From Paracoccaceae bacterium (GTDB lineage: Bacteria > Pseudomonadota > Alphaproteobacteria > Rhodobacterales > Rhodobacteraceae): 64,000 nucleotides of DNA. Each line of letters begins with the position of its first letter. Position 1 is the first letter of the stretch. The DNA lies in the NCBI GenBank assembly GCA_024642725.1, contig JAHEAO010000006.1, positions 1 through 64,000 on the forward strand. The letters are read 5' to 3'. The notes beneath the pieces were generated by a model. It was given only the letters and a program-made list of their open reading frames with translations. It had not been told where the DNA came from and ran no database searches. Position numbers and translations under genes: made by a program. Of the stretch, positions 1-64,000 are shown piece by piece.

Positions 1-1880
1 CCGGTTTCGAAGATCACCGAGGTGCCGGGCATCGGCGCGAAAGACCAGTTCGCGTCTGCTGAAGGATTGATGGTGCCCTGTTCGACGATATAGCGCACGA
101 TCACGTCGCGATTGGTGTCTGGGGCTTCGAAGATGATCGTATCGCCCTTGGCGCCGGGGAAATCGCCGCCGCCGCCCGCACGGTAGTTATTGGTGGCCAC
201 GACGAATTTCATGTCTGCGGTCACCGGCTGGCCGTCATAGGAAAGGTTAACGATGCGGCTCGCGTCGGGGTTCAGATCTTCGCCCTTGGGGCCGAAGCGA
301 GAGGGCTGGCTAAGGTCGATCTGGTAGGTCACCCCGTCGATCACGTCGAAATTGTAGCTTGGGAAGTCGGGGTTCAGCAGCGGCTGGTCGGCGCCGCCCG
401 GCGTGATCTGGTTGAACATACCTGCCGAGCGTTCCAGCCAGCCTTGCAACTGGGCGCCGTCGATCAGGACAGCACGGGCCGTGTTCGGGTAAAGGTACAG
501 GTCGGCGACGTTCTTGATCGCCACATCGCCCGCGGCCACGTCGGTGTAATATTCGGGTCCGCCACGTCCTCCGGCCTTGAAGGGGGCGGCGGCGGAAAGG
601 ATCGGCAGGCCTTCGTATTCCGTGCCCTTCATCATTTCGGCGATATACCAGGATTGGGCGATAGACACGATCTGCACGGACGGATCGTCGGCCACCAGCG
701 CGAAATAGCTGTAGAGCGGCGCAGATGTCTTGCCGACGGCACGGCGGATATATTCCAGCGTCGCTTCGTGTTCCGGTTTGATCGCCTCGAGCACGCCCTG
801 ATCGCTTTCGACAAGGGCCGTGATCGAGCGGTCTTCGTTGCGCTGTGAGATCGGGCGGACTTCAGCGGAATGGGTGACGACCTTCCATTCGTTGCCATCG
901 CGTTCCAGCATCAGGTCGATGAGGCCGAGATGCGAGCCCCAGAAGCCTCCCATCGTTGCGGGCTTGCCGTGGATCGTGCCAGAGGCGACATCGACCCCGG
1001 CGTAGTCCTTGTAGGTATCGGACGGGAAGACGAGGTGGCTGTGGCCGGTGACCACGGCGTCAATCCCGTCGATCGCCGCAACCGGGACGGAGGCGTTTTC
1101 CATGCCGTCGGTATGGTCGGCCGATCCGATCCCGGAATGGCTGAGCGCGATGATGATATCGGCGCCTTCCTCTTTCATCTGCGGCACATAGGCCTGTGCC
1201 GTCGTGACAATGTCGCGCGCCGTGACATTGCCTTCAAGGTGGCGGCGGTCCCAGTTCATGATCTGCGGCGGCACGAAGCCGATGACGCCGATGCGGATCG
1301 GATGTTCGGCACCGTCGCCGTCCTTCACCATGCGGTCGAGAATGACATAGGGTTTGATCAGCGTTTCATCTGCCGTGGGCGTCGCGCCCTGGGTCTTGGT
1401 CACGTTGGCGGACACCACCGGGAAATCGGCACCCGCGAGCGATTTCATCAGGAAATCGAGCCCGTAGTTGAATTCATGGTTGCCGAGCGTCGAGGCGTCG
1501 AAGCCAACGGTGTTCATCGCGGTGATGACCGGATGCATGTCGCCGTCCTTCATGCCGCGTTCATAGGCGATGTAATCGCCCATCGGGTTGCCCTGCAGGA
1601 AATCGCCATTGTCGAGCAGGATGGAATTTGTCGCCTCGGCGCGAATCGCGTTGACATGGGCGGCGGTGCGGGCAAGGCCGACAGTGTCGATGGCTTTGTC
1701 GGAATAGTAATCATAGGGGTAGACATGCACATGCAGGTCAGTGGTTTGCATGATCCGGAGATGGGCCTGATTGGAAGCGGCGCGGGCCGAGTAGGGATGC
1801 AGCGTAATCAAGGTTGCCCCAGCGATGGTACCCGACAGGAAACTGCGGCGGCTGACAGTAGAATGTGACCGATTTGACAT
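1..1880 (-). CDS. cpdB: 2',3'-cyclic-nucleotide 2'-phosphodiesterase/3'-nucleotidase, partial at left edge
   Basis: Not listed in the ORF track because its stop lies outside the window, but the minus frame is open from the ATG at 1880 to base 1 (about 626 codons; the family is about 650). The N-terminus carries a Tat-type signal (SRRSFLSG followed by a hydrophobic stretch), so the product is probably periplasmic. The metallophosphatase core is visible: [24 protein letters not shown] and GHSHLVFP are the usual metal and phosphate ligands. A C-terminal 5'-nucleotidase domain follows. The family hydrolyses 2',3'-cyclic nucleotides and 3'-nucleotides to release nucleoside and phosphate. The final residues are missing, and the identity is otherwise clear. 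Confidence 0.9.
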
Positions 1881-2097
1881 TGGAAAATCCCCCATGTTTT
1901 TGAATATCTGAGGATAGCCTATGACCTTTCGAAAAGACAGTTTTATGATCTTTTGTCACGTGGGCGGTTTGTTGCCAATACCCATAAGGTTGTGAGATAT
2001 TCTTTGTAACACGAATAAGTTGTGCCCTCCGGTGGAGCTCGCACGGGGTTTGCATTGGGTCAGGCGGCATGGCACACAGGCGGAAAACGGGTAAAGC

Positions 2098-3063
2098 ATG
2101 AAACTTGCCGAGACGGTGACTTTTGGCGGCTCAGGACTGGACCGCGCGGCAGAGTTGCGCGGCGATGCAGAGCGCATTGCGGCCCTGCTGTCCGATCCAG
2201 CGACGCGCGCACTTCCGGTCTGGCGCGGTAAGCCGCTGTTCGAAGGCGCAGAACATACCGCGGCAGGATGGTTGGCGGTCTCAAACCCCGTGTTCGGGCT
2301 GGCTGACGAGGCCCCGATTTTTCTGGGTCTGGGCGAGAGCGGCGCGCATTTCGCTTATGACATTTCGGGATGGGAGCCGCAGGAGCTGCCCGACACGCTG
2401 GGCGCGTTCTTTGATCCGAGCGAACAGCGCCATCCCGACCTGCCGGAAGACTATCGCTTTGCCGAATTGCGTGGGGTGATGATCCGGCTGACACCGCGTG
2501 ACGCCGAACTTGTCGCAACGGCGAAGGCAATTCTGGGTTGGCACGAAAGCCACGGCCACTGCGCCCGCTGCGGGGCAGCGACCGTCGTCGGGCAGGCCGG
2601 CTGGCAGCGCGACTGCCCGGCCTGTGGGGGGCACCATTTCCCGCGCACCGACCCCGTCGTGATCATGCTGATCACCCATGGAAACCGGGTATTGATGGGG
2701 CGCTCTCCGGGCTGGCCCGAAGGGATGTATTCGCTGCTCGCGGGGTTTGTCGAACCCGGCGAAACGATCGAGGCGGCGGTCCGCCGCGAAGTCTTTGAAG
2801 AGGCCGGGATCACGGTGGGCGAGGTCGGTTATCTGGCATCGCAGCCATGGCCGTTTCCGTCATCGTTGATGATTGGCTGCAGCGGGCGCGCAACCGACGA
2901 CAGGATCACCATCGACCCGAAAGAGATCGAAGAAGCGATCTGGGTCAGCAGAGAAGAAATGATGGGGGTTTTTGCCGGCACACATGACCGGATCAAGCCG
3001 GCCCGAAAAGGCGCCATTGCACATTTTCTGCTGCGCAACTGGCTTGCGGACAAGCTCGATTAA
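2098..3063 (+). CDS. nudC: NAD(+)/NADH diphosphatase (NudC), Nudix family
   Basis: 321 residues, near the upper end of the family range. A zinc ribbon with two Cys pairs (CARCG and CPACGG, about residues 154-176) precedes a complete Nudix box, GX5EX7REVXEEXG, at about 216-238 (starting GFVEPGE). The NudC-specific SQPWPFPSS motif follows it, and this motif separates NudC from other Nudix hydrolases. The family cleaves NADH to NMNH and AMP, and in some bacteria removes NAD caps from RNA 5' ends. The ATG at 2098 follows a weak purine-rich stretch. The gene is followed 38 bp later by an SRPBCC gene on the same strand, so the two may be cotranscribed. Confidence 0.92.
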   Translation: MKLAETVTFGGSGLDRAAELRGDAERIAALLSDPATRALPVWRGKPLFEGAEHTAAGWLAVSNPVFGLADEAPIFLGLGESGAHFAYDISGWEPQELPDTLGAFFDPSEQRHPDLPEDYRFAELRGVMIRLTPRDAELVATAKAILGWHESHGHCARCGAATVVGQAGWQRDCPACGGHHFPRTDPVVIMLITHGNRVLMGRSPGWPEGMYSLLAGFVEPGETIEAAVRREVFEEAGITVGEVGYLASQPWPFPSSLMIGCSGRATDDRITIDPKEIEEAIWVSREEMMGVFAGTHDRIKPARKGAIAHFLLRNWLADKLD

Positions 3064-3101
3064 CCGCACAAGCAAGGACAAAGAGGGCGAACGGGACGGC
3101 A

Positions 3102-3581
3102 ATGAAGTTTTCGACACGGCAGGATATTGAAGCGCCGATAGATTTCGTCTTCCGACGCGCCTCGGATTTCACCGGGTTCGAAAAGCAGGCCCTGCGCCGC
3201 GGCATCGAGATCGAACGGGTTGCAGAGCTGGATACCGTCGCGCCGGGACTGTGCTGGAGTGCGAGCTTCGCCTTTCGCGGAAAGCCACGCCAGATCGAAG
3301 CGGAACTGGGCAGGTTCGAAGAGCCGCAGGCCTATGTAATTCATTCAACATCGGGCGGCGTCGAAGCTGATCTTTCGGTCGATTTCATGGCACTGTCTCG
3401 GGCCAAGACCCGCGTCATCGTCGGGCTGGACATGCGACCGCAGACCTTGTCGGCGCGGCTGATGATCCAGTCGCTCAAGTTTGCCAAGGCGAATCTTTAC
3501 AAGCGTTTCGAGGCGCGGGTCGAAAGGTTCGGCAAGGACATTCAGGAACAATACAACCGCGAAAACGGCATCCGGATCTAG
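3102..3581 (+). CDS. SRPBCC-fold protein of unknown ligand
   Basis: 159 residues, starting with the MKFSTRQDIEAPIDFVF pattern typical of START/SRPBCC polyketide-cyclase-like proteins (beta strand, then a helix over a hydrophobic cavity). No catalytic motif is evident, and the C-terminal helix (residues about 115-150) is basic and amphipathic. The family binds hydrophobic ligands, but no substrate can be inferred here. It lies 38 bp after nudC and ends 4 bp before the end of convergent pheA, leaving no room for a classical terminator. Confidence 0.75.
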   Translation: MKFSTRQDIEAPIDFVFRRASDFTGFEKQALRRGIEIERVAELDTVAPGLCWSASFAFRGKPRQIEAELGRFEEPQAYVIHSTSGGVEADLSVDFMALSRAKTRVIVGLDMRPQTLSARLMIQSLKFAKANLYKRFEARVERFGKDIQEQYNRENGIRI

Positions 3582-3584
3582 GCG

Positions 3585-4418
3585 CTAGTGCCGCCGCGGG
3601 TCTGCCGGATAGACCCCGAGCAGCGTCATGTGCGTCGTGAAGAAGTTGAGCTCTTCCAATGCAAGCTGCACGTTGCGGTCATCGGGATGGCCCTCGATAT
3701 CGGCATAGAACTGGGTGGCGGTGAATTCGCCGTTCACCATATAGCTTTCCAGCTTGGTCATGTTGACGCCGTTGGTCGCAAAGCCACCCATCGCCTTGTA
3801 AAGCGCAGCGGGGATGTTGCGGACGCGGAACACGAATGAGGTGATCATCCCGACCTTGCCGCGCCGTTTGAAATCGGGTTCGCGCGACATGATCAGGAAA
3901 CGCGTCGTGTTATTGTCGTGGTCTTCGATATGACGGGCCAGCACGTTGAGGCCATAGATCTCGCCCGCAAGTTCCGACGCGAGGGCGGCGTGTTTCGGAT
4001 CGCCAAGCTCGGCGATGTGCTGCGCCGATCCCGCGGTGTCGGCCCCGGTGACCGAACGAATGCCCTTGGAGCGCAGGAAATCGCGGCACTGACCCAAAAG
4101 CACCGTGTGGCTCATCGCGCTTTCGACATTCTCCAGCCGCGCGCCGGGGACGCCGAGCAGGTTGATATGCACGCGCACGAACGCTTCATCGATGATGTGC
4201 AGGCCCGAGGACGGCAAGAGGTGGTGGATGTCGGCAACCCGGCCATAGGTCGAGTTTTCGACCGGCAACATCGCCAAATCGGCCTCACCCTTGCGGACGG
4301 ATTCGATCGTGTCTTCGAAGGTCGCGCAAGGCAAGGCTTCGTATCCCGGTCTGGCCTCGCGGCAGGCCTGATGGGAATAGGCACCGGGCTCTCCTTGGAA
4401 GGCAATGCGTCCTGTCAT
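3585..4418 (-). CDS. pheA: Prephenate dehydratase
   Basis: 277 residues: a catalytic periplasmic-binding-like fold at about 1-180 and an ACT regulatory domain at about 195-275. The N-terminus IAFQGEPGAYSHQA and the motif LPVENSTYGRV are typical. DHDNNTTRF carries the TRF catalytic motif. The ACT region contains NMTKLESYMV, the equivalent of the phenylalanine-binding ESRP segment, with divergence at the RP positions. The enzyme converts prephenate to phenylpyruvate in phenylalanine synthesis. It is monofunctional, with no chorismate mutase domain. It is divergent from the cytochrome gene at 4533, with about 115 bp between them. Confidence 0.93.
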   Translation of the reverse strand: MTGRIAFQGEPGAYSHQACREARPGYEALPCATFEDTIESVRKGEADLAMLPVENSTYGRVADIHHLLPSSGLHIIDEAFVRVHINLLGVPGARLENVESAMSHTVLLGQCRDFLRSKGIRSVTGADTAGSAQHIAELGDPKHAALASELAGEIYGLNVLARHIEDHDNNTTRFLIMSREPDFKRRGKVGMITSFVFRVRNIPAALYKAMGGFATNGVNMTKLESYMVNGEFTATQFYADIEGHPDDRNVQLALEELNFFTTHMTLLGVYPADPRRH

Positions 4419-4532
4419 GGTATTTTCGTCTCTGTTTTTGCGTTAGCGCGTTTGGTCGCGGGTCTTATACCTTGAAACTTGCCGGTGGAAACGGATAGAA
4501 AGCGCCAAATTCAGGACAAGACGGAACGCGAC

Positions 4533-5054
4533 ATGTTCGACACAATGACTTCTACCAAGATCATCGGCGGCCTCTGCGGGACCTTTCTGGTCTTTCTGCT
4601 GGGCAATATGGCAGCCGGGAGCCTGTTCCACGTCGGGGCAGTAAGCCATGGCGCCGAAGAGCATGCGATGGCCTATCCGATCGAAGCCGATGGCGAAGGC
4701 GGCGGCGGCGACGCCGAGACTACCGTGGATTTCGCAACGCTGCTTGCATCTGCGGACGCGGCAAAGGGCGAAAAAGTCTTTGGCAAGTGTAAGGCTTGCC
4801 ACAAGGTCGACGGGTCCAACGGCACCGGTCCGCATCTGGATGGCGTTGTCGGGCGCGATATCGGTTCTATAGGTGACTTCGGTTATTCTGAAATTCTGGC
4901 GGAATTGCCGGGCAACTGGGATCCCGAGGAACTGAGCCATTTCCTGGAAAACCCGAAAAGTTACGCCGCTGGCACGAAAATGAGCTTTGCCGGTCTGCCG
5001 AAGGCAGAGGACCGGGCCAATCTGATCGCCTACCTCGCCTCGCTTGGCGGCTGA
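4533..5054 (+). CDS. cycM: Membrane-anchored class I cytochrome c (CycM/c552 type)
   Basis: The track start at 4479 is a TTG. The ATG at 4533 gives MFDTMTSTK followed directly by the membrane anchor, matching the family. The 173-residue product has an uncleaved N-terminal transmembrane segment (about residues 8-28), an acidic Gly-rich linker, and one heme c domain with CKACH (about 86-90) and a distal methionine in TKMSFAGL. In Paracoccus the homologous c552 carries electrons from the bc1 complex to terminal oxidases. That role is an inference here, supported by the cbb3 genes further along. A rho-independent terminator follows at 5080. Confidence 0.88.
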
Positions 5055-5079
5055 TCGAACCTGCCGAACAGAAATCAGC

Positions 5080-5108
5080 AAGGCCGTCCGAGTTTGGGCG
5101 GCCTTTTG
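5080..5108 (+). terminator. Rho-independent terminator after the cytochrome c gene
   Basis: The inverted repeat AGGCCGTCC / GGGCGGCCT (one G-T pair, 6-base loop) is followed by TTTTGCTTT. It lies 26 bp after the cytochrome stop codon. Confidence 0.75.
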
Positions 5109-5270
5109 CTTTGCATGCAGGCAGGCGGGCGTCGAAGGTCAGGATGGCGGCATCAGGCCCGATCACTTCCAATTCACGGATAATCAACTTGATTGTTCGC
5201 GGCTGCGGCCATTAGCTTTGCCTGAGCGGTTCGGAAGATGGCCGGGCCGCCACTGAAACTGGAGACGATG

Positions 5271-7169
5271 ATGCAGCAACGCCGACGGACCACCAATGCC
5301 CTTGCCCGGAGTGACGCGGCGACACCGGGGCTGCGACTGATCCTGGGATTTTCGCTGGTCTTTCTGGCGCTGCTGGCTGCGGGCGCAGTGCGGGCCGAAG
5401 AGATCATCAAGTCCCACGGCTATTCCACCTTTGGAGAGCTGAAATATCCGGCGGATTACAAACGCCTCGATTATGTGAATCCCGACGCGCCGAAGGGCGG
5501 GGAAATCTCGATCTGGGCGCAGGGCACCTTCGATACGTTCAACCCCTATTCCTCCAAAGGACGGGCCGGAGTGCTGTCGACCATCGGCTACGAGTCCCTG
5601 CTGGTCGGCACTGCCGACGAAGTCAGCGCGGAATACTGTCTCTTGTGCGAGAGCCTTGAATATCCCGAAAGCGAGGATTGGGTCATTTTCCACATGCGCA
5701 AGGACGCGACGTTCTCTGACGGCAGTCCGGTAACGGCGCATGACGTCGTCTTCAGCCATTATCTTTTGCTGGAACAGGGCCTGCCGTCCTATGCAACCGC
5801 GATCAAGGCGCTGATTCCGACCGCCGAGGCGCTGGACGATTATACGGTGAAATTCACCTTCGCGCCGGATGTGCCGCGCAAGAACCTGATCAATCAGGCG
5901 GGCGGTGTGCCGGTCTGGTCGAAGGCCTGGTACGAAAAGACCGGCACGCGGCTGGATGAGAGCAGCTTGGCAATCTCGCCCGGATCCGGCCCCTATGTAC
6001 TGGACAGTTACGACATCAACCGCAGGATCGTATACAAGCGCAACCCGGATTACTGGGGCAAGGATCTGCCGATCAACGTCGGGCGCAACAATTTCGATAC
6101 GATTCGGGTCGAGTATTTCGCCGACAGCCAGGCCGCGATGGAAGCGTTCAAGGCCGGAGAATACACATTCCGGCAAGAAACCAGCAGCCTGTCATGGGCC
6201 ACCAGCTATGATTTTCCGGCGATTGAAAAGGGCTGGGTCAAGCTTGAAACGCTGGATGACGGCACCTTGCCCGGCGCCACTGGTTTTGTCTTCAACCTGC
6301 GCCGTGAAAAGTTTCAGGACATCCGCGTGCGCGAGGCGCTGGGCCTGATGTTCAACTTCACTTGGACCAATGACTCGCTGCAATACGGGCTTTTCCAGCA
6401 GCGTGAGAGCTTCTGGCAGGGAAGCCCGCTGGAAGCCAAGGGCGTGGCCGAGGGTGCGGAACTGGCGCTGCTGGAAAGCGTCAAGGATCTGATCGACCCG
6501 GCGATCCTGACCGAACCGGTTGTCATGCCGCATACGTCGGGCGACCGCCAACTGGACCGCAAGAATCTGCGCGCCGCATCGAAGCTTCTGGAAGAAGCCG
6601 GCTGGATTGTTGGCGATGACGGTATTCGCCGCAAGGACGGTGAAAAACTGACGGCCGAATTCCTTTCGGTCAGCCCCAGTTTCGACCGGATCATCATGCC
6701 CTATATCGAGAACCTCAAACAGTTGGGCGTGGATGCGACTTATACCCGGGTCGATCCTTCGCAATATACCAACCGCGAACGCGCCTTCGACTGGGACATG
6801 ATCTTTGACGGGTATACTGTCGGGCTGGAGGAAGGGCTCGGGCTTGACCAGCGCTTCGGCAAGGGCGGCTTGGGCGATCTGTTCAACCCGGCGGGCTATT
6901 CCTCCGAAGCGGTGGACAAGCTGATCGAAGTCGCGGTCGACGCCAAGACCTATGACGAGATGGCCACCGCGGTGCGCGCCATCGACAGGATTATGCGGGC
7001 CGAACGCTTTATCGTGCCGGTCTGGTATTTGGGCAAATACTGGGTGGCCTATTACGACATGTTCGAACACCCCGCCGAACTTCCGCCCTATGCCTTGGGC
7101 AATCTTGATTTCTGGTGGTTCAACGCCGACAAGTCCGCTGATTTGAAGGCGGCCGGGGCGCTTCGGTAA
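5271..7169 (+). CDS. yejA: Peptide ABC transporter substrate-binding protein (YejA-like, SBP family 5)
   Basis: 632 residues from the preferred start. The ATG at 5238 has no suitably spaced ribosome site, whereas GGAG lies 6 bases before the ATG at 5271 (a second ATG at 5268 is adjacent). An N-terminal basic region and hydrophobic helix end at VRAEE, a Sec signal peptide. The mature protein begins in YejA style ([35 protein letters not shown]), and the family-5 motif [14 protein letters not shown] is present. In enterobacteria YejA binds peptides, including microcin C. The protein probably captures oligopeptides in the periplasm for YejBEF, encoded immediately downstream. Confidence 0.9.
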
Positions 7170-7191
7170 GCGATCCGGACAGGAAGACCAG

Positions 7192-8280
7192 ATGGGCGCA
7201 TATATCCTCAGGCGGCTGCTGCTTGTGATCCCCACGCTTTTGGGGGTCATGATCATCAACTTCACGCTGACGCAGTTTGTCCCCGGCGGGCCGATCGAGC
7301 AGATCATCGCCAACATGCAGGGGCAGGGCGATGTTTTTGCCACCATCGCGGGTGGAACCGGCGATGCTGAGTTCGGCAACCAGACCGCTGGAAACGACGA
7401 ATATGTCGGCGCGCGGGGCCTGCCGCCCGAGTTCATCGAGCGGCTGGAAAAGCAGTTCGGTTTCGACAAGCCGCCGCTGGAACGCTTCCTGAACATGATG
7501 TGGGACTACATGCGGTTCGACTTCGGAGAGAGCTATTTCCGGTCGATTGGCGTTCTCGATCTGGTCTGGGAAAAGCTGCCCGTGTCGATCACGCTGGGCC
7601 TGTGGTCCACGATCATTGCCTATGCGGTGTCGATCCCGCTGGGCATCCGCAAGGCGGTCAGGGACGGGTCGGGGTTTGACACATGGACATCCGGGATCAT
7701 CATCGTCGCCTATGCGATTCCGGGGTTCCTGTTCGCGATCCTCTTGCTGGTTCTGTTCGCGGGGGGATCCTATTGGCAGGTCTTCCCGTTGCGGGGCCTG
7801 ACATCGGACAACTGGGAAAGCCTGTCATGGTTCGGCAAGATTGTTGACTACTTCTGGCACATCACGCTGCCGGTTCTGGCATCGACCATCTCGGCCTTTG
7901 CGACGCTGACGCTTCTGACCAAGAACAGCTTTCTGGACGAGATCAAGAAGCAATATGTCATAACCGCCAAGGCCAAGGGGCTAACCGAATCCCGCGTGCT
8001 TTACGGCCATGTCTTTCGCAATGCGATGCTGATCGTGATCGCCGGGTTCCCGTCGGTCTTCATTGGCGTCTTCTTTGGCGGGTCGCTGATCATCGAGACG
8101 ATCTTCTCGCTGGACGGTCTGGGGCGGCTTGGGTTCGAGGCGGCGGTCGCGCGCGACTATCCGGTGATTTTCGGCACGCTCTTCTTTTTCGGCCTGCTGG
8201 GTCTGGTGATCGGTATCCTCAGCGACCTCATGTATGTCTTTGTTGATCCGCGTATTGATTTTGAGGTGCGCGAGACATGA
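7192..8280 (+). CDS. yejB: Peptide ABC transporter permease YejB
   Basis: 362 residues. It opens [19 protein letters not shown], a first transmembrane helix, followed by a long periplasmic loop and the five-helix binding-protein-dependent permease domain. The EAA-like cytoplasmic loop lies around [14 protein letters not shown]. The closing segment [16 protein letters not shown] is typical of DppB/YejB proteins. The gene starts 22 bp after yejA and its last four bases overlap yejE (ATGA), so translation is probably coupled. Confidence 0.92.
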
Positions 8281-9386
8281 GACTTTCCCCGCTCAACCAG
8301 CGCCGCTGGCGCAATTTCACACGCAACCGCCGGGCCTACTGGTCGCTGATCATCTTTTCGGTGCTCTTCGGCCTGTCGCTGTTTGCCGAGTTCATCGCCA
8401 ACGACAAGCCGATCCTTGTCAGCTATCGCGGCGAGATCCGGATGCCGATCTTCAGGTTCTATCCCGAAACCGCCTTTGGCGGCGATTTCAAGACCGAGGC
8501 GATTTACCGCGACATCGAGGTGAAATGCCTGATCGAAAGCGGCGGTCTGGACGCCTGCTGGGACGATCCCGAAGGCATCTACGAACAGGCGCAGACAGGC
8601 GTCGTCGATGGCGAGAAGATCGAGAAGGGATGGATGATCTGGCCGCCGGTTCGCTATTCCTTCAACACAATCTCGGATGTCAAAGGCGTTGCCCCGGCAC
8701 CGCCGAACTGGGAAAACCACCTGCTGGGCACCGACGACACCAAGCGCGACGTGCTGGCGCGGGTGATCTACGGGTTCCGCCTGTCCATCATCTTCACGAT
8801 CATGGTGACGGTTGCGACATCCATGCTGGGCATCCTTGCGGGGGCCGTGCAGGGGTATTTCGGCGGCTGGACTGACCTTTTGTTCCAGCGCTTCCTCGAG
8901 ATCTGGGGATCAACGCCGTCGCTTTACGTGATCATCATCCTCTTCGCGATCCTCGGGCGAAGTTTCTGGTTGCTGGTGTTCATCACCATCCTGTTCGGCT
9001 GGCCTGCCCTTGTCGGCGTTGTGCGCGCCGAATTCCTGCGGGCGCGGAATTTCGAATACGTCCGGGCCGCCCGCGCCTTGGGTGTGTCGAACAGGGTGAT
9101 CATGTTCCGCCACATGCTGCCCAATGCGATGGTGGCCACCGTCACCATGCTGCCGTTCATCATCACCGGCACGATCGGCACGCTGGCGTCACTGGATTTC
9201 CTTGGCTTCGGCCTGCCGTCATCGGCGCCGTCGCTGGGCGAGTTGACCTTGCAGGCCAAGCAGAACCTGCAGGCACCATGGCTGGGTTTCACCGCCTTTT
9301 TCACCTACGCCATCATGCTGTCGCTTCTGGTCTTTGTCTTCGAAGGCGTGCGAGATGCCTTCGATCCCCGGAAGACCTTCCAATGA
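8277..9386 (+). CDS. yejE: Peptide ABC transporter permease YejE
   Basis: 369 residues. The N-terminal region ([16 protein letters not shown]) precedes the first helix and a large periplasmic segment, then the DppC-like permease domain with the cytoplasmic EAA loop ([23 protein letters not shown]). The extended loop with the [14 protein letters not shown] segment is typical of YejE, which is longer than ordinary DppC. It overlaps yejB by four bases at its start and yejF by four at its end. Confidence 0.92.
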
Positions 9387-10984
9387 GCGATATGCTGAAC
9401 GTGAAAGATCTGTCGGTCAGCTTCCGGCAGGACGGCAAGGATCATCCTGCGGTCCGCAACGTGTCGTTTTCCATCGCCAAGGGCGAAACCGTCGCGCTGG
9501 TTGGTGAAAGCGGATCAGGCAAGTCGGTAACAGCACTGTCGACCGTGGCCTTGCTGCCGGACAGCGCGACGATCACCGGGTCCGTGACCTATGACGGCGA
9601 AGAGATGGTCGGCGCGAAGGAAGCGCGGCTGCGCAAGGTGCGCGGCAACGACATCAGCTTCATCTTCCAGGAGCCGATGACCTCGCTTAACCCGCTGCAT
9701 TCTCTGGAACGGCAGCTTGCGGAATCGCTGGCGCTGCACCAGGGGCTGGTGGGAGAGGCGGCGCGGGCCCGGGTGCTGGAGCTTCTGAACAAGGTTGGAA
9801 TCAAGGATCCGGAAAGCCGCCTTGGCGCCTATCCGCATCAATTGTCGGGCGGACAGCGGCAGCGGGTCATGATCGCCATGGCTCTGGCCAACGGGCCAGA
9901 CCTGCTGATCGCGGATGAGCCGACGACAGCGCTGGACGTTACCATCCAGGCGCAAATCCTGACGCTGCTGGCCGATCTGCAGAAGGCCGAAGGAATGTCG
10001 ATGTTGTTCATCACCCATGACCTGACGATCGTGCGCAAGATCGCGGACCGGGTTTGCGTGATGAAGGACGGCGAGATTGTCGAGCAAGGCGTGACTGCGG
10101 AAATCTTTGCCAATCCGCAGCATGCCTATACGAAGAAACTGCTATCCGCCGAATCCACCGGGCTGCCCGGACCGGTGCCTCAGGATGCTGTCGAGATCGC
10201 CTCGACCGATAACCTGCGCATCTGGTTCCCGATCCAGCGGGGGCTGCTGAAAAAGACCGTCGGCCACGTCAAGGCGGTCAACGCGGCGACCATTTCGGTG
10301 CGTGAAGGCGAAACACTCGGCATCGTCGGCGAAAGCGGATCGGGAAAGACCACGCTGGCGCTGGCGATCATGCGGCTGATCTCGTCGGAAGGTCCGATCG
10401 TCTTTCTGGGGCAGAATATCCAGAAGTGGAAATCGAAGGAATTGCGCCCGCTGCGCCGGGACATGCAGATCGTCTTTCAGGACCCGTTCGGATCGCTGTC
10501 TCCCCGGATGACCGCCGAAGAGATCATCGCGGAAGGGCTTGGCGTGCATGGGGTGCCGGCCGGAAAGACCAAGCACGTCATGGTTGCGGAGATCATGACA
10601 GAGGTCGGGCTGGATCCGGCGACGATGCATCGCTATCCGCATGAGTTTTCGGGCGGCCAGCGACAGCGTATCGCCATTGCGCGCGCGATGATCCTGCGGC
10701 CTCGGCTGGTTGTACTGGACGAACCGACCTCGGCGCTGGACATGACCGTGCAGGTGCAGATCGTCGAACTGTTGCGTGAGTTGCAGCGGAAATACCGGCT
10801 GGCCTATCTGTTCATCAGCCATGACCTGAAGGTCGTCCGCGCCCTGTCGCACAAGGTGATCGTGATGAAGGCGGGCGATATCGTCGAATCCGGGACCGCA
10901 AATGCGATTTTCGACGCGCCCGAGACAGAGTATACCAAAACGCTGATGACCGCAGCTTTCGAGGTTGCCGAACGCAGCGCCTGA
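9383..10984 (+). CDS. yejF: Peptide ABC transporter, duplicated ATP-binding protein YejF
   Basis: The track ORF begins upstream, but the ATG at 9383 overlaps the yejE stop (ATGA) and gives [14 protein letters not shown], the expected start. The 533-residue protein has two full ABC domains. Walker A GESGSGKS is seen in the N-half and GESGSGKT in the C-half, the signatures are LSGGQRQR and FSGGQRQR, and Walker B plus the H-loop are present in each. One polypeptide therefore supplies both ATPase sites, as in E. coli YejF. It is the last gene of yejABEF and ends 64 bp before a convergent gene. Confidence 0.93.
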
Positions 10985-11048
10985 GCCCCGGTGCCGACCG
11001 GCTGTGCGCGACAGTTCAGGAAATTCACACGGTGACAGCCGCGCGCGG

Positions 11049-12809
11049 TCAGCTTGGCCCGAGTGTTTCACAAGGCATGCTGCGCGCGTTCAGGCGACGG
11101 CAGGCGAGCGCTGCGGATTCCTGCGTCATACCGACGAAATTGGCGTCGAAACCGCCGGATTTGGGGACGACCTTGCGAAGGGCCTCGTCAAGTGTACCCA
11201 GCTCGTGAAGGGCGGTTTTCAGCAGGATGCGTTCAGCATCGTAGCGCGAGTTATAGCGGCCGATATTGATTCCCCAGAACCGCCCGCCGGAGGTCGAAAT
11301 CCGGGTCACGACTTCGGGTTCGTTGGTCAGCGGTTCTTCGATCACGATTGGCGTGGTGGAACTGGCGGACGCAAGGACAAGCGATTCCGGTCGGGGCTGC
11401 GGCGCGGGCAGGGTGCTTTGCGCGGCAGCGAACACGACCACGGGGGCGGGTTCGGCAACCGGTTCCGCAGCGGCAGGAAGCGGCTCATCCGGGATCGCTT
11501 CGGCCTCGGCCAGGTTGACGGCCTCCTCAAGCTCTGTTTCCGGGACGGCGGGGGCTGTCTCGGCCGGTAAGGCTTCGGCCAGGACGGTTTCAGGTATGGC
11601 GATGATTTCGGACTCTGCCTGCGCGATTTGCGTTTCGGGCTTCAGTTCCGGCTCGGCCTCGGCCACAAGCGTCTCGGGCTTGGCTTCTGCAACGATATCA
11701 GGATTGATGCCCACGGTCTCCGGCGCGACCTCAAGCGAGGCCTGAACCTCTTGCAACGCCGACTGGATATCGTCGGCCAGCGCGAGCAGCATGTCTTCGG
11801 ACGGGGCCTCGGGCTCGGCACCCGGACGGGGCAGCGGTCTCAGGCTTTTGCCCGGCGCGCGCACGAGTCGCAGGACCTTGCCGGCGGCGGGGGCCTCGTT
11901 CGAAGCGACGGTCGCGGCAACCGGCGCGGTTTCCGGATCGGCATCCGAATAGGTCGGAAGTGCCGGCTTTTTCACGCTGGTGCTGCTGGGCGCGCGGCGA
12001 AAGCCCATATCCATCAGTTCGGCGACTTTCGCGTTCCGATCAGTCGTGGAGCGTCCACCGAAGACGGTTGTGATAATCCGCTCATTTCCATGCTGAGCGG
12101 AAGCGACAAGATTGAATCCCGCGGCAACCGTATAGCCGGTCTTGATGCCGTCAGCGCCGGGGTAGCTGTCAAGGAAGCGACGGTTGGTATGGGACACCTG
12201 GCGCACACCCGCATCGGTCGTGCGGCGCGAAAACAGATTGTAGTACTCGGGGAAATCGTAAAGCAGATGCCGGCCCAGCGCCGTCATGTCGCGGGCGGTG
12301 GACAGGTGTCCGGCCTCTGTCAGGCCATGGGCATTCTTGAAGGTCGTGCGGGTCATCCCGAGCGCCGCAGCGGTCCGGTTCATGCGGCGGGCAAAGGCGG
12401 CTTCGGAGCCTTCTATGGCCTCGCCGATCGCGGTCGCCGCATCGTTTGCGGATTTCACCGCGGCCGCCCGCACCAAATAGCGCAGCGCGATCTTCTGGCC
12501 CGGCTTCATGCCTAGTTTGGACGGCGGTTCATTCGCCGCTTTCGAAGTGATCGTGACCATCGTGTCCATCGAGATCTCGCCACGTCGGACGGCCTCGAAT
12601 GCGATGTAGAGCGTCATCATCTTGGTCAGCGAGGCGGGATGCAGCCGGGTGTCGGCATTTCGGGAATGCAGCACTTCGCCAGTGCGCGCATCCATGACCA
12701 GGGCCGCATAGGGCGCAGAACGCGCCTGAAGCGGCGGCAACAAGGCCATCACAGTCAATGCCAATAAAAATAGCCCGAAACGGGCAATCTGCCCTAGACG
12801 TTTTTCCAC
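11049..12809 (-). CDS. D-alanyl-D-alanine carboxypeptidase (PBP5/6 class) with C-terminal SPOR domain
   Basis: 586 residues, much longer than a typical 380-residue DacA. After the N-terminal hydrophobic signal (about 10-30) the S11 peptidase motifs are complete: SLTK with Ser60-Lys63, SAN at 120-122, and KTG starting at 223. About 200 residues of Pro/Glu/Ala-rich, strongly acidic linker follow, with recurring ETxxAEAEPE-like units. The C-terminus (about 505-586) is a SPOR domain. The family trims the terminal D-Ala of the peptidoglycan stem peptide in the periplasm. SPOR domains bind glycan strands lacking stem peptides at division septa, so a septal role is likely. Confidence 0.9.
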   Translation of the reverse strand: MEKRLGQIARFGLFLLALTVMALLPPLQARSAPYAALVMDARTGEVLHSRNADTRLHPASLTKMMTLYIAFEAVRRGEISMDTMVTITSKAANEPPSKLGMKPGQKIALRYLVRAAAVKSANDAATAIGEAIEGSEAAFARRMNRTAAALGMTRTTFKNAHGLTEAGHLSTARDMTALGRHLLYDFPEYYNLFSRRTTDAGVRQVSHTNRRFLDSYPGADGIKTGYTVAAGFNLVASAQHGNERIITTVFGGRSTTDRNAKVAELMDMGFRRAPSSTSVKKPALPTYSDADPETAPVAATVASNEAPAAGKVLRLVRAPGKSLRPLPRPGAEPEAPSEDMLLALADDIQSALQEVQASLEVAPETVGINPDIVAEAKPETLVAEAEPELKPETQIAQAESEIIAIPETVLAEALPAETAPAVPETELEEAVNLAEAEAIPDEPLPAAAEPVAEPAPVVVFAAAQSTLPAPQPRPESLVLASASSTTPIVIEEPLTNEPEVVTRISTSGGRFWGINIGRYNSRYDAERILLKTALHELGTLDEALRKVVPKSGGFDANFVGMTQESAALACRRLNARSMPCETLGPS

Positions 12810-13011
12810 GTCGCCTGCCTTCTACTGCCTCAAGATGCCGGAATCTTTTGTCCCTGGCTTTCTCTTATTGGGGTCACGCTAACATAACTGGTTGAATCGG
12901 AAAACACCCTATTTTCAATACCTTTGACGCAGTTGCTCAGACGTCATGGCGAGATGTTGTGGATAGATGTGCGGATGCCACAAGATGCACCATTGTGGCA
13001 GGAATGTGGCG

Positions 13012-13719
13012 TCAGCCCCGGCCGATTTCGTCGATCACCCCGGTAAGACCGCCAAGATCGGCGATTTCACGGAATCGCAAATGTCCCAGCGGCGGTTCGT
13101 GATGTTCCAGTTCCCATGTGACAGCATGCGGAACATGCACACCCCATCCACCCGCCTCAATCACTGGGACGACGTCGGATTTCAGTGAATTGCCGACCAT
13201 CATCGCCTCTTGCGGGCCGGTTCCGTGGCGGAGGAAGATCTGGCCGTAGACGCTGGCGGTCTTGTCGGACACGATTTCAACGCCGTCGAAGAGATCGCCC
13301 AGCCCGGATTGGGCGAGTTTTCGTTCCTGATCCAGAAGATCGCCCTTGGTGATCAGCAGAAGCGTAAAGTCACCCGCCAGGGCCTGAATGGTTTCGCGGG
13401 CATTGGGCAGAAGCTCTATCGGATGTTTCAGCATGTCCTGACCAGCCCCGATCAATTCGCGTATGACACGGGCCGGTACCTTGTCGTCGGTCACTTCAAT
13501 CGCGGTTTCGATCATCGACAGGACGAAGCCCTTGATGCCAAAGCCGTAGTGCCCGAGGTTGCGCCGCTCTGCCGCCAGCAGGCGGTCGGCAAGATGGTCG
13601 GGGTCTGCGTAATCGGCGAGAAGTGCAGCGAATCGTTCCTGTGTCAGCCGGAAGAAGCGTTCGTTCTGCCAGAGCGTGTCGTCCGCGTCGAAACCGATTG
13701 TTGTCAGTTTCCCTGTCAT
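13012..13719 (-). CDS. HAD-superfamily hydrolase
   Basis: The track start at 13740 is a TTG. The ATG at 13719 gives [17 protein letters not shown], placing the catalytic DxD motif (DADDT) at the N-terminus as usual. 235 residues. Motif II is LLITKGD, the conserved Lys lies in the segment around DKTASVYG, and motif IV is VGNSLKSDV. The cap helices lie between. HAD proteins of this type are phosphatases for small molecules; the substrate cannot be told. It is divergent from clpS, with about 120 bp between. Confidence 0.8.
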
Positions 13720-13839
13720 ACCGGCCCAATGTTCCTGCAATTCGCCCCGCGCATCCGGCCCGCCCCCTTTTCACTTTCCGTCCAGCGCTTATATAGTCCG
13801 CCCAGGGTCCAGCAAGTTCAAGCTTTCGGAGATTGCCTT

Positions 13840-14181
13840 TTGAGTTCACCATTTCACATGACGTCGGACAAACCCGGCCAGACGGATGGTGAAGCCGGGG
13901 TTGTCACCAAGACAAAGCCGAAAACCCAGCGTCCGCCGCTGTACAAGGTTCTTTTGCTGAATGACGATTTCACCCCGATGGAATTCGTGGTCCATGTGCT
14001 GGAGCGGTTCTTTGGTCTGAACCATGCGCAAGCGTTTGAAATCATGTTGACCGTGCATAAGAAGGGGCTGGCTGTCGTGGGGGTGTTTTCCTACGAGATC
14101 GCAGAAACCAAGGTCAGCCAGGTGATGGATTTTTCCCGCCGACACCAGCATCCGCTGCAATGCACGATGGAAAAGGAATAG
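13840..14181 (+). CDS. clpS: ATP-dependent Clp protease adaptor ClpS
   Basis: Only the end of the 323-residue track ORF is real. The ClpS core is clear: [19 protein letters not shown], then [11 protein letters not shown] and [11 protein letters not shown]. These form the pocket that binds N-end-rule residues and the face that docks on ClpA. An ATG at 13858 has no ribosome site nearby, while the in-frame TTG at 13840 has GGAG 8 bases upstream, so I prefer TTG (113 residues). The difference is six residues of the disordered N-terminus. ClpS delivers substrates with destabilising N-termini to ClpAP. clpA is not adjacent; an rRNA methyltransferase follows after 16 bp. Confidence 0.92.
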
Positions 14182-14197
14182 GGCTGCGGCCCTCGCC

Positions 14198-15208
14198 ATG
14201 ACGCTGTCACGTCTTTCCCTTGCCTTGGCGGATGGTCTTTTCGCTTTGCCTGAAGGCGGCCGCATCGCGGTGTACCGTCCCCGCGCGGACACCGACCTGT
14301 CGGCGCTGCCCGCGGAAAGGATCGAGGCGGTGCAGGGGTTCCGCCCCGACCACGACGCGTTGGTTCGCGCGGGCTACAGGACGGTCACCGAGGCTTCGGG
14401 TGAATATGCCCTTGCGGTTGTCGTCCTGCCGCGGTCCAAGGCGGAGGCCCATGGGCTGATCGCCCGGGCCATGCAGGTGACGCGTGGCGGGCCGGTGGTC
14501 GTGGATGGCCAGAAGACGGACGGCGTCGACAGCATCCTGAAGGACTGTCGCAAGCATGGCGCGACGGTCGGGGCGGTTCTGGCAAAGGCGCATGGCAAGA
14601 TCTTCGTCGCAACTGGTGGCGATTTCAGTGACTGGCATGCCGGGCGGAATGAAACTGTTCTGCCCGATGGTTTTGTCACGGTGCCGGGCATCTTTTCGGC
14701 CGACGGCGTTGATCGAGGGTCAGCGATACTGGCGGGGGCCCTGCCGCGCGACCTGTCGGGGCGGGTCGCCGATCTTGGTGCGGGATGGGGCTATCTTGCA
14801 CGACATGTCCTGAGCAGCCCGAAGGTGACTGAATGCCACCTGATAGAGGCTGAACACGCGGCGCTGGACTGCGCCCGGCGCAATGTCACCGACCCGCGCG
14901 CCCGGTTTCACTGGGCGGATGCCACGAAATTCGAGCCCGAATCGCCTTTTGATGTCGTGATCATGAACCCGCCGTTTCACTCGGCCCGCGCCGCCGATCC
15001 GGCGCTGGGCCGGGCCTTCATTCAGGCGGCAGCGCGCATGATCCGGCCTTCCGGTACGGTATGGCTGGTCGCAAACCGGCATTTGCCTTATGAAGCTGCC
15101 CTGCGGGACGCCTTTCACGAGGTGACCGAAGCTGCCGGTGACGCGTCGTTCAAGGTGTATCGTTTGTCCAAACCCAATCGCAAGCCGGCCCGACCCGGCG
15201 CAAACTGA
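14198..15208 (+). CDS. rsmC: 16S rRNA (guanine-1207-N2)-methyltransferase RsmC-like
   Basis: 336 residues with two Rossmann-type halves, as in RsmC. The C-terminal half is the catalytic one: VADLGAGWGYLA binds S-adenosylmethionine, and VIMNPPFHS is the NPPF motif of N2-guanine methyltransferases. The N-terminal half resembles a degenerate copy lacking these motifs. The enzyme methylates G1207 in small-subunit rRNA. The start ATG lies 16 bp after clpS, suggesting cotranscription. RsmC and RsmD/RlmG types are hard to separate by eye, but the architecture favours RsmC. Confidence 0.85.
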   Translation: MTLSRLSLALADGLFALPEGGRIAVYRPRADTDLSALPAERIEAVQGFRPDHDALVRAGYRTVTEASGEYALAVVVLPRSKAEAHGLIARAMQVTRGGPVVVDGQKTDGVDSILKDCRKHGATVGAVLAKAHGKIFVATGGDFSDWHAGRNETVLPDGFVTVPGIFSADGVDRGSAILAGALPRDLSGRVADLGAGWGYLARHVLSSPKVTECHLIEAEHAALDCARRNVTDPRARFHWADATKFEPESPFDVVIMNPPFHSARAADPALGRAFIQAAARMIRPSGTVWLVANRHLPYEAALRDAFHEVTEAAGDASFKVYRLSKPNRKPARPGAN

Positions 15209-15229
15209 CCGAAAGCAGGAATCCAGATC

Positions 15230-16042
15230 ATGTCTTTTTCCATCGCCGGAAAGACCGCCATTGTCACCGGAGCCGCGAACGGCATCGGCCTTGCCGTCGC
15301 ACGGCATTTCGTCGAACAGGAGGCCAATGTCATGTTCGTCGACATGGACGAAGCGCGGCTGGCAGAGGAATGCGGCGAGGCTGCCGAGCAGGACGACAGC
15401 GGGCTGCGGTTGTTCTGCGGCGACCTGCGCAAGAAGCTGACGCTGGCCAATCTGGTTTCGGCAACGATCGACGCTTTTGACCGTGTCGACATTCTTGTCA
15501 ATGCGAGCCGTCAGATTACCCGGACCGACCCGCTTGATCCTGAGGACGACACGCTGGACGCGATGCTGCAGCAGAACCTTCTGACCAGCTACAGGCTGAG
15601 CCAGATCGTCGCGCGCAAGATGATCGCGCAGGCCGAAAAAGAAGAGGAGCCGGGCGATCAGATCGGCTCGATCATCAACTTGTCCTGTATTGCGGCAGGT
15701 CACACGCATCCAGACCTTCTGGCCTATTCGGTCAGCACCGCCGCGCTGGAACAGTTGACCCGGTCAATGGCGCTTGCTTTGGCCCCCAAAGGCGTGCGGG
15801 TCAACGCGATCTCGATCGGCAGCGTGATGAGCAACAGCCTGCAGGCCGCGCTCAAGAGCGACGCCGAACTGCGTGACAAGCTGATCCGACACACGCCTCT
15901 GGGACGGATCGCGGGCGCGGGGGAACTGGTGGACACGGCTCAATACCTGGCCTCCGACGCATCCGGCTTCGTCACCGGGCAGGTTCTGACAGTCGATGGC
16001 GGTCGCAGTCTGCTGGATACGGTGGACGCCCCGTCGCACTGA
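15230..16042 (+). CDS. Short-chain dehydrogenase/reductase lacking the catalytic lysine
   Basis: 270 residues with the classical SDR fold. The nucleotide-binding TGAANGIG glycine motif is intact (13-20) and the C-terminal VLTVDGG is normal. The active site is altered. The usual NNAG is VNAS (91-93), and the Tyr-x-x-x-Lys pair reads Y166-S-V-S-T170, so the lysine that lowers the tyrosine pKa is threonine. Ser152 is present. The protein may bind NAD(P) without catalysing the usual oxidoreduction, or use another base. It lies 21 bp after rsmC in the same direction. Confidence 0.85.
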   Translation: MSFSIAGKTAIVTGAANGIGLAVARHFVEQEANVMFVDMDEARLAEECGEAAEQDDSGLRLFCGDLRKKLTLANLVSATIDAFDRVDILVNASRQITRTDPLDPEDDTLDAMLQQNLLTSYRLSQIVARKMIAQAEKEEEPGDQIGSIINLSCIAAGHTHPDLLAYSVSTAALEQLTRSMALALAPKGVRVNAISIGSVMSNSLQAALKSDAELRDKLIRHTPLGRIAGAGELVDTAQYLASDASGFVTGQVLTVDGGRSLLDTVDAPSH

Positions 16043-16051
16043 CGGGATCGG

Positions 16052-16432
16052 CTAGCTCGCCGGGTAAGTGGCGTCGCAGGCCGCGATCCTCGGCTGAACC
16101 TCCCGGGCCAGTTCATTGCGACGCCGGATCATCGAATCGAGCTTTCGCTGCTCTTCGGACAAGTCGACCGCCACCGGCACGCGGCGAAAGCTGTCGTAGG
16201 GTTCCCAACAATAGGCCAAGGTGCCATTGCGGTAGCGACCGCAGATCCCCCATTGCCAGTTGGTGAAGCGTTCGGTGCCGTAACCGTAGCCGCGTTCGAT
16301 GTTGGCCTTGGATTCGGCGATGAGCCGGTCAAGCACGCGGAGATCCCTGGTTGCCGATGACATGCATTGTTCGCGCGGCGTCGCGCAGGCGGCGAGCAGG
16401 AGCAGCGCAAGCAGCAGGATCATGGGTTTCAT
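16052..16432 (-). CDS. Small putative lipoprotein, unknown function
   Basis: The track ORF starts upstream, but MKPMILLLALLLLAAC at 16432 is a clear lipoprotein signal with lipobox LAAC, giving a 126-residue precursor. The mature part has further cysteines (C in EQCMSS, GICGRY, AYCWEP, AACDATY), suggesting disulfides in the periplasm, and a charged helical region around EEQRKLDSMIRRRNELAREV. I do not recognise a domain. It is convergent with the SDR gene (9 bp gap) and divergent from hemF. Confidence 0.75.
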   Translation of the reverse strand: MKPMILLLALLLLAACATPREQCMSSATRDLRVLDRLIAESKANIERGYGYGTERFTNWQWGICGRYRNGTLAYCWEPYDSFRRVPVAVDLSEEQRKLDSMIRRRNELAREVQPRIAACDATYPAS

Positions 16433-16542
16433 CTTGGCACCTTTGACAACCGGGATGCCTGCTAGGATAAGTCGCAGGCGAACCCTTTGAAAATAGGCTA
16501 CAGGGTTCACCAAAGAATGAAACCATCCTTCGGAGCATTGCA

Positions 16543-17433
16543 ATGACCGACGATTTCGCCGACCGGAAGGCCCGCGCCTCTGCCTGGTTCCGAACCCTGC
16601 GCGACGAGATCGTTGCCAGTTTCGAGGCGCTCGAGGACAGCCAGGTTCAGGGACCTTTCGCGGGTCAGCCCGCCGGGCGGTTCGAGGTCAGCGAAACCCG
16701 GCGCGCCTCCGACGACGGGTCGGATGCCGGTGGCGGACTGATGAGCGTGATGCGCGGCGGGCGGGTTTTTGAAAAAGTCGGTGTCAATGTGTCGACCGTC
16801 TTTGGCACGTTGGGGGACCGGGCGCAAAAAGCGATGGCGGCGCGCGGGGTGCCGGGGATGGACAGCGATCCGCGGTTCTGGGCGTCGGGCATCAGCCTTG
16901 TCGCGCATCTGCAGAACCCGCACACACCGGCCGTTCACATGAACACCCGGATGTTCTGGACACCGGGGGCGTGGTGGTTCGGCGGTGGGTCGGACCTGAA
17001 CCCCTGCATCGAATATGCTCAAGATACCGCGCAGTTCCATGCGGTGCAGAAGGCGCATTGCGACCCGCATGGCGAGGACCTGTACCCGCGCTACAAGGCT
17101 TGGGCGGATGAATATTTCTTTGTTCCCCACCGGGGCCGCGCCCGGGGCGTCGGCGGGATATTCTATGACGATCACAATTCCGGCGACTGGGAGGCCGATT
17201 TTGCCTTCACGCAGAATGTCGGGCGCGCATTCCTGCCGGCGTTTGTGCCGATCACGGTAAAACGACGCGATACGCCATGGACTGAGGCCGACAAGGACGT
17301 GCAACTCGTGCACCGCGGCCTTTATGCCGAATACAACCTTGTCTATGACCGTGGGACGAAGTTCGGTCTTGAAACCGGGCATGACGCCAATGCCGTTCTG
17401 ATGAGCCTGCCGCCGCTGGCGAAGTGGATCTGA
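16543..17433 (+). CDS. hemF: Oxygen-dependent coproporphyrinogen III oxidase
   Basis: 296 residues, the normal length. Signatures include HMNTRMFW, WWFGGGSDLNP (the HemF active-site segment) and GRARGVGGIFYDD. HemF oxidatively decarboxylates coproporphyrinogen III to protoporphyrinogen IX using O2, in the cytoplasm. GGAG lies 7 bases before the ATG at 16543. The oxygen-independent counterpart hemN is 6 kb downstream, so the cell can make heme under both conditions. A Rhodobacteraceae-type intergenic element follows the gene. Confidence 0.95.
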   Translation: MTDDFADRKARASAWFRTLRDEIVASFEALEDSQVQGPFAGQPAGRFEVSETRRASDDGSDAGGGLMSVMRGGRVFEKVGVNVSTVFGTLGDRAQKAMAARGVPGMDSDPRFWASGISLVAHLQNPHTPAVHMNTRMFWTPGAWWFGGGSDLNPCIEYAQDTAQFHAVQKAHCDPHGEDLYPRYKAWADEYFFVPHRGRARGVGGIFYDDHNSGDWEADFAFTQNVGRAFLPAFVPITVKRRDTPWTEADKDVQLVHRGLYAEYNLVYDRGTKFGLETGHDANAVLMSLPPLAKWI

Positions 17434-17456
17434 TACCGGAACGTCGCGCGGCTGGC

Positions 17457-17505
17457 GACTGAGGGAGCCTCCGGCGGGGATATTTCGGAACAGATGAAAT
17501 TGCGG
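17457..17505. repeat. Rhodobacteraceae intergenic repeat-like element between hemF and hemE
   Basis: The stretch GGGAGCCTCCGGCGGGGA followed by TATTTCGGAACAGATGAAA resembles a sequence I know as frequent between convergent genes in Rhodobacteraceae (a CTCCGGCGGG-like core followed by an ATTT...AACAGATGAA tail). GGAG-C-CTCC can form a short hairpin. Only one copy occurs in this window, so its repeat nature rests on recollection of related genomes. It sits between two convergent genes and may act in termination. Confidence 0.45.
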
Positions 17506-17509
17506 TGAG

Positions 17510-18544
17510 TCAGCCGCCGCGCACCGTATCGATCATCAGTTGGACATTGGCCGGGTCGGCATCGGGGGTGATGCCGTGGCCGAGGTTGAAGATATGCGGC
17601 CCTTTTGAAAAGGCTTTCACGATGCGCCTGCTTTCATCGATCAGGGCCTGCCCGCCCGTGACCATGTGGCCCGGAGCAAGGTTGCCCTGAACACAGCCAT
17701 CCCTTTGCACGTTCTCTGCTGCCCATTCGGCGGAAACCGAATTGTCCAGCGCGACGCAATCGGCGCCGGTGGCTTTCGCGAAACCGATGTAGTTCTGGCC
17801 TGCTTCGCGCGGGAAGGCGATGACCGGTATGGCAGGATGGCGGGCCTTCAGAGCGGTGATGATGGTGCGCGCGGGGGCGAGAGCGTATTTGTCGAAGGCA
17901 TCGCCTTTCAATGAGCCGGCCCAACTGTCGAAAAGCTTGACGACTTCTGCCCCGGCCTCGATCTGGGCGGAAAGGTATTCGATGGTGGCCGCGGTCAGCA
18001 GGTCCATCAGGGCGTCGAACGTCGCGGGGTCTTCCATCCGCAGTTTGTGGGCCGGACCCTGATCGGGCGTGCCTCGGCCCGCGATCATGTAGGTGGCAAC
18101 CGTCCAGGGCGCGCCCGCGAATCCGATCAGGGTCGTTTCCTTGGGCAATTCGCCGGTCAGGATCTTCAGGGTCTCGTAGACCGGACCCAGCGTTTCATGG
18201 ATGTCGGGGACTGTCTTGAGCCTTGCGAGGTCGGCCTTGCCGGTGACGGTGGACAACCGCGGGCCTTCGCCAGTGACGAACCACAGGTCGGCCCCAAGCG
18301 CCTGCGGAACGAGCAGGATGTCGGCGAAGAGAATCGCCGCGTCGAATCCGAAGCGGCGGATCGGTTGCAGCGTTACCTCGGCGGCAAGGTCGGGAGTGTA
18401 GCAGAGCGACAGGAAGTCGCCGGCTTTTTCGCGCGTGGCACGGTATTCCGGCAGGTAGCGCCCGGCCTGACGCATCATCCAGACGGGCGGTGTCGGCAGC
18501 ACTTCTCCGGCCAGTGCCCGCAGGATTGTCTTGGTTTCCACCAT
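17510..18544 (-). CDS. hemE: Uroporphyrinogen decarboxylase
   Basis: The track ORF extends upstream over hemC. The real start is the ATG at 18544 ([14 protein letters not shown]), giving 344 residues. Signatures are [17 protein letters not shown] near the N-terminus, and the second active-site region [14 protein letters not shown]. The C-terminal segment [12 protein letters not shown] is diagnostic. The enzyme removes four acetate carboxyls from uroporphyrinogen III to give coproporphyrinogen III, the substrate of HemF and HemN. It is convergent with hemF and divergent from hemC across 102 bp that must hold both promoters. Confidence 0.96.
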
Positions 18545-18646
18545 GGTCTGCCCTTTCTGTTCGTTGCGGCTGTCGTCGGGTGCCTGCAACAGTTTGTCAA
18601 CCCGGTCACTGTTGTCAGCGCGCTTCGTCACAAGTAGAGGAGGGGC

Positions 18647-19591
18647 ATGACATTGGAACTTCCCTCGGCGGTCAAACCGCTCAAGATCGGTACGCGCGGT
18701 TCGCCGCTGGCGCTGGCGCAGGCGCATGAAGTCCGGCACCGGCTGATGGCGGCGTTCGGGTTGCCGGATGAGGCATTCGAGATCGTCGTGATCTCGACCA
18801 CCGGCGACAGGGTCCAGGACCGGCCGCTGAAAGAGCTGGGCGGCAAGGGGCTGTTCACCCGCGAGATAGAGAACGATCTTCTGTACAGCGCGATCGACAT
18901 CGCCGTTCATTCGATGAAGGACATGCCGGTGCAGCAGCCCAAGGGATTGATGCTGGACTGCTATCTGCCGCGCGAGGATGTGCGCGACGCTTTCGTTTCA
19001 GTCAGCGCGAACGGGCTTGCAGATCTTGCCGAAGGCGCTGTTGTCGGAACGTCCAGCCTGCGGCGGCGCGCCCAGCTTTTGCATCGCCGCCCCGATCTGC
19101 AGGTCGTGGAATTTCGCGGCAACGTTCAGACCCGGCTGCGCAAGCTTGATGAAGGCGTCGCCGCGGCGACATTCCTGGCGATGGCCGGTCTGAGGCGGTT
19201 GAAGATGGATCAAGTGCCGTGTGTGCCCGTCGTGCCCGAGGACATGCTGCCCGCTGTGGCGCAGGGGGCCATCGGAATTGAACGGCGCATTGATGATCAG
19301 CGCGCGGCAGGTCTGCTCGAGGCGCTTCATGACCGGCCTACGGGCCAGCGGATCGCGGCTGAGCGCGCATTCCTGACGGCGCTCGATGGATCGTGTCAGA
19401 CCCCGATTGCCGGTCTTGCAGAGCTTGACGGCGGCAGCCTGAGGCTGCGCGGCCAGATCCTGCGCACCGACGGGTCGGAGGCGCTGGACGACGATCAGAG
19501 CGGCGCGATCGAGGATGGCCCCGAGATGGGGCGCGTCATGGCCGAGGGTCTGCTGGCGCGGGCAGGCGAAGGGTTTTTTGACTGGCGTTAA
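18647..19591 (+). CDS. hemC: Hydroxymethylbilane synthase (porphobilinogen deaminase)
   Basis: 314 residues. [14 protein letters not shown] begins the protein, and VHSMKDMP and [11 protein letters not shown] are substrate- and cofactor-binding segments. The dipyrromethane cofactor cysteine is Cys250 in [11 protein letters not shown]. The enzyme polymerises four porphobilinogen units to hydroxymethylbilane in the cytoplasm. The last four bases overlap the end of the convergent MFS gene. It is divergent from hemE, an arrangement that would allow shared control. Confidence 0.96.
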
Positions 19592-20790
19592 GCCGGACGC
19601 CGCCTGTCCATCATCAAGAGCGTAAGGCCCGAGGCGGCTGCGAGCCCTGCCCCGAGCATCGCGGCCAGCCCGTAGCCCGATATCGCCGTTCCAAGCCCGA
19701 AGACGGCGGCGGCGATGACCTGGCCGGTGACGTGAAGAACCGCGATCAGTGCGCCGCCCGCGCCGGGGCGGGCTGACATCAGGTCCTGCATATAGGCGAT
19801 TGGGACGGAAAGCGTTACCGCCGCTCCCATTGCAGCGGGGATCGCCAGGAACCAGACGACCGGATAGGGGGCCGCCAGCGGGAAAGCGCAGAGAAACCCT
19901 GCATGGATGAAGGCGGCAGCGGCGATAAGTGCGGATTTCGACAGTCGCGACAGCAGCATCGGCGAGGCGAGCATGAAAGGCACTTCGAGTCCCGCGACGA
20001 GTCCGGCGAAAAGCGAGACATCCGAGGTTTCGCGTCCGCCGCCGGTCGTCATGATCAGGCCAAGAAGGACCATGTAGAGCGTGACCCCCGCCTGAACCGA
20101 CGCGATTACCAGAATTCTCGCGGTGACCGGCCATGCCGTCATTTCCCGCAGGGCGGCAGAGAAGCGGATGCCGGATTTCGGATCATTCAGTTCCGCCGCA
20201 CGGGCCGATGGCCAGCGGATTGCCAGAAGTGCGGTGATAACGGCAAAGCCGAGCGCAAGCACGCCATAGATCAGGATCAGCGGTGCGCCGCGATCGAAGG
20301 CCAAAGACCAGAGGGGCAGCACAATGACGAAGGGAAGGGCAAAAAGCGCGCGCAGGGCGGCCATGGTTCCATCCCGGCTGGCGGCTGTCTGTTCAGCCGT
20401 GGCGAGGCGGGCAAGGGCGAACAGTTGGCCGAAGATCGTCGCCGAGAACGGGAAGACCAACATATGCGCGACGAGATAGGCCGTCGGCGAGCGGACCAGA
20501 AAGACCAAGCCAGCGCCCGCCGCGCCGAGGGCGGCCGAAGCGATCAGGATCTTTCTGCGGTCCCCTTTCTGGTCAGTCAGGATTCCGATCCAGACGGAAG
20601 CGGTGACCGAAAGGGCAGAGCCGAAGGCCATGATCGCCGAATAAGCGCCGTCGGTGAATCCGAAGACGCTGATTGCAACAAGTGACTGGTGGGGTGCAAT
20701 GGAGGCTGCATAAGCGCCGTAGCAGAAGACTGAGAGGGCAACGAGGCCTAATATCCTGTCGCGCGCGATCTGGCGCAACGTGTCAAGCAT
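19588..20790 (-). CDS. MFS transporter
   Basis: 400 residues with about 12 predicted transmembrane helices. The loop between helices 2 and 3 (GILTDQKGDRRKILIASAALG) matches the MFS motif A pattern GxLxDRxGRR. The general appearance is of the sugar-efflux (SET-like) branch, but the substrate is not identifiable. Its start overlaps the end of the FAD-oxidase gene by 8 bases, so it belongs to the matB / FAD-oxidase operon and may carry an organic acid or related metabolite (inference). Confidence 0.82.
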   Translation of the reverse strand: MLDTLRQIARDRILGLVALSVFCYGAYAASIAPHQSLVAISVFGFTDGAYSAIMAFGSALSVTASVWIGILTDQKGDRRKILIASAALGAAGAGLVFLVRSPTAYLVAHMLVFPFSATIFGQLFALARLATAEQTAASRDGTMAALRALFALPFVIVLPLWSLAFDRGAPLILIYGVLALGFAVITALLAIRWPSARAAELNDPKSGIRFSAALREMTAWPVTARILVIASVQAGVTLYMVLLGLIMTTGGGRETSDVSLFAGLVAGLEVPFMLASPMLLSRLSKSALIAAAAFIHAGFLCAFPLAAPYPVVWFLAIPAAMGAAVTLSVPIAYMQDLMSARPGAGGALIAVLHVTGQVIAAAVFGLGTAISGYGLAAMLGAGLAAASGLTLLMMDRRRPA

Positions 20791-22195
20791 TCGGGATGAC
20801 TTTTCCCGGGTTCATGATGCCTTTGGGGTCCAGCGCCTGCTTGATCTGTCGCATGACTTTCAGCGCGACCTTGTTCTTGCGCCGTTCCATCGAGGGCAGT
20901 TTCGACAAGCCAATACCGTGTTCCGCCGAGAACGATCCGCCGAGTTCCAGCGTCACATCCTCGACCATCTCGCGGATGTCATCATGGGCGTCGGGATCCT
21001 GGGAAGAAGGCCAGACCGAGAAATGCAGGTTGCCGTCACCAAGATGGCTGACAGTGATCGTGTCGGCCTGCGGATCCAGTGGTTCCAGCCGCTCCAGCAC
21101 CATGTCCATGAAACTGGCAACCTTGTCGAGCGGCACGCAGACGTCGGTGTCGATGATCGGCAGGCGGCCGAGGGTGATCTCTGCCGCACTTTCGCGGATC
21201 TTCCACATCGCCAGCCGTTGGCTGCCCGATTGAGCGACGGCGGCGTCGGTTGCCAGCCCCTGTTCGATCAGGTTTGTCAGCGTTTCCTCGAGCAATCGCG
21301 TTACCGGGATCGAACCATCATCAAGCGGGTCCACATCGCGGGGCGCGGTGGCGCCGAGTTCGACGAGGATCGTAACATCATGGTCGTAACCCAGCGGCGG
21401 GGTCAGTTCCGGCAAGATCTGTCTCAGGCGTTCCATATAGGTTCTGGGCATGAACTCGAACCCTTCGACCATGCCGCCGGTGGCGGCCTGCAGCCGGTTC
21501 AGCAGCACCAATGCGTCCGGCAGGGATCGAGCCGCGACCATGGCCGTTGCATAGGCGCGGGGTTTCGGGACGAGTTTCATGACGGCCGCAGTGATCACGC
21601 CAAGCGTCCCTTCGGCACCGATGAAAAGGTCCTTCAGGTCGTAGCCGGAGTTGTCCTTGTGAAGCTCGCTCATCAGGTCCATGACCTCGCCATCGGGCAG
21701 CACGACCTCCAGCCCGAGACAGAGCGCGCGGGTGTTGCCGTAGCGCAGCACGTTTGAACCGCCGGCATTGGTCGACAGGTTGCCGCCGATCATGGCCGAG
21801 CCGCGGGCCCCGAAGAACAGCGGAAAGGCCAGACCTTTGGCATCGGCGGCGTCGTGCAGCTTTGACAAGATCACGCCAGACTCGACCAGCGCGATACGGG
21901 CTTCCGGCCGGATGTCGCGGATCCGGTTCAGACGCTCGACCGACAGCATGAGCGCGCCATCCGCATAGGTGCCCCCGACCAGCCCGGTATTGCCGGATAT
22001 CGGAACAACGGGAGTCCCGGTTTCATGCGCCAGCCGCATCACGGCGGACACTTCGGACGTGTCGCCCGGCCTTACGACGGCAATCGGCTGGGCGACATAT
22101 TTTCCCATCCAGTCGGTGCCGTATCGCGTGGCGTCCTTGCCGGTCAGAACATGGGCCGCGCCGCAGATCCCTGTAAGTTGTTCGATCAACTCCAT
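20783..22195 (-). CDS. FAD-binding oxidoreductase, GlcD / D-lactate dehydrogenase / D-2-hydroxyglutarate dehydrogenase type
   Basis: The track start at 22213 is a TTG. ATG 22195 has AGGGGA 8 bases upstream, giving 470 residues. The N-terminal PCMH-type FAD domain contains VVPISGNTGLVGGT and IGGNLSTNAGGSNVLRYG. The C-terminal FAD-oxidase domain has GDGNLHFSVW and the closing SAEHGIGLSKL. These enzymes oxidise D-2-hydroxy acids, usually passing electrons to the respiratory chain. The exact substrate cannot be chosen by eye. It sits 21 bp after matB and overlaps the MFS gene. Confidence 0.88.
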   Translation of the reverse strand: MELIEQLTGICGAAHVLTGKDATRYGTDWMGKYVAQPIAVVRPGDTSEVSAVMRLAHETGTPVVPISGNTGLVGGTYADGALMLSVERLNRIRDIRPEARIALVESGVILSKLHDAADAKGLAFPLFFGARGSAMIGGNLSTNAGGSNVLRYGNTRALCLGLEVVLPDGEVMDLMSELHKDNSGYDLKDLFIGAEGTLGVITAAVMKLVPKPRAYATAMVAARSLPDALVLLNRLQAATGGMVEGFEFMPRTYMERLRQILPELTPPLGYDHDVTILVELGATAPRDVDPLDDGSIPVTRLLEETLTNLIEQGLATDAAVAQSGSQRLAMWKIRESAAEITLGRLPIIDTDVCVPLDKVASFMDMVLERLEPLDPQADTITVSHLGDGNLHFSVWPSSQDPDAHDDIREMVEDVTLELGGSFSAEHGIGLSKLPSMERRKNKVALKVMRQIKQALDPKGIMNPGKVIPNA

Positions 22196-22216
22196 AACCA
22201 ATCCCCTATTCAAGCA

Positions 22217-23731
22217 TCACGCGAAACTTTGCGCATAGCGTTCACGCAAGACATTCTTCTGGACCTTGCCCATCGTGTTGCGGGGCAGTGCGTCGACCAC
22301 CACCAGGCGTTTGGGCAATTTGAACTTGGCGAGCCGCTTGCCCGCTTCGGCGAGAATGACGGGAATGTCCGGGGCGGCGCCTTTCTCTGCCACTAGGACG
22401 CCGACGACGCTTTCGCCGAAATCGGGATGGGGAACGCCAATCACCGCGCTTTCGAGCACGCCGGGCATTTCGTCGAGCACCAGTTCGACCTCTTTCGGGT
22501 AGATGTTATAGCCGCCCGAGATGATAAGGTCCTTGGAGCGACCCACGATCACCACATAGCCGTCCTCATCGAGCCGGGCGAGATCCCCGGTGATGAAGAA
22601 ACCGTCAGGACGCAGTTCTTCCGCGGTCTTTTCCGGCATCTGCCAGTAGCCCTGAAAGACGTTTGCCCCCCGAACTTCGATGATGCCGATTTCGCCTTTC
22701 GGCAAAGTTGCGCCCGTGTCGGGGTCGGTGATCTTCAACTCGACCCCTTCAAGCGGCAGGCCGACGGTCCCGGGTTTGCGCGGCCCGTCATAGGGATTCG
22801 AGGTGTTCATATTGGTTTCGGTCATGCCGTAGCGTTCCAGAATTCGGTGCCCGGTTCGTTGCGCGAATGCCTCGTGCGTTTCGGCCAGAAGCGGAGCCGA
22901 ACCGGAGGTGAAAAGCCGCATATGGGCGGTCAGGTCGCGGGTGAACCGCGGATCATCCAGAAGCCGCGTGTAGAAGGTCGGAACGCCCATCATGGCGGTC
23001 GCGTGGGGTAACGCGGAGATGACGGCATCGGTGTCGAACTTCGGCAGGAAGATCATCGCCCCGCCGGTCAGAAGTGCGATATTGGTTGCAACGAACAGAC
23101 CGTGGGTATGAAAGACCGGCAGCGCGTGCAGCAGCACGTCGGAGGCGGTGAAGCGCCAGGCCGCAGCCAGCACCTGCGCATTCGACAAAAGGTTCTGGTG
23201 GCTGAGCATCGCACCTTTCGAGCGCCCGGTCGTACCCGAGGTGTAAAGCAGCGCCGCGAGGTCGTTTGACTTGCGTTCCACCGGAGAGAAGTGCGTTGGC
23301 TTGCTCTTGGCCAGATTGCTGAGTTCGCCGGAGCCGTCTGCCGCGAGGGTAACCAGTCTTGCGCCTAACTCTGCCGCCACCGGTCGCAGTGCATCGCCGC
23401 GGCCCGGATCGCAGATCAGCAGGCGCGCGCCGGAATCGCCAACGAAGTAGCGGACCTCTTCGGCGGTATAGGCGGTGTTGAGCGGCAGGTAGACGACGCC
23501 GGTCATGACTGCAGCCGCGTAGAGCGCCAGCGCGGTCGGCGACTTCTCGGCCTGAACCACCAGCCGATCACCCGGGGCGAGGCCGAGGTCAGCCAGGGTG
23601 TTTGCGAGTTGGGACGCGTCAGACAGAAAGTCACCGTAACCAAGGGCGGCGGACCCGTCGGGATTCAGAAGGAACGCGCGGTCGCTGCCGAGGTGTGGCG
23701 CGAACAGTTCATCGAAGAGTGGGTTTGCCAT
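22217..23731 (-). CDS. matB: Malonyl-CoA synthetase-like acyl-CoA ligase
   Basis: 504 residues, adenylate-forming ligase family. The P-loop motif is LLYTSGTTGRSKGAM, followed by LPVFHTHGLFVATN, the adenylation motif ERYGMTETNMN, GDLARLDEDGYV, and the C-terminal lysine region RNTMGKVQKNVLRE. The overall pattern, including PVFHTHGL and ERYGMTET, is that of malonyl-CoA synthetases such as Rhizobium MatB, which activate malonate with ATP and CoA. No malonyl-CoA decarboxylase lies beside it. It is followed by the FAD oxidase and MFS genes and preceded 61 bp upstream by hemN, all on the same strand. Confidence 0.85.
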   Translation of the reverse strand: MANPLFDELFAPHLGSDRAFLLNPDGSAALGYGDFLSDASQLANTLADLGLAPGDRLVVQAEKSPTALALYAAAVMTGVVYLPLNTAYTAEEVRYFVGDSGARLLICDPGRGDALRPVAAELGARLVTLAADGSGELSNLAKSKPTHFSPVERKSNDLAALLYTSGTTGRSKGAMLSHQNLLSNAQVLAAAWRFTASDVLLHALPVFHTHGLFVATNIALLTGGAMIFLPKFDTDAVISALPHATAMMGVPTFYTRLLDDPRFTRDLTAHMRLFTSGSAPLLAETHEAFAQRTGHRILERYGMTETNMNTSNPYDGPRKPGTVGLPLEGVELKITDPDTGATLPKGEIGIIEVRGANVFQGYWQMPEKTAEELRPDGFFITGDLARLDEDGYVVIVGRSKDLIISGGYNIYPKEVELVLDEMPGVLESAVIGVPHPDFGESVVGVLVAEKGAAPDIPVILAEAGKRLAKFKLPKRLVVVDALPRNTMGKVQKNVLRERYAQSFA

Positions 23732-23792
23732 CTGCCTGCCCCTAGAAACCTCTTTGAAGTTCTATGGGCTTCGGCGAGGCAGGGCAATCGGA

Positions 23793-25148
23793 TCAGACGG
23801 CCGGGCTGTGGCCGCTGGCTGCCATTGCATAGGCGTCAAAATACCGCGCGATCATGCGGGTGAGCGGACGGCCCTCGGGCCGGATTTCAAACCGCGTCGG
23901 TCCCAGCGACACCATTCCCGGAAAGGCATTCTCGATACCGTCGGCGAAGCCGCGCAGGTCGGCCATGGGCGCGCCAAGTTCTTTCGCCAGTTCGTCAAAG
24001 TCGACGGCGAAATCGCACATGAGAGCCTCGATGATACGTCCGCGCCGGATATCCTCGACCGTGAAGGCATGTGCCTTGCGGGTTGCCAGTTCTCCATTCC
24101 TCACCGCAGCCTGATATGCCGACGTCGCCGGCGCATTCTGCGCGTAGCCCTGCGGGTAGCGCGATATCGCGGAAGCGCCGAGGCCAATGAGCGTATCGGA
24201 CGTGTCTTCGGTATAGCCTTGGAAATTGCGCCGCAGCCGTCCGGTTCGTTGCGCGATGGCGAGACCGTCTTCGGGCCGGGCGAAATGGTCTATCCCGATT
24301 TCCTCGTAACCATCCCAGACGAACAATTGCTTCGCGGTTTCATAAAGCGACAGTCGTTCTTCCGGACGGGGCAGGGCGTCGGTCGGGATCAGCGTCTGCC
24401 GCTTGGCCATCCAAGGCACGTGAGCGTAGCCGTATAGCGCAACCCTGTCGGGTGAGAGCGACAGCACCTTCTGCACGCTTTCCGCGATTCGCGTTTCGGT
24501 CTGGTGCGGCAGCCCGTAAAGGATATCCATGTTGAGGCTGGTTATGCCCCGCGCGCGCAGGCCCTCGACGGCATCGCGGGTGACCTCGTAGCTCTGCTGG
24601 CGACCGATGGTGTCCTGAATTTGCGGATCGAAGTCCTGAACGCCGATCGAGGCGCGGTTCATACCCGCTGCGGCCAAGGCATCAAGCCGGGCACCGTCGA
24701 CTTCACTCGGGTCGATTTCCACCGAAAACTGCGCTTTGTCTGCCAGTGGCACGACATCGAGAATCGCCTGAGCCAGGTCCGAAATCTGTTCAGGTTTCAA
24801 CAGCGTAGGCGTGCCGCCGCCCCAATGCAGATGTTCGAGCCGCACGCCTTCTGGCAGGAGTTCCGCCAGCCGCGCGAGTTCAGCCTTGAGTGTCTCTAGA
24901 TAGGCGGCGACCGGCGATCCGGAGCTTGTACCCTGAGTGCGGCAAGCGCAAAACCAGCACAATCGCCTGCAGAAGGGAATGTGGACGTATAGCGATATGG
25001 TCGCGCCGGGCCGTATTGCCCTGATCCAGTTCTCTGTCTCCGCGGCATTGCTTCGAGGGCTGAATTGTGGTGCAGTCGGGTAGCTGGTATAACGCGGCAC
25101 GCGCGCGTCAAATAGCCCCAGAGAGCGGAGTTGAGATAACGATTCCAT
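23793..25148 (-). CDS. hemN: Oxygen-independent coproporphyrinogen III oxidase (radical SAM)
   Basis: 451 residues from ATG 25148. A longer in-frame ATG at 25178 would add 10 residues not expected in the family. FDARVPRYTSYPTAP is the HemN N-terminal trip-wire region. The radical-SAM cluster motif CRRLCWFCAC has the CxxxCxxC spacing, HWGGGTPTLL binds SAM, and EIDPSEVDG is typical. It makes protoporphyrinogen IX without O2. A perfect FNR box is centred 42 bases upstream of the start, divergent from fnrL, so induction by FnrL at low oxygen is likely. Confidence 0.95.
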   Translation of the reverse strand: MESLSQLRSLGLFDARVPRYTSYPTAPQFSPRSNAAETENWIRAIRPGATISLYVHIPFCRRLCWFCACRTQGTSSGSPVAAYLETLKAELARLAELLPEGVRLEHLHWGGGTPTLLKPEQISDLAQAILDVVPLADKAQFSVEIDPSEVDGARLDALAAAGMNRASIGVQDFDPQIQDTIGRQQSYEVTRDAVEGLRARGITSLNMDILYGLPHQTETRIAESVQKVLSLSPDRVALYGYAHVPWMAKRQTLIPTDALPRPEERLSLYETAKQLFVWDGYEEIGIDHFARPEDGLAIAQRTGRLRRNFQGYTEDTSDTLIGLGASAISRYPQGYAQNAPATSAYQAAVRNGELATRKAHAFTVEDIRRGRIIEALMCDFAVDFDELAKELGAPMADLRGFADGIENAFPGMVSLGPTRFEIRPEGRPLTRMIARYFDAYAMAASGHSPAV

Positions 25149-25183
25149 AGGACTATTTACGCGCTTTGGTCCGGGCATACGCT

Positions 25184-25197
25184 TTGACCTAGATCAA
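25184..25197. promoter_or_regulatory. FNR/FnrL box between hemN and fnrL
   Basis: TTGACCTAGATCAA matches TTGA-N6-TCAA exactly. Its centre is 42 bases from the hemN ATG and only 21 from the fnrL ATG. This geometry suits activation of hemN and repression of fnrL. Confidence 0.88.
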
Positions 25198-25211
25198 TTG
25201 GAAGCCGCGCT

Positions 25212-25952
25212 ATGAATGACATCACGTTCAAGACCAAGGATTGCGGGACTTGTCCGATCCGTCACAGTGCTGTCTGTGCGCGCTGCGAGCCCAATGAGCT
25301 CGAAGAACTCGACAAGATCAAATACTACAGGAACTACGAAGCCGGTCAGCCGATTTTATGGTCTGGAGACCATATGGATTTCGTAGCCTCGGTCGTTACC
25401 GGGGTCGCAACGCTGACGCAGACAATGGAAGACGGACGAACCCAGATGGTGGGCTTGCTTTTGCCGTCGGATTTCCTTGGCCGTCCCGGTCGGAAAAAGG
25501 TGCTTTATGATGTAACGGCTGTCAGCGATCTCACGCTGTGCTGTTTTCGGCGCAAGCCGTTCGAGGATCTATTGGTCTCGACGCCCCATGTCAGCCAGCG
25601 TTTGCTGGAAATGACCCTGAACGAACTTGATGCGGCGCGTGAGTGGATGCTGGTTCTTGGCCGCAAGACCGCACGTGAGAAGATCGCCAGTCTTCTGGCG
25701 ATCATGGCCCGGCGCGAAGCATCATTGCATTTGTCGGGATCGGTGGACGGTGTCCGCTTTGAACTGCCGCTGACTCGTGAGGCAATGGCCGACTATCTTG
25801 GACTGACGCTGGAAACCGTCAGCCGACAGATATCGGCGTTGAAACGTGACCAGATCATCGAACTGCAAGGCACGCGGCAGGTTCATATCCCCGACTTCAG
25901 CGCGTTGCTGGCCGAAACCGGGGATGATTCCGATGGCGGGATGCCGGATTGA
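25212..25952 (+). CDS. fnrL: Oxygen-sensing Crp/Fnr-family regulator FnrL
   Basis: 246 residues. The N-terminus carries Cys11, Cys14, Cys22 and Cys25 (CGTCPIRHSAVCARC), and a further Cys pair lies at 110-111. Together these can supply the four ligands of an O2-labile [4Fe-4S] cluster. A cyclic-nucleotide-binding-like beta barrel, a dimerisation helix and a winged HTH (about 185-225) follow. The recognition helix has ETVSRQ, the E-SR pattern that reads TTGA half-sites. FnrL activates microaerobic and heme genes in Rhodobacteraceae. FNR boxes occur upstream of hemN, ccoN/usp and ccoG in this window. Confidence 0.95.
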   Translation: MNDITFKTKDCGTCPIRHSAVCARCEPNELEELDKIKYYRNYEAGQPILWSGDHMDFVASVVTGVATLTQTMEDGRTQMVGLLLPSDFLGRPGRKKVLYDVTAVSDLTLCCFRRKPFEDLLVSTPHVSQRLLEMTLNELDAAREWMLVLGRKTAREKIASLLAIMARREASLHLSGSVDGVRFELPLTREAMADYLGLTLETVSRQISALKRDQIIELQGTRQVHIPDFSALLAETGDDSDGGMPD

Positions 25953-25961
25953 GGCGGACTT

Positions 25962-26801
25962 TCAGTGCGCCATGAAGACCGGAACTTTAGCCATCTGCAG
26001 CATGTTGCGCGTGGCCCCGCCAAGAATTGATTCGCGGAAGCGCGAGTGGCCATAGGCCCCCATCACGGTGAGGTCGGCGTCGAGATCCTGCACATGCCGC
26101 GCAATCACGTCCGAAACCCGCGGCATCGTCTTGGCGAGCACCGAAATCTCGACATGGACGCCGTGCCGCGCAAGCATCTGCGACAAGGCGCCGCCGGGGT
26201 CTGAACGCGTGCTGGAATGAGTCGGCGGATCAATGATTGCGATGTTGACCGTGTTGGCGGCCTTCAAGAGCGGCAAGGCCTTTTGAACGGCGCTGAGCGC
26301 CTCGCGGCTTTCGTTCCAGGCAACCACGATCCGGTCGATCGTCGTTGGAAAGCCCACGTTGTCGGGCATGACCAGTACCGGAGCACCGGCGTCGAACATC
26401 GACGCCTCTACGATTGCTTCGCTTTCATGGCCGCGACCGGGTCCATAGGGCAGCCCGAGAACCACCAGATCGCTGAAGCGCATGAATTGGGACAGGAAAG
26501 GGCCAATGCCGGCCGACTGGGCCGCAAGCGCATTGGCCGCCCACGAGATATCCCGCTTTGAAAGGTGTTCCTTGACCTCCGTCTCAAGCGCCAAAGCCTG
26601 TTCTTCGGCTTCGGCGAGCGAGCTCTGCATCGCCATCGCACCGGCCCCTGCGTAGTAGAAACCGGGCTGAGTGTGATCGATCCCGAGGCAGAAGACCTCA
26701 AGATGGCCTTCGTCATGGGCAGCGACATCCGCGGCGGCGTCGAGTACCGAACGATGTAACTCGAAATCGGTGATAACGGTCGAAACGGTCTTGAAAGCCA
26801 T
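25962..26801 (-). CDS. Universal stress protein, UspA family (tandem domain)
   Basis: ATG 26801 with GGAGA upstream (MAFKTVSTVITDF) gives 279 residues, enough for two Usp domains. The C-terminal one keeps the nucleotide-binding pattern GAYGHSRFRESILGG (G-2x-G-9x-G type) near residues 250-265. The N-terminal half lacks a clear copy. Homologues lie between fnrL and ccoN in related genomes. It is convergent with fnrL (9 bp gap) and divergent from ccoN. The FNR box at 26891 is 90 bases from its start and could control it too. Confidence 0.88.
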   Translation of the reverse strand: MAFKTVSTVITDFELHRSVLDAAADVAAHDEGHLEVFCLGIDHTQPGFYYAGAGAMAMQSSLAEAEEQALALETEVKEHLSKRDISWAANALAAQSAGIGPFLSQFMRFSDLVVLGLPYGPGRGHESEAIVEASMFDAGAPVLVMPDNVGFPTTIDRIVVAWNESREALSAVQKALPLLKAANTVNIAIIDPPTHSSTRSDPGGALSQMLARHGVHVEISVLAKTMPRVSDVIARHVQDLDADLTVMGAYGHSRFRESILGGATRNMLQMAKVPVFMAH

Positions 26802-26890
26802 GATGCATTCTCCAGTTCGCGTCATGAAGGGCCACGGCAATACCCGGCCCCTGATTTAAGGCAGATTGCGCATTGCGTTAGAAGATCACT

Positions 26891-26904
26891 TTGACATGGA
26901 TCAA
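26891..26904. promoter_or_regulatory. FNR/FnrL box upstream of ccoNOQP and usp
   Basis: TTGACATGGATCAA is a perfect TTGA-N6-TCAA site. For activation centred at -41.5 the ccoN transcript would begin near 26939, about 60 bases before the ATG. Confidence 0.88.
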
Positions 26905-26999
26905 AGCGTCTTGCACGGTCCAGGTAGAGATACGACGCTGTCGAACCGGGTCCGGCCACCTCGTGGGTGAGGTCCGGGCTAGAACGAGGGAACGCGAAT

Positions 27000-28604
27000 A
27001 TGTGGGACTACTTAAAACTGGTGTTGTTGGGGCTGATCGCTCTGGTGGCGGCCATTGCTGCCAACTATGGGCGCGACTTGGCCTATCAGGTGCACGCCGT
27101 TATCGTAATGCTCGTGTCGGGCGGACTTTTCCTGTGGACGTTGCGCCACACCGAGGAACCCAAGCCCAAGCCCGATCCGCAGTTGAATTATATGGATGGC
27201 GTTGTGCGCGCCGGGGTCGTTGCAACGGCACTCTGGGGTGTAACGGGCTTTCTTGTCGGGGTCTGGATTGCATTCCAACTGGCCTTTCCCGCTCTGAATT
27301 TCGAATGGCTTCAGGGTTACGGCAACTTTGGTCGGCTTCGCCCACTGCATACTTCCGCAGTGATTTTCGCGTTTGGCGGCAACGCCCTGATCGCAACGTC
27401 GTTCTACGTCGTTCAGCGCACCAGCGCGGCGCGGCTCTGGGGCGGAAACCTGGCATGGTTCGTGTTCTGGGGATACCAGTTGTTCATCGTTCTCGCGGCC
27501 ACGGGGTATCTTCTGGGCGCAACCCAATCGAAGGAATATGCCGAGCCGGAGTGGTACGTTGACCTTTGGCTTACACTGGTCTGGGTCGCTTACCTGGCCG
27601 TGTTCCTTGGCACGATCATCAAGCGGAAAGAGCCGCACATCTATGTGGCGAACTGGTTCTATCTGTCTTTCATCGTCACCATTGCGATGCTGCACATCGT
27701 GAACAACCTGTCGATCCCGGTGTCGATCTTCGGATCGAAGTCGGTGCAGGTCTTCGCGGGGGTTCAGGATGCGATGACGCAATGGTGGTACGGCCACAAC
27801 GCGGTGGGCTTCTTCCTGACCGCGGGTTTTCTGGGCATGATGTATTACTTCGTCCCGAAGCAGGCCGAACGCCCGGTTTTCAGCTACAAGCTGTCGATCA
27901 TTCACTTCTGGGCACTCATCTTCCTGTACATCTGGGCGGGTCCGCACCATTTGCACTACACGGCTCTGCCGGACTGGGCATCGACCCTTGGCATGGTCTT
28001 CTCGATCATCCTCTGGATGCCGTCGTGGGGTGGCATGATCAACGGCCTGATGACCCTGTCGGGCGCTTGGGACAAGCTGCGCACCGACCCGATCATCCGC
28101 ATGATGGTGATCTCGATCGGTTTCTATGGCATGTCGACTTTCGAGGGTCCGATGATGTCGATCCGCGCGGTGAACTCGCTGTCGCACTACACTGACTGGA
28201 CCATCGGTCACGTCCATTCCGGCGCGCTTGGCTGGAACGGCATGATCACTTTCGGCGCGCTGTACTTCCTGACGCCGAAATTGTGGAACCGTGAGCGGCT
28301 TTACAGCCTGAGCCTCGTGAACTGGCACTTCTGGCTCGCGACCATCGGCATCATCCTCTACGCCGCCTCGATGTGGGTGACGGGGATCATGGAAGGCCTG
28401 ATGTGGCGCGAAGTGGATGCCAACGGCTTCCTGGTGAACAGCTTTGCTGACACCGTCGCGGCCAAGTTCCCGATGTATGTGGTCCGTGCTACGGGTGGTC
28501 TTCTCTACCTCACCGGTGCGCTGATCATGTGTTATAACCTCTGGATGACTGTGCGCAGATCTCCGGCGAAAGCCGAAGCGTCTGCCATGGCTCCGGCTGA
28601 ATAG
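27000..28604 (+). CDS. ccoN: cbb3-type cytochrome c oxidase subunit I
   Basis: The track begins at 26967, but ATG 27000 (MWDYLK) is preceded by GAGGGA at proper spacing, giving 534 residues. About 12 transmembrane helices are apparent. Metal ligands are visible: RPLHTSAV (low-spin heme His), [11 protein letters not shown] and GPHHLHYT (CuB histidines), and [12 protein letters not shown] (high-spin heme). This is the catalytic subunit that reduces O2 to water with high affinity and pumps protons. First gene of ccoNOQP. Confidence 0.97.
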
Positions 28605-28618
28605 GGAGGGCCGGAGAG

Positions 28619-29344
28619 ATGGCAATTCTTGATCGTCACAAGATTCTTGAGAAAAACGCGACGCTGCTTTTGGTCTTCAGCTTTCTGGTTGTGACCATCG
28701 GCGGGATCGTGGAAATCGCACCGCTTTTCTACCTTGAAAACACAATCGAGGACGTTGAAGGGGTGCGGCCCTACAGCCCGCTGGAACTGACCGGGCGCGA
28801 CATCTACATCCGCGAAGGCTGCTACGTCTGCCATAGTCAGATGATCCGCCCGATGCGGGACGAGGTTGAGCGCTATGGCCATTACTCGCTGGCGGCGGAG
28901 TCGATGTACGACCATCCGTTCCAGTGGGGGTCCAAGCGGACCGGGCCTGATCTGGCCCGGGTTGGTGGTCGCTATTCCGACGAATGGCATGTCGACCACC
29001 TGACCGACCCGCAATCGGTGGTGCCGGAATCGGTAATGCCCAAGTATGGCTTCCTGTCGCAGCGCCTGATCGAGCCGAAGTATACGGCCGATCTGATGAG
29101 CACACACCGGATTGTCGGCGTTCCCTATACCGACGAGATGATCGAAGCGGCAGCGGCTGACTTTGAAGCCCAAGCCGATCCCGATAGTGATTGGGAAGCG
29201 ATGGTCGAACGGTATCCGGGTGCACAGGTCCGCAACTTCGACGGTCAGCCGGGCATTTCCGAAATGGATGCCTTGATCGCCTATATGCAAATGCTGGGCA
29301 CGCTGGTCGATTTCTCGACCTTCACGCCTGACGCAAGCCGGTAG
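28619..29344 (+). CDS. ccoO: cbb3-type cytochrome c oxidase subunit II (mono-heme)
   Basis: 241 residues. One N-terminal transmembrane anchor (about 15-37) is followed by a periplasmic class I cytochrome c domain with CYVCH at Cys68-Cys71-His72 in the motif [14 protein letters not shown], which is diagnostic for CcoO. It passes electrons towards CcoN. It follows ccoN by 14 bp with GGAGAG just before the start. Confidence 0.97.
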
Positions 29345-29354
29345 GGGGGAGATC

Positions 29355-29546
29355 ATGGACTACCATATCCTTCGCGAAATCGCCGACAGCTGGGTTCTGC
29401 TGCTCATGTTCGTGTTCTTCCTTGGGATCGTGCTGTGGGCCTTCCGGCCCGGCAGCCGCAAGGTTTACCGCGACACCGCCGAGATCCCGTTCCGGCATGA
29501 AGACAAACCCGCGAGCGACAATCGCCTTGCAAAGGGGGCTAAATAA
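29355..29546 (+). CDS. ccoQ: cbb3-type oxidase small subunit CcoQ/FixQ
   Basis: 63 residues with a single transmembrane helix (about 12-33, LLLMFVFFLGIVLWAF) followed by a short polar tail (RHEDKPASD). CcoQ stabilises the cbb3 complex. The gene lies 10 bp after ccoO and its stop is immediately followed by the ATG of ccoP. Confidence 0.93.
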   Translation: MDYHILREIADSWVLLLMFVFFLGIVLWAFRPGSRKVYRDTAEIPFRHEDKPASDNRLAKGAK

Positions 29547-30404
29547 ATGGCCAAGAAACCCGAGAAGCCAAACGAACCCGAAACCACCGGCCACAGCTGG
29601 GACGGTATCGAGGAATACAACAACCCCTTGCCGCGCTGGTGGCTCTGGACCTTTTACGCGACCATCGTCTGGGGCGTGATTTACACGATCGCCTATCCGG
29701 CATGGCCGCTGGTCAACAGGGCGACGGCCGGGATCATGGGGTTCTCGACGCGGGCAGAGGTGGCAAGGGATATCCAGACCTTCGCTGATGCCAATGCCGC
29801 GATCGAGGCCAAGCTGGCTGCGGCCGATCTCGCGACGGTCGCCGCGGATCCGGAACTGCAGAGTTTTGCCCGAAACGCGGGTGCTGCGGTGTTCAAGACC
29901 AACTGCTCGCAGTGTCACGGGTCGGGTGCCGCCGGTGCAAAAGGCTATCCAAACCTGCTGGACGATGACTGGCTTTGGGGCGGTGACATCGAAAGTATCG
30001 CATTTACCGTGCGCCACGGCGTCAGGAATGAAACCGGCGATTCCCGCTTTTCGCAGATGCCCGCCTTTGGCGAGATTCTGAGCGAAGAGGAAATCGCGCA
30101 AGCGGCGGCCTATGTTCAGAAACTATCCGGTCAGGACCATGATGCTGCTTTGGCAGCAACAGGGGAAACCGTGTTCATCGACAACTGTTCGGCTTGCCAC
30201 ACTGAGGCCGGAACGGGCGACCGCGCACAGGGTGCGCCGAACCTGACTGATGCGATCTGGCTCTATGGTGGCGATCACGCGACGCTGATCGAATCTATCA
30301 CCAAAGCGCGTTTCGGTGTGATGCCCGCATGGGGCCAGCGCCTGAGCGATGCCGAAGTGAACGCTGTTGCGGCCTATGTCCACCAACTCGGCGGTGGCGA
30401 ATAG
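29547..30404 (+). CDS. ccoP: cbb3-type cytochrome c oxidase subunit III (di-heme)
   Basis: 285 residues. The N-terminal motif [15 protein letters not shown] precedes one membrane anchor. Two cytochrome c domains follow, with CSQCH at 120-124 and CSACH at 214-218. Distal methionines are in SQMPAFG and GVMPAWG. It receives electrons from soluble or membrane cytochrome c. Last gene of the operon; an inverted repeat follows at 30444. Confidence 0.97.
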
Positions 30405-30443
30405 GCCTTAGAAGGTCCGGGACCCTCAAGATTCCCGGGTGTT

Positions 30444-30488
30444 GCACCGACCCCTGATCCTGTTCGCGCGTTTCTTCGGGGTCGGTGC
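30444..30488 (+). terminator. Inverted repeat after ccoP, probable terminator
   Basis: GCACCGACCCC and GGGGTCGGTGC form an 11-bp perfect stem around a 23-base loop, 40 bp after the ccoP stop. Only a short T run follows, so it is a weak intrinsic terminator or an mRNA-stabilising hairpin. The rest of 30405-30638 shows no gene and presumably holds the promoter of the next operon. Confidence 0.55.
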
Positions 30489-30638
30489 TTCCTAATACAG
30501 TGGCGGCGTGGCGAAAGCTGCGCCGCCGTTTGCTGTTGGTGAGCCAAACGTCGCTTCGGTGCACAGATTAGTCTGCTTAGGGCCTTGACTTGACCCGGTG
30601 TCTGCCGACTCTGCCACTATTGTTTGCAGGGGGGAAAT

Positions 30639-31706
30639 GTGCAGATATTCAGGAAGACCGTCGAATCCGCCAATGCAGTCGGTTTGTCTTTGCCGGACTG
30701 CCCATTTCCGAGCACCGACGTGAAAGCCGTCGCGCGTTTGCTTGACTTGTGCCCGGTCGCACGCCCGACACCGCTCTTGGAAGCCGAAGACCTTGCCAAG
30801 AAACTGGGCGTCGCCGAGATCTGGGTCAAGGATGAACGCAGCCGGATGGGACTTGGCAGCTTCAAGGCACTTGGCGCTGCTTATGTCATTGCTGTGGATG
30901 CGGCTGACAGCGGTGCCGATCTGACGGATTCGCCGCTGTCCGGAGTGACCTATGTGACGGCAAGCGCCGGCAATCACGGGATGTCCGTGGCCGCGGGTGC
31001 CCGTGTCTTTGGCGCTGGGGCTGTGATCTACATCGCCGAATCCGTGCCGGAGAGTTTCGCTCGCAGGCTTCGTGAAAAGGGCGCGGAGGTCGTGCGCGCC
31101 GGCCAGATCTATGAGGAAAGCATGGCGGCTGCGGCGAAGGCAGCGGCGGACAATGGCTGGCGGCTTTTGTCGGACAGTTCATGGGCGGGTTATTTCGATG
31201 TGCCGCACCGCTTGATGGAAGGCTATCTGATCCTGATGCAGGAAGTCTTTGCGCAGGTCGAATCTTCGCCGACCCACATCTTCCTGCAGGCGGGTGTCGG
31301 CGGACTCGCAGGGGCGGCCGCAGCACTGGCCCGTGATCTGTGGGGTGACGCAGTCACGATTGTCGTGGTCGAACCCGATGCTGCCCCGGCGATCTACGGC
31401 TCAGTCCGCGCCGGGCATGCCGTGGCGGTCAACGGTCCGGTGTCCTGTATGGGCCGGCTCGATTGCAAGGAACCTTCGCTCATCGCACTTAAGGGACTGG
31501 CTCGGGATGCGAATCTGTTCATCACGATCTCTGAAGAAGAAGCCGAATCCGCGATGCAGACGCTGTCCGATTCCGGGTTGGCGACGACGCCCTCGGGCGG
31601 CGCTGGCCTTGCCGCCCTGATAGCGGCGGGTTCCGACCGTGAAGCGCTGGGGTTGGCCCCGGACAGCCGGGTTCTGGTTATCCTGAGCGAAGGGCCCGAA
31701 GAATGA
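30639..31706 (+). CDS. PLP-dependent lyase, diaminopropionate ammonia-lyase-like (fold type II)
   Basis: The track start (TTG 30624) is less likely than GTG 30639, which has AGGGGGG just upstream; 355 residues. The PLP lysine is Lys76 in LGSFKALG, and glycine loop AGVGGLAG binds the phosphate. The segment LLSDSSWAGYFDVPHRLMEGY is characteristic of diaminopropionate ammonia-lyase. The DAPAL segment TDGNHGRG, with a catalytic Asp, reads TASAGNHG here as in threonine deaminases, so the substrate may differ. The gene overlaps the M24 gene by four bases and starts a three-gene operon with families also found in ectoine catabolism (EutB, EutD, EutA). Confidence 0.82.
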   Translation: MQIFRKTVESANAVGLSLPDCPFPSTDVKAVARLLDLCPVARPTPLLEAEDLAKKLGVAEIWVKDERSRMGLGSFKALGAAYVIAVDAADSGADLTDSPLSGVTYVTASAGNHGMSVAAGARVFGAGAVIYIAESVPESFARRLREKGAEVVRAGQIYEESMAAAAKAAADNGWRLLSDSSWAGYFDVPHRLMEGYLILMQEVFAQVESSPTHIFLQAGVGGLAGAAAALARDLWGDAVTIVVVEPDAAPAIYGSVRAGHAVAVNGPVSCMGRLDCKEPSLIALKGLARDANLFITISEEEAESAMQTLSDSGLATTPSGGAGLAALIAAGSDREALGLAPDSRVLVILSEGPEE

Positions 31707-32869
31707 GCGACCGCGGCTTTCCGATCGAGGAATTTCGGACTCGAGTTCTGAAAGCGCAGACCCTGATGGCCAAGGCCGGGCTTGCAGCGCTCTTGGTTAC
31801 CACCGAGCCGGACTTGCGTTATTTCTCCGGTTACCTGACGCGATTCTGGGAAAGCCCGACTCGGCCTTGGTTCCTGATCGTGCCGGCGTCGGGCGAACCC
31901 ATCGCAGTCATCCCATCTATCGGCGCTGCCCTCATGGCGCGCACATGGATCAAGGACATCCGAAGCTGGCGGGCTCCGGATTTGGTCGATGATGGTGTGT
32001 CGCTGCTGGCCGAAACCCTTCGGGAAGTCGCAGGGACATCCGGAGTGATTGGATTGCCGATGGGACATGAAAGTCACCTGCGTATGCCGCTTGCCGACTA
32101 CGCCCGGCTGACGGCGAAGCTTGCGCCGTCGGTCATCGGTGACGATGCCGGAATTCTAAGGTCGCTTCGGATGGTCAAGTCGGACGCCGAAATCAACAAG
32201 ATCCGTGCCGCCTGCGGGATAGCCGACCGCGCTTTTGCCAGAGTTTCAGAGATCGCAGCCAGCGGGGAACCGCTCGATAGGGTGTTCCGCCGCTTCCAGA
32301 TGCTGTGCCTTGATGAGGGTGCGGACTGGGTTCCTTATCTCGCCGGGGCATCGGAACAGGGTGGCTACAGCGATGTCATTTCTCCGGCAACGGAGACCCC
32401 GCTTGCAGAGGGTGATGTTCTGATGCTGGACACGGGTTTGGTGCGGGACGGATATTTTTGCGATTTCGACCGGAATTTTGCAATTGGCGCCACCACCGAG
32501 GCGAACAATGCCGCGCATGCCCGCCTGATCGAGGCTGTCGATTCGGCGATGCAGATTGCGCGGCCCGGTGCCACTGCGGCCGATCTGTTCCATGCGATGG
32601 ACAGGATTGTGACCGGCGGTGCGGGCGGGTCGGATGCCGGACGGCTTGGCCACGGGCTTGGCATGCAGTTGACGGAATGGCCGTCGCTGATCCCGGCCGA
32701 CCAGACGGAGTTGCAGGAGGGCATGGTGCTGACACTGGAACCCGGCATCGAAACGGGTCCGGGCCGAATGCTCGTTCACGAAGAGAATATCGTGATCCGG
32801 GCTTCCGGGGCAGAGTTCCTGTCGACGCCTGCGGGGCCACATATGCCGGTGCTGAGAGGTGCACGATGA
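31703..32869 (+). CDS. M24-family metallohydrolase (Xaa-Pro aminopeptidase-like)
   Basis: 388 residues: a creatinase-like N-terminal domain (about 1-150) and a pita-bread catalytic domain. All five metal ligands are seen: the two Asp in MLDTGLVRDGYFCDFDRN, His in GHGLGMQ, Glu in LEPGIETG and Glu in VHEENIVI. Such enzymes include aminopeptidase P, creatinase and ectoine hydrolase (DoeA/EutD), so it may cleave a peptide, an imide or a cyclic amide. It overlaps both neighbours by four bases (ATGA), so a role in one pathway with them is likely. Confidence 0.85.
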   Translation: MSDRGFPIEEFRTRVLKAQTLMAKAGLAALLVTTEPDLRYFSGYLTRFWESPTRPWFLIVPASGEPIAVIPSIGAALMARTWIKDIRSWRAPDLVDDGVSLLAETLREVAGTSGVIGLPMGHESHLRMPLADYARLTAKLAPSVIGDDAGILRSLRMVKSDAEINKIRAACGIADRAFARVSEIAASGEPLDRVFRRFQMLCLDEGADWVPYLAGASEQGGYSDVISPATETPLAEGDVLMLDTGLVRDGYFCDFDRNFAIGATTEANNAAHARLIEAVDSAMQIARPGATAADLFHAMDRIVTGGAGGSDAGRLGHGLGMQLTEWPSLIPADQTELQEGMVLTLEPGIETGPGRMLVHEENIVIRASGAEFLSTPAGPHMPVLRGAR

Positions 32870-33606
32870 CCGATTTCGCTTACACGCTCGATATACCGGG
32901 CGACCCGTGCCTTGGGCTGATCGTGCTCCAGACGGATGAGACGATCGAACAGGACTTCCGCCGCCTGCTACCCGCTTCCGCTCGGCTCTATGTCTCGCGT
33001 GTTCCAAGCGGGCTTGAAGTCACCAGAGAGACGCTGGGGGCGATGGAGGCGCATATACCTGCGGCGGCAGGGCTGCTGCCCGAACCGATCAGCTTTGATG
33101 CGATTGGCTATGGCTGCACGTCAGGAACCTCGGTCATCGGAACGGCGAAGGTCGGCGACCTCGTGCGTCAGGGTGCGCGAACCGAGGCGGTGACAGAACC
33201 GGTTTCGGCGCTCCTGGCCGCGTCGGCAGCGCTTGGTGTGCGGCGGCTGGCCTTTCTGTCGCCCTATGTCGAGGCGGTTTCGGCGGGTTTGTGCGATGTG
33301 CTTCGGGACAACGGGCTTGAGATTCCGGTTTTCGGGTCGTTCAACACGGCCGAAGAGGCAAAGGTTGCCCGGATCGCCGGACCGTCAATTGTAGCAGCGG
33401 CCAGTCAACTGGCCGGGACCGCCGAGGTGGACGCGATATTCCTGTCCTGCACCAATTTGCGGACACTCGATGTGATCGCAGAGATCGAGCGGATCATCGG
33501 AAAGCCGGTTCTCTCAAGTAATCAGGTGCTGGCTTGGCATATGTGCCGACTCTCGGGTGCAGGCAAAATGCCCGAAGGGTTTGGCAGGCTGCTGAGCGTC
33601 GAGTGA
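32866..33606 (+). CDS. Asp/Glu racemase superfamily protein (maleate isomerase / arylmalonate decarboxylase / EutA-like)
   Basis: The track ORF starts inside the M24 gene; the ATG at 32866 overlaps the M24 stop (ATGA) and gives 246 residues. Two catalytic-type cysteines are present: Cys84 in GYGCTSGTSVIG and Cys195 in FLSCTNLRT. Two cysteines on opposite sides of the substrate are required for racemisation or isomerisation. The CTSGTS motif is of the maleate isomerase / EutA type. It may invert the stereocentre of the product made by the M24 hydrolase or used by the lyase (inference). Confidence 0.82.
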   Translation: MTDFAYTLDIPGDPCLGLIVLQTDETIEQDFRRLLPASARLYVSRVPSGLEVTRETLGAMEAHIPAAAGLLPEPISFDAIGYGCTSGTSVIGTAKVGDLVRQGARTEAVTEPVSALLAASAALGVRRLAFLSPYVEAVSAGLCDVLRDNGLEIPVFGSFNTAEEAKVARIAGPSIVAAASQLAGTAEVDAIFLSCTNLRTLDVIAEIERIIGKPVLSSNQVLAWHMCRLSGAGKMPEGFGRLLSVE

Positions 33607-33652
33607 GAGACGTGCAGAATTGCCAGTCGGAGGATGCCTTCTTCGGCAGAAT

Positions 33653-35389
33653 TCACTGCTTGCCGATGCGGAGCGTCGTTTTGCCACCGGCAGGGACGAC
33701 AATCTGATGATCCTCGTCCGTTGCTGCATCGTGAAGACCTAACACCTGGTCGGCAGGTCCAGTATTTTCCACACGGATGTCGGCGACGCCATAGGACTCG
33801 AACTGAAGCTTGCCGAAGGACCGCCCTAGATAACCGGCATTGTCGAACCGGATGATCATGTTCTCGACGACGAAGGCACCGCGCGTCGGTATCGCATCTG
33901 GCGGCAGGTTGGAGACAATGCTACCGGTCCAGTCTTCGCCGGTCTTCGGCCCTTCGAACCAGCTGTACCACTGCTGACCCTCCGGAAGCGGAAAGCGCTT
34001 AATGACGGAAGGATTCCCAAGGGCAAGAAAGACGGGATCGCCTTCCGCGATGAGTTGAGTCACTGCCTCTTTCGTCGCATCGTTGTGACGGTCTCCCAAT
34101 GCGAATTCCAGCATCGAGGGGGAATTGAAGTAGGTGAAGGGAAAGCGACGGCCGTCACGCTTTTCAATTGCGTGGAAATCCTCGCTCATGGCGAGCGTGG
34201 CCTGCACGCGCACCACATCTGGCATCCAGCGGTAGCGCTGGGTGTAATAGGCGGCTTCGATCACCAGAGCCAGCGCTGCCATCGCGACAAAGACTTGCAG
34301 TTTGCGCCTATCGGACAGCCGCGAGATCAGCCGCGAAATCTCGCGACCGGCAAGAACCGCCATCGGCACGACCAGCGGCAGCAAATGATCGTGCCGCTGG
34401 TGGGAAGACAGGCTGAATACTGCAAGCGACAGGATGATCCAAAGCGACAAGAAGCGTTCGGTTCGCCGTGCGGCGGGGTCCGTTTCAGGTCTGCGAATGG
34501 CAACATAGATGCCATAGGCGGTCAGGAACGACCATGGGACGAAGGACGCCATGAAGAAGGCGAAGGGAAGCGGCCTTGGCCCCTTTGTTGCATGTCCGAT
34601 CAGTTCCGACCCGATCTGCCTGTCGACGAGTGCCTGCCCGGCATCGAGATAGGCCAACAGGAACCAGCCGCCGCCGATCACGGCGACCAAGAGCAGGCCG
34701 GCCAAGTGAATCAGCAAGAGGTTCTTTCGTTCGCCTGATGTTGCGATCGGCGCGGCGCTACGGCCTTCCCAGAAGATTGCAGCCAGACCCAATGCGGCGA
34801 TCAACAATCCCAGCGGGCCCTTGGTAAGGGTCGCGAGGGCGCTCATGAACCAGAACCCGAGCCACCATTTCGACCCCGACCGGTCAGCCCAGGCCTTGAG
34901 GGCGAAGACACAGGACAGGGTAATGAGAAAGGTAAACAGCGCGTCGGTTCGCGCAAAGGCAAGATGCTGCATTCCGAGGGTGTTGAAAAAGACCAGCAGG
35001 CCGGCAAAATAACCGGTCCATCGTCCGAACCAATGATAACCGATCCATGACGCGGCCAGCGCCGTTCCCAGCATCGCAAGCCCGGATGGCAGGTAGAGCG
35101 ACGTCACATTGAGCCCCGAGAAGACCGTCGCGCTGAGTGCCGTTAGCCATGTCATGAGTGGGGGTTTGGACGTCACCGAGCCGCCAAAGTCGGTCTGCAC
35201 GGTCCAGCGCCCGGAGTGAATGACGTCCATCACATAGGCGATCGGTTTGTACTGATCGCCCGTGAAGTCCATTGGAGTGTATATGCGGATCAGCCATGCA
35301 ATCGCTAGGATCAGAGCGATTGTCAGACCTATCGGCAGCCATCTGTCTCGCCGAGTTACGTTGCCCAGGTTCTTGTTTGATTCAGTCAT
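33653..35389 (-). CDS. ArnT/PMT-like glycosyltransferase family 39 membrane protein
   Basis: 578 residues with about 12 hydrophobic helices in the first 400 and a soluble C-terminal domain. The first periplasmic loop has an acidic site (MDFTGDQYKPI), followed by TSKPPLMTW and ARTDALFTF, typical of ArnT-like dolichyl/undecaprenyl-phosphate-sugar transferases. It probably transfers a lipid-linked sugar to lipid A, another lipid or a protein at the outer face of the inner membrane. It runs opposite to its neighbours and sits between the ccoNOQP and ccoGHIS operons, where related genomes usually have no gene. Confidence 0.82.
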   Translation of the reverse strand: MTESNKNLGNVTRRDRWLPIGLTIALILAIAWLIRIYTPMDFTGDQYKPIAYVMDVIHSGRWTVQTDFGGSVTSKPPLMTWLTALSATVFSGLNVTSLYLPSGLAMLGTALAASWIGYHWFGRWTGYFAGLLVFFNTLGMQHLAFARTDALFTFLITLSCVFALKAWADRSGSKWWLGFWFMSALATLTKGPLGLLIAALGLAAIFWEGRSAAPIATSGERKNLLLIHLAGLLLVAVIGGGWFLLAYLDAGQALVDRQIGSELIGHATKGPRPLPFAFFMASFVPWSFLTAYGIYVAIRRPETDPAARRTERFLSLWIILSLAVFSLSSHQRHDHLLPLVVPMAVLAGREISRLISRLSDRRKLQVFVAMAALALVIEAAYYTQRYRWMPDVVRVQATLAMSEDFHAIEKRDGRRFPFTYFNSPSMLEFALGDRHNDATKEAVTQLIAEGDPVFLALGNPSVIKRFPLPEGQQWYSWFEGPKTGEDWTGSIVSNLPPDAIPTRGAFVVENMIIRFDNAGYLGRSFGKLQFESYGVADIRVENTGPADQVLGLHDAATDEDHQIVVPAGGKTTLRIGKQ

Positions 35390-35599
35390 GGTGTCCGCTC
35401 AGTTGCCATGGTCGGCATTGCCAGGTCGTTTAGTCCGTGCATTACCTTTCAGTCCAAATCGGCACAACCGCTATTGGTCTCCATTGATAAGTGATCAAGC
35501 GCTGGCTGAAAGTGTTTTCTTGTCGATCCGGGGGCCCGTATTTGATCGGTTGTGACTGCTATCGCTTCAAGATGTCGCAAAATTCTGGTGCTGAACCCT

Positions 35600-35613
35600 T
35601 TGACCTAGGTCAA
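35600..35613. promoter_or_regulatory. FNR/FnrL box upstream of ccoGHIS
   Basis: TTGACCTAGGTCAA is a full 14-bp palindrome and a perfect FNR consensus. Its centre lies 71 bases before the ccoG ATG. A GATAAG element near 35636 could be the -10 hexamer. The rest of 35390-35676 holds no gene. Confidence 0.9.
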
Positions 35614-35676
35614 TGTCGGGTCCACAGTTCTTCGCGATAAGCTCTCCAACGCGAACAGTGACTGGACGTTTTCCGT

Positions 35677-37104
35677 ATGTCTTCCACCGAAACCCCGCCG
35701 CCGCTTTATTCGGCACGAGAGCCCGTTTTCCCGCGTCGTGTCAGCGGCAAGTTCCGCACACTCAAGTGGTGGATCATGGGGGTAACGCTTGGAATCTACT
35801 ACCTGACGCCCTGGATCCGCTGGGACCGGGGCCCCAATCTCCCTGACCAGGCAGTCCTGGTCGACTTGGCCGGGCGCCGCTTTTTCTTTTTCTGGATCGA
35901 GATTTGGCCGCATGAATTCTATTTCATCGCGGGTCTCTTGATCATGGCGGGGCTCGGTCTTTTTCTATTCACCTCGGCGCTTGGCCGGGTCTGGTGCGGC
36001 TATACCTGCCCGCAGACCGTCTGGACCGATCTTTTCATCCTGACCGAACGATGGATTGAAGGGGATCGCAATGCGCGCGTGCGTCTCTGGAACGCCAAGT
36101 GGGATTTCCGTAAATGGCGGCTGCGATTGACCAAATGGTTTATCTGGCTTCTGATCGGTCTGGCCACCGGCGGAGCTTGGGTGTTCTATTTCACCGATGC
36201 GCCGCAATTGCTGCGCGATCTGGTGACGCTGAACGCGCATCCGATTGCTTATACCACGATAGCCGTGCTGGGTACGATCACGGTCCTGTTCGGCGGCTTT
36301 GCACGTGAACAGGTCTGTATCTACATGTGCCCGTGGCCCCGCATCCAGGCCGCGATGATGGACGAGGATACGCTGACCGTCGCGTATCGCAGTTGGCGCG
36401 GCGAGCCGCGCGGCAAGCATCGCAAATCCGAAGACGCTGACAAGCTTGGCGATTGCATCGACTGCATGGCTTGCGTCAACGTCTGCCCGGTCGGGATCGA
36501 CATTCGCGAAGGTCAGCAACTCGCATGTATCACCTGTGCGTTATGTATCGACGCCTGTGACGAGATCATGGCCAAGATCGACAAGCCCCGCGGATTGATC
36601 GACTATATGGCGCTGACCGATGAGGCCGCCGAACGTTCCGGAAAGGCGCCGAAGCCGATCTGGAAGCATGTCCTGCGACCGCGGACAATTCTTTACACCA
36701 CCTTGTGGTCGCTGGTCGGCATTGGCTTGGTTTTCGCGCTCTTCATCCGCCCCGATATCGACATGACCGTGGCGCCGGTTCGGAACCCGACTTTCGTCAC
36801 GCTTTCGGACGGTTCCATCCGGAACACCTATGACGTTCGCCTGCGCAACAAGAATGGTGAAGACCGGCCGTTCCATATCTCGCTGACCTCTGATAGCCTT
36901 TTGCGTATCAGCCTTGAGGGTAAGGACGATCTGGTGGTTGATGTGCCTGCCGATGAAACCCTGCTGCAGCGTGTCTACGTAACCGCCCCGGCGGGCAGCG
37001 ATGCGGCGACAACGGATCGCACGCCGTTCCGCATCTGGGTTGAGGATCTGGAGAGCAACGAGCACACCTCGAACGACACCATTTTCAACGGAGTCGGACA
37101 ATGA
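35677..37104 (+). CDS. ccoG: Cytochrome oxidase assembly ferredoxin-like protein CcoG/FixG/RdxB
   Basis: 475 residues. Several membrane helices (about 30-220) are followed by two ferredoxin-type [4Fe-4S] motifs, CIDCMACVNVCP and CITCALCIDACD (about residues 264-290), and a C-terminal Ig-like domain (about 365-470). CcoG is thought to reduce Cu(II) for insertion into the cbb3 oxidase. An FNR box lies 64 bp upstream. The stop overlaps ccoH by four bases. Confidence 0.95.
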   Translation: MSSTETPPPLYSAREPVFPRRVSGKFRTLKWWIMGVTLGIYYLTPWIRWDRGPNLPDQAVLVDLAGRRFFFFWIEIWPHEFYFIAGLLIMAGLGLFLFTSALGRVWCGYTCPQTVWTDLFILTERWIEGDRNARVRLWNAKWDFRKWRLRLTKWFIWLLIGLATGGAWVFYFTDAPQLLRDLVTLNAHPIAYTTIAVLGTITVLFGGFAREQVCIYMCPWPRIQAAMMDEDTLTVAYRSWRGEPRGKHRKSEDADKLGDCIDCMACVNVCPVGIDIREGQQLACITCALCIDACDEIMAKIDKPRGLIDYMALTDEAAERSGKAPKPIWKHVLRPRTILYTTLWSLVGIGLVFALFIRPDIDMTVAPVRNPTFVTLSDGSIRNTYDVRLRNKNGEDRPFHISLTSDSLLRISLEGKDDLVVDVPADETLLQRVYVTAPAGSDAATTDRTPFRIWVEDLESNEHTSNDTIFNGVGQ

Positions 37105-37559
37105 GCGAGAGAGTCATCACCGGGCGGCACGTCTTGATTGGCACGACGGCCGCGTTTTCCGTCATCATCGGAGTGAACATTCTTCTGGCCTACAAAGCGG
37201 TCGCGACCTTTCCGGGGCTGGAGGTCAAGAATTCCTATGTCGCGTCCCAGAGCTTCGATGCTGACCGGAAGGCCCAGCTTGCGCTGGGTTGGGACGTGTC
37301 GGCGAAGGTCGATGGTGGTCAGCTCCGTCTTTCGATCATCGATGGCGACGGAAAGCCGGTGCGGGTTTCGGAACTTACCAGCACGCTGGGCCGGGCGACC
37401 GAGGTGAAGGATGACCGCACACCAGAATTCGTCTTCGATGGGTCGGCCTATGTCGCGCCTGTCGACCTGGCCCCCGGAAACTGGAACCTGCGCATGGTCG
37501 CAACCGCGAACGATGGCACCAAGTTCCAGCAACGAATCATATTGTATGTAAAGGGCTGA
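37101..37559 (+). CDS. ccoH: cbb3 oxidase assembly protein CcoH/FixH
   Basis: 152 residues with one N-terminal transmembrane helix (about 12-34) and a periplasmic FixH domain. The segment VKNSYVASQSFDADRKAQ is typical. CcoH associates with early cbb3 assembly intermediates. It overlaps ccoG (ATGA) and ends 2 bp before ccoI. Confidence 0.92.
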   Translation: MSERVITGRHVLIGTTAAFSVIIGVNILLAYKAVATFPGLEVKNSYVASQSFDADRKAQLALGWDVSAKVDGGQLRLSIIDGDGKPVRVSELTSTLGRATEVKDDRTPEFVFDGSAYVAPVDLAPGNWNLRMVATANDGTKFQQRIILYVKG

Positions 37560-37561
37560 TC

Positions 37562-39736
37562 ATGTCGGGTGCATCGCAGATGTCGGCCTGTCCTGCCTGC
37601 GTCGCTGCCCCCGCGGCCGAGGCAATCGCGGCGCGCAATGTCAAGGACGCCAGCATCATGCTGTCGCTTCCAGGAATACACTGCGCCGCTTGCATCTCTG
37701 CCGTTGAACGCGCCCTGAACGCTGAACCGGGCGTCACTGCCGCGCGGGTCAACCTGACGCTCAAACGTGCCAGCATAAAGGCCGAGCCGGAAGTGACGCC
37801 CGCACGTCTGATCAACCTTCTCGCGCGCGTCGGTTACGAGGCTCATGAACTTGATGCGGGCATGCTGGGCAGCACCGAAACCGATCGCCGCGGCCGGGCC
37901 CTGCTGACACGTCTGGCCGTCGCCGGTTTCGCGATGATGAATGTGATGCTTTTGTCCGTCGCGGTTTGGTCAGGGGCCACCGAAGCGACACGCGACCTTT
38001 TCCACTGGATTTCTGCCGCCATCGCGCTACCGACGATCGCATTTTCAGCGCAGCCCTTTTTCACCAGCGCCTGGGGCGCTTTGCGCGTCCGGCGTCTGAA
38101 CATGGACGTTCCGATATCTCTGGCGATTATTCTGGCCGCCGGGATGTCTGTCTATGAAACCATGCAAAGTGGCGAACATGCCTATTTTGACGCGGCCCTG
38201 TCGCTCACCTTTTTCCTGCTTGCCGGTCGATATCTCGATCACCGCACGCGCAGCATTGCCCGGTCTGCCGCCGAAGAACTGACAGCCCTTGAAGTTCCCC
38301 GGGCATTGCGCGCCAGCGGTGAAACCGTCGCTGTCGCCGAACTTGCAGTGGGCGACCTTGTCCGGGTCCTGCCGGGCGCGCGCGTGCCCGTCGATGGCGT
38401 TGTTCTCGACGGCGAAAGCGAGATCGACCGCTCGCTGTTGACCGGAGAAAGTCTTCCTGTCGCCGCACGCGCCTCCACCGCCGTAAGCGCTGGAGAAGTG
38501 AACCTGACCGGCGCGCTGGTCGTCCGCGTGAGCGCGGCGGGGAAGGACACCTCGCTGCACCGGATGGCCGATCTCGTCGCAATGGCCGAGACGTCGCGCA
38601 ATCGCTACACCTCACTGGCTGACAAGGCGGCCCGGATATATGCGCCAGTGGTTCATTTGCTGGCTTTTGCCGCGTTTGGTGGCTGGCTCTGGGCGAGCGG
38701 CGATGTCCGATTGGCGTTGAATATCGCCGTTGCGGTGCTGATCATTACATGTCCCTGTGCCTTGGGACTGGCCGTGCCGGCCGTCACAACCGCGGCGTCA
38801 GGGCGTCTTTTCCGCGCTGGTATGCTGATCAAGAGCGCAACAGCGCTCGAACGTCTGGCGGAGGTCGATACCGTCGTATTCGACAAGACCGGGACGTTGA
38901 CGCGCGGACGCCCCGAATTGACCAATCTTGCCGATTTTTCGGACGAGGATCTGTCGGTCGCAGCTGCGATCGCTGCAGGTTCGGCCCATCCGCTGGCGCA
39001 ATCGCTTGTCGAAGCGATACGGGCTGCAGCGATTGAGCCGGTGGGCCTGAGCGATCTGCGGGAAGTCCCCGGGCACGGCGTAGAAGGCCGCTGGCAGGGT
39101 ATGGCTGTTCGACTTGGCCGCGCCGAGTGGCTGGGCGCGCAGGCGGTTTCCACGACTGCAACCTATCTGAAGATCGGTGACCGCGAGCCTTTGGCGTTTC
39201 GGTTCGCCGACTCGCTGCGCGAAGGCGCGGCAGAGGTCGTCGCCGCCCTTCATAAGCAGCGCAAAGACGTTGTGCTTTTGTCCGGTGATGCGCCTGAGGC
39301 GGTTGCCGACATAGCCAGACGTGTCGGAATAGAAGCTTGGGAAGCGCAAATGCTACCTGCCGATAAGGCCGCGCGGATCGCGGTTCTGGCAAAAGCGGGG
39401 CGTCGGGTGCTGATGGTTGGTGACGGACTTAATGACACGGCAGCGCTCGCTTCGGCGCATGTGTCCATTTCCCCGGCCAGCGCGCTGGAAGCGGCGCGGG
39501 TTGTATCGGACATCGTTCTTCTTGGCAGTTCTCTGGCCCCGATTGCCGAAGCCATTGCCGTCGCCAAGTCGGCTACGTTGCGGATCAAGGAGAATTTTGC
39601 AATCGCGGCCCTGTACAATTTGATCGCTATCCCGGTGGCCCTTGCGGGTTTCGCCACCCCGCTGGCCGCGGCGCTGGCGATGTCCGGATCTTCTATCTCG
39701 GTGTCGTTGAATGCGCTCAGGCTGACGCGGCGATGA
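37562..39736 (+). CDS. ccoI: Copper-exporting P1B-type ATPase CcoI/FixI for cbb3 assembly
   Basis: 724 residues. An N-terminal CPAC (about 10-13) and a heavy-metal domain with CAAC (Cys41, Cys44) bind Cu(I). The core has the LTGESLP actuator motif, the membrane CPC at 397-399, the phosphorylated Asp441 in DKTGTLT, and GDGLNDTAAL. It exports copper for periplasmic insertion into CcoN. The stop overlaps the start of ccoS (ATGA). Confidence 0.95.
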   Translation: MSGASQMSACPACVAAPAAEAIAARNVKDASIMLSLPGIHCAACISAVERALNAEPGVTAARVNLTLKRASIKAEPEVTPARLINLLARVGYEAHELDAGMLGSTETDRRGRALLTRLAVAGFAMMNVMLLSVAVWSGATEATRDLFHWISAAIALPTIAFSAQPFFTSAWGALRVRRLNMDVPISLAIILAAGMSVYETMQSGEHAYFDAALSLTFFLLAGRYLDHRTRSIARSAAEELTALEVPRALRASGETVAVAELAVGDLVRVLPGARVPVDGVVLDGESEIDRSLLTGESLPVAARASTAVSAGEVNLTGALVVRVSAAGKDTSLHRMADLVAMAETSRNRYTSLADKAARIYAPVVHLLAFAAFGGWLWASGDVRLALNIAVAVLIITCPCALGLAVPAVTTAASGRLFRAGMLIKSATALERLAEVDTVVFDKTGTLTRGRPELTNLADFSDEDLSVAAAIAAGSAHPLAQSLVEAIRAAAIEPVGLSDLREVPGHGVEGRWQGMAVRLGRAEWLGAQAVSTTATYLKIGDREPLAFRFADSLREGAAEVVAALHKQRKDVVLLSGDAPEAVADIARRVGIEAWEAQMLPADKAARIAVLAKAGRRVLMVGDGLNDTAALASAHVSISPASALEAARVVSDIVLLGSSLAPIAEAIAVAKSATLRIKENFAIAALYNLIAIPVALAGFATPLAAALAMSGSSISVSLNALRLTRR

Positions 39737-39891
39737 ATGTCCTGGTCTATCTCATTCCGGTGTCCCTTATCCTTGGTGGAATAGGGCTCGCCGCCTTCTT
39801 CTGGGCCATACGTGGCAGCCAGTTTGAGGATCCTGACGGTGACAGCCACCGCATCCTGACCGACGATTACGACAACAAGCCGAAACGGTGA
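39733..39891 (+). CDS. ccoS: cbb3 oxidase maturation protein CcoS/FixS
   Basis: 52 residues, too short for the ORF track. The ATG overlaps the ccoI stop. The product starts MNVLVYLIPVSLILGGIGL, a single transmembrane helix, followed by AFFWAIRGSQFEDPDGDSHR, the CcoS signature. CcoS is needed for cofactor insertion into CcoN. It completes ccoGHIS, and a T-rich terminator follows. Confidence 0.93.
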   Translation: MNVLVYLIPVSLILGGIGLAAFFWAIRGSQFEDPDGDSHRILTDDYDNKPKR

Positions 39892-39893
39892 GT

Positions 39894-39923
39894 TCCGCTT
39901 GCGGCCTGGCGGGAGATTTTTTT
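39894..39923 (+). terminator. Probable terminator after ccoS
   Basis: A short GC-rich stem (CCGC ... GCGG) is followed by GAGA and seven T. It lies directly after the ccoS stop and before convergent tesA. Confidence 0.5.
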
Positions 39924-39929
39924 GCAAAG

Positions 39930-40613
39930 TCAGCGTGACACCATGTCCGCGAGCTGGGCGATGCTGGGTCCAATGTCTTCAACGATCAGGCGAACCCCGT
40001 CAGCATTTGGATGCAGGGCGTCCGGCTGAAAGTAAAGGCTCAGCGCTTGGTTCCGGTCGTGCTGGTCGGTCAATGCCCGAAGGAAATTCGGGTAAAGCAA
40101 GATTCCGTGGCTTTGTGAGAGTGCGGGATAGATGGTGTCAAAAGTCGCCTTGTAGTCCGGGCCGTAGTTGCCCGGGGCCGGGATTCCGACCAGCAGGGTT
40201 GGGATGGTTCGCTTATCGGCGGCGTTCAGGATGCCATCGAGATTCGCGCGAGCGGCAGCCGGATCCAACCCGCGAAGCGCGTCGTTCGCCCCGAGTGAGA
40301 CGACAAGGGCATCGACATCGTCCGTCAGGGTCCAATCCACTCTGGCCAGACCGCCGGCTGTCGTGTCTCCAGAAACGCCGGCATTAAGCACCTTTGCTTC
40401 GATATTGTTGAGATTCAGCCAGTTCTGCAGTTGCGGCACGAACCCCTGTTCAGCCGGCAAGCCATAGCCCTGCACAAGGCTGTCGCCCAGAATGGCGATT
40501 GTCGCGGGTTCGGCATCGGCGGATTCACCTGCCATAAAGACCGTCGTGACGACAATGAGCGCGAGTCCGCGGTTGCGGGTGGCCGCGAAAGCCCCATATC
40601 CAATTTGTAGCAT
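39930..40613 (-). CDS. tesA: SGNH-family arylesterase / lysophospholipase (TesA-like)
   Basis: The start ATG 40613 gives 227 residues with an N-terminal signal (hydrophobic to about residue 27). The SGNH blocks are present: ILGDSLVQGYG (Ser), NAGVSGDTTAG (Gly), SLGANDALRG (Asn) and DALHPNADG (Asp/His). TesA is a periplasmic esterase with thioesterase and lysophospholipase activity. It is divergent from ybbA with only 19 bp between starts, the same arrangement as tesA-ybbAP in E. coli. Confidence 0.9.
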   Translation of the reverse strand: MLQIGYGAFAATRNRGLALIVVTTVFMAGESADAEPATIAILGDSLVQGYGLPAEQGFVPQLQNWLNLNNIEAKVLNAGVSGDTTAGGLARVDWTLTDDVDALVVSLGANDALRGLDPAAARANLDGILNAADKRTIPTLLVGIPAPGNYGPDYKATFDTIYPALSQSHGILLYPNFLRALTDQHDRNQALSLYFQPDALHPNADGVRLIVEDIGPSIAQLADMVSR

Positions 40614-40632
40614 TAGCCCAAGGATGGTCCTT

Positions 40633-41328
40633 ATGGCCGAAACGATCATCACGCTCCGAGACGCGCGATTGAGCCTGTCAGCAAATACCGGGGTGGTGGA
40701 TATCCTCAAGGGCATCTCGCTGGACGTCGAGAAAGGAGAGACCTTGGGGCTGGTCGGTCCGTCTGGGTCTGGCAAATCGTCGCTCCTGATGTTGCTGGGT
40801 GGGCTGGAAAAGGCCACGGGCGGGTCGGTGCTTGTGGCGGGGCAGGATCTGACTGCGATGGACGAAGATGCGCTTGCCCGCTTCCGCAGGGGGAATATGG
40901 GCATCGTCTTTCAATCTTTCCACTTGATTCCGACGATGACCGCATTGGAAAACGTTGCGACTCCGTTGGAATTGGCGGGCGTTGCCGATGCCTTTGACCT
41001 CGCTGCGACGGAACTGCAGGCGGTCGGGCTGGGTGACCGGGCTGGCCACTACCCGTCGCAATTGTCCGGCGGTGAACAACAACGTGTCGCCCTTGCACGC
41101 GCGGTGGCACCGCGCCCTGCAATCCTGCTGGCGGATGAGCCGACTGGGAATCTGGACGGGGCCAACGGACTTGCGATCATGGACCTGCTGTTTGAGCTTC
41201 GTGACAGGCGCGGGGCGACGCTGGTTCTTGTGACCCATGCGCCCGAGCTGGCGGAACGGTGCGATCGGGTGATCCACCTGCGGGACGGCAGGATCGAAGC
41301 TGAACCGCTGAGGGGTGTCGCCGAATGA
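40633..41328 (+). CDS. ybbA: LolD-like ABC transporter ATP-binding protein (YbbA)
   Basis: The track ORF begins within tesA; ATG 40633 (MAETIITLRDARLSL) gives 231 residues. Walker A is GPSGSGKSS, the signature LSGGEQQRVA, and Walker B LLADEPTGNLD. It belongs to the MacB/LolD group that pairs with FtsX-type permeases. Its stop overlaps ybbP (ATGA). Confidence 0.92.
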   Translation: MAETIITLRDARLSLSANTGVVDILKGISLDVEKGETLGLVGPSGSGKSSLLMLLGGLEKATGGSVLVAGQDLTAMDEDALARFRRGNMGIVFQSFHLIPTMTALENVATPLELAGVADAFDLAATELQAVGLGDRAGHYPSQLSGGEQQRVALARAVAPRPAILLADEPTGNLDGANGLAIMDLLFELRDRRGATLVLVTHAPELAERCDRVIHLRDGRIEAEPLRGVAE

Positions 41329-43859
41329 GTCTGGCGCTTGCCGGCCGTATTGCCCGCAGGGATCTGCGCGGAGGAGTCAAGGGTTTCCGTGTGTTTCTGG
41401 CCTGCCTCGCGCTGGGGGTCGCTGCGATTGCGGCGGTCGGCACGGTTCGCAGCAGCATCGAAGAGGGGCTTCTTCGGGAAGGGGCCACGCTTCTGGGCGG
41501 CGATGCCGAGATCGAACTGACCTACCGCAGAGCGGAGCCTGAAGAACGTGCATGGATGCAAAAGGCCGCTGTTGCCGTTTCAGAAATCGTCGACTTCCGC
41601 TCGATGGCGGTTGTTGGCGAAGGGCTGGCTGTTCAACAGGGTCTTACACAGGTGAAGGCGGTCGACGATGCTTATCCGCTTTATGGTGCGGTTCGGCTGG
41701 ACCCCGACATGGATCTGGCGGTCGCTTTGGATTACCGCAATGGCTTGCCTGGTGCGGTGATGGATCGGGTCCTGGCCGACCGGCTTGGAATTGCGGTGGG
41801 CGACAGCTTCAGACTGGGGACGCAGGATTTCCTGCTATCGTCTGTTTTGGTTCGAGAACCAGACAACACCAGCGGCGGCTTCACGTTGGGGCCGCGAACG
41901 ATCGTCAGAAGCCAGGACCTTGCCTCATCAGGCCTGCTGCAACCCGGAACGCTTTTTGAAACAGCGTATCGGTTGAAGCTGCCAGCGGCTGCCGATCTGG
42001 ATGCGACACGGCAGAGTGCGCTTTCTTCAATCATGGGCGGCGGATTTCGATGGCGCGACAGCCGGAACGGTGCCCCGGGGACGGCGCGGTTCGTCGAGAG
42101 GCTCAGCACCTTTCTGATCCTCGTTGGGATAGCAGGCCTTGCGGTGGGCGGCGTTGGTGTTTCGGCCGCCGTGCGGGCCCATCTTGACGAAAAGGTGCAG
42201 GTGATCGCGACGCTGAAGTCGCTTGGGGCCGAAAATCAGATGATCCTGAAAATATACCTGATCCAGATCGGGCTGCTGACACTTGCGGGTATTCTGATAG
42301 GACTGATACTCGGGGCCGTCGCGCCGCTTCTGCTTGCGCCGATGATCGAAGCCCGGCTGCCGGTTCCCGCAGTGCTCGGCATTCACCCCGGCGCCTTGGC
42401 AGAGGCTGCGCTTTACGGCGCGTTGGCGGCGCTTCTCTTCACGCTTTGGCCGATTTCGCGCACCGAGGACATCCGCGCAGCGGCGCTTTTTCGGGATGCC
42501 GCGCTTGGGCTGACTGGTTGGCCCAGGATGCGCTACGTGGCCCTGACAGGGCTTATCCTGGTCATACTTGTCAGCACTGCAGGTATGTTTTCGGGGCAGA
42601 TGCAGCTTACGGGATGGGCGGCTGTGGCGATTCTTGGGGCATTCCTGACGCTGGTCGCTACGGCGTTGGCAGTGCGGTTTCTGGCGCGATACCTGTCGAC
42701 GGCCGTTCGGCTTCGCGGCCGGCCCTCGCTGCGATTGGCATTGGCCGCCATCGGCGGGCGGGGCAGCGACGCGGTGCCCGTGGTCCTGTCGCTTGGGCTG
42801 GGTCTATCGGTGCTGGCCGCAGTTGGCCAGATCGACGCGAACCTGCGTGGCGCAATTGCGCGCGATCTGCCCAAGGTGGCTCCGTCCTATTTTGTTGTCG
42901 ACATCCAGTCTGACCAGATGGATGGCTTCCTGCAAAGGCTGCACTCCGACCCCGGTGTGAAGCGGGTTGAAGCGGCTCCGATGCTGCGGGGCATAATCAC
43001 CCGGATCAATGGTCGACCGGCAAGGGATGTGGCCGGAGATCATTGGGTCCTGCAAGGCGATCGCGGCATCACCTACTCAGACCGGCCGCCTGTAGGCACC
43101 AAGGTGACCACGGGGACATGGTGGCCGGAAAACTACAGTGGCGCGCCCCAGATGAGCTTTGCCGAGGAAGAAGCACTGGAAATGGGTCTGGAACTCGGGG
43201 ACCGGATCACCGTCAATGTCCTTGGCCGGGAGATCACCGCCACCCTGACAAGCTTCCGGGAAGTCGACTTTTCAAATGCCGGAATGGGTTTTGTGGTGTC
43301 GATGAACCCGTCATCGCTTGCCGGTGCGCCACATAGCTGGATCTCGACGATCTATGCCGACGACGCTTCAGAGGCAGAGATCCTCCGGGGCCTTACCTCT
43401 GATTTCCCGAATATCACGGCGATCCGGGTTCGCGATGCGATTGACCGGGTCAGCGAAGTGTTGCGCGGAATTGCTGCCGCGATCACCTATGGTGCCGCAG
43501 CGACATTGTTGACTGGGGTCATCGTGCTGATCGGGGCCGCTGCCGCAGGCGAGCGTACGCGCACCTATGAAGCTGCAATTCTCAAGACGCTTGGCGCAAC
43601 ACGCGCGGACGTACTCAAGAACTTCCTGTGGCGATCCGCTGTTCTGGGCTTCGCAGCTGGGGCCGTCGCCATTCTTGCTGGAGGACTCGGCGGATGGGCG
43701 GTGACGCATTTCGTCATGGAAACCGATTTCAGGTTCGAACCGGTCTCGGCAATCTTGATCATCTTGGGCGGGGTCACGCTATCCGTTCTGGCGGGGGTGT
43801 ACTTTTCATTGCGGTCGCTGAATGCAAGGCCGGGCCGGATTCTGGCAAGCCGCGAATAG
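41325..43859 (+). CDS. ybbP: FtsX-like ABC permease (YbbP)
   Basis: 844 residues. An N-terminal helix precedes a large periplasmic domain. A first FtsX core lies at about 255-460 and a second FtsX domain at about 715-840. This doubled arrangement is typical of YbbP. It forms a mechanotransmission type complex with YbbA. With TesA nearby, a role in handling lipids or hydrophobic compounds in the periplasm is plausible but unproven. Confidence 0.9.
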   Translation: MSLALAGRIARRDLRGGVKGFRVFLACLALGVAAIAAVGTVRSSIEEGLLREGATLLGGDAEIELTYRRAEPEERAWMQKAAVAVSEIVDFRSMAVVGEGLAVQQGLTQVKAVDDAYPLYGAVRLDPDMDLAVALDYRNGLPGAVMDRVLADRLGIAVGDSFRLGTQDFLLSSVLVREPDNTSGGFTLGPRTIVRSQDLASSGLLQPGTLFETAYRLKLPAAADLDATRQSALSSIMGGGFRWRDSRNGAPGTARFVERLSTFLILVGIAGLAVGGVGVSAAVRAHLDEKVQVIATLKSLGAENQMILKIYLIQIGLLTLAGILIGLILGAVAPLLLAPMIEARLPVPAVLGIHPGALAEAALYGALAALLFTLWPISRTEDIRAAALFRDAALGLTGWPRMRYVALTGLILVILVSTAGMFSGQMQLTGWAAVAILGAFLTLVATALAVRFLARYLSTAVRLRGRPSLRLALAAIGGRGSDAVPVVLSLGLGLSVLAAVGQIDANLRGAIARDLPKVAPSYFVVDIQSDQMDGFLQRLHSDPGVKRVEAAPMLRGIITRINGRPARDVAGDHWVLQGDRGITYSDRPPVGTKVTTGTWWPENYSGAPQMSFAEEEALEMGLELGDRITVNVLGREITATLTSFREVDFSNAGMGFVVSMNPSSLAGAPHSWISTIYADDASEAEILRGLTSDFPNITAIRVRDAIDRVSEVLRGIAAAITYGAAATLLTGVIVLIGAAAAGERTRTYEAAILKTLGATRADVLKNFLWRSAVLGFAAGAVAILAGGLGGWAVTHFVMETDFRFEPVSAILIILGGVTLSVLAGVYFSLRSLNARPGRILASRE

Positions 43860-43875
43860 ACCGCCTGCACGGTCT
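43858..43875. terminator. Small hairpin between convergent ybbP and hutH
   Basis: AGACCG-cctgca-CGGTCT forms a 6-bp stem overlapping the ybbP stop codon. It could work on either strand, but no strong T tract is present. Confidence 0.35.
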
Positions 43876-43912
43876 GTTGCAATTTCCAAGCGCGTCATTG
43901 CCGTTGATCGAC

Positions 43913-45454
43913 CTAGCGCCCAGCGCCTTGTGCATGGCCCGGCAGGTCCAGCCCCGATAGCAGGACGCCATCGGCGATGAGTGCCGCGGCTCGCGCAATA
44001 TCCGGGGCCATGTAACGGTCTTCCCGAACCTCTGGCACGGTCTCACGGAGCGCCTTGATGATCCCCTGCAAGGCGGCGCTAGTCTTCAATGGAGCCCTGA
44101 ACCCGATCCCTTGCGCCGCGCACAGCAATTCGACACCAAGGATTACGTTAAGGTTCGCATTCATCCGCAACAGCCGTCGCGCAGCATGGGCCGCCATGCT
44201 TACATGGTCTTCCTGGTTGGCAGAGGTCGGCGTGGAATCCGTCGAACACGGGTTGGCCAGATGCTTGTTCTCGCTCATCAGGGCCGCAGTTGTGACTTCG
44301 GCGATCATGAAACCGGAGTTCAGGCCAGGTGCCGGTGTCAGGAAGGGAGGCAGGTCGAAGGAAAGGGTTGGATCGACCATCAGGGCAACTCGGCGCTGAG
44401 CAATCGCACCGATCTCGCAAAGTGCCAGCGCGATCTGATCCGCAGCAAATGCGACGGGTTCCGCGTGGAAATTGCCGCCGGATACGATCAGCCCCTCGCC
44501 TGTCAGGACGAGTGGATTGTCGGTGACGGCATTTGCCTCGATCTCGAGCGTACGGCCGGCAAAATGCAACAGGTCCATGGCAGCCCCGGTAACCTGTGGC
44601 TGACAGCGGATGCAGTAGGGGTCCTGTACGCGTGTATCGCCGTCGCGGTGGCTTTCCCGGATTTCCGAGCCATCCATCAACGCTCTTTGAGCGCGGGCGA
44701 CAGCAATTTGTCCGGGATGGCCGCGCAAAGTGTGAATTTCATCCACGAGTGGAGCCGTCGACCCCATGATGGCATCTGTAGACAACGCCGCGGTAATGAC
44801 CGATGCGGACGCGTTGCGCCACGCAGAGAACAGCGCCGCGAGCGCGCAGGCGGTTGAAAACTGGGTGCCATTGATCAGGGCAAGGCCTTCTTTCGGACCG
44901 AGTTCTATCGGCGTCAGCCCGGCTTTGGTCAAAGCCTCTTTGCCGGGCAGCTTCTGTCCATCGAATACGGCCTCGCCTTCGCCGATCAAGACGGCGGCCA
45001 TATGCGCCAGTGGTGCAAGATCGCCGGAGGCGCCGACGGAACCCTGAACCGGTATGACCGGCAAGACGCCCTTGGCCAGCATCGCCTCGATCAGGGCGAC
45101 GGTTGCCCATGCAACGCCCGACGCGCCACGGCCGAGAGAGAGCAGTTTCAGCACCATCATCAACCGTGTCGTTGCAGCATCAAGCTGTTCGCCGACGCCG
45201 CAGCAATGCGAGAGTATCAGATTGCGCTGCAGCTTCGCGGTATCATTCGCTGCAATCTTGACGCTGGCTAGTTTGCCAAACCCGGTATTCACGCCGTAGA
45301 TGGCATCTTTACCCTGAGCCGCCCTGAAGACGAGCGCGGCGGCGGCCTCGACCCCCGATCGGGCAGCAGAGGCAAGCGTCACGGGATCGGTGCCCCGCCA
45401 GACAATCTCGAGCTGACACAGGTCTGCCTGTCCGGGGGTCAACGTCACGGTCAT
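43913..45454 (-). CDS. hutH: Histidine ammonia-lyase
   Basis: ATG 45454 has GGAG 8 bases upstream and gives 513 residues; the in-frame ATG at 45481 has no usable spacing. The Ala-Ser-Gly triad that cyclises to the MIO group is at 132-134 in [25 protein letters not shown] (with the catalytic Tyr) and the [12 protein letters not shown] segment are typical of HAL rather than PAL/TAL. It deaminates histidine to urocanate. Urocanase and later hut genes are not in the window. It is divergent from hutC. Confidence 0.95.
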
Positions 45455-45490
45455 TGGTGGGGCTCCGTTGGTGAGTGGCATTCCTGACCG

Positions 45491-45512
45491 GCAACCGCGA
45501 CTCAGCGGTTGC
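45491..45512. other. Inverted repeat upstream of hutH
   Basis: GCAACCGC-gactca-GCGGTTGC is a perfect 8-bp stem just upstream of the hutH start region. It could form a hairpin in the hutH leader or be a protein-binding site. Confidence 0.45.
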
Positions 45513-45532
45513 TCAGGAACTTTGGTGTGTTA

Positions 45533-45548
45533 TTATGTCTGCACATAA
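45533..45548. promoter_or_regulatory. Candidate HutC operator
   Basis: TTATGTCTGCACATAA is a palindrome with 6-bp perfect arms around CTGC, located between divergent hutH and hutC. GntR/HutC regulators bind palindromes of this size. The assignment rests on position and symmetry. Confidence 0.55.
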
Positions 45549-45604
45549 AAGCATGTCAAGGAGGCAGGCCCTGCCGAGCTCTCAACAGGCAGGAGCGAAT
45601 TGAA

Positions 45605-46306
45605 ATGGCCGGATCAGAAATCAACAACTGGCGCGCAGTTGAAGGAGAAGTCCGGCGGCGTATCCACTCCCGCATCTGGAAGCCCGGCGAGCTCATTCCC
45701 AATGAGGCGGACTTGGCCATAGAATTTGGCTGTGCCCGGGCGACGGTCAACCGGGCCCTGCGCGCGCTGGCCCAATCCGGGCTTTTGGATCGACGGCGAA
45801 AGGCCGGGACTCGCGTTGCGCTCCATCCTGTCGGAAAAGCCGTCCTAGATATTCCGGTTATCCGGCAAGAAATCGAGGAGGGCGGGTTTCGTTATGGATA
45901 TCGTCTTTTGCATCGGGCGACCGAACAAGCGCCGGAAGGCAAACTGAACCGGATGAGGATATCTCCGCCAAGACCGCTCTTGCATGTGGTAGCGGTCCAT
46001 CTCGCCGATCAAACGCCCTACGTGGCAGAGGATCGCTGGATCGATCCGACCGTCGTCCCGACCGCTTTGTCAGCGCCATTTGCGACCATCAGCGCGAACG
46101 AGTGGCTGTTGCAGCACACCCCCTACACCAGATCCGACATTGACTTCACTGCCGTGGCGCTACCATCGGAGATGGCGCAAATATTGGGAGCGGAGCCGCA
46201 GGCCGCGGCATTCCTGATTGCGCGCACGACCTGGGATTCCGAGCGGGCGGTCACGGCTGTCGATCTCTACTACGCACCGGGCTACAGGATGAAGACTAGG
46301 CTGTGA
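45605..46306 (+). CDS. hutC: GntR-family (HutC subfamily) transcriptional repressor
   Basis: ATG 45605 with AGGAG upstream gives 233 residues. The N-terminal winged HTH (about 5-70) contains IPNEADLAIEFGCARATVNRALRALA, and the C-terminal UTRA domain (about 90-230) binds the effector. HutC homologues repress histidine-use genes and respond to urocanate. Divergence from hutH across a palindromic operator fits. The window contains no hutU, hutI, hutG or hutF. Confidence 0.88.
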   Translation: MAGSEINNWRAVEGEVRRRIHSRIWKPGELIPNEADLAIEFGCARATVNRALRALAQSGLLDRRRKAGTRVALHPVGKAVLDIPVIRQEIEEGGFRYGYRLLHRATEQAPEGKLNRMRISPPRPLLHVVAVHLADQTPYVAEDRWIDPTVVPTALSAPFATISANEWLLQHTPYTRSDIDFTAVALPSEMAQILGAEPQAAAFLIARTTWDSERAVTAVDLYYAPGYRMKTRL

Positions 46307-46393
46307 GGCGCGGTGCGGGGGTGGACATCTGCCATCGAATAGCTGTCTGTTTCAGCCGGGCAGGCCGGTAGAGAGATCAAGGGATTGGGCAGG

Positions 46394-47050
46394 ATGCTTC
46401 AGGTCGAAAACCTTAGCAAACGCTATGATGCCGCCGACGGGCCCGTTCCGGTCCTCAGAGATGTATGCTTTGCAATGAGCCGTGGAGAAACTCTGGCCCT
46501 GACAGGTGAATCCGGAAGCGGAAAGAGCACACTCTTGCATCTCATCGGCGGGCTCGATCAGCCGGATTCAGGTAGTATTACGATCGACGGGACACGCTTG
46601 ACGGACCTCAGGGATCGAGGGCGCGCGGCTTTGCGGCGGGGAACGGTCGGCATCGTGTTTCAACAGTTCAACCTGATCCCAAGCCTGACAGTCGCCGCCA
46701 ACATCGCGTTTCAGGCAAGGCTTGCCGGCAGGCTGGATACCGGCTGGATTGACTCCATAGTCGAGCGGATCGGGTTGTCAGATCACCTTACAAAATATCC
46801 CGAAGCCTTGTCAGGTGGGCAGCAACAACGCGTCGCGATTGCACGCACGTTGGCATGCCGGCCAAAGTTGGTGCTTGCTGACGAGCCTACTGGAAATCTG
46901 GATGAAGACAATTCGCAAGTCGTTCTGCGCCTCTTTCTGGAGATGGCGGAAGAAGCCGGCACAACGGTGCTGATGGTAACCCACTCCACTGCGCTTGCCG
47001 ATCACATGCAGCGGAGGCTGCACCTGAGCCATGGCAGGATAAACGCGTGA
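46394..47050 (+). CDS. LolD/MacB-type ABC transporter ATP-binding protein (AttE-like)
   Basis: The track start is a TTG; ATG 46394 has AAGGGA 9 bases upstream, giving 218 residues. Walker A is GESGSGKST, the signature LSGGQQQRVA and Walker B LLADEPTGNLDED in standard order. It is a second, distinct copy of the YbbA-type ATPase in this window. The last bases overlap the permease start (GTGA). Confidence 0.9.
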   Translation: MLQVENLSKRYDAADGPVPVLRDVCFAMSRGETLALTGESGSGKSTLLHLIGGLDQPDSGSITIDGTRLTDLRDRGRAALRRGTVGIVFQQFNLIPSLTVAANIAFQARLAGRLDTGWIDSIVERIGLSDHLTKYPEALSGGQQQRVAIARTLACRPKLVLADEPTGNLDEDNSQVVLRLFLEMAEEAGTTVLMVTHSTALADHMQRRLHLSHGRINA

Positions 47051-49443
47051 CTGTAGCCGGGCTTCAGGCTCTGCTGTCGCACTGGCTTCGCAACCCATGG
47101 CAAGCCTTTACGATGATTGCAGGGCTGGCAATGGCGACGGCACTGTGGGCCGGGGTTCAGGCGATAAACGCTGAAGCACGCGCCAGCTATGACAGGGCTG
47201 CCCAAGCAATCGGCCAGACCCGCTTCGATCAAATTGTCCGCACCGATGGCGGTGTCTTGGGCATGGACGATTTCGTCGCGCTTCGCAGGGCGGGATGGCT
47301 GGTGAGCCCTCTTCTTGAAGGCGAAGTAGCTTTGGGGCGAGATACCTTCCAAGTTATCGGCGTTGATCCCCTGACGCTGCCGCGCGACGGTGCCGGGCCT
47401 GCACTTCCGGGTGCCGGTGACTTGGTCGAGTTTCTGTCGCCGGACGGATTCGCCCTCGTCCATCCCGACGATGCCGGTGCTTTAGCTAACCTGGGCCCCA
47501 AGATCGAGGCCCAACCGGATGTGGGCCAAGGCACGATCGTCGTGAATTTGGGGCAGGCACACGAGCTTCTTGGGCGGGCAGGTGTGATGCATCTGGTTGC
47601 GGCGGAAAAACAGCCGTTGGGCCGCCCGCCTTTGGCGGCTGTGAACCCGGCGTTTGAGTTGCGTGAGCATCAGGAACAGGGCGATGTCGAGCGCCTGACC
47701 CAGAGCTTTCATATGAACCTGACCGCCTTTGGTTTGCTGTCCTTCGCTGTCGGTATCTTCATTGTTTACGGGGCCATTGGGCTTGCCTTCGAACAACGCC
47801 GCGCGGTCTTTCGGACCTTGCGCACTCTGGGGGTGCCATTGTCGAAACTATTTGGGCTGCTTGCGCTCGAACTGACAATCTTCGCTTTTCTTGCAGGGAC
47901 CTTGGGGGTGGCGCTGGGCTATGTCTTTGCTGCGGCTCTGCTTCCGGATGTCGCCGCGACACTCCGGGGTCTCTACGGCGCGGATATTGCCGGAGATCTT
48001 TCATTGCGGTCATCCTGGTGGCTTTCGGGTTTGGGAATGGCGCTGGGCGGCACCATGGTCGCCGCCGTCGGCGTCTTCGCGCGCCTCAACCGTTTGCCCG
48101 TTCTTGCGGCAAACCAGCCACGCGCCTGGACCTTTGATGCCCGAAGGTCCAACCGGCTCATGGCCCTGTTCGCAGGCGGTCTTGCAGTGGTTGGGATCGT
48201 ATTGGCAATCTCTGCAACGGGGCTGCCCGCCGGGTTTGCTACGCTCGCCTGCTTGCTGATTGCTGGCGCGCTTTCTCTGCCCCTGTTTCTGGATCTGATG
48301 CTGCGGCGGGCCGAAGGGCTCGCCCGGAATGCGGTGCCGCAATGGTTCTGGGCAGATGCGCGGCAACAACTGCCCGGGCTCTCGATGGCGCTGATGGCGC
48401 TGCTGCTTGCCATGGCCGCCAATATCGGGGTGTCGACCATGGTTTCAAGCTTTCGGCTGACTTTCGTGGGCTGGCTGGACCAGCGGCTTGCGTCCGAGAT
48501 TTACGTGACGGCGCGCGACCCGGAAGAAGCCGCGGCGCTTACGCGGTTTCTGGCGGGCAAGGTCGACGCTGCGCTGCCGATCGTCTTTGTCGAAAGGCAA
48601 ATCGGAGATTTGCCCGCCCGGGTCTACGGCGTGATTGATCATGCTACATATCGGGACAACTGGCACTTGCTGGAATCCGCGCCGGATGCCTGGGACAAGC
48701 TTGCAGCAGGCCAGGGAGTTCTGGTCAACGAACAGCTTTATCGGCGGGAAGGGCTGGCCATAGGCGACAGTCTTGCCGATGGCAGCGGTGATAGGGTGGT
48801 GGGCGTCTACGGCGATTACGGAAACCCGATCGGTCAGGTCGTCATGGGCTACAGTTCTTTTCGCCAGAAATATCCGGGCGCCATTGCGCTGCGGTATGGG
48901 ATTCGGACCGGTTCAACCGATCCGAACGCGCTTGCTGACGAGATCCGGCAGACGTTTGACCTGCCGGACGACGCGGTCGTCGATCAGGTCTTTATCAAAG
49001 GCAGATCAAAAGAGATCTTCGAGCGCACATTTTCGGTTACTTCCGCATTGAACATGCTGACCTTGTCTGTGGCAGGCTTTGCAATTCTGATCAGTCTTCT
49101 GACACTGGCGACCATGCGGCTGCCACAGCTTGCGCCGCTCTGGGCGCTTGGGCTGACACGGAGGCAACTTGCAAGCATGGAGTTGGCCCGTGCGGCGATC
49201 CTGGCGGCCTTGACCGGCGTGGCCGCGATGCCGTTGGGGTTGGGTTTGGCATGGGTGCTGCTTGCCATTGTCAACGTGCAGGCCTTTGGCTGGCGATTGC
49301 CGATGCATGTTTTCCCGTTCGAATATCTGAAGCTGGCTGGACTGACGCTGGTTGCGGCCTTGCTTGCAGCCCTGTGGCCGGCGGTGCGACTTGCCCGGAC
49401 TCCGGCGGATGCGCTTTTGAAAGTCTTCAGCAATGAACGCTAG
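47047..49443 (+). CDS. FtsX-like ABC permease (AttFG-like)
   Basis: 798 residues starting with GTG that overlaps the ATPase stop. Two FtsX-type membrane cores are visible, at about 235-345 and about 675-790, with helices between them and large periplasmic domains. It resembles a fusion of AttF and AttG. It overlaps the gene for the secreted partner by 11 bases, showing a tightly coupled three-gene unit. Confidence 0.88.
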   Translation: MTVAGLQALLSHWLRNPWQAFTMIAGLAMATALWAGVQAINAEARASYDRAAQAIGQTRFDQIVRTDGGVLGMDDFVALRRAGWLVSPLLEGEVALGRDTFQVIGVDPLTLPRDGAGPALPGAGDLVEFLSPDGFALVHPDDAGALANLGPKIEAQPDVGQGTIVVNLGQAHELLGRAGVMHLVAAEKQPLGRPPLAAVNPAFELREHQEQGDVERLTQSFHMNLTAFGLLSFAVGIFIVYGAIGLAFEQRRAVFRTLRTLGVPLSKLFGLLALELTIFAFLAGTLGVALGYVFAAALLPDVAATLRGLYGADIAGDLSLRSSWWLSGLGMALGGTMVAAVGVFARLNRLPVLAANQPRAWTFDARRSNRLMALFAGGLAVVGIVLAISATGLPAGFATLACLLIAGALSLPLFLDLMLRRAEGLARNAVPQWFWADARQQLPGLSMALMALLLAMAANIGVSTMVSSFRLTFVGWLDQRLASEIYVTARDPEEAAALTRFLAGKVDAALPIVFVERQIGDLPARVYGVIDHATYRDNWHLLESAPDAWDKLAAGQGVLVNEQLYRREGLAIGDSLADGSGDRVVGVYGDYGNPIGQVVMGYSSFRQKYPGAIALRYGIRTGSTDPNALADEIRQTFDLPDDAVVDQVFIKGRSKEIFERTFSVTSALNMLTLSVAGFAILISLLTLATMRLPQLAPLWALGLTRRQLASMELARAAILAALTGVAAMPLGLGLAWVLLAIVNVQAFGWRLPMHVFPFEYLKLAGLTLVAALLAALWPAVRLARTPADALLKVFSNER

Positions 49444-50485
49444 AGCAATTGCTTTCCTGTTGTTCATACTGCCATCCTTGGCCAATGCGCAGGGATTTGC
49501 CGGGCTGGGAACGGTCGCCGACAATTTCGCCACGCCAGAAATCGGGCGAGTATTGAGCTTCCCCGCCGATCACGCCGCCCATCCGGAGTACCGCATCGAA
49601 TGGTGGTATTTGACGTCAAATCTGACCGGGGCCGATGGCACTGACTATGGCTTGCAGTGGACACTTTTTCGCGCTGGTCTAAAGCCTGACGTCAGTGAGC
49701 ATTGGCAAGGCTCGCAGCTTTGGATGGGTCATGCCGCCATAACCACCCCTGAAGGGCATTTCTTCACGGAACGACTGGCGCTCGGCGGGACGGGCCAAGC
49801 TGGTGTGGAGGCAGACCCGTTTGCGGCCTGGATTGACGAATGGCAGATGACGGCAACACCCGACCTGTCAGAGATGGCGCTGAATGCCGCTGGCTTGGAC
49901 TTTGCCTATGATCTCTCGCTATTGGCCACCGGACCGCTGGTCCTTCACGGGCAGAGTGGATATTCGACCAAGTCGGCCGCGGGGCAAGCAAGCTATTACT
50001 ATTCCCAGCCCTTCTACGAGGTGACAGGAACACTGGTACTGCCCTCTGGCGAAGTTGGGGTCAGCGGAAGCGCTTGGTTGGATCACGAATGGTCCTCTCA
50101 GCCGCTCGCGGGCACGCAGGAAGGCTGGGACTGGTTTTCGCTGAGCTTTGACGACGGCTCCCGATTGATGGGGTTCCAGCTTCGTCACACGGATGGCGCG
50201 AGATTCAGCTCTGCCAGCTGGATTGCACCTGACGGCGCCACGAAATCCTATCCGGATGGTTCATTTGTTGCAGAGCCTTTGTCCTTATCGACCGTCGATG
50301 GAATAGAGCTTCCAACCAAATGGCATGTGTCGTTGCGGGATCAGGCTATCGACGTGACCGTCGCCGCCGTGAACGACAAGGCATGGATGGCCACCTCGGT
50401 CCCCTACTGGGAGGGGCCGGTGAAGATCACGGGAAGCCGCAAAGGCAGTGGCTATCTTGAGATGACGGGGTACAAGAAAGAATAA
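49433..50485 (+). CDS. Secreted CrtC/AttH-like lipocalin-domain protein
   Basis: 350 residues with a Sec signal peptide (MNARAIAFLLFILPSLANA). The family motif RIEWWYLTSNL and later YYYSQPFYEVTGTL and WLDHEWSS are typical of AttH and carotenoid 1,2-hydratase (CrtC)-like proteins, which form two lipocalin-like barrels. Databases often name such proteins carotenoid hydratase, but the ABC neighbours favour an AttH role, a periplasmic partner of the transporter that may bind or modify a hydrophobic ligand. It is convergent with the DUF2478 gene 18 bp away. Confidence 0.88.
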   Translation: MNARAIAFLLFILPSLANAQGFAGLGTVADNFATPEIGRVLSFPADHAAHPEYRIEWWYLTSNLTGADGTDYGLQWTLFRAGLKPDVSEHWQGSQLWMGHAAITTPEGHFFTERLALGGTGQAGVEADPFAAWIDEWQMTATPDLSEMALNAAGLDFAYDLSLLATGPLVLHGQSGYSTKSAAGQASYYYSQPFYEVTGTLVLPSGEVGVSGSAWLDHEWSSQPLAGTQEGWDWFSLSFDDGSRLMGFQLRHTDGARFSSASWIAPDGATKSYPDGSFVAEPLSLSTVDGIELPTKWHVSLRDQAIDVTVAAVNDKAWMATSVPYWEGPVKITGSRKGSGYLEMTGYKKE

Positions 50486-50503
50486 CTCGGGCCAAAAGCT
50501 TGG

Positions 50504-51028
50504 CTAAGAGCCTGCTTTGGCGGGATGCGAAGTTTCTTTCTGGAACCATGCCATCAGAGATTCCTCGTTCGGGGCAATATACGCGGCCGCATCCCCTGTG
50601 AATTCATCAAAGGACCTCTGGCTGAGTTTGCTGACACCAAGGACCACAGGTATGTTCCTTGCAAGGGCCTCGGCGATGAGGGGCCTGAAACCGCGGCCAT
50701 CGGCTTCGTGCTTTCCGAACTTGTTGATGATCAGCAGATCGGGCCCGTCTTCAAGGCTGGCCGCCACAGCTCCGACGGCCTGTTCCAGCGCTCCGGGATC
50801 CAGCCGGCATCCCTTCGCTTCCTTGCCCAGCGACTGCGAGATTCTGAAGACCGGACCATCAGGCAGGACACGCACATCCATGTCACACAGGCCAATGTCG
50901 CAGTTTTCGGAGTTTGTCTGGACGACGCCAGCCAGCTTCAGCCCGGCCGCCATGAGCGCCGCTGCAGTCTGGGCTAGGATGCGGTCAACTTCACCGCGGT
51001 TTTGAGACGTGGTATATCCCAGTTTCAT
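50504..51028 (-). CDS. DUF2478 protein
   Basis: ATG 51028 has GAGG 8 bases upstream, giving 174 residues; the track ORF starts further out. The start MKLGYTTSQNRGEVDRIL, the segment GVVQTNSE, then DLLIINKFGKHEADGRGF are typical of DUF2478, a Rossmann-like family of unknown function often seen near molybdate genes. INKFGKxE resembles a nucleotide-binding or P-loop-GTPase-like segment, but a Walker A is missing. Here it is the last gene of a six-gene operon, with no molybdenum genes nearby. Confidence 0.78.
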   Translation of the reverse strand: MKLGYTTSQNRGEVDRILAQTAAALMAAGLKLAGVVQTNSENCDIGLCDMDVRVLPDGPVFRISQSLGKEAKGCRLDPGALEQAVGAVAASLEDGPDLLIINKFGKHEADGRGFRPLIAEALARNIPVVLGVSKLSQRSFDEFTGDAAAYIAPNEESLMAWFQKETSHPAKAGS

Positions 51029-51038
51029 CGTTAGTACC

Positions 51039-51830
51039 TCAGTGTTTCCTGGTCCAAACGACAGGAAACCAGTCTTCCCGTAACCTTTGTCCGTTCTGCA
51101 TGTCGTGGCCCGGATATGGCGGAGAAGTTCGTCCCGGCCGCTCGATATAGCGGGCATCGTCACCGACCCAACGTAGGCTCAACGCTCGCCGGCGCGTCGC
51201 CGACATGTTGCCCCGTGCGCCATGAACGGTCTTGTAGTCAAACAGAACAACGTCTCCTGGCTCCATGTCCCATTCCAGAACTTCCACATCTTCGGGATTG
51301 GCGTCCGGATCCGGCACGGGTGTCCAGTCGGCCTTGCTGTCATAGAAATCGCTGTCATCTGCCCAGCTGACCGGCCGCACCATCCTGGGCCAAAGATGGG
51401 ATCCGCCAATAAAACGAAGGCTTGCTTCACGTACTGGATCAAGGGGAATCCACTGGCTGACTGTTTGCCGGCCTTCAACGAAGTAATAGGGGGCGTCCTG
51501 ATGCCACGGCGTCGGCTTGGGCGTTCCGGGTTCCTTGACCAGAACATGGTCGTGAAAGAACTGAGCCGTGTCAGATGCCATGGCCCGAGCGGCAAGTTCT
51601 GCCGCCGGGCTTTCGCGTACGACGTGTTCGAACTCGGGAATTCGCGTCCAGTTGCAATAATCGTCGAAGAACCTGCCTTCGGACACGGCATTCTCACTGG
51701 CGTAGGGTCCGGGTTCGGCCATATTCCTTGCGACACCGGCGGCCATGATGTCGATCCAATCGGTAAAGACGCCTCGCAGGACGATTACACCATCCCGTTG
51801 AAACGTTTTGATTTGTTCGTCGGTCATCAT
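51039..51830 (-). CDS. Phytanoyl-CoA dioxygenase (PhyH) family Fe(II)/2-oxoglutarate oxygenase
   Basis: The track begins at a TTG. ATG 51830 overlaps the preceding stop (ATGATGA, with a second ATG at 51827), giving 263 residues. The metal triad is visible as His and Asp in TPWHQDAPYY and a distal His in YKTVHGARGNMS, with the 2-oxoglutarate Arg in RRRALSLRW. It hydroxylates an unknown substrate using O2. Coupling to an ornithine-cyclodeaminase family gene suggests an amino-acid-like substrate. It lacks the ectoine hydroxylase signature. Confidence 0.87.
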   Translation of the reverse strand: MMTDEQIKTFQRDGVIVLRGVFTDWIDIMAAGVARNMAEPGPYASENAVSEGRFFDDYCNWTRIPEFEHVVRESPAAELAARAMASDTAQFFHDHVLVKEPGTPKPTPWHQDAPYYFVEGRQTVSQWIPLDPVREASLRFIGGSHLWPRMVRPVSWADDSDFYDSKADWTPVPDPDANPEDVEVLEWDMEPGDVVLFDYKTVHGARGNMSATRRRALSLRWVGDDARYIERPGRTSPPYPGHDMQNGQRLREDWFPVVWTRKH

Positions 51831-52747
51831 CGTTTCTGCCAAGCCTCGAGTATGTGAGCGCTCGTCATCAAGTCCAAATGTGCGCCGCCGCCGTTCTTGA
51901 ACAATGTGATTTCTTCCTCCGATGTCCGGGCAAACCGGCCGCTGGCAAGGTCATAATAATCCGCCACGATATCGTCCGGACGGATGACCCCGTTGGCCAG
52001 CGGGTCTTTCAACTCGCCAATATGTTCCAGTGTCGTGGCTCGGCTGTCGACGAAGATACGCGCACGACGCATGACCTCGTCATCTGCCTCGCGCATGTCT
52101 GGCCTATAGGCCCCGATCAGGTCGATATGCTGTCCGGGTTGCAACCATTCACCGCGCAGAATCGGTTCCGTCGTCATGGTGGCCGATGTCACAATATCCG
52201 CTGATCGCACTGCCTGCTCGAGATCATCTGCAACAGTCACTCCGGAAAACTCGGCCGCAAGCGCTTCTGCGCCGCTGCGGGTCCGGTTCCAAACGGTAAA
52301 ATGCGCCTCTGGAAACAGGGCCCCGTAAGCTTCGCGGAGCGAGTGAGCGACGGTTCCCGCACCAATTATGAGGATTTCGGACGAGTCCTTGCGCGCCAGC
52401 TTGCGCGCCGCAAGCAGACTGTCGCCGGCGGTCTTCCACTTGGTCACCAGATGAAAATCTATGATCGCCTGCAGCATCCCGTCCGCGTCCGAATAGAGAT
52501 TGACCCCACCATTGACGGCGGGGAGTCCCCTGTCCTTGTTCGACGGAAAGATCGTGGCTGACTTGACCGCTATTCCCAGTCCGTCAATCCAGGCCGCACG
52601 CGACAGGACCGTGTCGTCACCACGGTAGAGAAACGAATCCTTGATATCGGCGCGCGGCAGACGATGTCCGGCCTCCAGGCTGCCCGTAAGTGAAATCCAG
52701 TTCAGCAGCTTCTCGCCTTCCGCGAACGAGATAATTTCCAAGGTCAT
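51827..52747 (-). CDS. Ornithine cyclodeaminase / mu-crystallin family protein
   Basis: 306 residues. The N-terminal substrate domain contains GIAVKSATIFPSN, with Lys in the usual catalytic position. The Rossmann domain has IGAGTVAHSLREAY for NAD(P) and a later GAYRPDMREAD. The family includes ornithine cyclodeaminase, ketimine reductases, alanine dehydrogenase and EutC. The substrate cannot be assigned. The four-base ATGA overlap with the HAD gene and overlap with PhyH show coupled translation. Confidence 0.87.
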   Translation of the reverse strand: MTLEIISFAEGEKLLNWISLTGSLEAGHRLPRADIKDSFLYRGDDTVLSRAAWIDGLGIAVKSATIFPSNKDRGLPAVNGGVNLYSDADGMLQAIIDFHLVTKWKTAGDSLLAARKLARKDSSEILIIGAGTVAHSLREAYGALFPEAHFTVWNRTRSGAEALAAEFSGVTVADDLEQAVRSADIVTSATMTTEPILRGEWLQPGQHIDLIGAYRPDMREADDEVMRRARIFVDSRATTLEHIGELKDPLANGVIRPDDIVADYYDLASGRFARTSEEEITLFKNGGGAHLDLMTSAHILEAWQKR

Positions 52748-53367
52748 GCCGCAGCCTCTCTCTTGCTCAAAAGCCCTTCGGCGACCAGCCGATCTGCCAA
52801 CCCCTGCGGACCTTCGAACCTGTGCACCTGCCAGCCACGGGCTTTGGCTGCTGCGATATTGTCGTCGCGGTCATCGGCGAAAAGCAATGCCGCCGGCGAG
52901 ACGCCGGAATCTTCCTCGACCATTTGGTAGATCCGGGCGTCGGGCTTTACGACTTTCATGTAGCCGGAGATGTAGGGCCGGTCGAATTCGCCGAGAACGG
53001 GGTAGATCGTCTGCGCGTATTCAAAGCTGCCAACGCCGAAGTTCGACAAAGCGAAAACCGGCACTCCACGCTGCCGCAGACTGCGCAAAAGCTTGACGGA
53101 ATGCGGGATTTCTGGACTTGCCATCTCGATCCAGTGGTCAAACCACATCCGGACCTCGGCCCGGAAATCCGGATATTGTTCGGCTGTCTCGTAGATGGTT
53201 TCCTGAAATGGCGCACCACGATCGACACGGTCGTTCATTGCATGCAGATCGACCTCTGAAAAGAGCGCTTTTCGACGGGCCTCACCAATCGCGGCGTCAT
53301 AAAATCGCTCCGGGTTCCACTCGATCAAAACATTTCCGATATCGAATACCACCGCTTCAATCGCCAT
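52744..53367 (-). CDS. HAD-superfamily hydrolase subfamily IA
   Basis: ATG 53367 gives 207 residues ([17 protein letters not shown]). The nucleophile region is FDIGNVL, where the first Asp is kept and the second is Asn, as in YihX-like phosphatases. FALSNFG is motif [10 protein letters not shown] motif III, and FADDRDDNI motif IV. Substrate unknown. It overlaps yaiI by 11 bases and the cyclodeaminase gene by four. Confidence 0.82.
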
Positions 53368-53818
53368 TCCGTCTATCCCTTCCCGCCGCCTGAACGGCAC
53401 GTTCCAACGCATCGAGGAAACGGGACCGGTCGGCCTTTGTAAAGCCCTTGCCGCCACCTTGCCGGAACGGATCGGCCGCGCGCAGGTCTGCCATCAGATC
53501 CCGTGTCGCCAGCACGTTACCGATATTTGCCTGCGTCAGCGCTTCTCCGTTGTGTTTGATCACGCGAGCGCCGGCCTCTACACATTTGGCGGCCAACGGG
53601 ATGTCTCCGGTCACGACGACATCTCCGACACCGGCGCGTTCTGCAATCCACATATCGGCAACATCGGGGCCGTCAGGCACGAAGACCATTTCGACAAATG
53701 GGTTATCCGACGGTCGGAGGCCCCCGTTTGAGACAAAGAATACCTTCAAGCGGTGGCGCGTGGCGACCTTTTCAGCCTCGGCCTTCACCGGGCAGGCATC
53801 AGCATCGACGTAGATCAA
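53357..53818 (-). CDS. yaiI: YaiI/YqxD family protein (DUF188)
   Basis: 153 residues from TTG 53818, whose TTGA overlaps the fghA stop by four bases and has GAGG 10 bases upstream. This gives [12 protein letters not shown], the family N-terminus. TTG 53824 is an alternative. Other family motifs are [22 protein letters not shown] and the C-terminal [17 protein letters not shown]. The fold resembles PIN/NYN nucleases and the acidic residues could bind metal, but no function is established. Confidence 0.85.
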
Positions 53819-54645
53819 GCCCAAAGTGCCTCGGCATGAAAAGCAATATGTTCTTCCATGAAGCTTGCGACGAAGAAGTAGCTGTGGTCGTAGCCGGGTT
53901 GCAGGCGCCATGTCGCCTGTTGCCGTCTGGCCGCGATTGCTTGCGCCAGTGTTTCCGGGCGAAGAAGGTCCATGTTGCTGTCGGCAGCACCCGTATCGAC
54001 CAGAATCGGACCGTCAAACCCCCTGTCCGCCATGAGGGCAGATGCATCATGCGCTGACCATGCGGTTTCGTCGGGGCCAAGATACGCCGTCATCTGCTTG
54101 CGACCCCAATCGCTCGCCATGGGGTTGCAGATGGGCGCGAATGCCGAAAGGGAACGGAAGCGACCGGGGTGCCGCATCCCGAGTGTCAGTGCCCCGTGGC
54201 CTCCCATCGAATGGCCGGTGATCGCTTGCCGATCTTCGTCGATTTGAAAATTTGACATGATCAAGTCGGGGAGGTCCCGTATCACATAGCTTTCCATCAT
54301 AAAATGCGGTGCCCAGGGCGCTTGGGTTGCGTCAACGTAGAAGCCAGCCCCCAGGCCGAGATCGTAGGACTCATCATCGGCAACACCGTGCCCGCGGGGA
54401 GATGTGTCAGGGTAGGCCAGCGCAATGCCAGCTTCGGCCGCCCAGCATTGAGCACCAGCTTTGATCATCGCATTTTCATGTGTGCAGGTCAGTCCGGAAA
54501 GGAACCATAAGATCGGAACCGGACCATGTTGCGCCTCTTGGGGCATGAACAGGCCAAAGGTCATCTCGGTGCCGGTTGCCTTTGAAGGATGCCTATAGAC
54601 GCCTTGCACCCCGTCAAAACAGCAGGTCTCGGAAACAACTTCCAT
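53815..54645 (-). CDS. fghA: S-formylglutathione hydrolase
   Basis: 276 residues, the family length. The alpha/beta hydrolase nucleophile is Ser146 in [10 protein letters not shown], with Asp in [11 protein letters not shown] and His in GYDHSYFF. The [14 protein letters not shown]-like segment ([10 protein letters not shown]) is diagnostic. It releases formate and glutathione, the second step of formaldehyde oxidation after the dehydrogenase encoded at 57272. It opens the six-gene operon, with GAGGGA before the ATG. Confidence 0.94.
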
Positions 54646-54761
54646 AATGGTCCCTCTCTAAGATGGCTCAACCGCTACCGCAGTGCCGCATCAGGTGCAA
54701 CTTGTCGGCAACCGGCGTCCGCTTCAGAAATTGCTTTCTATGCGGCAGCGATCCGAACTTG

Positions 54762-55739
54762 CTATCCGCCGCCGATGATCGCGCCGGCGGCGAATACCAG
54801 CGCCCCGCCGACCACGACCTGGAAAGTGGCGCGGAGGAAGGGTGTGTCCATATACCGGTTTTGAATCCAGGCGATGGCCCAGAGTTCTACAAAGACCACA
54901 ACCATCGCAATGATCGTTGCAGTCCAGAAGTGCGGGATTAAGTAGGGCAGGGCGTGGCCGAGACCGCCGAGCGTGGTCATGACCCCGGCGGATATACCGC
55001 GTTTCACGGGCGAACCGCGCCCCGACAACTGTCCATCATCGGAAGCAGCCTCGGTGAAGCCCATAGAAATGCCGGCCCCGATCGACGCCGCCAGTCCAAC
55101 CAGAAAAGTTGTGTGTGTATCCTGAGTCGCAAAGGCCGTGGCAAAGATCGGTGCGAGTGTCGAAACCGAGCCATCCATCAGACCCGCAAGTCCAGGCTGA
55201 ACCCAAGTCAGCACAAACTTGCGATGCGCCTCCCGGTCCTCGCTTCCTCTTGCATCTTCATCGAGATGCTTTTCCTCGAGCTTGTCCGCCTTAGCCGAAT
55301 GCCCGGCCTCGGCCGCAGCCAGATCGCCCAATAGCTTGCGCGTATCGGCATCTTGGGTTCGTTCGGCGGCCATCCGATAGAAATGCTCGGCCTGCTTTTC
55401 CATCGCCTCTGCTTCATCACGCATCCGGTCAAGACCGAGATTCTCGACCAGCCAGATCGGTCGGCGCGCATAATATCCAGAGACATGCTCGCGCCGGATA
55501 AGTGGGATCATGTCGCCGAACCGTTTCTTGTGCAGTTCGATCAGACGGCGCCGGTGCGTATCCTCTTCTTCCGCCATTCCGTCGAAAACCTTGGCTGAAG
55601 CCGGAAAATCAACCCGCAGACGTTCGGCATATTGCCGATAAATTCGTGCGTCGTCCTCTTCCGAAGAAATGGCGAGTGCCAAGACTTCCTGTTCGGTAAG
55701 GTCGGAGAATCGCTTTCGAGACGTGAAACCGGGGATCAT
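54762..55739 (-). CDS. mbfA: Membrane-bound ferritin-like iron exporter MbfA (rubrerythrin-VIT1 fusion)
   Basis: 325 residues. The N-terminal half (about 10-150) is a ferritin-like di-iron domain with Glu and ExxH-type motifs (ISSEEDDARIYRQYAE, MAEEEDTHRRRL, AAEAGHSAKAD). The C-terminal half (about 175-325) is a VIT1/CCC1 membrane domain (GLAGLMDGSVSTLAPIFATAF, SIGAGISMGFTEAASDDG). In Bradyrhizobium and Agrobacterium, MbfA exports iron and is repressed by Irr. I see no convincing Irr box in the 139 bp upstream. It is divergent from the TetR gene. Confidence 0.9.
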   Translation of the reverse strand: MIPGFTSRKRFSDLTEQEVLALAISSEEDDARIYRQYAERLRVDFPASAKVFDGMAEEEDTHRRRLIELHKKRFGDMIPLIRREHVSGYYARRPIWLVENLGLDRMRDEAEAMEKQAEHFYRMAAERTQDADTRKLLGDLAAAEAGHSAKADKLEEKHLDEDARGSEDREAHRKFVLTWVQPGLAGLMDGSVSTLAPIFATAFATQDTHTTFLVGLAASIGAGISMGFTEAASDDGQLSGRGSPVKRGISAGVMTTLGGLGHALPYLIPHFWTATIIAMVVVFVELWAIAWIQNRYMDTPFLRATFQVVVGGALVFAAGAIIGGG

Positions 55740-55878
55740 GTGCTACTCCGAATTAGACATCGTCAAACTATCGGCCTGACGGGGAAAGACAATGCCTTGC
55801 GACACTTCGCCCTTTGTCTGGCGACACGCCTTGCCGTCCGCCAAGTGGTAGGTCTAGGCTAAGAGCAAGGGGAGGGCC

Positions 55879-56496
55879 ATGACGGTTCAGGCGCAGGCAA
55901 TAAAACGCGGACGCAAATTTGATCAGGTGCTTGAAGGCGCCCGACAGGTTTTCATGGCAGACGGATTCGAACGAGCCAGCGTTGACGAGATTGCGGCGGT
56001 GTCGGGCGTCTCCAAAGCAACGCTCTACAGTTATTTTCCAGACAAGAGGCTGCTTTTTACCGAAGTCGTGCGGACCGAGTGCCACCGCCAGTCGGATCGG
56101 GCAATGGCGACAATTGATATCAGCGCACCGGCGGACACGGTCTTGCGTCTTGCCGCCTGGCATATGATCGGTTTCTTTCTATCGGAATTCGGCCAGCGCA
56201 TGTTTCGCATCTGTGTCGCGGAGTCGGCTAGTTTTCCGGAGCTTGGACGGGAGTTCTATAATTCCGGGCCGCTCATCGCGAACCAGTCCTTGTCGGCCTA
56301 TTTCGGGCAGGCGATCGAGCGTGGCGAATTGCGCATCGACGACCTTGAACTGGCGGCATTCCAGTTTGCCGAGCTTTGCAAGGCTCGGCTGTTCAATCGC
56401 GTCGTGTTTGGCGTTCAGAGCGAGTTTTCGGACGCTGAGATCAACCGTGTCGTCGATGGTGCCGTCGATGTCTTCATGGCGCGGTACGGCGGCTAG
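55879..56496 (+). CDS. TetR/AcrR-family transcriptional regulator
   Basis: 205 residues. The N-terminal HTH (about 25-62) reads ASVDEIAAVSGVSKATLYSYFPDKRLLF, the TetR pattern. The C-terminal ligand domain contains a helix set of the TetR_C type. The target is unknown; divergence from mbfA across 139 bp makes that gene a candidate. Its last four bases overlap the end of the convergent NYN gene. Confidence 0.87.
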   Translation: MTVQAQAIKRGRKFDQVLEGARQVFMADGFERASVDEIAAVSGVSKATLYSYFPDKRLLFTEVVRTECHRQSDRAMATIDISAPADTVLRLAAWHMIGFFLSEFGQRMFRICVAESASFPELGREFYNSGPLIANQSLSAYFGQAIERGELRIDDLELAAFQFAELCKARLFNRVVFGVQSEFSDAEINRVVDGAVDVFMARYGG

Positions 56497-57271
56497 GCCC
56501 TATCACGTATCAAGAGCGTGTTCCCATTGCCCGGTTTGACTTCAAATCGACCGGTCTTTCGGATCAGGTCGCTGAGTTTCGCGCTACCATAGGTGCGCGG
56601 ATCAAAGTCGGCATGCGCTTGAGCCATGAACTGTCCCAATTGGCCAAGCGTGTACCATTCGCCTTCTGGATCGATTGCCTTCATTGCCCGAAGGACCAAT
56701 GGAATCGCTTTCGAAGGCGGCTCTTTCTTCGTTGCAGGTTCGACCTTTTGTTCTTCGTTGGTCTGCGCCCGCTTCGTTGATGGTTGCTTTTCGCCGCTTG
56801 CGGGCTCATCGGGCACGACCTCCGTGTCCGCGCTTCCGAGATTTTCGACATAAATGAAGCGCTTGCAAGCCATCCGGAAAGCATCTGGCGTCTTCTTCTC
56901 GCCGATTCCATAGACGTCCAAGCCCTGTTCGCGGATCCGTGCGGCCAACCGGGTGAAGTCGCTATCTGAAGATACCAGAACGAAGCCGTCGAACAGCCCC
57001 GAATGCAGGAAATCCATCGCGGCAATGACCAATCCGATGTCCGATGCATTCTTGCCCGTCGTGTTGGCGAATTGTTGATCTGGCACCATCCCGAGTGCCG
57101 AAACTTTGCGGGCCCACTTTGCCAGCCGTTGAACGGACCAGTCACCATAAATGCGTCGGACCGATGCCTCGCCTAATCCTGCAATCTCTTCGAAGATTGC
57201 TTCGGCATATTGTGCTGGAACGTTGTCGGCGTCGATCAGGACACAAAGTCTAGGCGCGCGCTCGGCGACCA

Positions 57272-57272
<1 letters not shown>
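56493..57272 (-). CDS. NYN-domain protein with C-terminal LOTUS/OST-HTH domain (LabA-like)
   Basis: 259 residues. The NYN (PIN-like) nuclease domain occupies about 8-150, with LCVLIDADNVPA, NASDIGLVIAAMD and FVLVSSDSDFTRLA carrying the acidic metal ligands. A charged linker (about 155-190) leads to an OST-HTH/LOTUS domain at about 192-259. NYN domains are usually RNases, and LOTUS domains bind RNA. Its ATG shares a base with the stop of the formaldehyde dehydrogenase gene (TGATG), so the two are coupled. Confidence 0.87.
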
Positions 57273-58384
<1,112 letters not shown>

Positions 58385-58459
58385 GGTTCTTCCTCCCAAA
58401 CTGGTTTGACGCTACCTTACGGAATGCCCTGCCCGTTTCAACTGAAAGGCCCCGCGAAA

Positions 58460-58729
58460 ATGAAAAGAGTATTGCTTGTCTTGGCGCTCTTGTTGCCGGT
58501 TGGGTGTTTCGCCGAGAACGAAGCTGACAAATCTATTGAAGATTCCTGCGGCGCGACCGGCCTTGACCATCTATTGGGACAGCCAAGATCGGTACTTGCA
58601 GACATGACTTTCAAGCGGCCGGTCAGAGTTCTTGCACCAAACCAGCCGATGACTATGGACTACAATCCGGAACGCCTGAATTTCGACACTGATGACGAGG
58701 GGCTGATCGACAAGGTTTGGTGCGGCTGA
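58460..58729 (+). CDS. I78-family peptidase inhibitor-like lipoprotein or secreted protein
   Basis: ATG 58460 gives 89 residues, starting with a signal MKRVLLVLALLLPVGC, whose PVGC could be a lipobox or a cleavage site. The mature part matches the I78 inhibitor pattern: CGATGLDHLLGQP, VRVLAPNQPMTMDYNPERLN and a closing DKVWCG. The two cysteines probably form a disulfide. I78 proteins inhibit serine proteases such as elastase or subtilisin. It is convergent with cycP, 3 bp apart. Confidence 0.85.
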   Translation: MKRVLLVLALLLPVGCFAENEADKSIEDSCGATGLDHLLGQPRSVLADMTFKRPVRVLAPNQPMTMDYNPERLNFDTDDEGLIDKVWCG

Positions 58730-58732
58730 TTG

Positions 58733-59170
58733 CTAGTCCTTGTAGGTTGAATGGCAAGCTTTGCAGGCGCCGCCGATATTGCCCATGCTGGCTTGCAAGG
58801 CTTCAAGGCTGCTGACGTCCGCCGCCATAGCTGCTTTGAACAAACCGTCCGCTTTGCTGCTGAAATCATCCCAGTTCGCCCAAATGTCCGGCTTGGCTTC
58901 CGAGACGGGATCATCTTCCTGTGGTTCGAAACGCTCGGTAATGAGATTGGCATTTCCTGTCAGCCCGCCGATAGCCTGGCTTGCGGCATCTGGATCGAAC
59001 GCAGCTTTCCCGCTTGCCATATCGCCCAGAACCTTTGCGCTTGATGCGATCGACTGCATCAGATCCATGCGGTCTTTGACGACAGGGTTTTGAACACCCT
59101 CCTTGGCCCACACAAGTCCCGACCCAAGGATCGCGACGCTGGCAATAATCGCCAAACTGGACTTCTTCAT
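58733..59170 (-). CDS. cycP: Cytochrome c'
   Basis: 145 residues with a signal peptide (MKKSSLAIIASVAILGSGLVWA) and a C-terminal CKACH (Cys136-Cys139-His140), the position typical of the four-helix-bundle class II cytochromes. KDRMDLMQSIASSAKVLGDMASG is helix 1. Cytochrome c' binds NO and CO and may protect against nitrosative stress in the periplasm. It begins about 100 bp after a terminator on the same strand. Confidence 0.92.
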   Translation of the reverse strand: MKKSSLAIIASVAILGSGLVWAKEGVQNPVVKDRMDLMQSIASSAKVLGDMASGKAAFDPDAASQAIGGLTGNANLITERFEPQEDDPVSEAKPDIWANWDDFSSKADGLFKAAMAADVSSLEALQASMGNIGGACKACHSTYKD

Positions 59171-59270
59171 AACTGGATACTCCCACTGAATTGTGGGCCG
59201 ACTATAGCGGCTGCAGTGCCGTGCGGAAGAGGAAACAACGCTCTGCTGCGGTAACGATTTCTTTGGGTTC

Positions 59271-59304
59271 GAAAAAGAAAACCCCCGTGCTTTCGCTCGG
59301 GGGT
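59271..59304 (-). terminator. Strong rho-independent terminator on the minus strand
   Basis: Read on the minus strand, ACCCCCG...CGGGGGT with an inner GC-GAAA-GC forms a stable hairpin, directly followed by TTTTCTTTTTC. The plus strand has no T tract here. No annotated minus-strand gene lies just upstream of it. Confidence 0.65.
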
Positions 59305-59490
59305 GTAGTCCCCCGGCGCCGCAGGCTGGGTGGGGGCTGTTAATCCGCGACGCCGGGGTTAGCGTTAACCGCTACAAAGCGAGGTTTGCTGCTCGATTCG
59401 GGCGGCAAGATGGGTGGACTGCGGTATTGGGCAGGCGATTTAGAGACCAAATCGCGGCAGGCTTGATTTCGGAGCCGGTTGCGGCCACTG
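59305..59490 (-). ncRNA. Candidate small RNA ending at the 59271 terminator
   Basis: This gene-free stretch (59171-59497) is rich in inverted repeats: CCCCC/GGGGG at 59307-59338, GGTTA-gcgt-TAACC at 59357-59370 and GCGATTT-agagacc-AAATCGC at 59435-59455. A minus-strand terminator follows. The minus frames have no ORF with a start longer than 36 codons. It could instead be the structured leader of the DUF2794 gene on the plus strand. I do not recognise tmRNA, 6S, SRP or RNase P features. Confidence 0.33.
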
Positions 59491-59497
59491 TTTGCTT

Positions 59498-59845
59498 ATG
59501 AACGTTCAGACACCTACGCCATTTCCCGGTCAGGATGGGGCATCGGACCAAGTCGCTTTCGACCGCAGTGAACTGGCTGTGATCCTGACGCTTTATGGCC
59601 GGATGGTAGCCGCCGGAGAGTGGCGGGATTACGGGATGTCCTTCTTGAAGGATGTTGCAGTATTTTCAGTTTTTCGCCGGACCGCGGAGCATCCAATTTA
59701 CCGGATTGAGAAGCGCCCGAAACTGCGACAGAAACAGGGGCTATACGCCGTTATCGCGATGGACGGGCAAGTGCTCAAACGCGGCCACGATCTACGTGCC
59801 GTCCTGCGAATTCTTGACCGCAAGCTGATCCGCCCCGTCGACTAG
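59498..59845 (+). CDS. DUF2794 protein
   Basis: ATG 59498 (MNVQTPTPFPGQDG) gives 115 residues; the track start is a TTG. The core FDRSELAVILTLYGRMVAAGEWRDY and FSVFRRTAEHPIYRIEKRP is the conserved DUF2794 pattern, found mainly in alphaproteobacteria and of unknown function. The upstream 327 bp are gene-free and structured. Its end overlaps the convergent NlpC/P60 gene by four bases. Confidence 0.85.
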   Translation: MNVQTPTPFPGQDGASDQVAFDRSELAVILTLYGRMVAAGEWRDYGMSFLKDVAVFSVFRRTAEHPIYRIEKRPKLRQKQGLYAVIAMDGQVLKRGHDLRAVLRILDRKLIRPVD

Positions 59846-60669
59846 ACCCGGCGACGTGACGTGACCGGGCCATCACCGGCGGCTTCTATCCGTGGCAGTG
59901 CCTTGTCTATCCGCTCGTAGTTGACGGACATACGATGAGCATTCGCGTGGATGATACGTTCCGCATCGGCCGCGATTGCGACATGGCCGTTCCAGAAAAA
60001 CAGATCGCCCCGTCTTGTTGGCTCAGCATCACCGAGCGGCGCGCCAAGCGATCTTTCCTGCATGTCACTATCGCCCGGGCAAGCAACGCCGCACGCCATC
60101 AGAGAGACCTGAACCAGAGCAGAGCAATCCAGGCCGAAGCCAGAGTTGCCACCCCACAGATAGGGTGTGCCAAGGAAAATCTCCGCCACTTCGACGGGAT
60201 CGGAAAAAACTGAGCCGAGCTCGCGGATATGGGTAATCGGAACGTAGTGACCGTCCGTGGTGACCGCGAATTTCTCGTGAATTTCAGCGATCGTCAGACG
60301 TGATGCAAAGGAAAGTGCCATACTCCGGGGTGTCTTGATGCCTGGGCCATTGTACAGGTGAGTCGAGCGGACAGCGACGAAGTGCGTTGAAGTCGTCACC
60401 TGCGAAAGGTCCCCGGCGCGAACGTAGCCGCAGTAACCGTCTTTTTCGGACTGTCCGAATGCGAAGCCGTCGAGTTCTTCGAGCACCCTGAACACGTCTC
60501 CGAACAACAGTTCACGATCCGGCGTCTCTTCACAAGCATCGCGCCAGATCGTCGTCGTCGGGGCGTGGACCTGCAGCAGTTCCCCGTCAGTAAAGACCTC
60601 TGCGTCGATCTTGCCCTTCAGGTTCAGAGCAGCAACGCGGCCGTTTGCGGGAGTGAGGCGACGGTCCAT
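59842..60669 (-). CDS. NlpC/P60 (C40) family peptidoglycan hydrolase with SH3-like domain
   Basis: ATG 60669 shares a base with the stop of the aminopeptidase (TGATG); 275 residues. SH3-like regions (about 25-135) precede the C40 domain. The catalytic cysteine is in GFGLDCSALVQ, His in NGHVAIAAD, and the third polar residue near IIHANAHRM. Related enzymes cleave gamma-D-Glu-meso-diaminopimelate bonds. No signal peptide is visible, so it may act on imported muropeptides, in line with the neighbouring aminopeptidase. Confidence 0.88.
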   Translation of the reverse strand: MDRRLTPANGRVAALNLKGKIDAEVFTDGELLQVHAPTTTIWRDACEETPDRELLFGDVFRVLEELDGFAFGQSEKDGYCGYVRAGDLSQVTTSTHFVAVRSTHLYNGPGIKTPRSMALSFASRLTIAEIHEKFAVTTDGHYVPITHIRELGSVFSDPVEVAEIFLGTPYLWGGNSGFGLDCSALVQVSLMACGVACPGDSDMQERSLGAPLGDAEPTRRGDLFFWNGHVAIAADAERIIHANAHRMSVNYERIDKALPRIEAAGDGPVTSRRRV

Positions 60670-62057
60670 CAAGAGAGACCCAGAAGGCTGGGAAGGCCTT
60701 CCAGCACCGCCCTGGCGCCTTGACCCACACCGCCCTTTGGTCGCGCAGGGGCCGCCTTTGGCTGCCAGCCGTAGATGTCGAAATGCACATAGCGGGGTGT
60801 CTTTGTCACGAAGCGCCGCAAGAACAAGGCTGCCGTAATCGATCCTGCCATCCCCCCGGAAGGCGCGTTGTCCAGATCTGCGACGCCCGGTTCGATCAAA
60901 GGCTCGTAGGCATCCCAGAACGGCATCTGCCAGACAGGGTCACGAATCCTATCGGCCGCGGCGATTATCTTGGCGGCATCGCCGCTATCGGTCGCATAGA
61001 AGGGCGCAAGATCCGGCCCTACCGCGACGCGGGCCGCGCCCGTCAATGTTGCCATAGACAAAATGAGTTCGGGATCGCCCTCATCGGCCAGTGCCAGCGC
61101 GTCGGCAAGCACCAGCCGGCCCTCGGCGTCCGTATTGTTGATCTCGACGGTCAGGCCTTTGCGCGACGTCAAGATGTCTTGGGGCCGATATGATGACCCG
61201 CTAATTGAATTTTCTACCGCCGGGATCAACACCCGCAGTCGGACGGGCAGCGCAAGCTCCATGATCATTCGTGCAAGCCCCAGAACCGTCGCCGCACCAC
61301 CCATGTCCTTCTTCATCAGGCCCATAGAGGCGCCGGGCTTTATGTTGAGTCCGCCTGTGTCGAAACAGACGCCCTTCCCCACAAGCGTGAGTCTTGGTCC
61401 GGACTTACCCCACGACAGGTCAATGAGCCGGGGCTCTCTGTCCGACGCGCGACCCACCGCATGGATCATGGGAAAGTTCTGCTTTAGCAGGTCCTTTCCC
61501 TTTATGACCTTCACCTTGGCCTTGAATGTTTTGGCCAGGTCCAGTGCTGCGATCTCAAGCTCATCCGGGCCCATGTCAGAGGCCGGCGTGTTGATGAGGT
61601 CGCGAGTCATGGCTTCTGCCCGAGCTATGACTTCAAGACGGTTGGCATCAATTCCTTGAGGAGCGATCAGCCGAGCTTTTGGCGCCGACACCTTGGCGTA
61701 GCGGTCGAAACGGTATCCGGCCAGCAGCCATCCAAGAGCCGCCTCTTCCAGTGCTGCTGGCGGCAGATCAGATACCAGACGATAATCGGCGTCCGGCAGT
61801 TTGGAGCGAACAGCAGCCAGAATGAAGCGTTCGCGGGATTGATCCCGGCTGCTGCCAAGACCAGCGACCGCAATCGCAATCCGGCCCTCAGAATCGGGTA
61901 TGGCGATTGCTTCGCCAGCCGCGGCGCCGAACCCGGTCGCATTTAACCAAGCCACCTGCGCTGGTGGCAGCCCAGCTTTCCAGTCGTCCAATTGATGCTT
62001 TGAAACCACATGAAGCGGCACAGCGGATTTGGTTTTCTTGGAGAAGGCTAATGTCAT
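60669..62057 (-). CDS. M17-family leucyl aminopeptidase
   Basis: 462 residues. The N-terminal domain is divergent and the C-terminal catalytic domain has VGKGVCFDTGGLNIKPG, MKKDMGGAA and the diagnostic NTDAEGRLVLADAL. These provide the two-zinc site. It removes N-terminal residues from peptides in the cytoplasm. Translation is coupled to the NlpC/P60 gene, suggesting joint breakdown of peptides or muropeptides. Confidence 0.92.
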   Translation of the reverse strand: MTLAFSKKTKSAVPLHVVSKHQLDDWKAGLPPAQVAWLNATGFGAAAGEAIAIPDSEGRIAIAVAGLGSSRDQSRERFILAAVRSKLPDADYRLVSDLPPAALEEAALGWLLAGYRFDRYAKVSAPKARLIAPQGIDANRLEVIARAEAMTRDLINTPASDMGPDELEIAALDLAKTFKAKVKVIKGKDLLKQNFPMIHAVGRASDREPRLIDLSWGKSGPRLTLVGKGVCFDTGGLNIKPGASMGLMKKDMGGAATVLGLARMIMELALPVRLRVLIPAVENSISGSSYRPQDILTSRKGLTVEINNTDAEGRLVLADALALADEGDPELILSMATLTGAARVAVGPDLAPFYATDSGDAAKIIAAADRIRDPVWQMPFWDAYEPLIEPGVADLDNAPSGGMAGSITAALFLRRFVTKTPRYVHFDIYGWQPKAAPARPKGGVGQGARAVLEGLPSLLGLS

Positions 62058-62118
62058 GGTAGATTCCGTTAAAAGGCACCGCCCACAGACTATTCCGATC
62101 TACGCTGCCCGCAAGGGG

Positions 62119-62529
62119 TCAGCCGGAAAGCCCCTGCAAGTCCCAGACCGCCATCAACGAAGTCTCTCCGACGCGACCGAGGCGGGCGACTGTTGCCGCA
62201 AATGCGGCACCATCGTTGCGACTGGCAAGCCCCGACACGTCGTCGGCGACGCGCGCTACGATCTGCATTCCGATCTGATTTGCCAGAATGCTGATCAAGT
62301 TCGCGGCGCGCTGCACCTCGGCAATTCGACCAGCGGAACAAGCACGGTTGAGTTTGGCCAACTGAACGGCCAGTTCTTCCATCGTCGTGGAAATGTAATC
62401 TTCGGCCCCGGTCGGCCCAAGACGTTCATAGAGATCGGTCAGCTGAATGTTGTCCAGCCGCACCTTTTCAACAGGCACAAGTTTACCCTGCACGATATCA
62501 CCCCGAATTGCTTTTGCCCCCTCAGGCAA
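62119..62529 (-). CDS. Helical protein of unknown function
   Basis: 136 residues from a TTG at 62529, with an in-frame stop just upstream and no ATG near the N-terminus; no clear ribosome site is seen. The sequence is almost entirely helical, with a bundle-like region from about residue 45 (MEELAVQLAKLNRAC) to the end. No transmembrane segment or catalytic motif is present. It lies 61 bp upstream of the end of the intergenic region before the aminopeptidase and is divergent from the carbonic anhydrase. Confidence 0.65.
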   Translation of the reverse strand: MPEGAKAIRGDIVQGKLVPVEKVRLDNIQLTDLYERLGPTGAEDYISTTMEELAVQLAKLNRACSAGRIAEVQRAANLISILANQIGMQIVARVADDVSGLASRNDGAAFAATVARLGRVGETSLMAVWDLQGLSG

Positions 62530-62644
62530 GTCCAGAGTTACCTTTCAGACTCAAGAAAGAGTTGAAATTGGCCCTAGAAATCGCTCGAATCCTTTTCAAA
62601 TGTTGCATAGAGAGAATGGTGAGCCGACGGGGACCGAGAAGATC

Positions 62645-63295
62645 ATGGACCATGCAAGACCACTGCCATCGTACCTAATCCAGCGTTATCACGGATGGAA
62701 AGCGACGACCTATGCCGAGAACAAGGCATGGTATCGTCGCCTTGCAGATGACGGCCAGCGGCCCCGCGCTATGGTGATCAGTTGTTGCGACAGTCGGGTC
62801 CACGTTACGTCGATCTTCGGAGCGGATCAGGGCGAATTTTTTATCCACCGCAACGTGGCAAATTTGGTGCCGCCGTACGAACCGGATGGCGAACCGCATG
62901 GGACGTCGGCCGCGGTTGAGTATGCGGTGACTTCGCTGAAAGTCGCGCATGTGATCGTGCTGGGGCATTCCAACTGCGGCGGCGTCAACGGTTGTCACGC
63001 GATGTGTTCCGGAAAGGCGCCCGAGCTGGAGGAGAAATCCAGCTTTGTAGGGCGCTGGATGGATATTCTTCGGCCAGGATACGAAAAGGTCGCGTCCATT
63101 TCCGGTGAGGCAGAGCAGTTGAGGGCGCTGGAAAAAGAAGCGGTATTGGTCTCGCTTGACAATCTCATGACCTTCCCGTTCGTCTCTGAAGCGGTAGAGG
63201 AAGAACGCGTGACCTTGCACGGGCTGTGGACAGATGTCGGTGAGGGCGGATTGCTTCAATACGAGCCAGCCACCAGCACGTTTGAGCCTATCTAG
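62645..63295 (+). CDS. Beta-class carbonic anhydrase
   Basis: ATG 62645 gives 216 residues; the track ORF extends upstream into the divergent gene. Zinc ligands are Cys48 (SCCDSRV), His108 and Cys111 (GHSNCGG), with Asp49 and Arg51 forming the catalytic dyad. It interconverts CO2 and bicarbonate in the cytoplasm. The IHRNVANLVPPY segment is typical. It is convergent with an SDR gene 21 bp away. Confidence 0.94.
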   Translation: MDHARPLPSYLIQRYHGWKATTYAENKAWYRRLADDGQRPRAMVISCCDSRVHVTSIFGADQGEFFIHRNVANLVPPYEPDGEPHGTSAAVEYAVTSLKVAHVIVLGHSNCGGVNGCHAMCSGKAPELEEKSSFVGRWMDILRPGYEKVASISGEAEQLRALEKEAVLVSLDNLMTFPFVSEAVEEERVTLHGLWTDVGEGGLLQYEPATSTFEPI

Positions 63296-63316
63296 CGACC
63301 GTCAGAACCCACGGCG

Positions 63317-64000
<684 letters not shown>

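Follow-up and report, generated by a model that had tools for sequence, protein, structure and literature searches.

A conserved gene trio in marine and soil bacteria with a probable role in degrading an unusual nitrogen-rich amino acid

One of the nearest described counterparts of the locus considered here is the eutABCDE (doeAB) cluster of ectoine catabolism, which also encodes one M24 protein, one protein of the EutA superfamily, and one fold-type II PLP lyase. Other points of reference are the diaminopropionate ammonia-lyases (DAPAL; YgeX / DpaL), the M24 prolidases and dipeptidase PepE, the EutA / arylmalonate decarboxylase / maleate isomerase superfamily, and the DMSP lyase DddP, a non-peptidase metal enzyme with the M24 fold that occurs in marine Rhodobacterales.

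The window, a stretch of 64,000 nucleotides from a Paracoccaceae bacterium (contig JAHEAO010000006.1), carries three genes that an earlier note on this DNA had described as overlapping by four bases each. All three reading frames and both ATGA overlaps were found at the positions below. The translationally coupled operon that the note proposed is genuine and conserved, and overlaps of four to eight bases are seen in most relatives.

30629..30638, plus strand: purine-rich Shine-Dalgarno-like stretch AGGGGGGAA 5' of the gene 1 GTG (sequence)
30639..31706, plus strand: gene 1, lyase of the short clade, 355 aa, GTG start at 30639
30864..30866, plus strand: Lys76 codon, PLP lysine (E. coli DAPAL Lys77), invariant in 113/113, from the alignment to 4d9g
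30966..30968, plus strand: Ala110 codon, place of E. coli DAPAL Asp120 (SAGNHG, not TDGNHG)
31173..31175, plus strand: Asp179 codon, place of E. coli DAPAL Asp189, D in 111/111 DAPAL-family rows
31703..32869, plus strand: gene 2, M24-family metallohydrolase of its own subfamily, 388 aa
31703..31706, plus strand: ATGA overlap, stop of gene 1 and start of gene 2 (sequence)
32429..32431, plus strand: Asp243 codon, first metal ligand, D in 104/104 relatives, E in DoeA
32462..32464, plus strand: Asp254 codon, second metal ligand, D in 104/104, P in DoeA
32651..32653, plus strand: His317 codon, metal ligand, H in 104/104, Y in DoeA
32672..32674, plus strand: Thr324 codon, place of the second catalytic His in M24 peptidases, T in 104/104
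32738..32740, plus strand: Glu346 codon, metal ligand, E in 104/104, M in DoeA
32780..32782, plus strand: Glu360 codon, metal ligand, E in 103/104 with one gap, T in DoeA
32866..33606, plus strand: gene 3, EutA-like two-cysteine enzyme of the AMDase / Asp-Glu racemase superfamily, 246 aa
32866..32869, plus strand: ATGA overlap, stop of gene 2 and start of gene 3 (sequence)
33115..33117, plus strand: Cys84 codon, first catalytic Cys, 79/79
33448..33450, plus strand: Cys195 codon, second catalytic Cys, 79/79, aligned with the AMDase active-site Cys

The operon is conserved across many marine and soil bacteria. Among 61 lyase relatives with downstream room, all three genes are present at 44 loci, the lyase and M24 genes at nine, the lyase and racemase genes at one, and the lyase alone at seven. 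In 289 alphaproteobacterial genomes, an independent set, a DAPAL-family gene lies within 5 kb of 21 of the 46 M24 relatives and an EutA-like gene within 5 kb of 24 of the 46, compared to about 0.1 expected in each case. Across 151 Rhodobacteraceae genera, the M24 gene occurs in 77 and the lyase gene in 63, with both in 61 and neither in 72 (OR 137), and with 54 of the 77 M24 genes no more than 200 bp from the lyase. The absence of conserved co-occurrence, which the earlier note would have taken as a refutation, was not seen in this gene-neighbourhood search; co-occurrence is strongly conserved.

The lyase had been taken for an EutB-type enzyme, but that label does not survive scores, active-site residues, and trees, and the enzyme belongs to the DAPAL family. 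It fails the EutB models TIGR02991 and NF005680 (48.8 and 67 bits, cut-off 413), while the canonical EutB of G001, a genus mate, reaches 500 bits on the EutB model, and the tree separates it from EutB with a support of 100. It passes the DAPAL-family model NF006058 with 281.4 bits against a cut-off of 276, which some of its orthologues just miss (e.g., 262, 273), and falls below the strict DAPAL models TIGR03528 (184.5 bits, cut-off 532) and TIGR01747 (169 bits, cut-off 274). The best PDB matches of its AF2 model (pLDDT 92.7) are all DAPAL (4d9i/5ygr, TM 0.88), as are its nearest solved structures. Judged by sequence and predicted fold, gene 1 is a DAPAL-family fold-type II PLP lyase. Its Ala110 stands in the place of Asp120 of E. 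coli DAPAL, the second catalytic base of that enzyme; among 113 rows of the lyase alignment, the residue here is A in 97, D in 14, and T in 2. The short clade lacks Asp120 and has a loop like that of serine/threonine dehydratase, so it may not use diaminopropionate. However, the Asp120 criterion is not decisive because a Vibrio DAPAL that passes the strict model likewise has Ala at this place. The idea that Asp120 was lost as the racemase came to make one isomer found no support, since two-gene loci without the racemase share the loop and some racemase-bearing trios keep the Asp.

The M24 protein, which matches PF00557 and PF01321, did not turn out to be of the EutD/DoeA type that the earlier note had named. 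It scores 60.9 bits on the DoeA/EutD model TIGR02993 (cut-off 613) and lies on a branch apart from DoeA (support 100). The five metal ligands of the prolidase type (D, D, H, E, E) are all present, whereas DoeA, as read from three sequences, has E, P, Y, M, and T at these sites. Gene 2 and DoeA share nothing beyond the superfamily, and a DoeA-like ring opening is disfavoured by the intact metal site. The AF2 model (pLDDT 93) has its top fold matches in PepE/prolidase, but the second-shell catalytic His of the prolidase-type peptidases is replaced: the VHE of 1wy2 aligns with LTE in gene 2. Amide hydrolysis by this subfamily is not assured because of this replacement. A DddP-like lyase reaction was rejected for gene 2, the match being in fold only.

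Gene 3 had been called an EutA-type racemase, of which the likeness to EutA and the two catalytic cysteines (Cys84 and Cys195) stood up. The protein matches the superfamily model PF17645, but it falls outside EutA both by score (163 bits on TIGR02990, cut-off 318) and in the tree, where it stands apart from canonical EutA with a support of 97; on the AMDase model it scores 73 bits (cut-off 225). In the phylogenies, all three proteins group apart from the canonical hydroxyectoine enzymes, so the other outcome that the earlier note would have counted as a refutation did not occur either. The trio travels with ectoine-hydrolase genes, yet no trio protein is a eut or doe enzyme.

In the window, no transporter or regulator adjoins the trio, EutC and EutE do not accompany it, and there is no Rfam match or tRNA. 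The only candidates in this genome for a partner-type deacetylase are generic M20 relatives, 43% identical. The earlier observation that no transporter, deacetylase, or cyclodeaminase is adjacent is correct here but fails in other genera, and what was inferred from the missing neighbours is weakened because the trio elsewhere adjoins transporters, M20 deacetylases, EutC, and DoeA/EutE. Its neighbours in other genomes include an M20 deacetylase, an AsnC/Lrp regulator, and PotABCD-, Ehu-, TRAP-, or BCCT-type transporters, and canonical ectoine genes (DoeA, EutB, EutC, or EutE) lie beside it in at least seven genomes. For example, Aliiroseovarius and others have a five-gene form, asnC / M20–DAPAL–M24–racemase, and a Vibrio plasmid region holds a DAPAL above the strict TIGR03528 cut-off, RidA, M24, a BCCT transporter, and an M20 aminoacylase. 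At 10 tabulated loci, PotABCD-type importer genes stand next to the M24 and EutA-like genes; at an eleventh (L146), they stand next to the lyase and M24 genes. The linked PotD-like solute-binding protein is encoded at 5663-6760 in L154, for example. Oligopeptide-type ABC genes adjoin some copies (L059, L094, L100), and the Aminobacter copy is adjoined by a DapE/ArgE-type M20 distantly similar to YgeY.

Probably the trio cleaves an unusual amino acid rich in nitrogen, inverts it, and degrades it. We put at about one in two the chance that it is a mobile catabolic module in which amide hydrolysis, inversion, and PLP-dependent elimination would act on a nitrogen-rich beta-substituted amino acid. 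The substrate would most likely be of the 2,3-diaminopropionate type or a beta-hydroxy-diamino acid, and it would arrive as an N-acyl or amide derivative or in the form of a small peptide. The metal-dependent M24 protein would hydrolyse the amide, and in the fuller versions the M20 aminoacylase would take off a second acyl group. The two-cysteine EutA-like protein would then invert a stereocentre, so that the whole of the compound could reach the stereoisomer accepted by the lyase. Finally, and here the evidence from the family is strong, the PLP enzyme of DAPAL type would eliminate the beta-substituent, giving a 2-oxo acid and ammonia (pyruvate in the case of diaminopropionate). The elimination product of the DAPAL family, 2-aminoacrylate, is a substrate of RidA. 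The module often appears beside ectoine-type osmolyte genes, and in several lineages it sits beside a PotABCD-like importer of its own.

What the analysis shows directly, and what speaks for this pathway, are the family memberships, the complete active sites, the joint inheritance, and the gene neighbours. The logic of hydrolysis, inversion, and elimination in the earlier note is plausible, and the known families allow no substrate assignment. A further proposal is tentative: together with M20 and Pot-type partners, the trio may be a pathway reserved for an undescribed solute, ectoine-like or N-acyl, that has a beta-substituted diamino acid as its core. It would use a metal-dependent M24 hydrolase where ectoine breakdown has an M24 that lacks the metal site.

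Several observations run against the pathway: the lost Asp120 and dehydratase-like loop of the short lyase clade, the low scores on the strict DAPAL models, Thr324 in an M24 subfamily whose fold is also that of a lyase (DddP), and the lack of a transporter or regulator beside the window copy. Moreover, the racemase is absent in 9 of the 61 loci, with the lyase alone in 7.

The trio is possibly, though doubtfully, an accessory module of ectoine/5-hydroxyectoine catabolism, working beside or instead of EutABC on hydroxy-N-acetyl-DABA, hydroxy-DABA, or a stereoisomer or by-product of ectoines. In its favour, the enzymatic activities of EutABC have been stated as unknown (PMC8739950). Among the 151 Rhodobacteraceae genera, 6 have DoeA no more than 10 kb from the M24 gene, compared to 0.32 expected, and the two co-occur with an OR of 4.9 (p 2.5e-5, a statistic that ignores phylogeny). 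Three genomes (G025, G372, G417) share the island ArgE-type M20–DoeA / EutB–EutC–aminotransferase–trio–PotA–PotD, and another (G204) has the operon trio–DoeA–EutE. However, G001 has a complete enuR-ueh-eutABCDE cluster with the trio at another place, DoeA is missing in 13 of the 77 M24-bearing genera, and the importer in the ectoine-gene islands is Pot-type, not Ueh/Ehu. In DoeA-bearing genera, the trio M24 gene is found in 18 of 28 with EutB and 46 of 73 without it. Because it is equally common in both, the trio neither follows nor replaces EutB, and a general replacement of EutABC was rejected on these counts.

It is rather improbable that the trio scavenges D-/L-2,3-diaminopropionate or beta-N-methylamino-alanine (BMAA) from small peptides, yielding pyruvate, ammonia, and, from BMAA, methylamine. 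The family and fold of gene 1 would suit this, as would the dipeptidase-like top matches of the M24 protein (PepE and Xaa-Pro dipeptidases), the oligopeptide-type ABC genes at the three loci named above, and the Vibrio region with its strict DAPAL, RidA, and M24. Against it are the substituted Asp120 of the short lyase clade and the Thr in place of the M24 peptidase catalytic His. No link of the trio genes to BMAA was found in the literature, nor any functional data on them in that on DAPAL, DoeB2, BMAA, or the locus tags of the Ruegeria copy.

A urate-like pathway is very unlikely. The hosts of the trio are mostly aerobic marine bacteria, gene 1 fails the YgeX-type model TIGR03528 (184 vs 532 bits), and among the annotated plasmid neighbourhoods no homologue of XdhD, YgfK, SsnA, HyuA, or YgeW was noted. 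In its favour are the distantly YgeY-like M20 beside the Aminobacter copy and the precedent of E. coli, where the DAPAL YgeX completes anaerobic urate breakdown (PMC12507026). That three unrelated genes share an operon by chance, as the large size of each family and the seven solitary lyases might suggest, is refuted by neighbourhood counts that put co-location about two hundred-fold above chance.

The trio M24 is present in about half of the sampled Rhodobacteraceae genera, many of them marine, so the substrate of the catabolic module is likely common in dissolved organic nitrogen. As a three-gene counterpart whose active sites are clearer, the trio offers a direct test bed for the EutA-type racemase and its lyase partner. 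It also gives annotation pipelines grounds not to label the trio proteins as enzymes of ectoine breakdown or as ordinary Xaa-Pro peptidases.

Compared to the eutABCDE (doeAB) cluster, the fuller versions of the trio share the AsnC/Lrp regulator and the M20 deacetylase, and the trio at times physically adjoins DoeA, EutB, EutC, or EutE. By both score and tree, however, each trio protein is distinct from its eut counterpart, and the trio M24 keeps the metal site that DoeA lacks. With DAPAL (4d9i, 5ygr), gene 1 shares the NF006058 model, the fold, the PLP Lys, and Asp189, but it is shorter (355 aa compared to about 400), its clade has Ala for Asp120, and it stays below the stricter cut-offs. Gene 2 has the fold and five metal ligands of prolidase and PepE (4ege, 1wy2) at 20–26% identity, with Thr324 for the catalytic His and with a conserved N-terminal FWxSPTRPW motif. 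DddP is a fold match to gene 2, which is not a member by sequence (24 bits, cut-off 600). Gene 3 shares the two catalytic Cys and PF17645 with the EutA / arylmalonate decarboxylase / maleate isomerase superfamily, within which it forms a clade of its own.

The three overlapping reading frames described by the earlier note are confirmed in the sequence, as are the two ATGA overlaps that join them, and AGGGGGGAA precedes the GTG start of gene 1 at 30639. The organism is presumably an alphaproteobacterium, and its family has Rhodobacteraceae as named relatives. Between two sets of cco genes (window 26967-39736), the trio is accompanied by a glycosyltransferase gene:

26967-30404, ccoNOQP
30639-31706 (+), gene 1, lyase
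31703-32869 (+), gene 2, M24 protein
32866-33606 (+), gene 3, EutA-like racemase
33653-35389 (-), PMT-type glycosyltransferase
35677-39736, ccoGHI

A gene-neighbourhood check, as the earlier note suggested, finds the trio's co-occurrence conserved. A lyase pattern search gave 78 genome loci, and the 61 lyase relatives with room downstream comprise 44 full trios, nine lyase-M24 pairs, one lyase-racemase pair and seven lone lyases; in the relatives, too, genes repeatedly overlap by four or eight bases. A second sample, drawn by genome instead of by hit (289 alphaproteobacterial genomes, 46 M24 relatives), agrees, with a diaminopropionate ammonia-lyase (DAPAL)-family gene within 5 kb of 21/46, a EutA-like gene within 5 kb of 24/46 (about 0.1 expected in each case) and both within that distance of 16/46. 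Across 151 Rhodobacteraceae genera, the lyase is found in 63 genomes, the M24 gene in 77 and both in 61 (odds ratio 137, p 3e-24, a value that ignores shared ancestry), and 54/77 M24 genes lie less than 200 bp from the lyase. The collection holds one genome per species, and genes at neighbor loci were called with a simple codon-bias script. Since cco genes are seen near none of the other trio loci fetched and different neighbors surround L164, the copy of the genus mate, the module has moved.

Gene 1 had been called EutB-type, a label that does not hold: it scores 67 and 49 against a EutB cut-off of 413, yet passes the DAPAL model NF006058 (281.4 over 276), while falling below the cut-offs of TIGR03528 and TIGR01747. 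The top matches of its predicted structure (pLDDT 92.7) are the E. coli and Salmonella DAPALs (TM about 0.88). The PLP lysine is invariant among aligned relatives, and DAPAL Asp189 is kept in 111/111 DAPAL-family rows. Reportedly, Asp120 and Lys77 are the two proposed bases of the E. coli enzyme; Asp120 is retained in longer DAPALs in comparable loci and is Ala in the short clade that includes the window protein, as it is in a Vibrio DAPAL scoring above the strict cut-off.

Gene 2 belongs to the M24 family by domain match, and its confident structure model lies nearest to PepE and prolidases, with the ectoine hydrolase DoeA an equally good fold match (TM 0.86). Nevertheless, "DoeA-type" must be dropped. 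The protein reaches 61 of 613 bits against the DoeA model and its clade stands apart in a quick tree, as all phylogenies here are (support 100). Among 104 relatives the metal ligands Asp243, Asp254, His317 and Glu346 are kept in all and Glu360 in 103, the remaining one being a gap, whereas DoeA has Glu, Pro, Tyr, Met and Thr at these five positions. Thr324 occupies the position of the prolidases' second His, so the subfamily may, judging from its residues, be no ordinary peptidase.

For gene 3, the "EutA-type" assignment survives at the superfamily level, with both cysteines of the EutA/Asp-Glu-racemase superfamily kept in 79/79 sequences, but not more narrowly, as it scores 163 against a EutA cut-off of 318 and falls outside canonical EutA (support 97). 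The window's genome carries a second EutA-like gene (C47:18145-18831, 190 bits to TIGR02990); it is separate from both canonical EutA and the trio's own racemase and clusters instead with an Aminobacter gene that carries an arylmalonate decarboxylase annotation.

The catalytic roles of DAPAL and M24 enzymes beyond these alignments are general knowledge. Going by superfamily chemistry, the metal-dependent M24 enzyme would hydrolyze an amide or N-acyl bond and the two-cysteine enzyme would invert a stereocenter; the DAPAL-type enzyme would then perform beta-elimination, giving a 2-oxo acid and ammonia. This last step is the best supported (family, fold and residues), and the scheme as a whole is the best reading, at about even odds. 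The lyase family, the ectoine-type gene company and the compatible-solute or polyamine-type importers make a derivative of a diamino or beta-hydroxy-diamino acid the probable substrate.

As the earlier note observed, no transporter, deacetylase or cyclodeaminase adjoins the window copy, but other copies do have such neighbors. Elsewhere in the window (51039-53367, minus strand), an ornithine-cyclodeaminase/mu-crystallin family gene, only 31% identical to EutC, is flanked by phytanoyl-CoA-dioxygenase-like and HAD hydrolase genes. Of the first 78 loci, 16 have a divergent AsnC/Lrp gene upstream, and the wider set has 22 such loci. Aliiroseovarius and two other genomes (G297, G221) have a five-gene version, asnC | M20 - DAPAL - M24 - racemase, whose M20 is DoeB2-like yet under the DoeB2 cut-off (319 of 550). 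In 10 tabulated loci (L093, L106, L152, L154, L158, L171, L246-L249; Rhodobacteraceae and G183), the M24 and EutA-like genes have a PotABCD-type importer next to them, although the lyase of L152 is elsewhere in its genome; in L146 such an importer adjoins lyase and M24. Plasmid copies of the M24 gene adjoin EhuABCD-annotated transporters (nearby in one further case), a TRAP transporter, or amino-acid ABC genes and a Zn-dependent hydrolase, and one copy has a BCCT transporter, strict DAPAL, RidA and M20. On an Aminobacter sp. SR38 plasmid (L182, 8153-12655), the genes for racemase, M24 and M20 precede one for a cystathionine beta-lyase, which takes the place of DAPAL; the module's PLP lyase is exchangeable. 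A Bosea vaviloviae plasmid (L188, 6816-21143) has, in a single stretch, three M24 "Xaa-Pro peptidase" genes, M20, malonyl-CoA synthase/decarboxylase and EhuABCD-type genes, a hint of some related pathway in which malonate may be released.

Some copies have ectoine genes as company. Three genomes (G025, G372, G417) share the order ArgE-type M20 - DoeA | EutB - EutC - class III aminotransferase - lyase - M24 - EutA-like - PotA - PotD, and this shared order means that the three islands probably did not arise independently. G204 has lyase - M24 - EutA-like - DoeA - EutE, DoeA is nearby in G406, G173 and G331, and EutB and EutC lie downstream in L087. Among the 151 genera, DoeA is within 10 kb of the M24 gene in six (0.32 expected), and the two co-occur with an odds ratio of 4.9 (p 2.5e-5, again ignoring shared ancestry). 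A direct role of the trio in hydroxyectoine use is nonetheless judged less likely than not: the genus mate has a complete canonical cluster with the trio at another place, and in DoeA-bearing genera the trio's M24 gene is as common with EutB (18/28) as without it (46/73). The window's own genome has no EutB over the search threshold. Its canonical DoeA gene is split over two contig ends (C95:22409-23392 and C88:25367-25660; 508 and 159 bits to TIGR02993).

In L171, L247 and L248, an ectoine-type island combines the trio with ArgE-type M20, DoeA, EutB, EutC, class III aminotransferase and a PotABCD-like importer; it recurs, with EutB and EutC confined to those three loci, in L246, L152 and L249. 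The importer stands where Ueh/Ehu would, and the island is apparently undescribed. A literature search over open-licence papers found none describing the trio operon. EutA, EutB and EutC have activities without assignment (PMC8739950), which makes a parallel module useful. All three trio proteins are new branches within known families, and together they represent a variation on the ectoine-type catabolic plan.
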